44,514 bases of DNA from a virus, in IMG/VR virus record IMGVR_UViG_3300032271_000994, positions 1 through 44,514 of that record, one strand, 5' to 3'. The position numbers were made by a program, and so were the translations under genes. The notes under the pieces were generated by a model. That model saw only the letters and a program-made list of their open reading frames with translations. It was not told the DNA's origin and did not search any database. Positions 1 through 44,514 of the stretch are shown piece after piece. Numbering within the stretch: position 1 is the stretch's first letter; every line of letters begins with the position of its first letter.

Positions 1-1183
1 AACCAGCGGACCCACCAGTGATTGAGGTAAATTGACCCGAGGTCCCAGTAATTGTTACGCCGCTGATTGTTCCCGTAACACTTACGCCAGAACCAAAAAA
101 ACCAGAGCCATTAACAGTAAGATTTCCAGAAACAGTTGTACTGGTAAATGTAATACTTGCAAAAATACCAGTGGCTGCTGAAACGGTTGTACCACTGATT
201 GTGACGCCCGTAAGGGAAGTAAAGTTACCAGTAGTAGCAGTAAAGTTAACAAATCCCCCAGAGGTGCCAGTAACAGTAGCACCTGATACTAAAGATGTGA
301 ATACGCCAGAAGTACCGGTAAGACTGACAAGAGTGGCCGTGGTGCCGCTAAGACTGGTAAAAGTTCCGGTAGTAGAAGTAAGGGTGACAAATCCACCAGA
401 TGTACCAGTGACTGTCGCGCCTGACAACAACGTGGTATATACGCCAGATGCAAAGTTGGCCGTGGTACCTGTTACGGTAACACCAGTAATTGAAGTAAAT
501 CCAGCAGTACTACCAGTGATTGCAGCCCCGGAAATTCGTGTAGTGAATACACCAGATGCAAAATTGGCTGTAGTACCCGTTACGGTAACACCAGTAACCG
601 TAGTGAATCCTGCAGTATCACCAGTAACTGCTGTAAATTTAGCTGCATCACCAGTAATTGATGCAACGTTTACCGTAGTACCGGTAATAGTTTGACCAGT
701 TAACGAAGTAAATGCGCCTGATGCACCAGTAATGGTTACGCCGCTGACCTTAGTAAGAAAATTGCCTGAGTTGACAGTAATTACACCGCCGGTAATTGTT
801 GTAAAATTGCCCAGGACACCGTTAACATTGGTACCTTGAATGTTGCCTCCGGTGATTGTTGCGCCACTAATTGTGCCACTAACAACTATTCCACTTTGTA
901 CAACAAGAGAGCCGACGGTAACGGCACCCGTAAAAGTAGCTGTTGCAAAATTTGTACTACCGGAAACCGTTAGGTTACCTTGAACAACCAGTGCTCCGCT
1001 AATGGTGCCACCAGTGCGCGGTAGGTAATAAACATTAAGATATTCCTTTGTTCCCGATACGGTTAACTTTCTGTTTTTAAGAACAGGGTCAACCTCAAAT
1101 ACATGAACAACCGTCAGCAGGTCTTGATCCGCTAGGTCAAGACCGGCAAGTTCTTGAAGTTCAGATATGCGTCTGTTGGCCAC
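1..1183 (-). CDS. Tail-fibre-like repeat protein, 3' end outside window
   Basis: The minus strand is open from a GTG at 1183, directly after an in-frame TAA, to the left edge, giving at least 394 codons with no stop. The N-terminus begins MANRRISELQELAGLDLADQ, which resembles the N-terminal virion-attachment end of cyanophage tail fibres. After about residue 60 the protein is a long series of loose Ser/Thr/Gly/Val repeats of the type VTGTSGGF, ITGVTVTGTT and NFTSLTG, as expected for a trimeric beta-helical fibre shaft. The receptor-binding end would lie outside the window. No clear Shine-Dalgarno sequence precedes the GTG. Fibre identity is inferred from repeat style and N-terminus; the open frame itself is directly visible. 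Confidence 0.75.
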   Translation of the reverse strand, partial: MANRRISELQELAGLDLADQDLLTVVHVFEVDPVLKNRKLTVSGTKEYLNVYYLPRTGGTISGALVVQGNLTVSGSTNFATATFTGAVTVGSLVVQSGIVVSGTISGATITGGNIQGTNVNGVLGNFTTITGGVITVNSGNFLTKVSGVTITGASGAFTSLTGQTITGTTVNVASITGDAAKFTAVTGDTAGFTTVTGVTVTGTTANFASGVFTTRISGAAITGSTAGFTSITGVTVTGTTANFASGVYTTLLSGATVTGTSGGFVTLTSTTGTFTSLSGTTATLVSLTGTSGVFTSLVSGATVTGTSGGFVNFTATTGNFTSLTGVTISGTTVSAATGIFASITFTSTTVSGNLTVNGSGFFGSGVSVTGTISGVTITGTSGQFTSITGGSAG

Positions 1184-1211
1184 TTATAAGTAACGTAAAC
1201 CTATTGCTTTA

Positions 1212-1217
1212 ATTATA
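1212..1217 (-). promoter_or_regulatory. Possible -10 element upstream of the fibre gene
   Basis: A perfect TATAAT on the minus strand lies about 30 bases before the fibre start at 1183. No good -35 box sits at the right distance, so this is only a candidate; AT-rich sequence could produce it by chance. Confidence 0.2.
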
Positions 1218-1235
1218 ATTGGTTGTGCTTCAGGG

Positions 1236-1631
1236 TCACTTAACACGTACTTCAATTTGCGGTAGGTATTTAGAAGTAAAATTCCAAGCGCCCTGAATGC
1301 CGCCAACAATGACGCAAGAAAGGATTGTCATTACCAAGATTTCTGCAACGGTCATGTTGCGGCGCACATAAACAACCTGAGGTTTGGCAGGTTCGGGCAT
1401 GTAAATGTATCCGTTAGACAATGCTTCTGAGTCTTTTGGCTCCAGGGTTGGCCTGGGCTGGTATGGAAGATTAGCAACGGGTGGTTGAGGCACCTGAGGA
1501 AAAGTTGGTTGTTGTTGCAAGGACATACGGATTGCTTGTTCTCTAGCACGCGTTTTCATTTCTGCTAGCTGCTCAGGGGAAATCCCTTGCAGTTGCTGGG
1601 GCATTTGACTGGCGGGAATTTGTTCTTCCAT
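1236..1631 (-). CDS. Small single-pass membrane protein, Pro/Gln-rich N-terminus
   Basis: This 131-residue protein has a Gln/Pro-rich hydrophilic N-terminal two thirds, then the basic stretch YVRRNMTVAEI. One clear hydrophobic segment follows (about residues 97-116, ILVMTILSCVIVGGIQ), and then a short charged tail. One membrane span with a cytoplasmic or virion-facing N-terminus is the simplest reading. It lies just upstream of the fibre gene on the same strand. A holin or spanin role is conceivable for a phage but nothing specific supports it, and the lysozyme is over 4 kb away. Confidence 0.7.
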   Translation of the reverse strand: MEEQIPASQMPQQLQGISPEQLAEMKTRAREQAIRMSLQQQPTFPQVPQPPVANLPYQPRPTLEPKDSEALSNGYIYMPEPAKPQVVYVRRNMTVAEILVMTILSCVIVGGIQGAWNFTSKYLPQIEVRVK

Positions 1632-1687
1632 AAAACTAACAAAAAACTTTCACACACACTAGCATTAAATCAGAACAAAGTGTTGCC

Positions 1688-2107
1688 ATGACCCATGGAC
1701 TCCGAAAAGGGCTTGAAGACATTGCCTATGAGCTGAAAGGAATCAAAAATATCCTTTCATCCATGTGGCATAGCAAGTACCAAACCGAAGAAACTAGTAG
1801 GTTAAATCCAGAAGCTTTTACTGATGAGTACATTTCTACTGAAGAGTGCGCCAAACGTTTGAGCGTATCTGATCAAACAATTAGAAATTGGATTTACGCT
1901 GGAAAACAAGCAAAAGGCAGGGGGTGGGTTGAGGGCATTCACTACGTCAACATTGCAATTGATAACAACAAGCGAGCCATCATTCGAATTCCCTGGACGC
2001 AGTTAGTACAATCTTTTGCTAAAACAAAAGAAGTAGAAGTAACGGACATTAGAAATCCAAAGATGTATCAATCTACCAAACGAGAAGGAACCTACTGTGA
2101 CGGCTAG
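1688..2107 (+). CDS. Helix-turn-helix (MerR/excisionase-like) DNA-binding protein
   Basis: First gene of the left plus-strand cluster, 139 residues. Residues about 49-73 (ISTEECAKRLSVSDQTIRNW) match the MerR/excisionase-type helix-turn-helix, in which a recognition helix follows a short turn. The following GKQAKGRGWVEGIHY resembles the wing of this fold. The N-terminus looks helical. Its place at the head of a nucleotide-metabolism cluster, divergent from the membrane-protein gene, suggests a regulator of early transcription or a DNA-recruitment factor, but the target is unknown. Its stop overlaps the next gene by 11 bases. Confidence 0.75.
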   Translation: MTHGLRKGLEDIAYELKGIKNILSSMWHSKYQTEETSRLNPEAFTDEYISTEECAKRLSVSDQTIRNWIYAGKQAKGRGWVEGIHYVNIAIDNNKRAIIRIPWTQLVQSFAKTKEVEVTDIRNPKMYQSTKREGTYCDG

Positions 2108-2588
2108 GTTTCAAGACATTGTAATAGATGACGTCACAGTTGAGAATCATTCTCAATTGCTGCCGCAGTCCCTGGTGCTTCAACTGGAGGATTTCTTGCC
2201 TCCTTTTGGCTCTTTTGATGACGGGTGCCTGCGTCGTTATTTAGAAAACCTTAAAAAATTTGAGGAAGAAGACATCAATTCTGGAATGACGCTTGCCAAT
2301 CGCTTGCGAGTAGCATTTAAAGACCTAGTCCCCGACACAATCTGTGGTAAGTTCCCACAGGCTGAACTGCCCCTTAAACGTCGGTTACGTTGTGTAGCAG
2401 AATATTTGATTCGTGCCGGAGAATTTGATAAGCTAAAAGATGAAAATGGAAAGCTTGTTAAAAAACGAGGAGTCCTTGGAAAACTTGTCGTTGTCTACCA
2501 GCCCCTGCCTAAGTTGACAGAAGCACTTTACAAACAAGGATTGATTCCCCATGAGCCGCCGAGAGAAGTTAATTGCCCAAGCCCTTGA
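2097..2588 (+). CDS. Unknown phage protein in early cluster
   Basis: 163 residues, not recognised. It begins at a GTG with a good Shine-Dalgarno-like AAGGA about 7 bases upstream, inside the end of the HTH gene, which implies translational coupling. The sequence is mixed, charged and soluble, with a Lys/Arg-rich patch near residues 96-130. It shows no membrane segment and no cysteine motif. Its end overlaps the next gene by 38 bases in another frame. Confidence 0.7.
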   Translation: MTARFQDIVIDDVTVENHSQLLPQSLVLQLEDFLPPFGSFDDGCLRRYLENLKKFEEEDINSGMTLANRLRVAFKDLVPDTICGKFPQAELPLKRRLRCVAEYLIRAGEFDKLKDENGKLVKKRGVLGKLVVVYQPLPKLTEALYKQGLIPHEPPREVNCPSP

Positions 2589-2937
2589 CGGAAAAGTCGA
2601 TGAGACAAGCGGAAAAATGCTTGATGCTGTTGTCAAGCTTGTATTGGGTGATCTGGCTACGGTCTACAACCGCTTCTGGGAAACAGAAGGGCCTGGTGTA
2701 ATGTGTTTTCAACCGTCCAACCAAGACCGTTCAATGTTTTTTCTTACACTCAAAGAGCTGCATTCCGCAGAAGAAGCGTGTGAACATGAAAACAACGGAG
2801 ACCTAGCCGAAACATTTAGACGCATCCTGGGGTCCGCGCAAAAAATTAATCCAGAAGAAAAAGCTGGTTACATCATTAACGATGAGGAAGGCATTCGCTA
2901 TTTGGAAATAGACTATAACCAGCAATCGGAAAGTTAA
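2551..2937 (+). CDS. Unknown phage protein in early cluster
   Basis: 128 residues, not recognised. The N-terminus (MSRREKLIAQALDGKVDE) is charged and helical and the C-terminus is acidic. Its TAA shares a base with the ATG of the following methylase-like gene (TAATG), so the two are probably translationally coupled. No motif allows a functional call. Confidence 0.7.
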   Translation: MSRREKLIAQALDGKVDETSGKMLDAVVKLVLGDLATVYNRFWETEGPGVMCFQPSNQDRSMFFLTLKELHSAEEACEHENNGDLAETFRRILGSAQKINPEEKAGYIINDEEGIRYLEIDYNQQSES

Positions 2938-3521
2938 TGAAAAAAGCTTTTCGCAATAGAGTTGAGGACCGCGAACTAATCACCAATACGGATCTCGTAT
3001 GCTCAGTGCATTCTTTAATGGGAAACATTGACCTGGATCCGGCCAGCTCAAAAATAGCAAATGAGTTTGTTTGTGCCGATAAAATTTATACGCCACAAGA
3101 CGACGGTTTAAATGTTCAGGAGTGGGCAGGAAAGGTGTATCTATTTCCACCAAGTGGTGCCTACTTTTTTAATAAAGAGTTAGATAAATGGAAGTTGACG
3201 CGTGCATCGTCACCTTCGTTAATCTCATCTCATTCTGTTTGGTTTAAAAAACTTTACAAACTGTGGGTAGCTGATGTGGTAACCGAAGCTGTGTACTTTA
3301 CAAACTGTACGGACATGCTTCGTTATGATCAGCGAATTTTTGACTTTCCCATTTGTTTCCTAAAGACTCCTCCTATTCTTAAAATGAATTCTAGTGAGGG
3401 AATGGGCACACATAAAACTGGCACATGTTTTGTCGTGTACTTGCAACCCAAACAAAACGCCGGTTATGCAACTGAAAGATTTATCAATATTTACGGAGAG
3501 AAGGGACGGGTCGTTTGCTAG
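2937..3521 (+). CDS. Phage Dam-like DNA N6-adenine methyltransferase, catalytic motif altered
   Basis: 194 residues resembling the phage DNA N-6-adenine methyltransferase family (Dam, PF05869). IDLDPASS at residues 31-38 matches the family's substrate/cofactor region (normally fdLDaaas). It is followed by the usual spacing of a YTPQDDGL stretch and EWAGKVYL. Where the family has its catalytic NPPY-type motif, this protein has LFPPSG (residues 69-74): both prolines remain but the preceding Asp/Asn and the aromatic are missing. The protein may therefore be inactive as a methylase, use changed chemistry, or only bind DNA. Family assignment is by eye. Confidence 0.6.
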   Translation: MKKAFRNRVEDRELITNTDLVCSVHSLMGNIDLDPASSKIANEFVCADKIYTPQDDGLNVQEWAGKVYLFPPSGAYFFNKELDKWKLTRASSPSLISSHSVWFKKLYKLWVADVVTEAVYFTNCTDMLRYDQRIFDFPICFLKTPPILKMNSSEGMGTHKTGTCFVVYLQPKQNAGYATERFINIYGEKGRVVC

Positions 3522-3540
3522 TCTTGTAGACTAAAAATGA

Positions 3541-4140
3541 ATGGAAACACCAATGAGCCTTCTGTGCGACCGGGAAATTAAAGAGCTGGCAGTAAACGAA
3601 GAAATGATCAGTCCCTTCCAGGACAAACTCTTAAATGAAGTTAATGGTCGCCGCATTTTAAGTTATGGGCTCAGCTCGTATGGATACGATATTCGCCTGT
3701 CTCCCAAACAATGTTTAATCTTTGGCCGTATTCAAAAGGGAGATTGCGATCCTAAAGATTTTGATTCTGATATCCTTACAAATGCAGAATTACTGGAAGA
3801 TGAAAAGGGCCAGTATTTTATCCTGCCTCCGTATGGGTATTGCCTTGGTGTTGCACAAGAACGCATTAAGCTTCCACGAGATGTAACTGTAGTCGCCGTA
3901 GGCAAATCTACTTATGCACGTTCAGGAATCTTGGTAAACATTACACCTGCCGAGGCTGGTTGGGAGGGTTATCTTACGCTGGAAATTAGCAATTGCACTG
4001 GTTTGTTTAACCGCATTTATGCTGATGAAGGCATTACACAATTGCTTTTTTATCGTGGAGAACCCTGCGATGTCTCTTACCAAGATCGTAAGGGTAAGTA
4101 TCAAAACCAAAAAAAAGAAGTTGTTTTTTCTAAACCATGA
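3541..4140 (+). CDS. dcd: dCTP deaminase (dUTPase-fold)
   Basis: 199 residues with the dCTP deaminase/dUTPase fold signatures: SSYGYDIRL (residues 45-53), GKSTYARSGI (121-130) and PAEAGWEGYLTLEISN (136-151). The last includes the catalytic glutamate within the EAGWEG block. The enzyme converts dCTP to dUTP and feeds dTMP synthesis; phages use it to steer host nucleotides toward their own replication. Several ATGs cluster at the start (3537, 3541, 3553). The one at 3553 gives MSLLCDREI, the usual N-terminus of the family, and may be the true start. The end overlaps the next gene as ATGA. Confidence 0.9.
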   Translation: METPMSLLCDREIKELAVNEEMISPFQDKLLNEVNGRRILSYGLSSYGYDIRLSPKQCLIFGRIQKGDCDPKDFDSDILTNAELLEDEKGQYFILPPYGYCLGVAQERIKLPRDVTVVAVGKSTYARSGILVNITPAEAGWEGYLTLEISNCTGLFNRIYADEGITQLLFYRGEPCDVSYQDRKGKYQNQKKEVVFSKP

Positions 4141-4346
4141 CTAAAGTTTCTTTTAATGATCTCCAGGAACGCCTTGATGCCTTGGAGATTATTTATGAAA
4201 ATGTTATTGAGTTAGACAATAACGAACTAAGCGATTGTTTGATGCATTATCGTTCGGACAATGTTCAATGGATATTGAACATGCTTGAGGAACCCTTTAG
4301 GCAACTTTTGGAAGCACTAGAAACAGAAGAAGCAAATTATCAGTAG
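4137..4346 (+). CDS. Small acidic protein coupled to dcd
   Basis: 69 residues, strongly acidic and predicted helical, starting inside the dcd stop codon (ATGA overlap), hence probably translationally coupled. No known domain was recognised. It could be a small accessory protein of nucleotide metabolism, but that rests on position only. Confidence 0.65.
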   Translation: MTKVSFNDLQERLDALEIIYENVIELDNNELSDCLMHYRSDNVQWILNMLEEPFRQLLEALETEEANYQ

Positions 4347-4348
4347 TC

Positions 4349-4777
4349 TTAAAAATGTCTAAAGGTACCAGAGGATATGCCTGGTTTTTTAGAGTAGTTA
4401 GTGCTTCCGCCAATGCCAATCTTGTCTCCTAAGGTTGGCACATTAGTTCCCTTAATATTTGCATCTGTACGCGGAGTTTCACCTCTGATTCCTGGTTCAT
4501 TGATAGATGCTGCTTGCTTGAATCTACCAGAGGCCCTGGCAGCCGCCAAGAATTTTTGTGCTCGATTCTCTCCCGATTCATTGCTAGTACCAGCTTTTTT
4601 TGCTGTTTCTTTTTCTGATTTATCTAGGTTTCTAGTATCGGTTGTATAAGAATTTCCTGAGTGTAAATCGTCAGTCGGAACAGCTGATGAGCCCCCATGC
4701 GTAGTGGGATCATAGCTTTGCCTAACAAAAGCATTACCGCCTTTATCGTTACTTATTGGAGCAGTAAATTTTCCCAT
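4349..4777 (-). CDS. Hydrophilic low-complexity protein, possibly virion-associated
   Basis: 142 residues rich in Gly, Ser, Thr, Asn and Lys (MGKFTAPISNDKGGNAF at the start; GDKIGIGGSTNYSKKPG near the end). It has no hydrophobic segment. It lies alone on the minus strand between plus-strand genes, and its composition is like the small virion-block proteins at 29-31 kb. No Shine-Dalgarno sequence precedes its ATG. Possibly a virion accessory protein; function unknown. Confidence 0.55.
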   Translation of the reverse strand: MGKFTAPISNDKGGNAFVRQSYDPTTHGGSSAVPTDDLHSGNSYTTDTRNLDKSEKETAKKAGTSNESGENRAQKFLAAARASGRFKQAASINEPGIRGETPRTDANIKGTNVPTLGDKIGIGGSTNYSKKPGISSGTFRHF

Positions 4778-4819
4778 GATAATATTTTAAATGAAGGTAC
4801 TTACACGTCAAATATTCCA

Positions 4820-5197
4820 ATGTACGCTCCTGATCCGGACGACTTTTTAAATCAATTTATTACCAGTGATGACGAGTTGCAAAAACGTATGGCATGTTGC
4901 TGTGACTTTGGTGCGCCCATGGCAACCGCAAAGGCTGACGTTCCTATCTATGATCAATATAACCGTGGTTTGACTCTGTGTCAGGACAGCAATCCGAGAA
5001 CGAATTTAGCATTGGAAGCCAACAGGCCTGGCGTGACTGGTTCCATCCCGTCGATGGAAGAAGCTCATCGCTATCCGGGAACAGTTCCGATGGGCAAGAA
5101 ACTCTTGACGACACTGGGAGCAGTGCCGGAGTCAGTAGTTCGGAAATCAAATTTACAGAATGCGTTGATGGCATCTGCCCAGTCCCGTGGGCGGTAA
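4820..5197 (+). CDS. Small unknown protein, possible upstream part of a frameshifted DUF3310 product
   Basis: 125 residues from ATG 4820 (MYAPDPDDFLNQF). The N-terminus is acidic, followed by a Cys-rich MACCCDFGAP stretch, then ordinary soluble sequence. No domain was recognised. Its last 220 bases overlap the DUF3310 reading frame. A heptamer A AAT TTA at 5149-5155 is phased so that a -1 slip would move ribosomes from this frame into the DUF3310 frame 40 bases before this frame's stop. It may therefore be both a separate protein and the N-terminal part of a fusion. Confidence 0.55.
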   Translation: MYAPDPDDFLNQFITSDDELQKRMACCCDFGAPMATAKADVPIYDQYNRGLTLCQDSNPRTNLALEANRPGVTGSIPSMEEAHRYPGTVPMGKKLLTTLGAVPESVVRKSNLQNALMASAQSRGR

Positions 5198-5451
5198 ATA
5201 AAAGTCCTATCGCTCCCAAGGGGGATCCCGTAGATCACCCAGAGCATTACACGGCAGGTAAGGTAGAAATCATTGAGATCCTGGAGCAGGCGGTAGAAGA
5301 CGCCCCTGATCCAATCTCTGGTGGTTTGCTGTGGCAAACACTTAAATATTTGTTACGACTTTGGTATAAAGGCAACATGCTCCAGGATGCTAAGAAGGCT
5401 CGCTGGTATCTCAACCGTTTGATTGAGCGCTTGGAACGCGACTACGTTTAG
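4978..5451 (+). CDS. DUF3310 (SaV-like) protein
   Basis: The C-terminal half carries the phage DUF3310 signature: DPVDHPEHY (residues 83-91 counted from the GTG), then helices with IIEILEQ and LWQTLKYLLRLWYKG. Family members are usually encoded near nucleotide-metabolism genes, and dcd lies just upstream; the biochemical role is not established. The only conventional start codon in this frame before the domain is a GTG at 4978, which lacks a Shine-Dalgarno sequence. The Ser/Gly-rich first 75 residues overlap the preceding gene in another frame. Production by -1 frameshifting from that gene is an alternative. The stop overlaps the convergent nblA by 4 bases. Confidence 0.75.
   Translation: MSGQQSENEFSIGSQQAWRDWFHPVDGRSSSLSGNSSDGQETLDDTGSSAGVSSSEIKFTECVDGICPVPWAVNKSPIAPKGDPVDHPEHYTAGKVEIIEILEQAVEDAPDPISGGLLWQTLKYLLRLWYKGNMLQDAKKARWYLNRLIERLERDYV
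5149..5155 (+). other. Candidate -1 ribosomal frameshift heptamer A AAT TTA
   Basis: The heptamer has the X XXY YYZ form, with codons AAT TTA in the 4820 frame. After slipping they read AAA TTT in the DUF3310 frame. It lies 40 bases before the stop of the upstream frame. No convincing downstream pseudoknot was found by eye, and a fitting heptamer could occur by chance in a 220-base overlap, at roughly one chance in four. Confidence 0.3.
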
Positions 5452-5735
5452 AAAGGAACAGGCAGGTCTTCGCCGTCGTCATCTTCTTCCATGCAGGCGA
5501 CGGCAAGATCATGTAGCTCCAAATCTGTTGGAACGTCAAATTCAAGCAAAATATTTTCTTTGTCTAGGATAGTTTTGACAGCTTCCCACTCCATTAACCT
5601 GCGGTAGTAGAGGTTAAGCAAAGCAGCTCGCAGTTCATCCCATGTCATTTCCTCTGCTGCAAGCTCAGCTTTACGCATAGAAAACTGCAATTCCAAAGGA
5701 AGCTCAAATTCCCTGGGCTCAGCAAAGTCTTCCAT
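5448..5735 (-). CDS. nblA: NblA-like phycobilisome degradation protein
   Basis: 95 residues from ATG 5735. Residues 11-60 match the NblA pattern: ELPLELQFSMR corresponds to the family's LsLEQQFslR, EEMTWDELRAALLNLYYRRLM to the mSreqa..fLv.LYrqmm helix, and then WEAVKTILDKE. In cyanobacteria NblA is a small helical adaptor that brings phycobilisomes to the Clp protease for breakdown. Some freshwater cyanophages carry a copy, thought to free amino acids and reduce light absorption during infection. This copy is longer than typical (about 55-65 residues) because of an acidic C-terminal tail (CMEEDDDGEDLPVPF). It follows lysozyme on the same strand. The open frame extends upstream into the lysozyme gene, but ATG 5735 fits the family start. 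Confidence 0.8.
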   Translation of the reverse strand: MEDFAEPREFELPLELQFSMRKAELAAEEMTWDELRAALLNLYYRRLMEWEAVKTILDKENILLEFDVPTDLELHDLAVACMEEDDDGEDLPVPF

Positions 5736-5764
5736 CTGAATCAGCAAGTTTTTGTAATTGTATT

Positions 5765-6451
5765 CTAAAGCCGGTCTTCTTGTCCGTCGCCTGGTGACTG
5801 AAAAAGATAGTCCAATGATTTGTCGCTCAATAACGCCCAATGGTCTCCATTGATTGAAAAGTTGTTTGCAAATTCTGCAAGAACATAAGGGTTAATTTTT
5901 TGCTCTAGTTTTTGAATAGCATCTACTTGCTCAGTGGACGCTGCGTAACTCCTGAAAGCTGTTAGTAACACATCTTCACATACCTTGACAGGTTGCTTTA
6001 TTTCTGTTAAGAACAAAAGGCTTTCTTCCCTGCGTCGTTCCAGGAGGCCACCAATCACCTGGTGCTCTTGATCAAAAATCCACTGAGAAAATTCTTCTAC
6101 TACTCCTTCCCAATCTTCTACATCAATGCAATCAATCAAAGCACTATAAAGAAAAGGCTTCCAGCCTACCGAGTGAATAAATGAAATCAAAGCTTGCTTC
6201 ATGTATTCATCTAAGCGCAGATTTAATTTGTTTATTTCTTGTTCAATAACATTTGCTTCATGCAAAAGATATTCCAGTGCTTTTTGCTTGGTACAACAAT
6301 GACCAGCTTTTACGGGAGAACCGTCTGGATAATATTGCGTTCCAAAACCAAATGTATAAGGAGCATCTCCTGTCTCCGGATCGGCATAGGCTTTTTCATT
6401 AAAGCCTTCGTGCTTACAGATTAGCTCCAAAGCAGGAGAAAAGTTTGTCAT
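5765..6451 (-). CDS. T4-type lysozyme endolysin (GH24)
   Basis: 228 residues from ATG 6451. The N-terminus carries the GH24 catalytic layout E-x8-D-x8-T: E15 in ICKHEGF, D24 in AYADPE and T33 in APYTFGFG. QALISFIHSVGWKPFLYS and a C-terminal LLERRREESLLF follow, as in phage lysozymes (muramidases cutting peptidoglycan). There is no signal peptide, so release through a holin is expected. A GTG at 6481 would add 10 residues; ATG 6451 is preferred on family alignment. A perfect GGGAG/CTCCC stem covers the region just upstream (separate entry). nblA follows directly. Confidence 0.88.
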   Translation of the reverse strand: MTNFSPALELICKHEGFNEKAYADPETGDAPYTFGFGTQYYPDGSPVKAGHCCTKQKALEYLLHEANVIEQEINKLNLRLDEYMKQALISFIHSVGWKPFLYSALIDCIDVEDWEGVVEEFSQWIFDQEHQVIGGLLERRREESLLFLTEIKQPVKVCEDVLLTAFRSYAASTEQVDAIQKLEQKINPYVLAEFANNFSINGDHWALLSDKSLDYLFQSPGDGQEDRL

Positions 6452-6472
6452 GGGAGCACAATATGTACTCCC
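6452..6472 (-). promoter_or_regulatory. Hairpin covering the lysozyme ribosome binding site
   Basis: On the minus strand GGGAG pairs with CTCCC, which directly abuts the ATG at 6451; an inner ACA/TGT extends the stem, with one mismatch and a 3-base loop. GGGAG is also the only Shine-Dalgarno candidate for this start, so folding would hide it. In phage T4 the lysozyme gene is known to have a comparable sequestering hairpin in some transcripts. Regulation here is inference. Confidence 0.5.
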
Positions 6473-6497
6473 ATCATACACATCTTAATAGTCAATA

Positions 6498-6617
6498 TTA
6501 GCCTTGGCCACGGCTTTTTTTGCGGCCATGAGAAGCTTTAGAGTGCTGGCCATTCCCTTGGCGAGTCTTCTTAGGCTTGGATTCGATCTTGTTTGCAGCA
6601 GCTTTAGCTTGGGCCAT
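6498..6617 (-). CDS. Very small basic protein (39 aa)
   Basis: ATG at 6617 reads MAQAKAAANKIESKPKKTRQ and continues GNGQHSKASHGRKKSRGQG to a TAA at 6498. The Lys/Arg/Gly-rich TRQGNGQHSK...RGQG pattern resembles small basic proteins of unknown function found in many cyanophages. Nucleic-acid binding is plausible from charge only. It lies between the DUF5754-like gene and lysozyme, on the same strand. Confidence 0.7.
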   Translation of the reverse strand: MAQAKAAANKIESKPKKTRQGNGQHSKASHGRKKSRGQG

Positions 6618-6642
6618 GGGTCAAAAGTGAACAGCTTGTATC

Positions 6643-6930
6643 TTACCAGAGGCGCGAGCAGGCCCAGTACCGTGGGGTGTTTTTATCCATGGGTTTGTCA
6701 CATCCCATGCGAGCACGGAAGTTGGTACGACGGTCTTTGTCGTGATGTTGTGTGTAGTCTTGGTAACCACGCCTACCATAACGTACAATCTTTTCTTCAC
6801 CGTCGTAGCAAGATTTAACAACCCACTTATGCGTATCCCCTGGTGGCGCATGTTGCGGTTTATTACAAGTCATCTTATCTTTTTGATATCTGTGCGCTGC
6901 ACCAGCGGCCTTTTTATGTTGTTCAGACAT
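6643..6930 (-). CDS. DUF5754-like small phage protein
   Basis: 95 residues. The core KSCYDGEEKIVRYGRRGYQDYTQHHDKDRRTNFRARM is the kind of compact basic sequence seen in phage DUF5754 proteins (S-Y-x-G-x-K-x-I-R-F/Y-G ... Y-T-x-H-x-D-x-x-R). It ends MDKNTPRYWACSRLW. Function is unknown; basic charge and the packaging/virion neighbourhood suggest a nucleic-acid or virion role. Its start shares a base with the stop of the 1230-residue gene. Confidence 0.75.
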   Translation of the reverse strand: MSEQHKKAAGAAHRYQKDKMTCNKPQHAPPGDTHKWVVKSCYDGEEKIVRYGRRGYQDYTQHHDKDRRTNFRARMGCDKPMDKNTPRYWACSRLW

Positions 6931-9900
6931 CAGAAACTAGTCCAGGACGAAAAGTCGGCAAAAGAATTACTATTGGACTTGCTAGACAAGCTAGGGAAAA
7001 AATTACCTATAGAACTTATTTTACTACTGGTACTTGCTTTAATTGTTCCAAAGGGATTAGAGCTGCTTGAAAACGGATCACTGCTTTCGGCAAAGGGATC
7101 ACCAATTCCTATTTCATCGGAAGTAGAAGAAGATTTGCCAGTAGTGTAAGTTGCAAAAGAATTAGAGGTATCCGCAAAGGGATCGCCAATACCAACTTGA
7201 TCGCCGCTGGTATCTCCAAAATAAGACGATAAGCTTGGTGTAGTGGCACCAGAAGTAGTTGTTACTCCTGATGTAGTAGTTGCTGTGCCAGTAAGCGATA
7301 AGGCTTCTGTAAGGCTGGTATCTCCAAAGAGTGATGCCATACTTGACAGCTGCGTCATCGCATCTCCTGATGTAGTAAAACCAAGAACACCGCCTGCACC
7401 TTTAGGAGAATACGCTGCGTTAATTAAATCAATATCTTCTTTGCTAGAACCAGGCATGAAATCTGCATAGAATTGACTTTCACTTCCGCTATATCCTGAA
7501 TTCTTAAAGATTGCATATACGCCACTTGCGGGAGTTACCGTGCCACTGGGAGTAGTATCTCGTTGAATGTATTCAACACCAAGATTTGCCTGTGTAGGTT
7601 TTTCTGCTTTGTTAATTAAATCTCCAATTTGTTTTTTAATGTCAGTCGTAGAAGATTGGCTAAGAGCCGAAGTAAGTGCATCTTTGATTTCATTTAAAGA
7701 TGAATTTGGATCTAGGCCATACTGAGAAAGAAGCTGGTTCCACTGTGGATTATCTTTTTGAAGATTAACTGCTTGTAAAACTTGGTTGACATAGTCGGCA
7801 GGTTTTACAAACTGTCCAAATACTGACCCAATCTTATTTGCTTTATCTATTAGATAGGGAGTTAAGACTTGAGTAATGTAAAGTTTTGCAATTTCTGGGG
7901 CATAAACATCTGGAGCCGCGTCAAATGATTGAATTAACGGATTGCCACTTTCATCTTTTAAGATGTTTCCATTTGCATCTTTCTGTGGAACGTTTTGCCC
8001 AACCAACTGATAATGTAGTTTTGCAAAACTGTTTTTATCATTAATATCTATGCCATATCTATATGCTTGTTGCGCCCAATCAATTGATTTACCGTAATCA
8101 TCTGTGGTGGACTTACCTTGTTTAGCGGCTTCCCAATCGGCATTTACTTTTTGAGTTTGACGTGCAGCATTGGTTCCAGCTACGGTAGTTGCGTAGTCTC
8201 CAAATGCTGTACCAGGAAGCATTGGGTTATTGGGATCGCCAATACCATTGGTTTTTAAATATTGATTTGGATCAAAATAGTAATCTCCATTAAACTTGCT
8301 ATCGCCAAGTTTTTGAAGATTTGCATACCATTGAGTAACGCTTGTTTGGGCCGCCAATTTAAGGGCGTCCATCCTATCCTGCGTTTGAAAAGGGTTTTGT
8401 GTATTTTTTGTAACATCAATATAGTCTTGAAATTCAGCAATAGATTGTGATGAATCAAAACGTGGCTTTAGGTAATCACTAAAGAAATCTTTGGCAAACT
8501 GAACGTCTTTGTCCATCCGTTTATCGGGGACAATGTAATCAACAGGTCTTGAATCATATACTGCTTTGGCAGTTGCATCATTTGGATCTGCTTGAAGTTT
8601 GTTGTATGCATCATCATATTTTGACCAGCTAGAAAGCGTTTGTGGATCAACGTATCCAACAGCTTTTAATTGCGCCTCATAATCCGTCCAGCCTTGTTGT
8701 ACGGTTTTTCTATTTTGTACAGGAACATAATCTAAAGGCGCATTTGCAACTACTGATTTAGCCGCAAAATCATTGGGATTTGTTTTTAAAACAGCATACG
8801 CATCATCATATTTTTTCCAACCAGCAGCAGTGGCAGCGTCTACAAAACCATTTTCTTTGGTGCGAAGAAGAGGCGGTATGTAATCATTTGGAATATCAAT
8901 ATTGCCCGCATATTTTTTTTCGATTGTATTATTAAACCAATCTTGCCAGTTATAAATTAAACCGTTTTTTGTTCCATAGATATTATCAAGGCCCAGGTCC
9001 AGTTTAAAGGGTTGTTTACCAGGCACCTGGCCCGATGTTGACATTAAACCTCCTATGCCAGTATCACCAAGAATTGAACTATTTATATCTGTTTGCAATG
9101 CTTGCAGGTCCTGGCCTACAGGCAAAGACTTAAGCATTGCAATTCTTGCTTCATTTTGTTTGGCAATTTTTAATTGAGCAATGGTATCTTTTAAGATATC
9201 GGCTCGCATTTGCCCAAACTTTGTAGTTTGTTCTGCCTCCGATGCTTGAACTGATTTTGTAAAAGCATCATTGACTTCTGGCGTATAATTTGTTAAATCT
9301 TTAAAAGTATTGTCATTGGTTAGTTTTGATACAGAATCAATTAATTGCTGATTAGCGTCAATGACTGCTTTATCATTTGCATCATTTGGATTTAAAGTTG
9401 CAACACGTGCCAGCAAACTTCCAAAGGAAGATTGATCAGTCAACATTGAATTATTGACGCCAAGACTTTTGGTTAATTTTGTCCAGGGGCCTTGAATATT
9501 GGTACCAAGCTTTGCAAGTGCTGCATCGTTTTGTGCCGCTTTCCAAAGGTTACTAGCAGTGCTGTTATTAGTTACAAAATCAGAAAGCTCTTGTGGTACA
9601 TCTCTAAATTGATAACCAGTCTGCCCTGCTGTAGTTACCTGTTGTAAACCAAAAATTTTATTTTGTACTTCATCTCGCACCATTTGAGCCTGGGCATCTG
9701 ATTGTCCGGGGAATACCTTTTCCGTGTAATCGGTTACAAGTGGAGATAAAGCTGCTGACTGACTACCACGAATTAAATTAATTTGTGCGGAAGTTTTTGT
9801 AGGATCTGTTATTTGTTGAAGGTAGTCATATTTGGCGTAAGCCTCTTTGCTTCCATATCGCCCAATAATATCTAGGTTATTGTCCGCAACAGCCTGGTCC

Positions 9901-10622
9901 CAGATAGCCGCTGCTTTTCTACCTGAATCTGTTTCATTTAAATAGTATCCCTTTTTGCCGTCTGTGTAAGTATTAAAATTAGCCCCAAGATCAGTTCGTT
10001 GTTTTACGACATCACTAAGAGTTTCAGGCAATACTGAAGGATCCCAGGGCGTAACGCGTTCTGTCGAATAAAAATTACTAAACTGGCCAGTGTTACCAAC
10101 CATACGATCAACTTCTTTTGTCGCATCCGCATCCGACATACCTCCGTCTGTAAGAATAGATTTTAATTGTGTTATTTGATTTTTGGCATCTAAAAAGTTG
10201 TATACACTTCCCTTGGTTGAATTAACAATTCCAGGAGTTTTTTCGTCAAAATAAATTTTAGAATAAAAATTATTTTTTGCAGTATTAATTGCATTTGAGG
10301 AAGTAGCTTCATTGTTTAAAGTTTGATTATAATTATAAGTAGCAACATCCCCCCTAAGAATATCTGGAGTGTCTTGAGGGGACCAGGCTGCTGAAAGATA
10401 CACAGGGGTCCAATAACCTTCCGGTGGCGTCCATGTTTCCCCCCATTTGTACATGGTGCTGGGATCTTCTGTCCACCCTGCACCGGTGTCATTCCAATCA
10501 ATTGCTTGGTTTTCATCATAGTGAACATAAATTGTTCGGCCAGTTGGCCTATTTGCATTGGCATTAACATTCTCTGGGGTATACGCCCAGTTTTTATTTG
10601 ACGCGTTATATGTTAATGTCAT
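6930..10622 (-). CDS. Very large putative virion protein (1230 aa) with internal duplication
   Basis: The largest gene in the window. The N-terminus is Trp/Tyr/Asn-rich (residues 1-80) and the middle is long, helical and Gln/Ala/Asp-rich. Two copies of a ~47-residue module lie at about residues 590-637 (GFVDAATAAGWKKYDDAYAV ... PLDYVPVQNR) and 654-701 (GYVDPQTLSSWSKYDDAYNK ... PVDYIVPDKR). The Ser/Thr-rich C-terminus (from about residue 1120) repeats the box GIGDPFA twice. No enzyme motif was recognised. Size, composition and position suggest an internal, tail or DNA-ejection protein, but that is inference. Confidence 0.8.
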   Translation of the reverse strand: MTLTYNASNKNWAYTPENVNANANRPTGRTIYVHYDENQAIDWNDTGAGWTEDPSTMYKWGETWTPPEGYWTPVYLSAAWSPQDTPDILRGDVATYNYNQTLNNEATSSNAINTAKNNFYSKIYFDEKTPGIVNSTKGSVYNFLDAKNQITQLKSILTDGGMSDADATKEVDRMVGNTGQFSNFYSTERVTPWDPSVLPETLSDVVKQRTDLGANFNTYTDGKKGYYLNETDSGRKAAAIWDQAVADNNLDIIGRYGSKEAYAKYDYLQQITDPTKTSAQINLIRGSQSAALSPLVTDYTEKVFPGQSDAQAQMVRDEVQNKIFGLQQVTTAGQTGYQFRDVPQELSDFVTNNSTASNLWKAAQNDAALAKLGTNIQGPWTKLTKSLGVNNSMLTDQSSFGSLLARVATLNPNDANDKAVIDANQQLIDSVSKLTNDNTFKDLTNYTPEVNDAFTKSVQASEAEQTTKFGQMRADILKDTIAQLKIAKQNEARIAMLKSLPVGQDLQALQTDINSSILGDTGIGGLMSTSGQVPGKQPFKLDLGLDNIYGTKNGLIYNWQDWFNNTIEKKYAGNIDIPNDYIPPLLRTKENGFVDAATAAGWKKYDDAYAVLKTNPNDFAAKSVVANAPLDYVPVQNRKTVQQGWTDYEAQLKAVGYVDPQTLSSWSKYDDAYNKLQADPNDATAKAVYDSRPVDYIVPDKRMDKDVQFAKDFFSDYLKPRFDSSQSIAEFQDYIDVTKNTQNPFQTQDRMDALKLAAQTSVTQWYANLQKLGDSKFNGDYYFDPNQYLKTNGIGDPNNPMLPGTAFGDYATTVAGTNAARQTQKVNADWEAAKQGKSTTDDYGKSIDWAQQAYRYGIDINDKNSFAKLHYQLVGQNVPQKDANGNILKDESGNPLIQSFDAAPDVYAPEIAKLYITQVLTPYLIDKANKIGSVFGQFVKPADYVNQVLQAVNLQKDNPQWNQLLSQYGLDPNSSLNEIKDALTSALSQSSTTDIKKQIGDLINKAEKPTQANLGVEYIQRDTTPSGTVTPASGVYAIFKNSGYSGSESQFYADFMPGSSKEDIDLINAAYSPKGAGGVLGFTTSGDAMTQLSSMASLFGDTSLTEALSLTGTATTTSGVTTTSGATTPSLSSYFGDTSGDQVGIGDPFADTSNSFATYTTGKSSSTSDEIGIGDPFAESSDPFSSSSNPFGTIKASTSSKISSIGNFFPSLSSKSNSNSFADFSSWTSF

Positions 10623-10629
10623 TTAATCG

Positions 10630-10962
10630 TTACGCAAACAGGTCAACAATTCCCTGTTTGGTCCAGGATGTGATTCTATCCATCCTAGCTTGAGTAAAGA
10701 AATCTTGCTGCTGGTACCATTCTTCCATGTTAGTGCTTGCCTTTGATTGGTTACAACGCCTGCAACAAGGAAGAAGGTTGTGCCTGTTGCTAGAGCCAGA
10801 CTTATGTCTAGGGACAATGTGATCAAGGCTTGTGGCTACATCTTCACAATAACCACACTGATGTTTCCACTCATCGTATATAGATTGTCTAAAGCGTTTT
10901 TTGGCCAATTTAGGAGTTAGTTCAATAAGCAGTGCAAGCGGTTCCTGGGCGCTGCTGAACAT
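10630..10962 (-). CDS. HNH endonuclease
   Basis: 110 residues. CGYC (residues 36-39), then SLDHIVPRHKSGSSNRHNLL with the DH pair of the HNH motif, then CCRRCNQSK give a zinc-ribbon HNH fold with paired Cys-x2-Cys knuckles. HNH enzymes in phages act as free-standing homing endonucleases, in packaging, or in host DNA cutting. It sits just upstream of the 1230-residue gene and next to the divergent plus-strand insert at 11.1 kb. An isolated homing role is plausible, since it is not beside the terminase where packaging HNH proteins usually lie. Confidence 0.85.
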   Translation of the reverse strand: MFSSAQEPLALLIELTPKLAKKRFRQSIYDEWKHQCGYCEDVATSLDHIVPRHKSGSSNRHNLLPCCRRCNQSKASTNMEEWYQQQDFFTQARMDRITSWTKQGIVDLFA

Positions 10963-11043
10963 AAGTCCTTATGTCGTTAACTTATTTTAAGTTGGGCTTT
11001 CTTGCTCCAAACAAAAGCCATTGTGAAGTTTTGCTAAAAACCC

Positions 11044-11071
11044 TTGACATCCCAGTGGTGGCCGGTAAATT
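11044..11071 (+). promoter_or_regulatory. Strong sigma70-type promoter
   Basis: A perfect -35 TTGACA (11044-11049), a 16-base spacer and a TAAATT -10 (11066-11071) lie 25 bases before the ATG at 11096. This is the clearest bacterial-type promoter in the window and implies transcription by unmodified host polymerase. Confidence 0.65.
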
Positions 11072-11095
11072 ACGAGTGTACAAAACTGTTCAGTC

Positions 11096-11317
11096 ATGAC
11101 AAAACACAATGGATGGGTCTCTGCCACCATGGCAGGAGAGATGCTGGGCCTTGATCGCAAGATACTTTTCAAGATGCGCGACAACGGCACCCTTCGCCTT
11201 GGTCCGCATTACGCAGCCTTTCCAGAGACCCGTTCACGCGATAGCTTCCGTTGGAACGTGAACGCCATTCGCAAAGCTCTTGCAAAACTTAACGCACAAG
11301 AACCGGTTGCAGTGTAG
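11096..11317 (+). CDS. Small DNA-binding-like protein in a self-contained plus-strand unit
   Basis: 73 residues (WVSATMAGEMLGLDRKILFK followed by MRDNGTLRLGPHYAAFPET). The N-terminal half reads like an excisionase-type helix-turn-helix with a wing (RLGPHY), and the C-terminus is a basic helix. No Shine-Dalgarno sequence precedes the ATG. The gene has its own consensus promoter and terminator, stands on the opposite strand to its neighbours, and appears more GC-rich than surrounding genes. This is the layout of a late-acquired accessory gene (moron) expressed independently of the phage programme. A small regulator is likely; its target is unknown. Confidence 0.75.
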   Translation: MTKHNGWVSATMAGEMLGLDRKILFKMRDNGTLRLGPHYAAFPETRSRDSFRWNVNAIRKALAKLNAQEPVAV

Positions 11318-11340
11318 ACTGCTTGCGTTATGGGACTCAA

Positions 11341-11365
11341 CAGCCTCCTTAGGGGGGCTGTTTTT
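11341..11365 (+). terminator. Rho-independent terminator
   Basis: CAGCCTCC pairs with GGGGGCTG around a TTAG loop (8 bp, one G-U pair), followed by TTTTTATTG. It ends the 11096 transcript just at the tail of the convergent glycosyltransferase gene. Confidence 0.85.
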
Positions 11366-12974
11366 ATTGTTTCATGTAAACCAGTAGATTTTGAACAAAC
11401 CAACCCATATGGTAGTCTTTTTTCATTTCTTCAATAAGAACTAGCTCTACTCCATTACAACGTTTTAACGGTTGTGTTTTAAACAAGTCAGCCCAATATT
11501 CTTTTGTTTGACAGTTAATGTGTCCAACACCGCCTTGACCAGGTTTTGCCGCAGTCCATATCAACACCCCCTTGGGGGACAATGCATTTGACATTGCCTC
11601 AACAATTTGCAAATTATTAGAGGAGTCAATGTGCTCAGCTACTTCCAGACAAAGAACCACGTCTGCGTTTTCTTCTACATCAAAGAGACTTTTGCAAATT
11701 AAATTAGCATTTCCTTCAACGCGAAGATCTGTGTCATAACCAACAGCAGCTACGCCTAATTCCTGGAAACAATTAACATATGTTCCAGGACCGCAGCCAA
11801 GATCTAAAACTTTTTGAGGGTTTAGGTTATTTTTAACCCATTCAGCCAAACGTCGGGCAAAAGGCAGCTCTTCATTGTGCAGGTATGTGTAGTCAATTTG
11901 ATCTGTTTCAGGTAATTGATACCAGCCCTTGCGCCAAAGATTGTTGATATCTTTAAAAATTTTGTCGTACTTTTTGCCACACGCCTCAAGGCTATAACGT
12001 TCCCTGGTTGTATTAGCTACAACAGATCGATCAATTGAATCAATATTATTGATGGCATTAATCCAATCTTCAAGTGTGTGGCAACGAAATCCGGTAACAC
12101 CATCAATAATTGTTTCGGTAAAAGCGCCGTAGTCAACTGCAATTAACGGTGTACCGCACAACATTGCCTCAACACCGCTGCCTCCAAATGGTTCAGTAAA
12201 GTTTGTTGGCATTAGCGCGGCACGTGCGTTGCGCAAAAATTCGGAACGTGCTTTGCCTGTAATTGGACCACGGTATTCAATGTTTGGGTGGCTCCAGGGA
12301 GCTGGGTCTCCTTGCCCATGTAAAACAATTGGCCAAGGGCTATAGTTAGCAATTTCTTTAATGGTGTCCAACCCTTTGGCGGAACAAATGCGCCCAAGAA
12401 AAGCTAAGTATTGACCTGGTTTATAGGAAGGCTCCCATTCATCTAGATCAAAATAATTAGGAACAACCCATTCATAGTTTTTGCCTTGCCTATTTTCTTT
12501 CCCCTGGTGGTAATGCATCCAAGCATAACTTTCAAAGATACAAAAACTATTGACCATTAGTGTTGGGTAGCCAATTCCAGTCTCGACGTGGTGATGCTCA
12601 GGGAATTCAGATAGCAAACGACTATGGGCATGGCCAAAAGGATGGCAAATTATATCTTCTTTTTCTAAATTTTCTTTTAAAGCCGGAATCAAGCGTTCTT
12701 CAAATAATGTGTGCCCCTTACTGCCGACCGTAGCATCATCACCATGAAAGTCAGCTTCTTTTCTTTTTCCATAAAACAAATTAAATTCGTCATTTGTTAA
12801 CATAATGACATGTTTGTTTGCAGTCGATTCGCTGCCTTCATTTGAATACTCAATTATTTCATAACCGTAGTTTTGCATCATCTTGGGAAAACGCAAAACT
12901 TTTCCCGTAAAAGCACAATGGGAATACTCAAGGTTTGTTTTAGTGTGAAACAAACCAATTAAATGAAGGCGCAT
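11364..12974 (-). CDS. Glycosyltransferase family 4 / SAM methyltransferase fusion
   Basis: 536 residues with two domains. The N-terminal part (about 1-345) is a GT-B glycosyltransferase: FLGRICSAKGLD (192-203) and the family-4 E-x7-E motif at E261/E269 within EPFGGSGVEAMLCGTP. The C-terminal part (about 365-536) is a class I methyltransferase: VLDLGCGPGTY (389-399), then acidic motif ADVVLCLEVAEHI and SPKGVLIW. Such fusions could build and cap a sugar on a phage surface protein or modify host glycans. The adjoining collagen-like fibre, rich in Thr, is a possible acceptor, but no substrate can be read from sequence. Confidence 0.88.
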   Translation of the reverse strand: MRLHLIGLFHTKTNLEYSHCAFTGKVLRFPKMMQNYGYEIIEYSNEGSESTANKHVIMLTNDEFNLFYGKRKEADFHGDDATVGSKGHTLFEERLIPALKENLEKEDIICHPFGHAHSRLLSEFPEHHHVETGIGYPTLMVNSFCIFESYAWMHYHQGKENRQGKNYEWVVPNYFDLDEWEPSYKPGQYLAFLGRICSAKGLDTIKEIANYSPWPIVLHGQGDPAPWSHPNIEYRGPITGKARSEFLRNARAALMPTNFTEPFGGSGVEAMLCGTPLIAVDYGAFTETIIDGVTGFRCHTLEDWINAINNIDSIDRSVVANTTRERYSLEACGKKYDKIFKDINNLWRKGWYQLPETDQIDYTYLHNEELPFARRLAEWVKNNLNPQKVLDLGCGPGTYVNCFQELGVAAVGYDTDLRVEGNANLICKSLFDVEENADVVLCLEVAEHIDSSNNLQIVEAMSNALSPKGVLIWTAAKPGQGGVGHINCQTKEYWADLFKTQPLKRCNGVELVLIEEMKKDYHMGWFVQNLLVYMKQ

Positions 12975-13013
12975 GGCTTTTGTTATTTGCTTGACTATAG
13001 CAAATAAATTTGA

Positions 13014-15167
13014 TTACACCCAAGTACCGACGGAAGTGTCCGCACCAGACGCGCCAATAGGGTAAAAAGATGCCCACGATCCCAAAGCCGTGGTGTAGGC
13101 GGCCCCAGGTGCGACTGAAAGTGCATAGAGTGGGACAAATGTGCCACTTGTATTAATGCTAACAGTACCCCTTACTTGAACATAAAGGTTATACGTAGCG
13201 GATGAAATGCTTGAAAAATAAATGGCCGGGGTGGTTGAGTTATAAGTAGCGCTAAACGCGCTTGCATTGGTTGGGTTTGCGTTGGAAGTTCCTGTAATTG
13301 TGATGTAATACAGCAAATTATTGGTATTTATGGTAGCGGAACCCCCAAATCCAAATAAAAAGTTGTGCAAGCCTCCGCCTACAGTTTTTGAAAAATAAAA
13401 AACTCCATCAAAAGCATATACTGTACTGGCTGCAAGTGTTACCCCACTAGAAGAGTTAATGGCCGTACTAGATACTGTTTGAGAAGCACTGATCGTGTAA
13501 GTTCCGGCGCCCCCTGTTCCAGTTCCAAGAGCGGTAATGTATGTACCGGCAGTAACTCCGCTACCATATATTGTTTGCCCAACAGCAAACGTTCCCGTAA
13601 CCGTACCCCCAACAGTTAAAGTCGTAGTAGAAATACTAGAAGCCGTAGATCTGCCGTTAGTGAACACGCCTTGGGTAGAAGTGGCAATATTTAAACCAAC
13701 ACTTGCTGAATTTAAGCGGTAATACTGCATTGACGGCGACACGCCACGTGCTACTGGCGTTGAATAGATCACCTTGCCGTCGTATTCCATCGCACCAGCC
13801 GTTGCACTGGTCAGGTTTGTGCCCGATTGGAATGTCAACGGTGACAGTGACGTGGTGCCCGCCGCCAACGTCAAATTGCTGGTCAACGTGCCCCCAGTAA
13901 AACTGCCTCCCGCACTAGGGCCTGTAGCCCCTACTGGACCAGTAGCCCCTGTTGCTCCTGTGATGCCAACACCTGTGGGTCCAGTGGCTCCGTTAATTCC
14001 TGTTGCTCCCTGTATGCCTGTTGCTCCCTGTATGCCTGTTGCACCTTGAATACCTGTTGCTCCCTGTATGCCTGTTGCACCAATTGGTCCCGTAGTTCCT
14101 TGTACTCCTGTTGCGCCATCAACACCAGTAGCTCCAGTGGGGCCTTGAATACCTGTGGCACCAGTAATGCCAACACCTGTAGGCCCTGTGGTGCCCTGCA
14201 CTCCAGTGGGACCTTGTACGCCTGTGACACCCTGAACACCAGTAGGGCCTTGCACTCCGGTAGCGCCAGTGATGCCAACACCTGTGGGTCCAGTGGTACC
14301 CTGTACGCCTGTTACACCCTGCACGCCTGTAGCGCCCTGTACGCCTGTAGCGCCCTGTACGCCCGTGGCACCCGTAATGCCCACACCCGTAGGCCCAGTG
14401 GTCCCCTGGAGACCAGTAGCGCCCTGTACGCCTGTTACACCTTGAGTTCCGGTAGGACCTTGAATACCCGTGGCACCAGTAATGCCAACACCTGTAGGCC
14501 CTGTGGTACCCTGTACGCCTGTAGCGCCTGAAATACCAATGACACCTTGAATACCGGTAGAGCCCTGTAGACCAGTTGCGCCAGTGATGCCAACACCTGT
14601 AGGTCCAGTGATTCCTTGAATACCTTGAACTCCTGTGGGGCCAGTGATTCCCTGTATGCCGGTAGACCCTTGAAGCCCTGTGGCACCAGTGATTCCTACA
14701 CCGGTAGGGCCTTGTATCCCAGTTGCACCGGTGACGCCAGTTGCGCCACCAGGAGTACCAGCAGCACCGGTAGGGCCAGTAGCCCCAATCATGGTGTAAA
14801 CTTTTGCTAAACCAGTTGCGTCATATACATTCCAGTCGCCATTTTGATTAAGGGCTAATTCTTCCCCAGGGGCCAGAGTGCCGCTCCAAAGAGTTGTGAC
14901 CGTTGTCCCATCCGTATGTTCAATGGTTACCGTATTATTTCCGGAGGGGACATCGTTTTTTAAATAAAAAGTTCGGACGTTGCGTTGAATGTTGGCTGCA
15001 GGACCCGCAACAATTGTGGTTGTAGTAGCGGTTGCAATTATTGTATTGGTGCGTCCAGCACTTACGACTCCGCTGCTGTTATCTGCATACGATGCATGTA
15101 CTTCAATATTACCGGCTGACGCAGTAATTACGTAAAGAGCGTCAAATGGAGAGGCCAGTAATAGCAT
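13014..15167 (-). CDS. Collagen-like tail fibre / surface fibre protein
   Basis: 717 residues. The N-terminal ~125 residues form a beta-rich non-repetitive domain ending in [13 protein letters not shown]. Residues ~126-417 are a near-continuous Gly-x-y collagen triplet region built from units such as GATGVQG and [12 protein letters not shown]. The C-terminal ~300 residues are Ser/Thr/Gly-rich with beta character, typical of a trimeric head or receptor-binding domain. Gly-x-y repeats form triple helices in phage fibres. Thr commonly stands in the third position (GAT, GPT), as in other bacterial and phage collagens, and offers many possible glycosylation sites; the GT/MT fusion is the next gene. 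Confidence 0.88.
13915..14790 (-). repeat. Coding collagen-triplet repeat tract
   Basis: About 290 codons of in-frame 9- to 36-base units encoding Gly-x-y. A longer period ([12 protein letters not shown] plus variable triplets) recurs several times with high nucleotide similarity. Such tracts change length readily by slippage or recombination. Confidence 0.85.
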
Positions 15168-15210
15168 TAGATTTTACCTTACTTGTTCAATTTATTTTAA
15201 AACAAAAATT

Positions 15211-16848
15211 TTACACACTTGGCTTCTCGCCATTGGCCGGAACATACGGCAAACCATTTTTATCGTACATAGTAAACCCTTCAATCTTGATATATGTCAA
15301 TGGAATATTAAATAATCGTTGAAGCATTGGTTGCATTGTTTGAGCCTGGCAGTTGTATGGTGGCACGTCCATTAAAGATAAAGAACGCCTTACAATCAAA
15401 GCATTTGCTTCGCGTTGGTCATTGTCATTTTTCTTGACTAAATCTTGCTCCCATTGTGCCATGTTTTCAATTTCTACTGGAAAGTCAGAAGGTTCTGGTG
15501 GAGCGGCACCTTCTTGAAAACGCATAGAATAAATGTGTTTGCAATAACGCATCTCATCCAAAACTGGTGTCCAAATATCGGTGAACGATGTAATTACATT
15601 GTTGATTGCAGCGTAATCTTGATAAACGGGCATGCCTTCCGACTTGGCACCTGCTAAGCCAGGGTTAGGTGTTGTTCTTGTGTACAGTGAACCAAATTCC
15701 CTGTAGACACCTGCGCTGTCTCTTGTTGCGTTGCGGTCAACAGAAGTTTGTGTTGTGACCGTACCAGATACTTGAAATTGTGCGCCAGGGGCAACAATCT
15801 CTAGGACACGGTTCACATCTGAATCTGTCATTGACGCATTGTCAACAATGCCAAGACTTCTTAAAATTTCGTATCTGCCCGGCTTGATGCTGGCAACACT
15901 TGTCCGCGGAAATGCGCGTTTATTAGTACTGCCTAATTTCATCATGTAACTGTAATCACGTCGATTAAAATCTTGACAAGTACAGCAATACCTTGGGCCA
16001 GTAATAAAATAACGCCCAATACTTGGTGGCCTGGTTGCAGGAGTTACCAAGACACGATCAGGTGTTGCCTCTACTGATCCGTCTTTTCTTAATTTTAAAA
16101 TACCAGTATTTTCATCGGTATCTACTAAAACAGCTTGCACGTAACCGTAACGTTTTTGAGTGGTGGGATCAATTGAATCTCTGTCAATTACTTTTCCATC
16201 TTTAGTTATAATTCTGTCTTCCAAAACTTCGCCATTAAGCGCTTTTAAACCTTCAATGGTGTCGCTTAGTTTTACATAAAGAGGAGCGGGAAGCTTGTTG
16301 TTAACGCTCCAGGGGCCATTGAGTTTTACATACCAATATTGTGCATCTTCTGTAATAGATTCAATGTACGCGTCAATAGGCTCAACTGTGGCTTCTTCGT
16401 CCATCCATTGGCCAATATTTTCATAATCTTGAATTTGAGCATCAAACCAATACTTGTTTGCTAACAGGTATTGCGCTTGCAATTGATCAAATCTAACAGT
16501 GCCGGCGTTTTTTAAACCGGCCCAATGCATACCAAATTCTTTGTTGGTTGTTGGAAAACCCCTAAACATACCATTAATATCAGGGTATGTTGTGCCAGCT
16601 GGCAAAAACCCTTCAGGAAATGGAACTTTATATTTAAAGTCATAAGCGTAGTCATTATCGTGCAGCGAAGCGCAGGCAATTTCATAGCCCCTGCGCCAAC
16701 GCGTCCAACTAGATTCGCGGTCTAATACTGAAATAGAACCTGGGACACCGCCCCTAGAAAACTCAGTTGTAATTTTTGGAACTCTAAAAGGATCTGGGGC
16801 TTTTGTTTGACCAAAAGATCCAAATGTGTTTTTACCATTGAAAGCCAT
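15211..16848 (-). CDS. Putative virion structural protein (545 aa)
   Basis: Not matched to a named family. The sequence is globular with many Tyr/Trp/Arg residues. It includes a PRYCCTCQDFNRRDYSYM segment (three closely spaced cysteines, residues about 286-305) that could bind a metal or form disulfides, and a beta-rich middle that looks like small barrel domains (YWYVKLNGPW, KLRKDGSVEAT). It lies in the fibre/virion block between the collagen fibre and another structural gene. A tail or baseplate-like role is inferred. Confidence 0.7.
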   Translation of the reverse strand: MAFNGKNTFGSFGQTKAPDPFRVPKITTEFSRGGVPGSISVLDRESSWTRWRRGYEIACASLHDNDYAYDFKYKVPFPEGFLPAGTTYPDINGMFRGFPTTNKEFGMHWAGLKNAGTVRFDQLQAQYLLANKYWFDAQIQDYENIGQWMDEEATVEPIDAYIESITEDAQYWYVKLNGPWSVNNKLPAPLYVKLSDTIEGLKALNGEVLEDRIITKDGKVIDRDSIDPTTQKRYGYVQAVLVDTDENTGILKLRKDGSVEATPDRVLVTPATRPPSIGRYFITGPRYCCTCQDFNRRDYSYMMKLGSTNKRAFPRTSVASIKPGRYEILRSLGIVDNASMTDSDVNRVLEIVAPGAQFQVSGTVTTQTSVDRNATRDSAGVYREFGSLYTRTTPNPGLAGAKSEGMPVYQDYAAINNVITSFTDIWTPVLDEMRYCKHIYSMRFQEGAAPPEPSDFPVEIENMAQWEQDLVKKNDNDQREANALIVRRSLSLMDVPPYNCQAQTMQPMLQRLFNIPLTYIKIEGFTMYDKNGLPYVPANGEKPSV

Positions 16849-16851
16849 TTA

Positions 16852-17631
16852 TCAATAAAAACCGCCTTGCGCATACACATGTGCGCCAGGAATGTAACCG
16901 GAAGAATTGGGGCCGTCAGGAAAAACGCCAACGTAAATGCGGTCTCCGCGCTCCAGGTAGACGCCTTTATTGCGAAGGGGGGAAGTCTGCCCAAGACCAT
17001 TAGTATTGCCTGCAGCGGGCATAGGGGCACCAAGGGCGGGCATTACGTCGGAGCAATCTACTTCAGAGGTATTAGCCGGCACAGTTTTGGAGAAAAGAAG
17101 GTTGTAATCACCGCTTGCTGGGATTGGTGTGGTGGTATTACGAGTTTGATAGAAAGCAAATGTTACGGCAGGCTGGTTGCCATATGCAATTCCCTGGTAT
17201 AAAAAGCCGGACGTAAGTCCACCAGAATAGTTAAGCGCCCCAAGCTTACCAGTGATTGTGGTTGCACCAGTATATGTGTACGTACCAATACCGCTGGCAG
17301 TGCCAGTATTCATGGCGCCGGTGGTGGTAACTGTAACAAGTTGTCCGCTTACCAGAGAAACTGCAGTCCCTGATGTGGTGGTATCTAGGGTATAGTCTGC
17401 TGCACGGTAGGCATCATTACGGACAATAGTGATTGAATCGATAATACCGCCGCTATTGTTGTCATCACTTAATGCTGCGTCCATGTCCACCAAGATGGAA
17501 GGCGCCTGGCCACCTTGCACAAACAGGGTATTTGACGTAGAGCTACCAACAATTTGAGTTGTTACTCGAACCCTATCAAATAACGGGCGATCACTAAATA
17601 CGGGCTGCTTATTTGTGTTTGTTGACGACAT
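16852..17631 (-). CDS. Putative virion structural protein, Gly/Thr-rich beta protein
   Basis: 259 residues, rich in Gly, Thr, Ser and Val, low in charge and predicted mainly beta (for example VSLVSGQLVTVTTTGAM, YTYTGATTITGKLG). It ends GDRIYVGVFPDGPNSSGYIP. This composition matches phage decoration or tail proteins. An AAGG sequence close before the ATG may be its ribosome site. It sits three bases before the 545-residue gene, so the two are probably co-translated. Function is inferred only. Confidence 0.7.
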   Translation of the reverse strand: MSSTNTNKQPVFSDRPLFDRVRVTTQIVGSSTSNTLFVQGGQAPSILVDMDAALSDDNNSGGIIDSITIVRNDAYRAADYTLDTTTSGTAVSLVSGQLVTVTTTGAMNTGTASGIGTYTYTGATTITGKLGALNYSGGLTSGFLYQGIAYGNQPAVTFAFYQTRNTTTPIPASGDYNLLFSKTVPANTSEVDCSDVMPALGAPMPAAGNTNGLGQTSPLRNKGVYLERGDRIYVGVFPDGPNSSGYIPGAHVYAQGGFY

Positions 17632-17660
17632 GCCTTTAATCTACTGTGGACTTTTTTTAA

Positions 17661-17948
17661 TTATAAGCTATTTCTCTCGGAAGCATACGCAGCCATGCTG
17701 CCAAACGGTGTTGTTGGTAGCTTAGCTGTGGCACTGAATAATGCAGTGGGATCATTTTGCATTGTTAAAAAATCTTGAAATAATTGGCTTGAATTTTCAG
17801 TAGATGAAGAATCTGGCATTTGCTTTAGGTCAGCTAATCTGCGCTTAAGTAGGTATGCTTGATTAGGAATTTTTGTGCCATATAAATAAGTACTTGCTTC
17901 GGCAGGAGTATATGCTCCGGATTCCAAGAGGGTTCTACGTGTGTACAT
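17661..17948 (-). CDS. Small unknown protein in virion block
   Basis: 95 residues, mostly helical and polar (RRTLLESGAYTPAEASTYLY; RRLADLKQMPDSSST). The ATG shares a base with the upstream stop, so it is probably translationally coupled to the hydrolase-like gene. Not recognised. Confidence 0.65.
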   Translation of the reverse strand: MYTRRTLLESGAYTPAEASTYLYGTKIPNQAYLLKRRLADLKQMPDSSSTENSSQLFQDFLTMQNDPTALFSATAKLPTTPFGSMAAYASERNSL

Positions 17949-18688
17949 TAGATTCCTTGTGAAGAGGCAAGTAACCCAGGCATTCCTGGCAGGTTGATAC
18001 CAGGTATTCCACCTGGCATAAAGAGTTGCTGTAGTGCTTGTTGCTTTGCTTGATCGGCAAAGTTTGCAGCAATGGATGCGCTCTCTGGAGTTTGCTCTAA
18101 AGGATTTAACCTAAATCCCAAGGCCGCCGATAATGTATCGTCCACGCTAGGAGGGACCTGGCTGGCAACTCCTCCTGGTAAAACTGTCCCCTGCTCAGGC
18201 ATGCCTGCGCTCAACCTTTGTTTTAAAATATTTGCAGCATTTTTATTTGTATCAAAAAATACATTTCCGGTTGTTTTTTTATCTCCTCCATAAATATCAG
18301 TGGCACGACGTTGGCCTTCGGGAATGGATGAGCCACTTCTAAAAGCTAGCGGAACCCCATACGAATTTACGGCGCCCAAAAGAACGCTTGGGTCATTAAG
18401 TAATCCCAACCTTTCTTGATATTGTTTTGCCCCATACCGCTTCATCCAGTAGTTTGGATCTTCAGCTTGAGCACGGTTAATTCCTGCGTTAGCCACAAAT
18501 TGATTGGGCGCCCAACCAACATCTGTCGGTGTTTTTCCATAGCCAGGTACAAGGGTTCGGCCAAGAACAGTTAAGCCTACTAGTTGCTGGTCCTTAGTAG
18601 TATGCCCAGCTTCTCCCAGGTTGGTTCCTACCAGAGCAGTCATTTGCCCTGGGGTAAGGTTTAGCAACTGCTGGGTAGTACGTGGCAT
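17948..18688 (-). CDS. Candidate SleB-like cell-wall hydrolase
   Basis: 246 residues. The first ~150 follow the cell-wall hydrolase SleB pattern: GTNLGEAGHTTKDQQLVGLT (family: nEA.ge...g..aVa.vv), VLGRTLVPGYGKTPTDV (lNR ... p ... dV) and PNQFVANAG (QFs). E26 in LGEAG would be the catalytic acid of this lytic-transglycosylase-like fold. The C-terminal ~90 residues are Pro/Gln-rich and disordered-looking. In a virion block this would act as an entry hydrolase rather than at lysis. The match is by pattern only, so the call is tentative. Confidence 0.5.
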   Translation of the reverse strand: MPRTTQQLLNLTPGQMTALVGTNLGEAGHTTKDQQLVGLTVLGRTLVPGYGKTPTDVGWAPNQFVANAGINRAQAEDPNYWMKRYGAKQYQERLGLLNDPSVLLGAVNSYGVPLAFRSGSSIPEGQRRATDIYGGDKKTTGNVFFDTNKNAANILKQRLSAGMPEQGTVLPGGVASQVPPSVDDTLSAALGFRLNPLEQTPESASIAANFADQAKQQALQQLFMPGGIPGINLPGMPGLLASSQGI

Positions 18689-18753
18689 GTTAAATGTTAT
18701 TTTTGTTCTATTCTCCTACCCAATTTGAGTCAGCTTTGAGTCCAGGCATAAAT

Positions 18754-18906
18754 ATGGTTTGTAGTCCTACAACCAAACTTAACTGGGCAGCCAAACGCTT
18801 GACAAAGTTAGGGCAAAGAATCATCGGTTTGATGCAACAACACTGGCCTCCGCAAACCCAAGGGTTTATACCAGCGGGAGCCTGTACAGATACAAGCTCC
18901 TTTTAG
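18754..18906 (+). CDS. Possible 50-residue plus-strand gene or small RNA
   Basis: In the 238-base gap between two minus genes, ATG 18754 opens a 50-codon frame (MVCSPTTKLNWAAKRLTKLG ... FIPAGACTDTSSF). A weak AGG sits 7 bases upstream. TTGAGT, 17 bases, then ATAAAT could be a promoter just before the ATG, which would give a very short or absent leader. The frame ends inside a terminator hairpin. The unit may be a small protein or a non-coding RNA; nothing in the protein is recognised. Confidence 0.35.
   Translation: MVCSPTTKLNWAAKRLTKLGQRIIGLMQQHWPPQTQGFIPAGACTDTSSF
18877..18904 (+). terminator. Terminator-like hairpin, plus strand
   Basis: GGAGC-c-TGTA pairs with TACA-a-GCTCC around a CAGA loop, followed by TTTT. 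The U-tract is on the plus strand only, so it would terminate rightward transcription, opposite to the neighbouring genes. Confidence 0.6.
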
Positions 18907-18926
18907 TCTACCAAATGATAATTTTA

Positions 18927-20168
18927 CTAGTTAGCCGTATGCATCGCGTAGAACTTAGCACGCAGTGCTGGATCCATTCCATTGGCGCTAAATGCTTGAC
19001 TTACATCCACATTGGGAATCATGGCTCCAGCTGTAAGGGCCGGATAACCTGGAGCGCCAAATCCAGTCTGTGACATGGGCAATTTAACTGGAGGACCAGA
19101 GTAAGTGCCATATGCTTCAGTGGAAGAATTTGGAGTATAAAGAGCTGCACCCATGGGAGCGGAATTAGTTGGTATTCCGCCTAGGCCAACAGTAGTAGTA
19201 GGAATGATTGGATAAGGTAAGTTGTAAGCTTGCTTAACAGTGCTGTTGTAATCTCCTTGCATGGGATTATCCATTGCATAAGTTGGCATAATTCCGGAAG
19301 AACGTACAATTGCATTAGGCTGTTGATTGGCGTAGTTCTCAACAGATGCAAAGGTTGGTGCGTTGGTATACAAGTTTTGCGCTAAGGGTTGCTGCATGGT
19401 TCCATGAAGAACCTGTTGAATGGTGTCATACCCTGCTTGGCCAGGTTTGACTTTAGCCGCAAGATCCTTATGACGTTCCGCCCAAATCTTCATGCCCATG
19501 TCTTCAGACTTTGAATAATCTTTAGACGCAACATCAAGTGCACGTTGTTTAGACCACGCATCTAGCTGGGGATCTTGTGCAACTTGTTGTGCAGTACTTG
19601 AAAGCTGTTGTTGATAAGCACGTTCTGCTGCAGGAGAAGACTGAGGATTTGGCACATAACTTGCCATGTTTCCACCACCAATGCCACCACCTGCGCTGGG
19701 ACCACTATAGGCACGAGCTGCTGCAGAAAGACGAAGCTCTTGGTCGCGGTAAGATTCACCAGTTTTATCTTTGGGTGGAATGCTTCCAATTACATTTGAA
19801 TACGGACCATTTAATGCGCCGCGATCACTTAGTATTGCATTTTTACTTAACCAATTAATACCTGCGTTTGCAGCTGGAGAAGCCGTTGCATAACCAGCCA
19901 TACCGGCGATGCCTTTAATGAGCGGGCTGCCAGGAGCAAGTCTTGCGGCGGCGGCGCCTGCGCCCATAGCACCTAACTCTCCTCCTGCTGCTGACACAAT
20001 GGCGTTAACAGGATTCTCTCCTTGGCTAAGCCTACTACCAACATCTATTGCTGGCTGAACTAGCCTACCAAAAAGACTACCAACTCCACCAAATCTTGAA
20101 TTGACTGGCACAGATTTGCCAACTTGTGCTGCAGTTGTATTAACAGTTTGTCCAGATAGTCCAGCCAT
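18927..20168 (-). CDS. Putative internal virion protein with Gly/Ala-rich hydrophobic segment
   Basis: 413 residues. Residues ~50-110 are Gly/Ala-rich and hydrophobic (NAIVSAAGGELGAMGAGAAA; LIKGIAGMAGYATASPAANA), resembling membrane-active glycine-zipper segments. A Gln-rich helical stretch (AYQQQLSSTAQQVAQDPQLD) and a Pro/Asn/Tyr-rich tail follow. This architecture is similar to several proteins at 33.4-40.1 kb in the same window. An ejection or internal virion role is inferred. It is coupled to the upstream gene by a one-base overlap. Confidence 0.65.
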   Translation of the reverse strand: MAGLSGQTVNTTAAQVGKSVPVNSRFGGVGSLFGRLVQPAIDVGSRLSQGENPVNAIVSAAGGELGAMGAGAAAARLAPGSPLIKGIAGMAGYATASPAANAGINWLSKNAILSDRGALNGPYSNVIGSIPPKDKTGESYRDQELRLSAAARAYSGPSAGGGIGGGNMASYVPNPQSSPAAERAYQQQLSSTAQQVAQDPQLDAWSKQRALDVASKDYSKSEDMGMKIWAERHKDLAAKVKPGQAGYDTIQQVLHGTMQQPLAQNLYTNAPTFASVENYANQQPNAIVRSSGIMPTYAMDNPMQGDYNSTVKQAYNLPYPIIPTTTVGLGGIPTNSAPMGAALYTPNSSTEAYGTYSGPPVKLPMSQTGFGAPGYPALTAGAMIPNVDVSQAFSANGMDPALRAKFYAMHTAN

Positions 20169-20629
20169 TACCGATAAGCCTCATGAAGATAGATACGTGA
20201 ACCAACAGCGGTGTCAGCAGGGCCTGGCAACGCTTGAATAAACTCAGCACCTGAACGTTCGTAGCGGTACCGAGCTTGGAATTCATCTTTGTAGTTAGGC
20301 ACAAAGAGAATACCTGCTAGACGATTTGTCTCATAGAGATAAATCTGATTCCAAACCTTGAGTGCTTCTGCAGCATTGCTTGAGCGAATCGTACGATCCA
20401 CGTCACCAAGGATGCTTTCCAGGCGAGTGCTGGGATTAGAAGCAACCTCAGTTTTCTTTTCAGCCGTATCGCAACGACCTAGTTGAATAATCAACTTGTC
20501 GTAAAAGTATGAGTCCGGGATTGTATTCAGAGCTTCTTCCAGGCGTGCGTAGTCGCCTGCCGGCACTGAAACCGTAAAGTATCCGAGATGATACCGGACC
20601 CTGCTTTTATCGTACTCGGCTAATTGCAC
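20168..20629 (-). CDS. Putative head-tail connector or virion protein
   Basis: 153 residues, compact and charged, mostly helical (LEEALNTIPDSYFYDKLIIQ; EALKVWNQIYLYETNRLAGIL), ending in Arg/Tyr-rich sequence. It lies between the permuted M23 peptidase and the Gly/Ala-rich protein, downstream of the coat gene, where phage connector proteins are often found. Not matched to a family. Confidence 0.6.
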   Translation of the reverse strand: MQLAEYDKSRVRYHLGYFTVSVPAGDYARLEEALNTIPDSYFYDKLIIQLGRCDTAEKKTEVASNPSTRLESILGDVDRTIRSSNAAEALKVWNQIYLYETNRLAGILFVPNYKDEFQARYRYERSGAEFIQALPGPADTAVGSRIYLHEAYR

Positions 20630-20669
20630 TAACTTAATACGTTATTTTTCAATTATAAGAGCTTAAAAC

Positions 20670-21389
20670 TCAACCCCAGATGGCTTTAATGTATTCCTGT
20701 GGAAGTCCACCAGTATCAGTAACCCCTTGCAACATGCTAGTACCACCACCCATAAGCCCTGAAAGAAGTTGTTCTTTAAGAAAATCTTGTGGTGTTTTCG
20801 GTTGCTGTTGTTGTTGTGAAGATGCTTGATATTGTGTACCTTTTATAAAGGCTTCCAAGATATCGTTAGTTCGCTGCTGTGACTGATCGTAAGTAGGCGT
20901 TGTAGATGTAGTACCGGGAGCAGTAGAAGTTGGGGATGCAACTGTTGGTTTTCCTAGCGTTGACATGTGGCCAAAGCCAATTTCATATTTGTTATCTCCT
21001 GTTACAAATGTGCCAAGGTTGCCAAAACCTCCACTGCCTGGCTTGGGGGTGTACGACCCATCACCGTAATAAGACAGTTTTGTTGCCGCTGGTAGAGCTA
21101 AATCTTCTCCCTGGTGGAATGAGCTGGCTCCTGCTGTAGGCGCCACACGAGAACCAAACTCCGAAGTAACCGTAATACCTGATTGAGGATTGACTACAAT
21201 CTTGCCGCTTGCATCTTTAACAAATGCAGGAATTTCTTGTTGGCCAACACGAAGCCCCATGAGAGGACTACGAATGGTACGTGGATCTAAATATTGACCA
21301 GTAGCAACATCTTTTACATATAAGTGCGCATGTGGGCCAGTGGCTGTTCCGCTTTGGCCAACATCTCCCAGGTAAGTTTTAATTGCCAT
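20670..21389 (-). CDS. M23-type peptidase with circularly permuted motif order
   Basis: 239 residues containing all M23/LytM zinc-peptidase motifs, but in changed order. GQSGTATGPHAHLYV (H20, H22), normally the last motif, is at the N-terminus. TSEFGSRVAP, then FHQGEDLALP (H92, D96) and IGFGHMSTL (H141), normally earlier motifs, follow. A Ser/Thr/Pro linker and a Gln-rich helical tail complete the protein. M23 enzymes cut peptidoglycan cross-bridges. An in-frame stop a few codons upstream of the ATG and a terminator beyond it argue against a missing N-terminus. A virion-borne entry hydrolase is likely from its place in the head gene block. Confidence 0.75.
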   Translation of the reverse strand: MAIKTYLGDVGQSGTATGPHAHLYVKDVATGQYLDPRTIRSPLMGLRVGQQEIPAFVKDASGKIVVNPQSGITVTSEFGSRVAPTAGASSFHQGEDLALPAATKLSYYGDGSYTPKPGSGGFGNLGTFVTGDNKYEIGFGHMSTLGKPTVASPTSTAPGTTSTTPTYDQSQQRTNDILEAFIKGTQYQASSQQQQQPKTPQDFLKEQLLSGLMGGGTSMLQGVTDTGGLPQEYIKAIWG

Positions 21390-21419
21390 ATTCTTGACTC
21401 GGTCTTTTTATTTTAAGAC

Positions 21420-21447
21420 AAAAAAATCCCGTCAATTTCGACGGGAT
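21420..21447 (-). terminator. Rho-independent terminator after the HhH gene
   Basis: On the minus strand ATCCCGTC pairs with GACGGGAT (8 bp, 6-base loop), followed by a run of seven T. It lies 11 bases past the HhH stop, separating the coat/decoration/HhH unit from the peptidase and genes beyond. Confidence 0.85.
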
Positions 21448-21458
21448 TAAAGTATGGC

Positions 21459-21869
21459 TCAAACTCTTACCAAGTTTGCAGCAAAGACAGAATCCCAGTC
21501 TACCCGACGAATTTGCTTTAACTGCTCCAGGTTATTAAACCTTTCACCTGACAGGCTCATCTGCAAGTCTTTAATTTCCCGAGCAGTTTTAATACCAATT
21601 CCTTTGATATGATCCGCAATCATTTGTGCAGTAGCACTATTGATATTAAGGCGGGTATCAGGCGGAAACTTGCGGGGTTCTTCGGCAGCTGCTTTATCTT
21701 TTACCTGAAGAGTTTTAACTTTTTTAGTTGCCTCTTCATCTGGCAAAAGCTCTACTTTGTAAGCAGTAAAAAGACGACCGTCTTGATCTTCGACCATATA
21801 CCAGTCGCCATTATCAAACTCACTTACAATTTTGACGCGAGCGCCGTTCTTTCTGTGTTGGTAAAGCAT
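21459..21869 (-). CDS. Helix-hairpin-helix DNA-binding protein
   Basis: 136 residues from ATG 21869 (or 145 from GTG 21896). The N-terminal ~45 residues look like a small beta barrel (GARVKIVSEFDNGDWYMVED). The C-terminal half has a ComEA-type helix-hairpin-helix, LNINSATAQMIADHIKGIGI then KTAREI, which binds DNA non-specifically through the GIG hairpin. It lies just downstream of coat and decoration genes, so it may be a head-associated DNA-binding protein. A perfect 10-bp hairpin abuts the ATG; a weak AGG precedes the GTG alternative. Confidence 0.75.
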   Translation of the reverse strand: MLYQHRKNGARVKIVSEFDNGDWYMVEDQDGRLFTAYKVELLPDEEATKKVKTLQVKDKAAAEEPRKFPPDTRLNINSATAQMIADHIKGIGIKTAREIKDLQMSLSGERFNNLEQLKQIRRVDWDSVFAANLVRV

Positions 21870-21894
21870 GGATACCAGAGGGTGTCTGGTATCC
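21870..21894 (-). promoter_or_regulatory. Perfect 10-bp hairpin abutting the HhH gene start
   Basis: GGATACCAGA pairs perfectly with TCTGGTATCC around a 5-base loop, ending one base from ATG 21869. It either lies in the 5' leader (ATG start) or is translated (GTG 21896 start). It could limit translation initiation, act as a processing site, or bind a protein. No U-tract, so not a standard terminator. Confidence 0.5.
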
Positions 21895-21926
21895 ACTTTA
21901 ACCTAATCAGCTGCTTATGTGGCTGA

Positions 21927-22769
21927 TCAAGCGTTGCTAACAGTACGGCCAGTCAGGTAGCCATCGATGTCTTCGTAGCCAGGAGCATCGTCCGGACGGA
22001 TGTAGCAAACTTCAACAACCAGGTAGCCAGTGCGGCCTGCGGTAGAATCTGCATCAGAGATGTAGATACCACCAGAAGTGGAAGTATCGTTGGCCGCGCC
22101 CTTAGCAAGCACACCTAGAGTGGTGGAAGCGGTAGCAGAGTAAAAGCAAACGGTACCTGAACCAACACCAGAGATGGCAGGAACGCCAGTGCTGGTAATG
22201 AAGGGGTTAGTACCAAAAGCTTGCGTACCACCAGAGAAGTAAATCTTGGTGGAAGCATCACCGGAAACAGTCGAGACCATGTTGGCCTGGATAGCACCTT
22301 CGGCAACACCGGAGAACGCAACGCCAGTGACGGCGGAGGCAGTACCGATGTTACGCCCGAAGGAGATGATGTTGCCGGTAGAGGCATACACACCAGAAGC
22401 AACGCGGCCATCACCCCAGCCAGAAGCCACGGAGATCGCGGTGCGATACACATAAGCAGGCTGGGTGGCGCTACCAGAAATCACCATGCCAGTGATATCG
22501 GTGCGGGTGTCGTCCTGACGGTAAGGTGAAGGAACGATCACACTCATGTAAGCACCGCTAGCGGTAGCATTACCTGAGGTCCAGGTCACGGGCACATAGC
22601 CACGTTGCTGGAAATAACGGTAGCCGGGGACGGCCAACACTGAGGTAGGGCCACCCTTGGAAGAATCGTTGGTACCATCGACGGGGCTGGCGTCAATGTT
22701 TTTGTACCAACCGTTAAGAGCATTATTCCAGTTACCTGGATAGATCTTTTTAGCGGACAAGTAGGTCAT
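21927..22769 (-). CDS. Putative capsid decoration / virion protein
   Basis: 280 residues, low charge, rich in Ser/Thr/Gly/Ala/Val and predicted beta (ITGMVISGSATQPAYVY; GSGTVCFYSATASTTLGV). It ends VEVCYIRPDDAPGYEDIDGY. Preceded by a good GGAGAG ribosome site and placed immediately after the coat gene. Its codon choice appears more GC-rich than most neighbours, as is the coat gene's, suggesting a highly expressed structural protein such as a decoration protein. Confidence 0.7.
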   Translation of the reverse strand: MTYLSAKKIYPGNWNNALNGWYKNIDASPVDGTNDSSKGGPTSVLAVPGYRYFQQRGYVPVTWTSGNATASGAYMSVIVPSPYRQDDTRTDITGMVISGSATQPAYVYRTAISVASGWGDGRVASGVYASTGNIISFGRNIGTASAVTGVAFSGVAEGAIQANMVSTVSGDASTKIYFSGGTQAFGTNPFITSTGVPAISGVGSGTVCFYSATASTTLGVLAKGAANDTSTSGGIYISDADSTAGRTGYLVVEVCYIRPDDAPGYEDIDGYLTGRTVSNA

Positions 22770-22797
22770 TTATCTCTCCTGAGAATAAAGGTATAAG

Positions 22798-23964
22798 TTA
22801 CTTAATAACGCCGTCGTCTGAAACGAAGCTGAAGGCGTTGGTGATGAAGTCCTTGTTGAGGATTTCAAAGCCAGCGTACAGCTGCCAAATCAAGATGATA
22901 AAGCGGCTGAAGTCATCGTTGTTGTTGATGAGCACTTGAGCGTTGGGACCGCCGATACCGACGCCAACAGCTTGAGGACCAAAGAAGTAACCTTGGGCAG
23001 CTTCTTGGGAGCTGTAGTTGGAACCACCATCAAAAGAAGTGCTGATGGTTTTGGTCGGGAAGTTGGTCGATTCGAAGAACTTAACGCCTTCAAACTGCAC
23101 GCCAGTAGGCATGACGGGTTCACCAGCAAGGAAATAACCTTGACCAGCTTGGGGACCCATGTAGAAGCTGGCGTTGTTGGGCATCGCAGGGTTGCCCATG
23201 TACATGCCCTGACCAGGGTTACCAGCGTAACGAGCGATCTCACGGAAGTCAGAGTCACGACGCAGGTGCATCATGAACGTGGGATCGCAGATGCAACGAT
23301 ACAGACCATCGGAATAGGTCGGCACGTTACGCTTACGCAGATCCTTGACAACGTTCAGCAAGTCGGTACGCACTTGGAACTGTTGGACCTGAGCGGTGTA
23401 CTCAGTGGAGGTATAAGAAATACGACCAGAGGAATCTTTGGTTTTGCCACCAGCAAAGTAGTAACCACCTTGGGTAGTATCAGCTTTGCCGTTAGCTTCG
23501 GCTTTGGCCAGTTCGTCAATGAAGACGCGGTCACGCCAGCGGCGATAGTCATCAAGCAGCGTCAGGCTACCGATGGACTGGTGGAACATGTTGAGGTTGC
23601 CGGTGTCCAGCAGCATGCGCTGGGCAGTGATCAGGGTCTCACGGGCAATCTTAAAGGTCGAAGGCTGAGTCGGATCGCCGGGGTCTGCAGGACCGGTGTA
23701 TTCCTTAAGCACCACCAGGACTTTCTCCTTGGTGATGTTGCGGCTGTTAGCGGTACCGATAGTTTGGTCGGCAATACGCTCACGGCTGTCCTTGGTACCA
23801 GGAGTACCCCAGAACTTGTAGCGGTCTAACTGAACGGTTTGGCCGGGCTGGCGAGTGAAGTCATGGACAACCACGGGCTCAACTGCCATTTCCGCGATGT
23901 ATGCAGGGTGGGGACGATAGAGTTCCGCACCAAGAATCTTAGGGAAATCGTTATCAAGAAACAC
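22798..23964 (-). CDS. Major capsid (coat) protein
   Basis: 388 residues, starting at GTG 23964 behind a strong GGAGG 10 bases upstream. Features typical of an HK97-fold coat: early RQPGQTVQLDRYKFWG beta strand, long helical spine region (LITAQRMLLDTGNLNMFHQS; DDYRRWRDRVFIDELAKAE), then PTYSDGLYRCICDPTFMMHL with P-loop and A-domain-like strands, ending FIILIWQLYAGFEILNKDFI. It resembles N4-gp56/P22-like coats in layout, but that is a loose match. Position after the scaffold and portal genes and GC-rich, apparently expression-biased codon use support the call. Confidence 0.8.
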   Translation of the reverse strand: MFLDNDFPKILGAELYRPHPAYIAEMAVEPVVVHDFTRQPGQTVQLDRYKFWGTPGTKDSRERIADQTIGTANSRNITKEKVLVVLKEYTGPADPGDPTQPSTFKIARETLITAQRMLLDTGNLNMFHQSIGSLTLLDDYRRWRDRVFIDELAKAEANGKADTTQGGYYFAGGKTKDSSGRISYTSTEYTAQVQQFQVRTDLLNVVKDLRKRNVPTYSDGLYRCICDPTFMMHLRRDSDFREIARYAGNPGQGMYMGNPAMPNNASFYMGPQAGQGYFLAGEPVMPTGVQFEGVKFFESTNFPTKTISTSFDGGSNYSSQEAAQGYFFGPQAVGVGIGGPNAQVLINNNDDFSRFIILIWQLYAGFEILNKDFITNAFSFVSDDGVIK

Positions 23965-24053
23965 TTTGTTTTATCCTCCAGTGTCGCAGGACTGTAGTTT
24001 GTCAGGTGAAAGATTCAGACATAACAATGTCTTATCTACTTTAAATTTTAGCA

Positions 24054-24075
24054 GCCAATAATTTTACTTATTGGC
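24054..24075 (-). promoter_or_regulatory. Hairpin in the coat-scaffold intergenic region
   Basis: GCCAATAA pairs perfectly with TTATTGGC (8 bp, 6-base loop) in the 131 bases between the coat start and the scaffold stop. On the minus strand it is followed by CTGCTAAAATTT, a poor U-tract. It may be a weak terminator or processing site that separates coat mRNA from upstream messages. A smaller AGACAT/ATGTCT hairpin lies nearer the coat start. Confidence 0.45.
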
Positions 24076-24095
24076 CACCAAAAGTATTTACTCAA

Positions 24096-25121
24096 TCACT
24101 CCATTACAAACAATTTGTTTGCAACAACTTGAGGTTGAGCTTGGTTCAAAACGCGCCAGGCATTCTGGGGGTCACGCGCCATAATTTCATTGAAGCCGCC
24201 CCAGAAGTTTTCAGGTTGCTGAGGAGCATCAGCTGAAGGGGGAGCAGGGAAGTTGCCGATGTTAGCCATGGCAGGCTGAGTCGGATAACCAGGACGCTCA
24301 AGTTCCGCCGTGCTTTCGTACACAGGATACGGACCTTCGGGACCAAAGAACCGCAGCGTGTAATCGCTAAGGGTGTCAGGATTGGTCAGGATTTCGTTGT
24401 AAGCCAGGTTCTCCTGGTGCTCATTAACCGCAAAGTTGGCATAACCACCCAGGGTAGCAGTAGCCTCATTGCCCCAAGCAACAGCACTATCCAACATTCC
24501 TTCAAGTTGAAGGGCGTAGTTATTTAGAATTCCGGGTGCTTCCTTTCCGAACGCGTCCAGAACTTGGCGTGTTTCGTTGCTTAGGTTGTAGTAATCCGCG
24601 ATTGCCAGGTCCACTTCCCGTGCTTCCACTGCCGGTAAGGGCATTGAGGATGTTTGGGAATAATTGGGCGATAAGCCCTGGCTGGGATACGAGGTCTGCA
24701 TCCCCAATGGTTGCAAACCCTGGGGGCTGCTGGGCACCCCATAGTTGGCCGGGGCGTACTGAGTCGTCGGTGTCGACGGTTGACCCTGGAAGGGGGATTG
24801 GACTGGAGCGCTCAGTAGGTTGACCACCTTGTTGAACGCCGATTCCCATGGGTTGCTGACCGGTGCTTCCTGAGAGGGCACCGAGTAGTTCGGTTGGGAT
24901 TGGGGGGCGTACTGAGTAGGGGCGTATTGGTAGTTGGGGGTCGCCTGAGGTACCGCTTGGGGGTAACTCGTACCCACCTGATACGCCTGGGGCGCCGGCG
25001 CTTGCTGATAGCTGGGAGCCACCGCTTGCGTCGGAGTCGGAGCCGCCATCACGTAGCTGCTTGGTGCTACTGACGGTGCTTGGCTCGTCTGTGGGATCGA
25101 TTGGACGGTAGCGTCCTGCAT
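24096..25121 (-). CDS. Scaffold-like head protein, 5' 600 nt overlapping the portal gene
   Basis: 341 residues. ATG 25121 is preceded by AAGGAG with a 7-base spacer, a near-perfect ribosome site lying inside the portal frame. Residues 1-200 are Pro/Gln/Ala/Tyr-rich (VAPSYQQAPAPQAYQVG) and overlap the portal C-terminus in the +1 frame. Residues 200-341 are independent of the portal and include helices (APGILNNYALQLEGMLDSAV, EHQENLAYNEIL). Size, composition and place between portal and coat suit a capsid scaffold, but no family was recognised. Downstream ATGs exist (for example 24641) but lack a comparable ribosome site. Confidence 0.75.
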   Translation of the reverse strand: MQDATVQSIPQTSQAPSVAPSSYVMAAPTPTQAVAPSYQQAPAPQAYQVGTSYPQAVPQATPNYQYAPTQYAPQSQPNYSVPSQEAPVSNPWESAFNKVVNLLSAPVQSPFQGQPSTPTTQYAPANYGVPSSPQGLQPLGMQTSYPSQGLSPNYSQTSSMPLPAVEAREVDLAIADYYNLSNETRQVLDAFGKEAPGILNNYALQLEGMLDSAVAWGNEATATLGGYANFAVNEHQENLAYNEILTNPDTLSDYTLRFFGPEGPYPVYESTAELERPGYPTQPAMANIGNFPAPPSADAPQQPENFWGGFNEIMARDPQNAWRVLNQAQPQVVANKLFVME

Positions 25122-26874
25122 AGCTCATCTCCTTTTGTAATGCTTCTAAGGTTCGATACAGATACGGTGTTAGATCCAGCCTTGGATCCGCAGCCATCGG
25201 AAGATCCGGTGACTCCGGGTGGGGGGTCTGCATCATTCCACCCACAAGGCGGGCAAATTGAGAAAATGCATTCTGCAATTCACCAACCATCCTGAACGGG
25301 AAACCGCTTAACATAGCGGCTCGTTCCTCATCCGTTTTTGACGGAAAGAGAAACTTCAGTGCTTCAATGCTATCAACACCTAACTCCTGAAGGTTTCTTA
25401 CGACAATAGAGTTATTCAAAACATCTTGTGTAGATTCCTCATACACAGGGCCAGTCCAACGCCAAAGGACCGTGAGATCACCATCGGGAATTAAACCTGT
25501 GACGCCTGGAGGAACAATTTTAGTGTTCATGCAGGCCATCATTATTTGTTTGACTTTTTCATCAAACCCAATCATGGCCTCTTTGTACGCTTGATTTTCC
25601 TCCGGTGGAGCATTCTCAGGTGGTTCCACAGGCTCCTCAAAGCCTGCGGCATGTGCTAACGATGCCCTGAACAATCTTTCTTCTTGAAAAATAATTAACT
25701 CAAGACAACGCGCAATGCCGTAAGTATAAATAGCAGTAGCTTTTTTCTTTGATGTAGCAGCAACACGACCAAATAATGATTTGTATTCTGTTGCAGTTAC
25801 GCCTGCTGAAATAGATAATTCATCTACACCACCAAGTGCAGTTCGAATCTCTTCTCGGTAAGTACGGGCAAACGCATTTTGGTCGCCAGTAATAGCATCT
25901 GGAACAATGTAACCAACCCGATCATTTGGCTCTAGGTTTGCAATGACCCTTGGTACACGAATCTGACCATCTACACTACTGCGTCCAATGGGATCAGCTT
26001 TAAACGTAGATCGGCTTAGTGCTCCCAAGCTGCCAAATCCTGAGTTTGCCGCAATAGATGGTCGCTGAACTGCAGAGTCTGCGCCTGACTCCATAAGGTC
26101 AGTCTTGGGCCTGGAAGAAAGAAGTGTTGGGTTACCAAAAAACTGAACATTTTTCCGCATGGTGCGGACTAATTCATCATGCGTAGTGATGTGTGAAGCA
26201 AATGCATCAAATTCGCCAGTGCCTTCAGTTGAGAATCCCTTGGGATTATTAAAAATTTCTACGCAGGGAATAAATCCGAGGGTGTTATCAAATGTCTTTG
26301 TTCTGCCAAGGGCTGTATAGTTGGGCATGTCAAAAGACATCTCGCCTTCTGAATGCGTTTCTTCAATGGTTCGACGCTTAATTGAAAGCCTGATGTAACG
26401 CTTAGCTCCTTGCGCACCAAGGGTTTGCGTGCCCGTAATATTGCTTACAGCGATGTTGTCACCAAAGCCGTTACCCTTCTTAACTTTGTAGCTGTAAATG
26501 ATTACGACTTCATCAAGCTGGCCATCAACGTTGTAATAACTACGGTATTCATGGTTGCGAAAATAATACAGGCGATAGTTGGACTGAGTAGGGCGAATGT
26601 AAAAAATGCCTTTTCCATCACACAAAAAGTAGTCCCAAATGGAATCAAGCCTGGTGTCTAGCTGGTTGTATTTGACAACTCGATCCAGAAAATCTTTGCG
26701 TTGGTTACCAAAATTATCTTGGGAGGGGAAAAATTCAACACCCTGGCGGATGCCAAACATCTTCATCTGAGACAAATGAGACCCAACAACCATGGTATCG
26801 ACGTGCGCCGACCCATCTTTTTCGACCGTTGCGTCAATAATTTCTTTTAATCTGGCTTTTGCATCGACCGCCAT
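24520..26874 (-). CDS. Portal protein
   Basis: 784 residues. The body (about 1-560) looks like a phage portal: a helical N-terminus, LDSIWDYFLCDGKGIFYIR, the YNVDGQLDEVVIIYSYKV strands, and a long helical stem/crown region with GVDELSISAGVTATEYKSLF and a later conserved-looking DLTVLWRWTGPVYEEST. The last ~200 residues, from about residue 585, are Ser/Gly/Pro/Gln-rich and disordered-looking and overlap the scaffold-like gene for 602 bases in a different frame. Portals form the packaging channel at one capsid vertex. It is downstream of TerL in the standard order. Confidence 0.8.
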   Translation of the reverse strand: MAVDAKARLKEIIDATVEKDGSAHVDTMVVGSHLSQMKMFGIRQGVEFFPSQDNFGNQRKDFLDRVVKYNQLDTRLDSIWDYFLCDGKGIFYIRPTQSNYRLYYFRNHEYRSYYNVDGQLDEVVIIYSYKVKKGNGFGDNIAVSNITGTQTLGAQGAKRYIRLSIKRRTIEETHSEGEMSFDMPNYTALGRTKTFDNTLGFIPCVEIFNNPKGFSTEGTGEFDAFASHITTHDELVRTMRKNVQFFGNPTLLSSRPKTDLMESGADSAVQRPSIAANSGFGSLGALSRSTFKADPIGRSSVDGQIRVPRVIANLEPNDRVGYIVPDAITGDQNAFARTYREEIRTALGGVDELSISAGVTATEYKSLFGRVAATSKKKATAIYTYGIARCLELIIFQEERLFRASLAHAAGFEEPVEPPENAPPEENQAYKEAMIGFDEKVKQIMMACMNTKIVPPGVTGLIPDGDLTVLWRWTGPVYEESTQDVLNNSIVVRNLQELGVDSIEALKFLFPSKTDEERAAMLSGFPFRMVGELQNAFSQFARLVGGMMQTPHPESPDLPMAADPRLDLTPYLYRTLEALQKEMSYAGRYRPIDPTDEPSTVSSTKQLRDGGSDSDASGGSQLSASAGAPGVSGGYELPPSGTSGDPQLPIRPYSVRPPIPTELLGALSGSTGQQPMGIGVQQGGQPTERSSPIPLPGSTVDTDDSVRPGQLWGAQQPPGFATIGDADLVSQPGLIAQLFPNILNALTGSGSTGSGPGNRGLLQPKQRNTPSSGRVRKGSTRNSK

Positions 26875-26914
26875 TAACTATTAGCCCCTTTATCTTTGTG
26901 TATACTAGCAGTTT

Positions 26915-27262
26915 TTAGGAAACCATTTTGTTTTGAAACCCTGCCGGCAGTTGCTGTAAATATTGTTGGCCGTATTGCGGGCCAGCAAAGAAGCTTGCAT
27001 TCCCCATAGGGACTTGTCCATTCAACAACTGCGCAAAAGGAATGCCTTGCGTTGGAATAGCTGGCTGTCCTTGATAATCTGATGGCTGCATGGGACGCAC
27101 TGGAACTTCTTCTACGCCACCACCGGGGCGGTAACCTGGTTGCCTAAATGCGCCACCACGGTTTAGTTGACCAGGCAAGGGAAGCTGAATGCCCGCAAGA
27201 TTACCGTAAGGATTTAAATTACCTGGTGCCCCGGGGACATTTTGTTCACCTGTGTAATACAT
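26915..27262 (-). CDS. Small Pro/Gly/Gln-rich protein
   Basis: 115 residues, low complexity (YYTGEQNVPGAPGNLNPYGN; PVRPMQPSDYQGQPAIP), no hydrophobic segment and few charges. One of many such proteins in the 26-38 kb block. Not recognised; a virion accessory role is likely from context. Confidence 0.65.
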   Translation of the reverse strand: MYYTGEQNVPGAPGNLNPYGNLAGIQLPLPGQLNRGGAFRQPGYRPGGGVEEVPVRPMQPSDYQGQPAIPTQGIPFAQLLNGQVPMGNASFFAGPQYGQQYLQQLPAGFQNKMVS

Positions 27263-27286
27263 TTAATTTTTTCCGTTGTTTTTATT

Positions 27287-27469
27287 TTACTCTTCTATAA
27301 CCTCGTACCCAGCGCTGTCGTTAAGTTTGCTTAGGATAACACCGTTTCCCTTTAGTTTCCATTCCAGGATATCGCCCTCTTGCCAACCAAGGGTTTCTAT
27401 GATGTCCTCTGGAAAAATAATAAACGATTCCCCGTTGTCGTCTTCTTGTACTTCCAAGATGTAGCTCAT
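27287..27469 (-). CDS. AbrB/SpoVT-like swapped-hairpin protein
   Basis: 60 residues from ATG 27469. The sequence ESFIIFPEDIIETLGWQEGD followed by ILEWKLKGNGVILSKL has the beta-helix-beta order of AbrB/SpoVT DNA-binding domains (..iPkeirealgikeGDkle...). In bacteria these dimerise and bind DNA as transition-state regulators or antitoxins. No toxin gene is visible beside it, so a phage regulatory role is more likely. A TTG at 27499 could extend it by 10 residues into the upstream gene. Confidence 0.7.
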   Translation of the reverse strand: MSYILEVQEDDNGESFIIFPEDIIETLGWQEGDILEWKLKGNGVILSKLNDSAGYEVIEE

Positions 27470-27473
27470 GTGT

Positions 27474-27704
27474 TCAAAGCCTTTCAATAAGCTTATCAAG
27501 TTTCATGTTAATTTGTTTAAAATTATCTTGCATTTGTTGTAGCTCACGAAGGAAATCAACTTTTAAAACGTACTCTAATGGCATGCGGTTGATCTGTTCC
27601 TGAAGAAAATCTATTCTTTTTTCGTTTTCCAGGATACGTTCATATAGTGCTTGAAGGCAATCCTGGGACCTCCCAAAGAAACCGTTGCTATTAAAAGAGG
27701 CCAC
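27474..27704 (-). CDS. Small coiled-coil protein
   Basis: 76 residues, almost wholly heptad-patterned helix (LQALYERILENEKRIDFLQE; MQDNFKQINMKLDKLIERL). The first in-frame start is GTG 27704 without a visible ribosome site, so the start is uncertain. Located directly after TerL. Could be an oligomerising accessory protein; not recognised. Confidence 0.6.
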   Translation of the reverse strand: MASFNSNGFFGRSQDCLQALYERILENEKRIDFLQEQINRMPLEYVLKVDFLRELQQMQDNFKQINMKLDKLIERL

Positions 27705-27740
27705 AGGAGGTGTTGCTTTTATTTTCTTTTATTGTACTAT

Positions 27741-29267
27741 TTAGTAATCAAGGTGAAGGTCTCCTTTCCTTGCCAAACCCGTAACTAACCAGACGAGAGC
27801 GTCGACACAATCGTCATGCCCACTTACTCCGAAGTTTGTGAGTTCCTCGAAGAGATTAGTGAAGTTTCTAAACCGATTGAAGATGATTTTGCGATCTTCA
27901 AACATGCCTATAATGCCACGGAATCGTGCAAGCTTATCTGCACGGAACCCCTTCACTGGATGCCAAATCAAGTTATAGAGACCTTCGTTATTTAAACAAA
28001 CTCGTTTAAAGTCTGCCTCCAGGGAAGCCTGGTATTGCACAGCTTCTGACCAAACATCACAAGTGGAGTAAGTTGGAAAATAATTGCCATTGGCATCTTG
28101 ACCAACAATAGACCAATCATTAAGTAATTCCTTGAGTGCATCTAATTTTTCTAGGTTGCCCATAACGCGAATACGTCTGTAATCAATAATGTGTATTACA
28201 TCTCCTATTCGCCCACCAAGTACAAATACCGTGTAATCATTTTTCTCTTTAATACCAGCAGAAAGGTCGACGCCAATTCCCAAGGCATCAAACTCTGTTG
28301 CAATTTCTGCCTTGACAATAAGTTCTGGCGCCAACGAGAGTTCATTTTGTCTGACAATTTGATTCATGTATTGAAACGAAAAAGCAATAGGCGCTTGTCG
28401 TTTCTTTTCCTTTAGATAATCTAACGGCCACTGAGACGGCCAGTAGGAAAGTTCTTCTCCTGTTTTGGGATCATTTTGAATTGCAGAGAGAATGATCTGT
28501 GTCCAATTGTTCTGTTCATTAAATGTTGTTGCATGAATATCGTCATGCCTAAATCTAGTGCCAAGACAAATCGCACGAGCACCTTCAAACATAGTGGGAG
28601 AAATAACTGCGTTCCAGTTGTCTTGCATTGTTTTGCGAATGTCAGGATTACTAATGTCCGCAGAAGATTTAATAGGGTCATCAATACAGACCAGGTGCGA
28701 ACGCTTGGAGGTAACTGAACCTTTTAGGCCAGCAGCACATAAGGTAAACTGTTCATCACCAGTAGTATCAATGCCTGCAAAGCGGTGGTCAATCGACCAA
28801 TACTCATTGCTGGTTACGTTTTTTAGCAACCGAACCGTTGGGAATACTTCTTGATATCGTTTGCTTTCGATGATTCGTTTAATGGTTGCTGACTTGGATC
28901 GCGCAATGTCTACGGTATAAGAAAGATAAAGAATTTGTAGTGGCTTCTTAGCAGTAGTATGTACACCAATTGCCCATGCCGTAAATAAACCTAAAATTGT
29001 ACTCTTGGCTGAGCCCCTGGGGGCAAGCAAATCAATATTGGGTCCGCCTATTTTTATAAGACAAGAGCTATCGTTATTTGTTACAAAATGTTTATGCCAA
29101 TCTTTATGGTGGTCGGCTGGAGGTTTATCAGCTACGTAGTCACAAAAGTAGCCAAAGTCATCCCGAGCCCTTTCAATTTGCTCAATATTTCTTACTTCTT
29201 TGATTTGATGATTTTTAGCTACTGCACGCGCATTCCTACGATAAGCAAGATGAAGGTAGGAAGGCAT
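27741..29267 (-). CDS. terL: Large terminase subunit
   Basis: 508 residues. ATPase domain: Walker A-like APRGSAKST (residues 82-90), LYLSYTVDIARSKS, and Walker B LVCIDDP (192-198). Nuclease (RNase H fold) domain: GIGVDLSAGIKEKNDYTVFV with its first acidic residue, RRIRVMGNLEKL, and the late HDDCVDALVW acidic pair (about 485-494). TerL pumps DNA into the prohead through the portal and cuts it at headful or specific ends. It precedes the portal and coat genes in transcription order, as usual. Confidence 0.93.
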   Translation of the reverse strand: MPSYLHLAYRRNARAVAKNHQIKEVRNIEQIERARDDFGYFCDYVADKPPADHHKDWHKHFVTNNDSSCLIKIGGPNIDLLAPRGSAKSTILGLFTAWAIGVHTTAKKPLQILYLSYTVDIARSKSATIKRIIESKRYQEVFPTVRLLKNVTSNEYWSIDHRFAGIDTTGDEQFTLCAAGLKGSVTSKRSHLVCIDDPIKSSADISNPDIRKTMQDNWNAVISPTMFEGARAICLGTRFRHDDIHATTFNEQNNWTQIILSAIQNDPKTGEELSYWPSQWPLDYLKEKKRQAPIAFSFQYMNQIVRQNELSLAPELIVKAEIATEFDALGIGVDLSAGIKEKNDYTVFVLGGRIGDVIHIIDYRRIRVMGNLEKLDALKELLNDWSIVGQDANGNYFPTYSTCDVWSEAVQYQASLEADFKRVCLNNEGLYNLIWHPVKGFRADKLARFRGIIGMFEDRKIIFNRFRNFTNLFEELTNFGVSGHDDCVDALVWLVTGLARKGDLHLDY

Positions 29268-29299
29268 AAATAAGCTCTAGTCAGTATTCAAATACTAAC

Positions 29300-29452
29300 C
29301 TATTTCTTGGCTTTCTGTTCTTTATATTTACGTGCTTTTTCCAGGGCGGCTTTGCGTTTTTCTTTGTCATTCATGTCAGTGCCGTCCTCTTTCTTTGCTT
29401 CGTTCTTTGAGAAGTGCGAAAGAAGTTCTGGTGGCATCTTTGAACTAGACAT
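29300..29452 (-). CDS. Small Lys/Glu-rich protein (50 aa)
   Basis: ATG 29452 reads MSSSKMPPELLSHFSKNEAK and continues with a Lys/Glu-rich helix (RKAALEKARKYKEQKAKK) to TAG at 29300. The start shares a base with the stop of the upstream gene (TAATG). The PELLSHF then basic-helix pattern resembles small cyanophage proteins of unknown role lying next to terL. Confidence 0.7.
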   Translation of the reverse strand: MSSSKMPPELLSHFSKNEAKKEDGTDMNDKEKRKAALEKARKYKEQKAKK

Positions 29453-29949
29453 TAACCAAACGTACGATTTGAATACCCAGCACCCATGTTAATGCCCTGT
29501 GGGGGCCTTTGTCCAGGTCGCTGGCGCCTTGGGTCTTGCTGTTGATTTCCGGGGCCTTGTGGAGGATTCCCTGCGGCAGGTTGGGGACGCAGTGTTGTTT
29601 GTGGCGGTTGAGGTTGTTGGCCTTGGTTAGAGGCTACTGATTGGCTGCTGCCATCGCCACCAAACATTGCGGTGTAGTTAGGCTGTGGTGATGAAGGGAT
29701 ATTTTGTTGTGGTTGGCCGCCTCCCTGAGGGGCATTCTTTGCCATGTAATTGTTATATGCATCCAAGGCATTATCTCCACCGCCGCCATTACTTGGGCGA
29801 TTAGGTGGTTGACCAGGTTGCGCTTGGGCCTGCTGAGTTTGGCCTACGTTAGCAACCTGTTGCTTTGCCTTATCAAAAGCATTCTGATAAAAGCCGGGGG
29901 CTGTGCCGCCCCCGCCACCAGGAGTTGGATATTTAGATGTTGCGCCCAT
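29452..29949 (-). CDS. Pro/Gln/Gly-rich low-complexity protein
   Basis: 165 residues dominated by Gln, Pro, Gly and Asn (GQTQQAQAQPGQPPNRPSNG; PPQGPGNQQQDPRRQRPGQR). One YNNYMAKNAP-type short helix. Disordered in appearance; no domain. Sits just upstream of terL; likely a virion or assembly accessory. Confidence 0.65.
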   Translation of the reverse strand: MGATSKYPTPGGGGGTAPGFYQNAFDKAKQQVANVGQTQQAQAQPGQPPNRPSNGGGGDNALDAYNNYMAKNAPQGGGQPQQNIPSSPQPNYTAMFGGDGSSQSVASNQGQQPQPPQTTLRPQPAAGNPPQGPGNQQQDPRRQRPGQRPPQGINMGAGYSNRTFG

Positions 29950-29951
29950 GG

Positions 29952-30125
29952 TTACTTTTTAGTTTTCTTTTGCATTTCACGAAGACGAGCCATTTTGTCT
30001 TTCGGGTTTTCCTTGGGAGGAACTGCTTTGCCAGCGGAAGCTTTACCAGCAGGAGCCGGTTTGCCCTTGGGAGGCACAGCTTTACCAACGGGGGGCTTAC
30101 CTTTGGGCGGTACGGGAGCAGGCAT
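29952..30125 (-). CDS. Small Lys/Pro-rich repeat protein (57 aa)
   Basis: ATG 30125 to TAA at 29952. Residues 1-38 contain the unit PPKGKPxxGKA repeated about three times with variations, then a basic helix (ENPKDKMARLREMQKKTKK). Strongly positive, so it may contact DNA or RNA. It lies between two virion-block genes on the same strand. Confidence 0.65.
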   Translation of the reverse strand: MPAPVPPKGKPPVGKAVPPKGKPAPAGKASAGKAVPPKENPKDKMARLREMQKKTKK

Positions 30126-30156
30126 GGGATTTATGCTTTGTTTTTATTTTAAACGA

Positions 30157-30747
30157 TTATTCTTCTAATTGCATGCGTGCCCATACTGCCATTGTGGCTT
30201 CATGCAGCGGTGACTCAATGGGATCATCCTTGAAAATAAACATGATCTCTCGAATGGCGCGATCAGCGCCAGCCATTAAAAGGCCTTTGCGATCCTTGGA
30301 AGATGTAAATTCTTCCATCTGAATAATGGTGCCACGTAATTCTTTTTGCATTTGAGCAATACGTGCAACACCTGAGTCACGCTTTACTTCTCCGTCTTCA
30401 ACCGCCCCTCGAAGCTTGCGAATATCTTCTTGCATCTCATCAATTTCATCAGCCAATACCTTGCGGTAGTCCGGCTTTATGTATTGATCTTTAACCCATT
30501 CTTCACACGAAGTAATGCTTCCTCTATACCCAAGGAAGCGGGCATAAAGAAAACATTCAATTACGGAGTAACTTTCTTGTGCAAACGAACAGAATGACTC
30601 TTGTGTGGCAGAATCTAAATTGTCTACCCAAGAATCAAACAGTTCAATATCGATAAGCTTGTTGGGCCTGTTGATAGTTTCTTGCTTGATCTTGCTGACT
30701 GTACTCTTGTTTTTGGCCGGCAAGGGCTTGCTGCTGAGCGGTGACAT
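30157..30747 (-). CDS. Candidate small terminase subunit
   Basis: 196 residues, mainly helical and charged. The N-terminus is basic, then LFDSWVDNLDSATQESFCSF, a long heptad-like central helix (ADEIDEMQEDIRKLRGAVED) and a final acidic segment. Small terminases are helical, often have a coiled-coil oligomerisation core, and lie upstream of terL as here. The DNA-binding part is not obvious, so this is inference from place and shape. The start overlaps the upstream gene by 104 bases in another frame. Confidence 0.5.
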   Translation of the reverse strand: MSPLSSKPLPAKNKSTVSKIKQETINRPNKLIDIELFDSWVDNLDSATQESFCSFAQESYSVIECFLYARFLGYRGSITSCEEWVKDQYIKPDYRKVLADEIDEMQEDIRKLRGAVEDGEVKRDSGVARIAQMQKELRGTIIQMEEFTSSKDRKGLLMAGADRAIREIMFIFKDDPIESPLHEATMAVWARMQLEE

Positions 30748-30958
30748 CTTCTAATTTCTTTTTGGAATAAGAATATGCTACATCTGCAGCAGCTTTGTAC
30801 GTCTCTAAGGGAAAGTCTACTGAGCTACTAGAGGAACTAGTGTTGCCACTAGAAGTTTGACCACTGCTGCCAGAGGAAGCGGTGCCTGTGCCCGCGAAAG
30901 GATCTGCTTCCTTCCACGAACCAGTGTCGTCTTTATAGCCCCAGGTTTGAGTAGCCAC
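30644..30958 (-). CDS. Small Ser/Gly/Gln-rich protein
   Basis: 104 residues: ATQTWGYKDDTGSWKEADPF at the start, a Ser/Thr/Gly run (GTASSGSSGQTSSGNTSS), then a Gln-rich helix. Its 3' 104 bases overlap the candidate small terminase gene in another frame. Not recognised. Confidence 0.6.
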   Translation of the reverse strand: MATQTWGYKDDTGSWKEADPFAGTGTASSGSSGQTSSGNTSSSSSSVDFPLETYKAAADVAYSYSKKKLEDVTAQQQALAGQKQEYSQQDQARNYQQAQQAYRY

Positions 30959-30972
30959 TGTTTTCCTTTAAA

Positions 30973-31212
30973 TCAAAAGTTGCTCATCATCTGAGCAAGG
31001 CCTTGTGCGTAGATGTTGGGGCGAGCCGAAGTATCTTTGGCTTGTTGTTGACGAATCTTGGACTGCTCCAGGCGACCAAGAAGAGTCTGGAAGTCGCCAA
31101 GGGAGGCGGCACCCATGCCACCATACTGTTGCTGAAACTGCTGTTTATCAATAACGGCTTTGTCTTCTGCAGACATGCCTTGATAAATGGGATCGTTTTG
31201 GTAAGCAGTCAT
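30973..31212 (-). CDS. Small Gln-rich helical protein
   Basis: 79 residues, helical, Gln/Ala/Met-rich (QGMSAEDKAVIDKQQFQQQY; LLGRLEQSKIRQQQAKD). No motif. One of the small proteins between the Gly/Ala-rich virion block and terL. Confidence 0.65.
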   Translation of the reverse strand: MTAYQNDPIYQGMSAEDKAVIDKQQFQQQYGGMGAASLGDFQTLLGRLEQSKIRQQQAKDTSARPNIYAQGLAQMMSNF

Positions 31213-31255
31213 GTTTACGTTGTTGTTAGCTTTTTAAATTATAGCAAACTTAGGT

Positions 31256-32152
31256 TTAACTCCAAAAGCCTGCTGTCAAGTTAGACAATAATTGACCCTG
31301 TGTTCCAATCTTGGCAACAGCCTGTGTGCCTTCGTCTTTAATCTTCTGGACATCTTTATCAATTTGTCCTTGCAAGTTGGTAAGACCTGCATTGTACATA
31401 AAGTCGCGTTTTTGACGTTGCGAATCCTGGAACGCTTGAATTTCAGCAGGTGTACCAGTGACAGAAGAAGGTATTGTAGATGTGTTAATGCCAGTAGATT
31501 TTGTAAGATCACCAGCAAATGTAGGATCAAATGCAGGGTTGTAATTAAAAGTACGTTGACCGGTCTTTGTTTCTATGCCATCGACAGTTGTAGTGCCTTG
31601 CTTGCCATACATCGTGTCATAGTAGCTAGACAAATAATTGTCATTAAATTTATTTTGATATTCTTTACCACTCTTAATGGTGTTGGTTAGATCAGCAAGT
31701 TTATATTGGCCTGTTTTTGCTAGGTCTTGATAACTTTGGATTTCGGAAGCAGTTGCCTCGCGTCCCAGGATATCCTTATACGTTTGACCGGCTAGCTTTT
31801 GAAGGTTACCTGGCTGATCCTGGGTGTATTGAGTTGTAAAATCATTAATGTCTTTTTGAGAAAAACCAGTTCCTAGTTTGTATTTATCTGAATAATTTTG
31901 AAGTTGGTCTGATGCTCCTTTGGAGTCAATAAGGCCTGCATTGTATTGGTTGTGTAGATTGTTGAGAAATGTGTTGTAACCGGTTTGACCAGTGGCTTTA
32001 GTAGCATTGAGATCAAGCGTATCTTGATCTTCTTTATCTTGTGCTTTTTGATTAATTGCTTTCTGGTGCTCCAACATATATGTGTTATACGCCTGGACGG
32101 TAGGGTCGGGCGCAGGGGCCGCCGGTGCTGCATCTCCTCCGTACATTCCCAT
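31256..32152 (-). CDS. DUF4214-like protein
   Basis: 298 residues. An Ala/Pro-rich start and helical N-terminal part are followed at about residues 125-165 by YKDILGREATASEIQSYQDL and a Lys/Ser-rich helix with IKSGKEYQ. This matches the DUF4214 pattern (yrdiLGReaDaaGl..w...l..G.s....a..fi.S.Efq), often found in large surface or structural proteins. The C-terminal part is helical. A virion role fits the context; the domain's function is not established. Confidence 0.65.
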   Translation of the reverse strand: MGMYGGDAAPAAPAPDPTVQAYNTYMLEHQKAINQKAQDKEDQDTLDLNATKATGQTGYNTFLNNLHNQYNAGLIDSKGASDQLQNYSDKYKLGTGFSQKDINDFTTQYTQDQPGNLQKLAGQTYKDILGREATASEIQSYQDLAKTGQYKLADLTNTIKSGKEYQNKFNDNYLSSYYDTMYGKQGTTTVDGIETKTGQRTFNYNPAFDPTFAGDLTKSTGINTSTIPSSVTGTPAEIQAFQDSQRQKRDFMYNAGLTNLQGQIDKDVQKIKDEGTQAVAKIGTQGQLLSNLTAGFWS

Positions 32153-32154
32153 GA

Positions 32155-32607
32155 TTATTCCCCTAACTGTTTTTTAAACAGTTTACGAATGCTAACGTTT
32201 ACTTCTTTCATCTTACTATGTCCTTGAGTTAAAAATGCCACTAAAGGCAAAAGTTCATTTATGTAATCACGCAACACATGAGCGTAAATTTTATCTGTTA
32301 AATCGCCGTTGTCAAGAATGTTGCTTGCCTGCCAGGTGTTCCACAGAATTAAATGCTGGCCAAATAAAATTTTTTCATTATTGCGATAAAAAATATTACC
32401 TGGAATCAAAACAAACAAATACTCAATCAGTTTCATTAGTTGTTGCCTTGAAAATTCTTTGGGTTCATCTTGTATGTCATCAACAATTCGAGCAGCTGAT
32501 GCCATCAAGTGAAGATACTCCAAAGCGGCTTGGTTGCTACCAGCCGCTTCTTTGATGATAAAATCTACTTTAAGATCATTTGCGCGGCGTTCTTCAGGGC
32601 TGCTCAT
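32155..32607 (-). CDS. Helical unknown protein
   Basis: 150 residues, mostly helical with amphipathic and moderately hydrophobic stretches (LMKLIEYLFVLIPGNIFY; DYINELLPLVAFLTQGH). No typical membrane span. The start overlaps the stop of the methyltransferase gene by 4 bases (ATGA), so the two are probably translationally coupled. Function not recognised. Confidence 0.65.
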   Translation of the reverse strand: MSSPEERRANDLKVDFIIKEAAGSNQAALEYLHLMASAARIVDDIQDEPKEFSRQQLMKLIEYLFVLIPGNIFYRNNEKILFGQHLILWNTWQASNILDNGDLTDKIYAHVLRDYINELLPLVAFLTQGHSKMKEVNVSIRKLFKKQLGE

Positions 32608-33377
32608 TTTTTTGTATACAAGAATTCAGAGACTTTGATCGGAGAAAAAGGCACTTGGCAATTATGGTATTCACCCAGACCATTGTCAACCAGGTCCGTC
32701 CAGGGTTCAAAATCCAAAATAGGGTTTAAATTTGGATTGAAATCAATTAATTTAAAATCAAAAAACGAAGCTGTTTCTAGGTGGTACCATACGGGATAAC
32801 ACATGTAATGCCAAATGTCTTGAACATATTGGATCCAACGAGTTTGCTGGGGGTCTGGATCTTCTACGGCACACATATCTGAGATCAAAAGTTTCCCACC
32901 AGGCTTTAAAACACGCTTGACTTCTTCTAAGGTGCCAAGGAGAGGACGGTATCCAATACTTTGGTAAAAATAAATAAAATCAAACGACTCATCTTCAAAT
33001 GGCATCTTGTCATAAGAACTTAATACAAAGTCAATATTGTTGGGATTATTTTTTTTAGCTTCTTCAATCTGTTCAGGAGAAATATTTAGACCTGTAAAAG
33101 AAACATCTGGATTTTGCTCTGCAAAATATTTAGAAACTTCCCCAACACCACACCCAGCATCTAACACGTTTTTAGAACCTTCTTGCCAATGTCTTGCATG
33201 CAGTGTTTCCAAGTGTGTTTTAAAATCTGCAGAGTGTAAACCTGCTTGAAAAACACGATAATTATTTTTTAAATACAGCGAAGTACAACCATCCCAATAA
33301 TTTTGCAAAGTTAAATTTTCTTTACACTTGTCTTTGTAAAAACAAGAGTAAGCAAAAAAATCAGAGAAGACTGTCAT
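32604..33377 (-). CDS. Class I SAM-dependent methyltransferase (UbiE/SmtA-like)
   Basis: 257 residues. Motif I VLDAGCGVGEVSKYF (71-85), then FTGLNISPEQIEEAKKN (acidic-loop region), ESFDFIYFYQSIGY (motif IV area) and RVLKPGGKLLISDM (motif VI) are textbook class I methyltransferase features. The remaining C-terminus is Trp/Pro-rich. The substrate is unknown; a small molecule, lipid or glycan is as likely as protein. Together with the GT-MT fusion it suggests surface modification. Confidence 0.85.
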   Translation of the reverse strand: MTVFSDFFAYSCFYKDKCKENLTLQNYWDGCTSLYLKNNYRVFQAGLHSADFKTHLETLHARHWQEGSKNVLDAGCGVGEVSKYFAEQNPDVSFTGLNISPEQIEEAKKNNPNNIDFVLSSYDKMPFEDESFDFIYFYQSIGYRPLLGTLEEVKRVLKPGGKLLISDMCAVEDPDPQQTRWIQYVQDIWHYMCYPVWYHLETASFFDFKLIDFNPNLNPILDFEPWTDLVDNGLGEYHNCQVPFSPIKVSEFLYTKK

Positions 33378-33443
33378 TGGTTAACTCGTTTTTTATCAGT
33401 ATAGCAGCTGTTTTTTGTTTAAGTTTGAATCAATAATCACGGC

Positions 33444-33989
33444 TTAAGCGCCATACGTATAAGAAGGAGCCTGTCCGTAACCAAAGGGATTTTGTGCTAC
33501 TTGCCCAAACATGGCATCGGTCTGTGCCCGACGTTCCGCCAAGGACTGATTGAGTTTATCTTGGTTTTGCATGTGAAGAAATTTTTGTGCGTTAGGAGTC
33601 ATATTATCATTTACTGTACGATTGAATTGCTCAGAGCTTAGGGACATCTTTTTGGGATCAAGAAAAGCTTGCTGGTAATTAGCAGCATTTTCTTGAAGTC
33701 CTTTTTCAAACTGCTTGGCACCTGTTAGGGCATATTGTCCGCCAAGTAGTTGTTGAAAAGCTGCATCACGAGTTGCCTGTGCTTGGATATTAGCAGCTTG
33801 TATTTGCGCTTGGGCCTGGCGATCGGCCTGTTGACCACCAAAAATACCGCTGAGGAGTGAACTCCCAGCCATAATTCCCATTGATAATGGATCAAACATT
33901 CCGCCGCCACCTGGTTTACTTAAGTTTCCCCCAATGGAAGCTCCTGATCCATAAAGGTCAGAAGAAGAAAATCCAAAGGGCATGTCCAT
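33444..33989 (-). CDS. Putative internal virion / ejection protein
   Basis: 181 residues. A Gly/Ser-rich start, then DPLSMGIMAGSSLLSGIFGG (residues ~32-51, hydrophobic and Gly-rich) followed by a long Gln/Ala-rich helix (QADRQAQAQIQAANIQAQAT). This arrangement resembles small ejection proteins such as T7 gp14-type internal proteins, but without clear homology. First of several similar proteins in transcription order after the methyltransferase boundary. Confidence 0.6.
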   Translation of the reverse strand: MDMPFGFSSSDLYGSGASIGGNLSKPGGGGMFDPLSMGIMAGSSLLSGIFGGQQADRQAQAQIQAANIQAQATRDAAFQQLLGGQYALTGAKQFEKGLQENAANYQQAFLDPKKMSLSSEQFNRTVNDNMTPNAQKFLHMQNQDKLNQSLAERRAQTDAMFGQVAQNPFGYGQAPSYTYGA

Positions 33990-34017
33990 GGCTTTATTTT
34001 ACTTTCTTTATACTTAC

Positions 34018-34590
34018 TTACACATTAAAATACTTAACCAATGGTTGTCCTGCTCCAAGTTGAGCAAGATTGGAAGCTCCTCTTGCGCCTTCTGCATAAG
34101 CTGCACCACTATTTGCAATCATGTTTGCAATAGGAGTAGGGTCACTGTAATGACTAAAGGCAGCCTTGGCTGCTTGACCAAGGTTCTGAATTGTCTGGTT
34201 TTGTAGGTTATATCGCATTTGCTGATCACCTTGAGCTTTGTAAAAAGCCAAGGCATTATCCAGTTGTTGCTTCTGCCTACCTTGATCATTCATGTATCCC
34301 AATAGTCCATATAAAGATTTGTCACTTTCTCTTGCTCTTATAAACTCGGCTTCTCCCTGAGGAGATAAACCTTTTGGAATAGTGTATCCAAGGTCTCCTT
34401 GAGGTGTTGCTACTGGCGATGGAACAGCTCCGGCACCGGGAACAGGAAACATGTTTCCAGCATTTCCAAGTTGTTCGGCATACTTACCCGCCAAAGCATT
34501 GGACATATTTGAGCTACCCAAAAGTGGGGGAGTGTTTGGTTGAAATCCCCTAAAGCTAAGAGACGGGTCAAATTGTGGAGCCATAATCAA
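34018..34590 (-). CDS. Putative virion accessory protein
   Basis: 190 residues, with an N-terminal Pro/Gly/Asn-rich part and a C-terminal Gln/Ala helix (QLDNALAFYKAQGDQQMRYN). No hydrophobic span. The start overlaps the upstream gene's stop (4 bases), implying coupling. Not recognised. Confidence 0.6.
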   Translation of the reverse strand: MIMAPQFDPSLSFRGFQPNTPPLLGSSNMSNALAGKYAEQLGNAGNMFPVPGAGAVPSPVATPQGDLGYTIPKGLSPQGEAEFIRARESDKSLYGLLGYMNDQGRQKQQLDNALAFYKAQGDQQMRYNLQNQTIQNLGQAAKAAFSHYSDPTPIANMIANSGAAYAEGARGASNLAQLGAGQPLVKYFNV

Positions 34591-35480
34591 ATGCCTCGCG
34601 TGCTTCCGGTATTAAGCACAGCTTGCTGGTAAGGATTATTGTTTAAGATGTCGCGGGTAGTAGCGCCGGCCTGGGTTTGTGCGCCAGAGGCAAGCTGTCC
34701 TGAAATGATCTGTTGGTTGAGTTGCCCTTGCAGCATGGCAGTTTGCTGCTGAGTTTGCATCAAACGTGACAAATCTGCATCTTTATACTTCTGCAAGATT
34801 TGATAATTTTGCTCCAGGTATTCCCTGGGCAAGTTAACACCCATTTGCCGAGCATAGTTAATAGCTTGTTGTTGAGCCAAGGGGGATGCAACGCCTGCTT
34901 GTGCACCAGTACCGGCAGCTTGTCCGCCTTCCCGTTGCAGATTAGCAGCTCCTTGCACAGCTCCTTGCGCAGCAACTTGAGCGCCACCTAGAAGTTGACT
35001 GGCACCACTGGCTAGTTGACCGCCAATGCTACTAACCGCATGACCGAGACCAGAGCCGACTTGACTAGCTACCAAACTGCTGCCAAGGGCTACAGCTCCT
35101 CCAAGTAATGGGTTTGCTTTTACAAGTCCTTGAGTAAGTTTACCTGCAAGAGCAGTACCAAGACCTGCCCCTACACCTTCCAAAATATTACCTTGGCTTA
35201 GTTGTCCCGCGGCGACGGCTGCACCAGGACCATACCTTGCAGCTCGACCCGCTAAAGTTGCCTGACCTTCGGTCAACTGCGGCATATTAATATTTTGCAA
35301 CATGTTCATTCCACCACCCAAAAGATTTTGAGTGTTTGTCAGTAGCTGTTGAAATACATTGGGATCTGCAGTTGTATTAGTTTTAATGTTATCTGCATAA
35401 GGAACAAGGGCTCCACCGCCACCCAGACGACTCTGCGGTGCGTTGGGAGAACCAGCCGGGTAACCTGTAAGTGGAGCCAT
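34587..35480 (-). CDS. Putative internal virion protein with extended Gly/Ala-rich hydrophobic region
   Basis: 297 residues. Residues ~75-165 are a long Gly/Ala/Leu/Val-rich region (VAAGQLSQGNILEGVGAGLG; ALAGKLTQGL; GGAVALGSSLVASQVGSGLG) that could span membrane several times as glycine-zipper helices. A Gln/Ala helix (ASQLLGGAQVAAQGAVQGA) follows. Such segments occur in phage ejection proteins that form channels across the host envelope; that role is inferred. Confidence 0.6.
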   Translation of the reverse strand: MAPLTGYPAGSPNAPQSRLGGGGALVPYADNIKTNTTADPNVFQQLLTNTQNLLGGGMNMLQNINMPQLTEGQATLAGRAARYGPGAAVAAGQLSQGNILEGVGAGLGTALAGKLTQGLVKANPLLGGAVALGSSLVASQVGSGLGHAVSSIGGQLASGASQLLGGAQVAAQGAVQGAANLQREGGQAAGTGAQAGVASPLAQQQAINYARQMGVNLPREYLEQNYQILQKYKDADLSRLMQTQQQTAMLQGQLNQQIISGQLASGAQTQAGATTRDILNNNPYQQAVLNTGSTRGI

Positions 35481-35512
35481 TTTAAAACTTATCTTTCAAT
35501 ACATTAATTTTA

Positions 35513-36556
35513 TCAGCCTATACCCTGTTGTGCATTATTAATAATATTTGTGCCATATTGTTCTTGATATTCATGTAAGTCTGGAAGCTTAGGTCGGTTA
35601 GCCATGGCAATTACTTCATTCACAAGGTTGCCTGCTGCTGCACCAGCAGTGGAGCCTGCAAGGCCTGCTAATGCCATTATGCCGGGCTTGGCTCCTGCTT
35701 TGCTTGTGTAGTGCAAGGCTGCGGCACCCCCGGCCACTGCAGTCGCTGCGGGAACAGTTACAGGCACACCCAAGAGCCTAGCTTCTGGTACACCTTGCAA
35801 GTTTTCAGTGGTTCCTTTGATAAGGCCAAGATTAAGTAAGCCCTTATCTTGATACCTAAAATTCATGTAATTACCATAACGCTGAGGCGTTAAATCAGGA
35901 ATCTCTGCTTTCGCGGTTGCATACTTTAAGGGATCTCCTTGGCGTTGCAAGAAGAAACGCTCAAATAATTCTTGGCCTGGTTGTATTGATGTTCTGCGAT
36001 CATCCGTACCAAGAGCTGAATATTCTTGAGCATATCCCTTGGGCCTAAATTGCTCACCCGGATTTGTTACATCATATACACCAAGAGAAGCAGCAACTGG
36101 TACGATCGTTCCGAGGTTGACTAATGCTCTTTGAGTTGGTGACATTGCCTGAGCAGCTTTATCCCCAATGGCGTTTTCTAATACTTTATCGGCAATAGCC
36201 ATTGGATGGTTATAACGCCAGTAAAAGCGCCGACTAGCATCTGTTCCTACATCAGTAAGCAAACGTGCTGAGTAGGCACCTAAAAATTTACCTGGAGTTT
36301 CTGTTGCAGATATTGGTTCTCTAGCTGGGACTGTAGTGACGGTTGCAGGACCAGGCTTACCGGTATTGGGATCAGCAACGATCCTTCTTATTGTTTGCTC
36401 TGGGCTGCCTTCTTTTAGTTCACGATAAAATGTAGGATTAAAAATACTGTGCCCCTTATCTCCCGCTTGAGACATCATGTCTACAGCGGTTGTATAACCT
36501 TCTTTTATTCCCTTTCCAAAATTTAAAATTGCAGTTCCTATTCCCATTACGGCCAC
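35513..36556 (-). CDS. Putative internal virion protein, Gly/Ala-rich
   Basis: 347 residues. Mixed N-terminus with charged turns, middle TQRALVNLGTIVPVAASLGVY, and a strongly Gly/Ala-rich hydrophobic segment near residues 275-325 (TVPAATAVAGGAAALHYTSK; LAGLAGSTAGAAAGNLVNEV). The start overlaps the preceding gene by 10 bases. Probably in the same functional group as 34587-35480 and 36547-37200. Confidence 0.6.
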   Translation of the reverse strand: MAVMGIGTAILNFGKGIKEGYTTAVDMMSQAGDKGHSIFNPTFYRELKEGSPEQTIRRIVADPNTGKPGPATVTTVPAREPISATETPGKFLGAYSARLLTDVGTDASRRFYWRYNHPMAIADKVLENAIGDKAAQAMSPTQRALVNLGTIVPVAASLGVYDVTNPGEQFRPKGYAQEYSALGTDDRRTSIQPGQELFERFFLQRQGDPLKYATAKAEIPDLTPQRYGNYMNFRYQDKGLLNLGLIKGTTENLQGVPEARLLGVPVTVPAATAVAGGAAALHYTSKAGAKPGIMALAGLAGSTAGAAAGNLVNEVIAMANRPKLPDLHEYQEQYGTNIINNAQQGIG

Positions 36557-37200
36557 CTGCTAGCTGCCATAAGATCTAATGAATCAATAGTAGGACTCAT
36601 TGTTGACTGAAGCCCTGCCAGCTGGAAGTTAGTACCAGGAGAAACCAGTTGTGGCCCCAAGTTATTGATGTATTGTCGCTGTAAAAGTTGTTGATCTGTA
36701 GACGTAGTTTGGTCCATAGATTCAGGTTGCTGCTGATCTTGTGCCTGAAGCAAAGGCATAATTGCCATGCTAGATGCGATGGGTGCAACCATTTGAACAC
36801 CACGTTGCATGCGAGAAGGAATAAGTTGATTATGTTCTACAACATTACCTGTCTTTGGATCTGTATAAGACAGCTTGCCTAGGTGACCAGGGGAATACTG
36901 ATGTGCTAATTGCATGCCACCATAGTTCATGCCAAGATCAATTGCGCCTGCCGCCAAGGCAGTCAAAGGACTGGCGCCACCAACAAGATTAAAACCTGCA
37001 GTCAATACAGCATTTGGCACTGCTTCTTGAAGCATTGCTTTGCTCATATCTGACAAGCCACGTTTGGCAGCAGTACCAACAGATTTTTCTGCAACACTGG
37101 CTACTGCTTTTTCTACGGCAGGAGCTTCCGCCATACCAACATTAACCAGGCGTCTGCCAAGGTTTCCTATACTGCTTGCCAACCCCTCTCTAAATCCCAT
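36547..37200 (-). CDS. Putative internal virion protein, Gly/Ala-rich
   Basis: 217 residues. VPNAVLTAGFNLVGGASPLT followed by ALAAGAIDLGMNYGG (residues ~58-94) is a hydrophobic Gly/Ala stretch; a second shorter one is VAPIASSMAIMPLL. The remainder is Gln/Ser/Asp-rich. Same architecture as neighbours, so probably virion-internal. Confidence 0.6.
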   Translation of the reverse strand: MGFREGLASSIGNLGRRLVNVGMAEAPAVEKAVASVAEKSVGTAAKRGLSDMSKAMLQEAVPNAVLTAGFNLVGGASPLTALAAGAIDLGMNYGGMQLAHQYSPGHLGKLSYTDPKTGNVVEHNQLIPSRMQRGVQMVAPIASSMAIMPLLQAQDQQQPESMDQTTSTDQQLLQRQYINNLGPQLVSPGTNFQLAGLQSTMSPTIDSLDLMAASRWP

Positions 37201-37226
37201 ATCACTACCTTTTTATTTATTATATT

Positions 37227-37826
37227 TCAAGCAGCCTTTACTTCTTTGGGGGGCTCTTCTGGTACTTCCCCTCCGGCAGAAGGACTAACTTTTGTTAATT
37301 TTTCATTGTTCAATAAAGATGCAACTGAAGGTGAGCCTTCTACATCATTTTTTGCCTGTCCTTGTGCTTGCTGCATAATGTAACCGTTTGGATCTGGATT
37401 TGAAGCAGATGGCATACGATCTTTTGAACGTTTATCTGGGGGAATAGTTGGACTAATTTTGTAGGCCTGTATCCATACCGGATTAAAATCTGGGTTGTTT
37501 TGTGGTTTGTTATCTGTATTGGGACGACCGGCTTGAAAGTCGTAATCTTCATGCCTAGTAAATTTACCAAGGCCCACAAATAGCTGATGCTCTAAAGGTG
37601 CATGCGGATCTACAGAACCCAACTGCGCATTGAGTGTACGTTTACGAGATTGAACATAGTTAAGAATGTCTGCATTATTAAATCTCCCTGGGTCCCAGGG
37701 GTACTGGCCCCCTAATCCCTGGTTAGCATCTACGCGAAAATTATCGCCAAATGTTTTTTTAATTCTGCCGTCATTTGGCGTAGCAATGTATTTGCTAGGA
37801 TCAGGCCTGCTTTCATCCAGGAGCAT
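37227..37826 (-). CDS. Hydrophilic unknown protein
   Basis: 199 residues, Asp/Pro/Asn/Lys-rich, no hydrophobic segment (GQYPWDPGRFNNADILNYVQ; KDRMPSASNPDPNGYIM) with an acidic, Pro-rich end (PSAGGEVPEEPPKEVKA). Not recognised; a virion accessory role is suggested by the surrounding block. Confidence 0.6.
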   Translation of the reverse strand: MLLDESRPDPSKYIATPNDGRIKKTFGDNFRVDANQGLGGQYPWDPGRFNNADILNYVQSRKRTLNAQLGSVDPHAPLEHQLFVGLGKFTRHEDYDFQAGRPNTDNKPQNNPDFNPVWIQAYKISPTIPPDKRSKDRMPSASNPDPNGYIMQQAQGQAKNDVEGSPSVASLLNNEKLTKVSPSAGGEVPEEPPKEVKAA

Positions 37827-37832
37827 GATGAG

Positions 37833-38048
37833 TTATTTTTTTGTTTTCTTCTTATGTAATCCTACTAGAGTCCTGCGAAGGTTGGCTTGTTTTACTGTTT
37901 TGTCATCATATTTTTCTGGAGCAGACAACACGTTTTCCTGAAGCTGTGCGGAGGTAATGCCCTTCTTTTTTGCCTTGGCGGTAAAGGCGCCTTCTTTTAT
38001 GTCAGCGTCTTGAATCCATTTCTTTTCTTTTTTCTTATCGTCAGCCAT
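37833..38048 (-). CDS. Small basic protein
   Basis: 71 residues with more than 20 lysines (DDKKKEKKWIQDADIKEGAF; KQANLRRTLVGLHKKKTKK). The middle has a KKGITSAQLQENVL helix. A DNA- or RNA-binding role is plausible from charge only. Confidence 0.65.
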   Translation of the reverse strand: MADDKKKEKKWIQDADIKEGAFTAKAKKKGITSAQLQENVLSAPEKYDDKTVKQANLRRTLVGLHKKKTKK

Positions 38049-38049
38049 G

Positions 38050-40149
38050 TTACATCAATCCTTGTTTAACAGATTCTAGTAGAGCTTGTGCTTTGGCTTT
38101 TCCGCCTTCCGCATAAGCACGACGAACTTGTTCTGATAACTCAACCGACTGTCTTGCAACATTGGGAGGACTAGCGGGGCGTGTGCTAAAACTTTTACCT
38201 TGTGTTGCTGTTGGTCGCACCATAGATTCTTCGCTATATACCAGGCCTTCTGGTGTGCGCTGTTGAATACTGTGAAGGGAAGGATCCCAGGTTGTTGGAA
38301 TTGCGTTATAAGTTTGACCTTTAAACGTATCAGCTGGCACGTAAGTGCCTCCAACTACATCACGAGAGTAACGCAATGATTCTGGATTTAGTTCACTTTG
38401 GGTTTCTACAGCACCAATGCGACCACGAATAGCTGTTCCGGTTGCGGTTTTTGCAACCGTATTTACAGGTACAGATTGACGGCCTGGCCGCAGCTCCAGG
38501 GTTCCGGGTTTAATTTCACCAGTAGACGGATCTAGTTCCGCAAAAGCACGAGTACCTTCTTGCATTTGTTGAACGGCCATTTTATTTGGAAACCGTTGCA
38601 CATCTAATTCTTTGGCAGCTTGCCTATTGCGAACTTCTTCGCGTGCTTGAGTATGGTACGCAATTTCATTTTGTAAATCAATATGTTCAGGATTGGGAAT
38701 CAAAGCCGGGGGTGCTTGACCATTACGGAAAGCAGCACGGTTGCGATTAAAAATTACAGCAGCCATGCTATCACCTTGTTTCATGGCATGTTGAGCCATA
38801 TTGGTTTGTTCTACTAAAGATGTATAAGCAGGATTGTCAATATGAGTTGGTGTGCTGGCCAACTTATCTGCTGCGTTGGAAATGCCATTTGTGTGATAAA
38901 TATCTGCGTGAATTAAACCACCAATATTTGGATCACGCGGTTCAAAAACTTTGTACAATGCACCAGTCGGTACATCAGTTTCTAAAGATTCAGTGCCCGC
39001 TGCAACCAGGGTTTTTGGTTGTACTGTAAGCGGAAGAGAAGGTGTATTTGATAATAACTCTAAAGTGCTAGGTGTGCCCGTAGCAGCATAAAGTTCTGCT
39101 CCTTGTTTGATGCGTGTACCTTCTGGGCCTTGCATAAGAGCATGCTCAATGCGACCAGGAGTCATGCCTTGGGCTGCAAGCTCTGCACGTTTTTGAGATA
39201 AAAATTGTTGCGCTTTTTCTGTGGCTGATTGATCTTGTGTTTTTGCGGTATGACCCGTAAGTTGTACAGCAACAGTTTCAATAGGAGCCGGTTGCTCCAT
39301 TCCTTGCAAATGACTATATTCCGCCATATTTTCCATAAGCTCTACTTGGCTCATGTCCATATGCGGGTTTTGTTGAAGCAGGTGCTTTACCCTGCCTGTC
39401 ATTTGATCTTCTGATGAATTAATGGCTGAAACAGACTGATAAGAATGTTGAACGGCTTCAGCATTATGCTGGTCAACCATTGTTTCACCAAGGTGTTGCC
39501 CTGTAATGTTTGCCGCCGTTTGATGTTCAGAGTCTGCAACAAGACGATCAAGGATTGCTTCACTTGGTTGAACTGCACTAGTTAAAAACGATTGCGCACT
39601 GGGAACTGTTGCTGCACCATGCCAGGGGTCTTGTACTGGTGCACTAACAATTTTTACAGTAGGAAGTGACTCAGGCGTTGTAACACGTGAAATAGAACCT
39701 AAATCAACTAGTTTGACACCTAGGTTGGGTTTGGCTTCCGTTACTGCTTGTTCAACAATACGTTGAGGGGGTGGGCTAGAGGGTATTGGACGTGAGGTGG
39801 CAGCTTTTTGTACAGTTTCTCGAACCTGGGCAGTATTTTGGGCGGCTTGTGCACTACGAGCGGCAGCTTGGCTTTCTGCAGCGTTTTCTACCGATTTACC
39901 AAATCCTTTGCCACGAAGGCGGCCGTATAGGCCATAGCCACCGGCAAGGGCACCGGCGGCCAGGGCAGTTTTGCCAAGTGCATCCAGGACATTGAAGCCT
40001 CCTTGATCGGATTGTTGTGGAGCTTGGAGCTGTGACTGACGGAATGCGTACACATCAGGCGCTTGCCGTGCACGTTCTTCGGGAGTATCAGCGACAGGGG
40101 CTCCTGTTGCGCGGCTGTAAGCGTAGAAATCAGTCGGTGACAGGGGCAT
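38050..40149 (-). CDS. Large putative internal virion protein (699 aa)
   Basis: The N-terminus contains a single hydrophobic segment (ALGKTALAAGALAGGYGLY, residues ~53-71) with basic flanks (GRLRGKGFGKS), suggesting one membrane span, then a long Gln/Ala/Glu/Thr-rich region with many predicted helices and no known domain. First gene of the leftward virion block, immediately divergent from the plus-strand gene at 40258. Composition and position fit an internal or ejection protein. Confidence 0.6.
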   Translation of the reverse strand: MPLSPTDFYAYSRATGAPVADTPEERARQAPDVYAFRQSQLQAPQQSDQGGFNVLDALGKTALAAGALAGGYGLYGRLRGKGFGKSVENAAESQAAARSAQAAQNTAQVRETVQKAATSRPIPSSPPPQRIVEQAVTEAKPNLGVKLVDLGSISRVTTPESLPTVKIVSAPVQDPWHGAATVPSAQSFLTSAVQPSEAILDRLVADSEHQTAANITGQHLGETMVDQHNAEAVQHSYQSVSAINSSEDQMTGRVKHLLQQNPHMDMSQVELMENMAEYSHLQGMEQPAPIETVAVQLTGHTAKTQDQSATEKAQQFLSQKRAELAAQGMTPGRIEHALMQGPEGTRIKQGAELYAATGTPSTLELLSNTPSLPLTVQPKTLVAAGTESLETDVPTGALYKVFEPRDPNIGGLIHADIYHTNGISNAADKLASTPTHIDNPAYTSLVEQTNMAQHAMKQGDSMAAVIFNRNRAAFRNGQAPPALIPNPEHIDLQNEIAYHTQAREEVRNRQAAKELDVQRFPNKMAVQQMQEGTRAFAELDPSTGEIKPGTLELRPGRQSVPVNTVAKTATGTAIRGRIGAVETQSELNPESLRYSRDVVGGTYVPADTFKGQTYNAIPTTWDPSLHSIQQRTPEGLVYSEESMVRPTATQGKSFSTRPASPPNVARQSVELSEQVRRAYAEGGKAKAQALLESVKQGLM

Positions 40150-40257
40150 TTGAGGTTATTTGTAATTTTTTACTCCTGTAAGTATTTTATATGGTAAAAA
40201 TTCAAAAATATCGGTTGTATAGTAGTTATTATCAAGTGAATTATTAGATCCACACCG

Positions 40258-40476
40258 ATGGATATTCACGATCGCACCAGAAAAGTACAAGCGCTCCAGG
40301 ATATTAAGGACAAAGCGCTTAGTATGGCCGATAAGGGGGCTAGTTCCATGGATGTACGCAATTTTGTAAGTAAAAATTCCAAAAAAGTAGCGTATGAGAT
40401 CCCTGATGAGGATGCATTTCACAAAGCTGCAGCTGCGACCATGGCATATAAACAATCAAAGGGCACTGCATTCTGA
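40258..40476 (+). CDS. Small charged protein opening the right plus-strand block
   Basis: 72 residues, charged and helical (DIHDRTRKVQALQDIKDKAL; KKVAYEIPDEDAFHKAAAA). No Shine-Dalgarno sequence is obvious. It is followed by a strong terminator. The 108-base AT-rich gap to the divergent gene at 40149 probably carries promoters for both strands, but no clear box pair stands out. Not recognised. Confidence 0.65.
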   Translation: MDIHDRTRKVQALQDIKDKALSMADKGASSMDVRNFVSKNSKKVAYEIPDEDAFHKAAAATMAYKQSKGTAF

Positions 40477-40499
40477 AGTTAAGGAAAAATAATTTTATT

Positions 40500-40525
40500 A
40501 CCAGGGTTAACACCCTGGTTTTTTT
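40500..40525 (+). terminator. Rho-independent terminator
   Basis: ACCAGGG pairs with CCCTGGT (7 bp, 6-base loop TTAACA) and is followed by an unbroken T run. It ends the 40258 transcript, so genes beyond 40.7 kb need their own promoter or read-through. Confidence 0.88.
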
Positions 40526-40631
40526 GTGTAAATATTTGGGCTAAGTGGGTAAAACCATTACAAAATTAATGTTTTAGTAAAAAGGGGCCGTATATACCCG
40601 AGGATAGGTATATGATTTTCCTGACGCTTCT

Positions 40632-40706
40632 CCAACCACCCACCAGAAGTAAAAGGTGGGAGGAAAAAAGAAAGGGCGGAGGCCCTTTTGAATTTCCGAT
40701 GGTTGG
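40632..40706 (+). ncRNA. Candidate structured RNA: three-way junction
   Basis: P1 CCAACCA (40632-40638) pairs with TGGTTGG (40700-40706). Directly inside, P2 CCCACC (40639-40644) pairs with GGTGGG (40655-40660) around a 10-base loop, and P3 AAAGGGC (40671-40677) pairs with GCCCTTT (40682-40688) around GGAG. All three stems are perfect, and a further CTAC/GTAG stem lies just beyond. P3 alone could pass for a weak terminator. It lies about 40 bases before a short ORF, like a leader regulatory RNA. It does not match any riboswitch whose consensus I could check by eye. Confidence 0.4.
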
Positions 40707-40744
40707 CTACCAGGTAGATTAACATTCCGCACCAGGATAAACTA

Positions 40745-41021
40745 ATGACTGAAGCAACAGCCCCTGACTACGGCAATAGGAACCTACGCCAGCACCAGTA
40801 TTAGCTGAAGACTAAAGGACTACACAAAGAGCTGGGCTTATAACGAGCGGGTTTACATCCGCTGGTCAGATAAGCTAGGCTTATCAATCAACGGTAAGGA
40901 TCCCGAGCGTGCCAAGCTGCTCGTCCAGCAAGTCCTAGCCAAGGGTACGATCCGCCCTGATCTGTGGCAGAAGCACTTCTACCCGGACTGGCGCTTCGGT
41001 AGCGTTGCCTACATGGATTAA
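40745..41021 (+). pseudogene. Gene interrupted by stops in all three frames (decayed or recoded)
   Basis: ATG 40745, with AGGA 8 bases upstream, encodes MTEATAPDYGNRNLRQHQY and stops at TAG 40802. The +1 frame stops at TGA 40806 and the third frame at TAA 40813. From 40809 the +1 frame is then open for 70 codons (RLKDYTKSWAYNERVYIRWS ... HFYPDWRFGSVAYMD, stop 41021) but has no ATG, GTG or TTG before its last three codons. It therefore looks like a single protein split by a short insertion (10 extra bases at the stops would do), a pseudogene, or a product made by translational bypassing. Protein family not recognised. Confidence 0.55.
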
Positions 41022-41097
41022 GCTGATACGTATTCGTATTGGCGTCCGATTAGGGTGTGCTACACTCCCCCGCTTTCGCGGTACAGAATGGTAGCGC

Positions 41098-41175
41098 TAG
41101 CCAAGAGTAGTCCCTGCAGCAATGCAGGAGGGAGTGCAACTCTCCCTTTGGTTATTGCCACACACTGAGTGTGGC
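41098..41175 (+). ncRNA. Candidate structured RNA: three-way junction with GNRA and T-loop-like hairpins
   Basis: P1 TAGCCAA (41098-41104) pairs with TTGGTTA (41148-41154, one G-U). P2 CCTGCA/TGCAGG (41113-41128) closes a GCAA tetraloop. P3 GGGAG/CTCCC (41130-41146) closes TGCAACT, which differs from a tRNA T-loop consensus only at the second base. Then GCCACAC/GTGTGGC (41157-41175) forms a further hairpin. There is no D-arm or plausible anticodon loop, so it is not an ordinary tRNA. It precedes the gene at 41187 and lies in 165 otherwise non-coding bases. Confidence 0.4.
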
Positions 41176-41186
41176 TTAAGAACATC

Positions 41187-41342
41187 ATGGCTGTACGTAA
41201 GTTCCTGTCTAATGTATTGCTGGTAACAGCAGTTAAATTAGAGAAGGATCAAACGAAGGAAATGATTCAGGCTGACATCCGTGCAGCACGACGTAAGTTA
41301 GCTGACTGGATTCAACCCAAGGACATACGTCCTATTATCTGA
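41187..41342 (+). CDS. Small basic helical protein (51 aa)
   Basis: ATG 41187 to TGA 41342: MAVRKFLSNVLLVTAVKLEK followed by a charged helix (KEMIQADIRAARRKLADWIQ) and PKDIRPII. The N-terminal 18 residues are mildly hydrophobic with basic residues but too short for a clear membrane span. Hairpins lie on both sides. Not recognised. Confidence 0.7.
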   Translation: MAVRKFLSNVLLVTAVKLEKDQTKEMIQADIRAARRKLADWIQPKDIRPII

Positions 41343-41351
41343 TGTCTCAGA

Positions 41352-41383
41352 GGGATGCGTCTCTGTAATAACGCATACATCCC
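41352..41383 (+). promoter_or_regulatory. Intergenic hairpin
   Basis: GGGAT and GCGT pair with ACGC and ATCCC across a 10-base loop, with a 4-base bulge on the 3' side. No U-tract. It lies between the genes at 41187 and 41399, one of a series of hairpins punctuating this cluster. Confidence 0.45.
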
Positions 41384-41398
41384 ATCGCACTTAACACA

Positions 41399-41599
41399 AT
41401 GCAAGTCTATCAACCGTTCAAGAACTCAACTGAAAGAGTTGTTTGGTATGGTGGTGAGTCCACCATGCTTCACTACGAGTCTGTTACTTGTAGTGGAGAA
41501 TGGAAAGACGTAAATGTTCGTACTCTTGGTGGTGGTATACCAGTAAAGATGTCTGAACTACATGCAGAATTAGTTGATTATTACAACTACTGCCAATAG
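41399..41599 (+). CDS. Small unknown protein (66 aa)
   Basis: Tyr/Val/Glu-rich compact sequence (FKNSTERVVWYGGESTMLHY; WKDVNVRTLGGGIPVKMSEL), suggesting a small beta-alpha fold. No Shine-Dalgarno sequence. Hairpins flank it. Not recognised. Confidence 0.68.
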   Translation: MQVYQPFKNSTERVVWYGGESTMLHYESVTCSGEWKDVNVRTLGGGIPVKMSELHAELVDYYNYCQ

Positions 41600-41603
41600 A
41601 TGT

Positions 41604-41647
41604 TTGCACTGAGGGCTTCGGCCCTCTCTGCAGACTTCACTGTCTGC
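41604..41647 (+). promoter_or_regulatory. Double hairpin with UUCG tetraloop
   Basis: GAGGGC pairs with GCCCTC around TTCG (a very stable tetraloop), bracketed by an outer TGCA/TGCA pair. Then GCAGAC pairs with GTCTGC around a 6-base loop, sharing bases with the outer pair, so the two folds compete. No U-tract. Similar in design to the hairpin at 41956-41985. Confidence 0.5.
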
Positions 41648-41694
41648 TCAGTACACCTGTACTACCCACCGTCAACTCAACTCAATTCAACACC

Positions 41695-41952
41695 ATGGAA
41701 GTATCCTACGTTGAAGAGCTACTGACTCAACGTGCCAGGCTGCTCGCTCGTCGTGATTCCACCAGTGCACAACCGTGCATTGATTGGTCTATCGAAGAGA
41801 TCAGGCAGCAAGCACTAAAGCTGTTCTACCAGTTTCAAGATGGCATGGCTCAGTTCTCTGATTTAATGCCCATCTGTATGGTACTGGAACAGAAAGTTAA
41901 CACCAATCGTAATCTTATTAAATGGGAACGCGAGTATGGTATAGCTGACTGA
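41695..41952 (+). CDS. Small unknown helical protein (85 aa)
   Basis: Charged helices (YVEELLTQRARLLARRDSTS; IEEIRQQALKLFYQFQDGM; MVLEQKVNTNRNLIKWEREY). No motif and no ribosome site visible. A helical bundle is likely. Bracketed by hairpins. Confidence 0.68.
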   Translation: MEVSYVEELLTQRARLLARRDSTSAQPCIDWSIEEIRQQALKLFYQFQDGMAQFSDLMPICMVLEQKVNTNRNLIKWEREYGIAD

Positions 41953-41955
41953 AGT

Positions 41956-41985
41956 CTGCACTGGGCCAGCAATGGCCCTCTGCAG
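41956..41985 (+). promoter_or_regulatory. Intergenic hairpin related to the 41604 element
   Basis: Outer CTGCA/TGCAG encloses GGGCC/GGCCC. The design matches the element at 41604: both begin tTGCACTG or cTGCACTG and end with TCTGCAGA. No U-tract, so probably a processing or mRNA-end element rather than a classical terminator. Confidence 0.5.
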
Positions 41986-42028
41986 AACTCATAAGGTTCT
42001 GCACACACTTAACTCATGGAGGATTAAA

Positions 42029-42178
42029 TTGCATTCACTAGATGTGTTCAAGTATTACAGCAGTAAAGTCCTGGTCTATGCCATTTTAATCGGCATTGGA
42101 ACCACGGCTTTTTCTACATTGCACAAAGCAGATTGTTCTGCATTGTACAAATCAACCACTACTACCGGAGGCTACTAA
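42029..42178 (+). CDS. Small single-pass membrane protein, TTG start
   Basis: TTG 42029 with a perfect GGAGG 6 bases upstream gives a 49-residue protein (HSLDVFKYYSSK, then VLVYAILIGIGTTAFSTL as one membrane span, then a short Cys/Thr/Gly tail). The GGAGG lies in a 3-codon ATG GAG GAT TAA mini-frame. Its TAA shares a base with the next ATG (TAATG). A second TTG-initiated membrane protein with the same GGAGGATT site occurs at 43303. Confidence 0.65.
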   Translation: MHSLDVFKYYSSKVLVYAILIGIGTTAFSTLHKADCSALYKSTTTTGGY

Positions 42179-42414
42179 TGCAAAGTTATGTTGCACTTGT
42201 TGCCGATATGACAGGGCGCTATGCCCATGTCTACGGCACTGCTATAGACTGGTCTTGCTTCGTTGACCAGCTCGAAGAGGTGGGATGCGAAGTGATTGAA
42301 AACCAGACGGATGACTATGAGCCTATCGACGAGCTAACGCTTGACGATATGCATGAGTACGGTGTTGTTACCGTACAAGAACTAATCACCCACACTGACG
42401 CAGTACTAGCATGA
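42178..42414 (+). CDS. Small acidic protein (78 aa)
   Basis: ATG 42178 with GGAG 8 bases upstream. Begins with a beta strand (SYVALVADMTGRYAHVYGTA), then strongly acidic sequence (ENQTDDYEPIDELTLDDMHE). Overlaps the next gene as ATGA, so three genes (42029, 42178, 42411) form one coupled unit. A small acidic protein in this position could mimic DNA or bind a host protein, but nothing specific supports this. Confidence 0.72.
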   Translation: MQSYVALVADMTGRYAHVYGTAIDWSCFVDQLEEVGCEVIENQTDDYEPIDELTLDDMHEYGVVTVQELITHTDAVLA

Positions 42415-42995
42415 CTTTCCAATCCAACATTGATCTCAACACCTGTGTACCAAAGCAGAAAGTTAAACTTCGTTCTGGAGCCATTGTTCAATACAATCGT
42501 TCAATTACAGACGAGACACCTTATGTACACCTTATTGATGGATACAGTTATACAAATGATGGTTATTACTGGAAAGACAAACGTGAAAGTGAGAGGGATA
42601 TTGTAGAAATTCTTCCATTGAAATCACCCATGAACATTGATCTCAACACCTGTGTACCAGGGCAGAAAGTTAAGCTTCGTGATGGAACAGTTGTTACATA
42701 CAAAGGATTAATAGATGAAAATGAAATATATACACACAACGTAAATGAGTACAGCTATACAAGTAACGGTAGTTTTTGGATGGATGATAATCGTACTAGT
42801 CCCTTCGATGTTGTAGAAATTTTTCCGATAGAAGAAGAACTTGCTAAGCCAACACCAGAACTAACACATTCAATCACTGATCAGATTGATGTGACAAATC
42901 CTGATCATGTATCAATCATTCCACATGAGCATGGGGTAACTATATCTATTAAGAAAGGAGTGACAACTATTAGCTGGAGGCATTACAACTCATAG
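42411..42995 (+). CDS. Tandem-duplicated ~65-residue domain protein
   Basis: 194 residues: two copies of a domain, residues ~6-72 (NIDLNTCVPKQKVKLRSGAI ... GYSYTNDGYYWKDKRES ... DIVEILPL) and ~75-142 (NIDLNTCVPGQKVKLRDGTV ... EYSYTSNGSFWMDDNRT ... DVVEIFPI). A 50-residue unrelated C-terminus follows. Each copy looks like a small beta barrel; one Cys is conserved in each. The duplicated halves differ in divergence (see repeat entry). Function unknown. Confidence 0.78.
   Translation: MTFQSNIDLNTCVPKQKVKLRSGAIVQYNRSITDETPYVHLIDGYSYTNDGYYWKDKRESERDIVEILPLKSPMNIDLNTCVPGQKVKLRDGTVVTYKGLIDENEIYTHNVNEYSYTSNGSFWMDDNRTSPFDVVEIFPIEEELAKPTPELTHSITDQIDVTNPDHVSIIPHEHGVTISIKKGVTTISWRHYNS
42426..42680 (+). 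repeat. 48-bp near-identical direct repeat within the duplicated gene
   Basis: Copy 1 at 42426-42473 and copy 2 at 42633-42680 match at 45 of 48 bases, while the rest of the two domains has diverged clearly at the nucleotide level. Recent duplication, local gene conversion or strong constraint on this half are possible. Confidence 0.85.
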
Positions 42996-43015
42996 TCCCC
43001 CAGGCCCCCGTGGTG

Positions 43016-43042
43016 ACAGCCACTACCAAGGTAGAAGGCTGT
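43016..43042 (+). promoter_or_regulatory. Intergenic hairpin
   Basis: ACAGCC pairs with GGCTGT, enclosing CTAC/GTAG around a CAAG loop. No U-tract. It lies in the 119 bases between the duplicated-domain gene and the gene at 43115, and follows the same pattern as the other hairpins of this cluster. Confidence 0.5.
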
Positions 43043-43114
43043 TATCTATGCAGGCATGCGTCCTGAACCATGACGTTAAACTGGTTCAACTCACCAACAT
43101 TCAGAGGTAACTCA

Positions 43115-43306
43115 ATGCAACAACCAGTGTCAACATTTGATCAAGAGCAGTCTGATCATTGGGAAGTGCTAGCCGATATGGCGTACTACCAAGAGCTTGC
43201 AATGCAAGAAGAACTAGATGAAGATGACATTCCCATTAGCTGGCTAACAACCAAACCATCGGAATGTCAGCAAATCAACACAACACAATCGGAGGATTGT
43301 ACTTGA
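43115..43306 (+). CDS. Small acidic protein (63 aa)
   Basis: ATG 43115, with AGAGG about 8-10 bases upstream, is preferred over ATG 43070, which lacks one. The sequence is acidic and helical (STFDQEQSDHWEVLADMAYY; QEELDEDDIPISWLTTK). Its TGA overlaps the next TTG as TTGA, implying coupling. Not recognised. Confidence 0.65.
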   Translation: MQQPVSTFDQEQSDHWEVLADMAYYQELAMQEELDEDDIPISWLTTKPSECQQINTTQSEDCT

Positions 43307-43758
43307 CAAGCAAAGCAAACTCAACGCAGACATACGACACACTCACTGTGTGTATTGGTGTCATTTACTGCCTCAGTATTCTATTTATCCAACTCATTAC
43401 GGAGATTGCATCATGGCTCTTACAACGGAACAGCAACTCATTGGCCAAGCCCTTGGCTACGAACCACTCACCGAAGAGGAAAGGAGTGAACAGTATCCTG
43501 CCGAAGTCAACTACCAATTGCTTCCAACAGGAAACACTAAGCTGCCCCACAGCGGAAGCATTTATCGCAGTAAGCAAGGAACCTTGCGTTGCTTCTGGGC
43601 TCCAGAAGGAGACAACTATACCGCTGAAGAACACGAAGAACTCCAAGGATGGTACGATGTCCCAGACCTTGAAGACATCGAAGAGTGGACTTTCGACTCG
43701 TGCTGCCCGACCCCAGCGGGTGACGAAGTCGAACACGACCACCCGGATAGTTGGCTGA
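43303..43758 (+). CDS. Small membrane protein, TTG start, tail overlapping the next gene
   Basis: TTG 43303 with GGAGG 7 bases upstream. Residues ~12-33 (DTLTVCIGVIYCLSILFIQL) form one membrane span. The remaining ~115 residues are Ser/Thr/Lys-rich and overlap the gene at 43413 out of frame, so only the first ~37 codons are unshared. Whether the long tail is made as a real protein is uncertain, but no in-frame stop shortens it. Confidence 0.5.
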   Translation: MTSKANSTQTYDTLTVCIGVIYCLSILFIQLITEIASWLLQRNSNSLAKPLATNHSPKRKGVNSILPKSTTNCFQQETLSCPTAEAFIAVSKEPCVASGLQKETTIPLKNTKNSKDGTMSQTLKTSKSGLSTRAARPQRVTKSNTTTRIVG

Positions 43759-43778
43759 GAATACTTAGTTTAGTTTAA
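43413..43778 (+). CDS. Acidic unknown protein (121 aa)
   Basis: ATG 43413 with GGAG 9 bases upstream: MALTTEQQLIGQALGYEPLT, then SIYRSKQGTLRCFWAPEGDN, and a strongly acidic end (DLEDIEEWTFDSCCPTPAGD). Compact and soluble; no motif recognised. It is the more convincing of the two overlapping frames here. Confidence 0.72.
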   Translation: MALTTEQQLIGQALGYEPLTEEERSEQYPAEVNYQLLPTGNTKLPHSGSIYRSKQGTLRCFWAPEGDNYTAEEHEELQGWYDVPDLEDIEEWTFDSCCPTPAGDEVEHDHPDSWLRILSLV

Positions 43779-43782
43779 AAAT

Positions 43783-43965
43783 ATGATTAACTTCATGTGT
43801 GCAAGCATTGCTTGCTTAAATCAATACCTTGGAACTGGTTCAACCATGTACCAAGGGCAAAATCAAATCTTGTATCAAAGCATTAATCAAATGTATTATT
43901 GTGAACGACAAGAGTATGTTTATCGTTGTGATACTGATGCTGCTAAGGTACGTTACCAAAGATAA
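43783..43965 (+). CDS. Possible small protein (60 aa)
   Basis: ATG 43783, only a few bases after the previous stop; no ribosome site. Rich in Tyr, Gln and Cys (CLNQYLGTGSTMYQGQNQIL; MYYCERQEYVYRCD). The N-terminal ~14 residues are hydrophobic enough to be a weak signal. Its end overlaps the convergent gene at 43953 by 13 bases. May be genuine or a chance frame. Confidence 0.45.
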   Translation: MINFMCASIACLNQYLGTGSTMYQGQNQILYQSINQMYYCERQEYVYRCDTDAAKVRYQR

Positions 43966-44426
43966 GGAGAGCGTTCTGGTGGTAAACGCATAGCATTTAT
44001 TTCAGCTTGCGCAGCGGCATCACGAGGATCAATTATTTTAGGTTGATTTAAAAACTGTTGCATGTTTACTGGCTCAATAGACTGTGGATTGTTAAGTCTT
44101 GTATCAAATCTTAGGTTGACCTGTGGTTCAGTGCTGCCAGTAGGAGTAGCATGCATTCCACCTGACAAATCAAACATGCCTTTACCTATAAATGCATTTC
44201 GATTTGCAGCATCAATGCCAAACCTAAATCCATTGGCAGCATTACCAACAATAGAACCACGAGGATCTATTGTCACAGTTCCGGTAGGATCATTAAAACT
44301 AAATGGCTGGCCAACTGCCATGTTAATTAAAGGATTATTAATGCGTTCATTAACTTTAGTAAAGCCTATGCGAGCGCCCTGGTTAACACTATTAAGTAAA
44401 TTTTCAAATGCTTCTGGACTTGCCAT
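43953..44426 (-). CDS. Unknown protein, probably virion-related
   Basis: 157 residues, Asn/Gly/Pro/Phe-rich (AVGQPFSFNDPTGTVTIDPR; GSTEPQVNLRFDTRLNNPQS; IDPRDAAAQAEINAMRLPPE). No hydrophobic segment. Composition resembles the virion-block proteins at 27-38 kb. The last 88 bases of the window beyond it show nothing recognisable. Confidence 0.65.
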   Translation of the reverse strand: MASPEAFENLLNSVNQGARIGFTKVNERINNPLINMAVGQPFSFNDPTGTVTIDPRGSIVGNAANGFRFGIDAANRNAFIGKGMFDLSGGMHATPTGSTEPQVNLRFDTRLNNPQSIEPVNMQQFLNQPKIIDPRDAAAQAEINAMRLPPERSPYLW

Positions 44427-44514
44427 GTATCTAATGTTTTAGTCAGTCTATCATTGGGGTTCTGTCAGATAACTACTGACCAACCCCCCACACCCCCGTA
44501 AAGATCTACCAGGG

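Follow-up and report, generated by a model that had tools for sequence, protein, structure and literature searches.

The gene analysed here lies in the window, the whole 44,514-nucleotide stretch of viral DNA under study (IMG/VR record IMGVR_UViG_3300032271_000994), which belongs to an S-EIV1-type phage, as illustrated by its structural protein at 24520-26874 (952 bits against phrog_20475). The minus-strand gene, for which the coordinates and strand of the original prediction were right, encodes a 95-aa product that begins MEDFAEPREFELPLELQFSMRK and ends ACMEEDDDGEDLPVPF (Table 1). The reading frame could be extended to a TTG at 5840, but the family alignment places the start at the ATG at 5735. 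Compared with eight close relatives, the gene has a dN/dS of 0.04-0.15, indicating strong purifying selection and therefore a real protein rather than a chance ORF.

The lysozyme gene lies directly upstream on the shared strand, as predicted, with a gap of 29 bases, and on the other side the stop codons of the NblA-like gene and the DUF3310 gene overlap. The order of genes in this part of the window (HNH, large virion protein, lysozyme, NblA-like, DUF3310-like, dCTP deaminase) is also the order found in Synechococcus phage S-EIV1 and in contig L083, described below.

Table 1. Genes and protein segments at the locus, in window coordinates.
Feature	Position	Strand	Remarks
NblA-like protein, 95 aa	5448..5735	-	ATG at 5735, TAA at 5450-5448, stop included
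NblA-like helix-loop-helix, residues 9-59	5559..5711	-	From hhalign, shuffle control and AlphaFold2 model
LPLELQFSMR, residues 12-21	5673..5702	-	Counterpart of NblA N-terminal LSLEQQFSIR (column comparison)
Conserved linker, residues 60-82, ENIxLxFDxPTDLELxELA	5490..5558	-	Includes predicted third helix, 71-83
Acidic tail, residues 83-95, Pro-Phe end, EEDDDGEDLPVPF	5451..5489	-	
Phage lysozyme	5765..6481	-	Phage_lysozyme (Pfam), E 2.4e-19
DUF3310 protein	4978..5451	+	Convergent with the NblA-like gene

A core gene of S-EIV1-type cyanophages

A tblastn search of phage records returned one relative, in S-EIV1, with 63% identity. This ortholog (AHV82245.1; KJ410740, 73902-74222) is 63% identical over residues 1-81, is also located after the lysozyme gene and has an acidic tail ending in Pro-Phe; it differs in its longer acidic tail, and it is annotated only as 'hypothetical protein'. 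At least 537 stretches in IMG/VR encode a relative. The plasmid collection held none (query P0001), and among 84,980 prokaryote genomes a single contig matched, L083 (PAZU01000015.1, 15.8 kb), from a Euryarchaeota MAG. As its gene order is colinear with the window, L083 is probably a cyanophage contig that was mis-binned in an archaeal genome. A host copy as the source of the gene was rejected, because no plasmid matched and the genome contigs gave only this phage-like MAG contig.

Among loci chosen by the NblA-like gene itself, 152 of 152 have the lysozyme gene immediately upstream of it, and in 159 of 159 the DUF3310 gene follows downstream on the opposite strand, in convergent orientation. 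Such loci are biased for presence of the gene, and sets chosen by lysozyme and by the single-stranded DNA-binding protein (SSB) were therefore included. The gene was present in all 34 loci chosen by lysozyme, and in four of the six records chosen by SSB, which are all four that hold the locus; the other two (G002 and G003) are fragments without the locus, as the lysozyme gene is missing from them too. The NblA-like gene was thus present at every examined locus covering the site, always with lysozyme on one side and the DUF3310 gene converging on it from the other, and it is a core gene of S-EIV1-type cyanophages. Patchy presence and a close host homolog were looked for in the lysozyme- and SSB-chosen loci and the genome contigs, and neither was found. 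With presence and position so fixed, the gene, for which an auxiliary metabolic function had been proposed, is not a sporadic, host-derived auxiliary metabolic gene. In S-EIV1 it is the last in a long series of structural and lysis genes on the plus strand; from this arrangement, it is probably expressed late.

The idea that phage nblA is known from freshwater cyanophages, and so points to the host, is wrong in its premise: phage NblA is already known from freshwater and marine phages, and estuarine phage nblA has also been published (PMC9602691). A clue to the host does exist, through S-EIV1 (host Synechococcus sp. PCCC-A2c, Arctic lake) and not through nblA. For the group containing S-EIV1, hli and ptoX are listed and nblA is not (PMC5332604). 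In the literature examined that names both S-EIV1 and nblA, a set that excludes the S-EIV1 genome paper, no nblA is attributed to S-EIV1.

Relationship to NblA

Against the Pfam NblA family (PF04485), which has a curated cut-off of 25 bits, the window protein alone scored 16.2 bits (E 0.015), and 16.7 bits (E 5.3e-4) when the search was limited to one genome. It had no match in NCBIfam, and as a single-sequence query it reached the Anabaena NblA structure 1ojh at E 0.2. As the searches with the window protein alone were not significant, an assignment to NblA from the single sequence was dropped. The family gave a different result. All 17 members scanned matched Pfam NblA (best E 5e-6), and a profile of the family found 1ojh at E 5.7e-4, with all following matches above 0.2. 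Genuine NblAs match one another at E 9e-4 to 0.013, so the distance of the family from 1ojh is within the spread of NblA itself.

The direct comparison of the two profiles with hhalign gave a probability of 95.3% (E 2.1e-8, score 44.9) over 51 columns without a gap. In the controls, 100 column shuffles scored 10.8 ± 2.2 (maximum 16.3, probability at most 2.4%), and the reversed NblA profile had a probability of 0.6%. By these sequence comparisons, residues 9-59 are homologous to the NblA hairpin at the level of the family. The likeness could otherwise have arisen by chance between short helical hairpins, with no relation to NblA, and the poor scores of the single sequence against Pfam and 1ojh speak for this; the family-level matches, the hhalign probability and the shuffle and reversed-profile controls make it very unlikely.

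The AlphaFold2 model, made from 30 sequences, has helices at residues 14-28 and 32-59, a short third helix at 71-83 and a disordered tail, with a helix-loop-helix in the register of NblA. As a single chain it has a mean pLDDT of 74.5 and a pTM of 0.48, with a mean pLDDT of about 88 over residues 21-60; a model made without an alignment (pLDDT 54) was of no use. Foldseek of the model against the PDB gave no meaningful match and did not find NblA, an outcome taken as uninformative for a short helical protein.

In a column comparison, L7, E10, F13 and R16 of the NblA N-terminal motif LxLEQxFxxR are conserved in the phage family. Gln11, invariant in 12 NblAs, is replaced by Leu or Met. The K53 residue of NblA is important for phycobiliprotein binding; Lys or Arg occupies this position in 11 of the 12 NblAs, and mostly Ala, Glu or Asp in the phage family. 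The WxL end of NblA is absent from the family, and the 36 residues beyond the hairpin are foreign to NblA, including the linker with its predicted third helix (residues 60-82), which ordinary NblA does not have. NblA uses its N-terminal motif to bind ClpC and a C-terminal motif to bind phycobiliproteins (PMC4103541). As four of the N-terminal residues are kept and the C-terminal part is replaced, the ClpC side seems mostly retained and the substrate side rebuilt, which is why the protein is filed here as NblA-like and not as NblA.

The description of the window protein as a recognisable NblA was therefore too strong: homology was detected for the family, while the protein itself is under the Pfam cut-off and some residues conserved in NblA are lost. 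Two of the checks that had been suggested had mixed outcomes. The profile search was significant for the family and not for the single sequence, so that the refuting result named in advance, no significant profile hit, applies to the single sequence and not to the family, and the alignment of binding residues showed the four N-terminal positions kept and Gln11 and Lys53 lost.

One of the closest known systems is NblA/Ycf18 (PF04485; structure 1ojh, and the copies of phages Ma-LMM01 and PaV-LD), with which the family shares the gapless 51-residue hairpin match and carriage by cyanophages. The phage protein is, as noted originally, longer than usual (95 aa against about 60 for NblA), with an extension of 36 residues and an acidic Pro-Phe tail in place of K53 and the NblA end, and it scores 16-17 bits in Pfam NblA where Ma-LMM01 scores 52 and PaV-LD 45. 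The NblAs predicted in marine S-TIM5, S-SCSM1 and cyanopodoviruses are also phage-borne distant relatives detected with profiles (PMC9602691). Pfam NblA gave no match in S-TIM5, Syn5 or S-SCSM1 at E values up to 1, whereas it does match the present family.

The acidic tail and its Pro-Phe end

The acidic tail was as the original prediction described it, with the terminal Pro-Phe left unmentioned. Its unusual character holds in relation to NblA; within this large phage family it is a fixed feature, as all relatives have 7-15 acidic residues among the last 20. Pro-Phe is the C-terminal end in 61 of 69 distinct relatives, including members near 50% identity, and it is kept while the length of the tail varies; the other endings seen in some members are FFG, VF, PY and ESV. 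In the window protein, acidic residues are followed by a terminal Pro-Phe with a free carboxylate (EEDDDGEDLPVPF), which is the arrangement of an SSB-type tip. The DDDIPF tip of E. coli SSB, in which Pro-Phe likewise comes last after a run of acidic residues, binds more than 14 partners, among them many replication and repair proteins, with the carboxylate of the terminal Phe being recognised (PMC5872125).

The SSBs of the lineage also have this ending (7 of 7), that of S-EIV1 ending ...MTDEPF and the six others ...VPF, ...QPF or ...APF. In S-EIV1, G004 and G006 both the NblA-like protein and the SSB end in Pro-Phe, and the G005 SSB ends APF. Only 2 of the 128 S-EIV1 CDSs checked end in Pro-Phe, these being the NblA-like protein and SSB, and in the window 1 of 229 ORFs of at least 60 aa does so. 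The likeness of the tail to an SSB tip is therefore specific. The window is a partial genome, and no SSB was found in it. The NblA-like protein has no OB fold, as it is predicted to be all-helical, and the window protein matched no SSB family; in contrast to E. coli SSB, the tip would be carried on an NblA-like hairpin. In other S-EIV1-type genomes (L237 and L244), further ORFs have SSB-like ends (...VEADIPF, ...TLEEIPF).

Possible functions of the NblA-like protein

The explanation we favour, with a probability of about 0.5, is a divergent NblA-like Clp adaptor, a core protein that is probably expressed late and perhaps still acts on phycobilisomes. The protein would dimerise as NblA does, into a four-helix bundle, its N-terminal motif would dock on host ClpC, and a host protein would be delivered to the ClpC protease. 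The likeliest substrate would still be a phycobilisome protein, whose breakdown late in infection could supply amino acids and reduce the light absorbed; phycobilisomes are degraded by other phage NblAs (PMC9602691). Of these steps, that of the substrate is the weakest, as the phycobiliprotein-binding C-terminal end of NblA is not conserved, and a late-gene position does not obviously fit an early redirection of metabolism. Also against this explanation are the Pfam score under the cut-off, the lack of a match in NCBIfam and of NblA in the Foldseek search, the changes at Gln11 and Lys53, and the 36 foreign residues. If bleaching is retained, all members of a widespread cyanophage lineage would be equipped to dismantle phycobilisomes by an NblA that had gone unannotated, and the trait would be a fixed one and not an occasional extra.

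The rebuilt end could alternatively have given the adaptor a new target. An NblA-like hairpin docking on ClpC and carrying an SSB-type acidic tip with a terminal Pro-Phe carboxylate may bind replication and repair proteins, of host or phage, in their SSB pockets, and either deliver them to ClpC or compete with SSB. The constancy of Pro-Phe across variable tails, its presence in every lineage SSB, its rarity among the other S-EIV1 and window proteins and the many partners of the E. coli tip all speak for this possibility. It is nevertheless unlikely, since some members end differently and SSB pockets require a free terminal Phe, Pro-Phe is a motif of two residues, also present at the end of a few other ORFs of these genomes, and the gene adjoins lysozyme, distant from the replication genes. 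The full version, in which a core protein would redirect host Clp from phycobilisomes to SSB-binding proteins, or block these proteins, appears more doubtful still. If the tip works like that of SSB, a phage adaptor would here be altering the choice of proteins that a host protease destroys; as both S-EIV1 and its host have been cultured, the idea is easy to test. A loss of Clp function altogether, leaving a small helical protein associated with lysis or the virion whose hairpin resembles or descends from that of NblA, would agree with the unvarying position of the gene, flanked by lysozyme and the convergent DUF3310 gene, with its core status and with the loss of Q11 and K53. We consider this improbable too, as conservation is strongest precisely in the NblA N-terminal motif and no lysis or structural family was matched in Pfam or PHROGs; with no membrane segment apparent in its sequence, the protein is not a holin.

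A second NblA-like type was found on contigs L092 and L093, which are phage-like and binned in the 'Euryarchaeota' MAG G001. Like the S-EIV1-type proteins these are extended (113-115 aa), but they keep the EQQF motif and have an acidic tail without Pro-Phe; L092, at 25.1 bits, is just over the Pfam NblA cut-off. Their genes (L092 / L230, 10325-10666; L093 / L231, 9824-10171) each lie beside an HNH gene, and phage records contained no relative of these proteins. Elsewhere in the window, the minus strand encodes a probable tail fibre of 717 aa (13014-15167), which contains a long GATGxxGPTG repeat of collagen-like type, and a 536-aa fusion of a glycosyltransferase and a methyltransferase (11364-12974); a further methyltransferase is encoded at 32604-33377.
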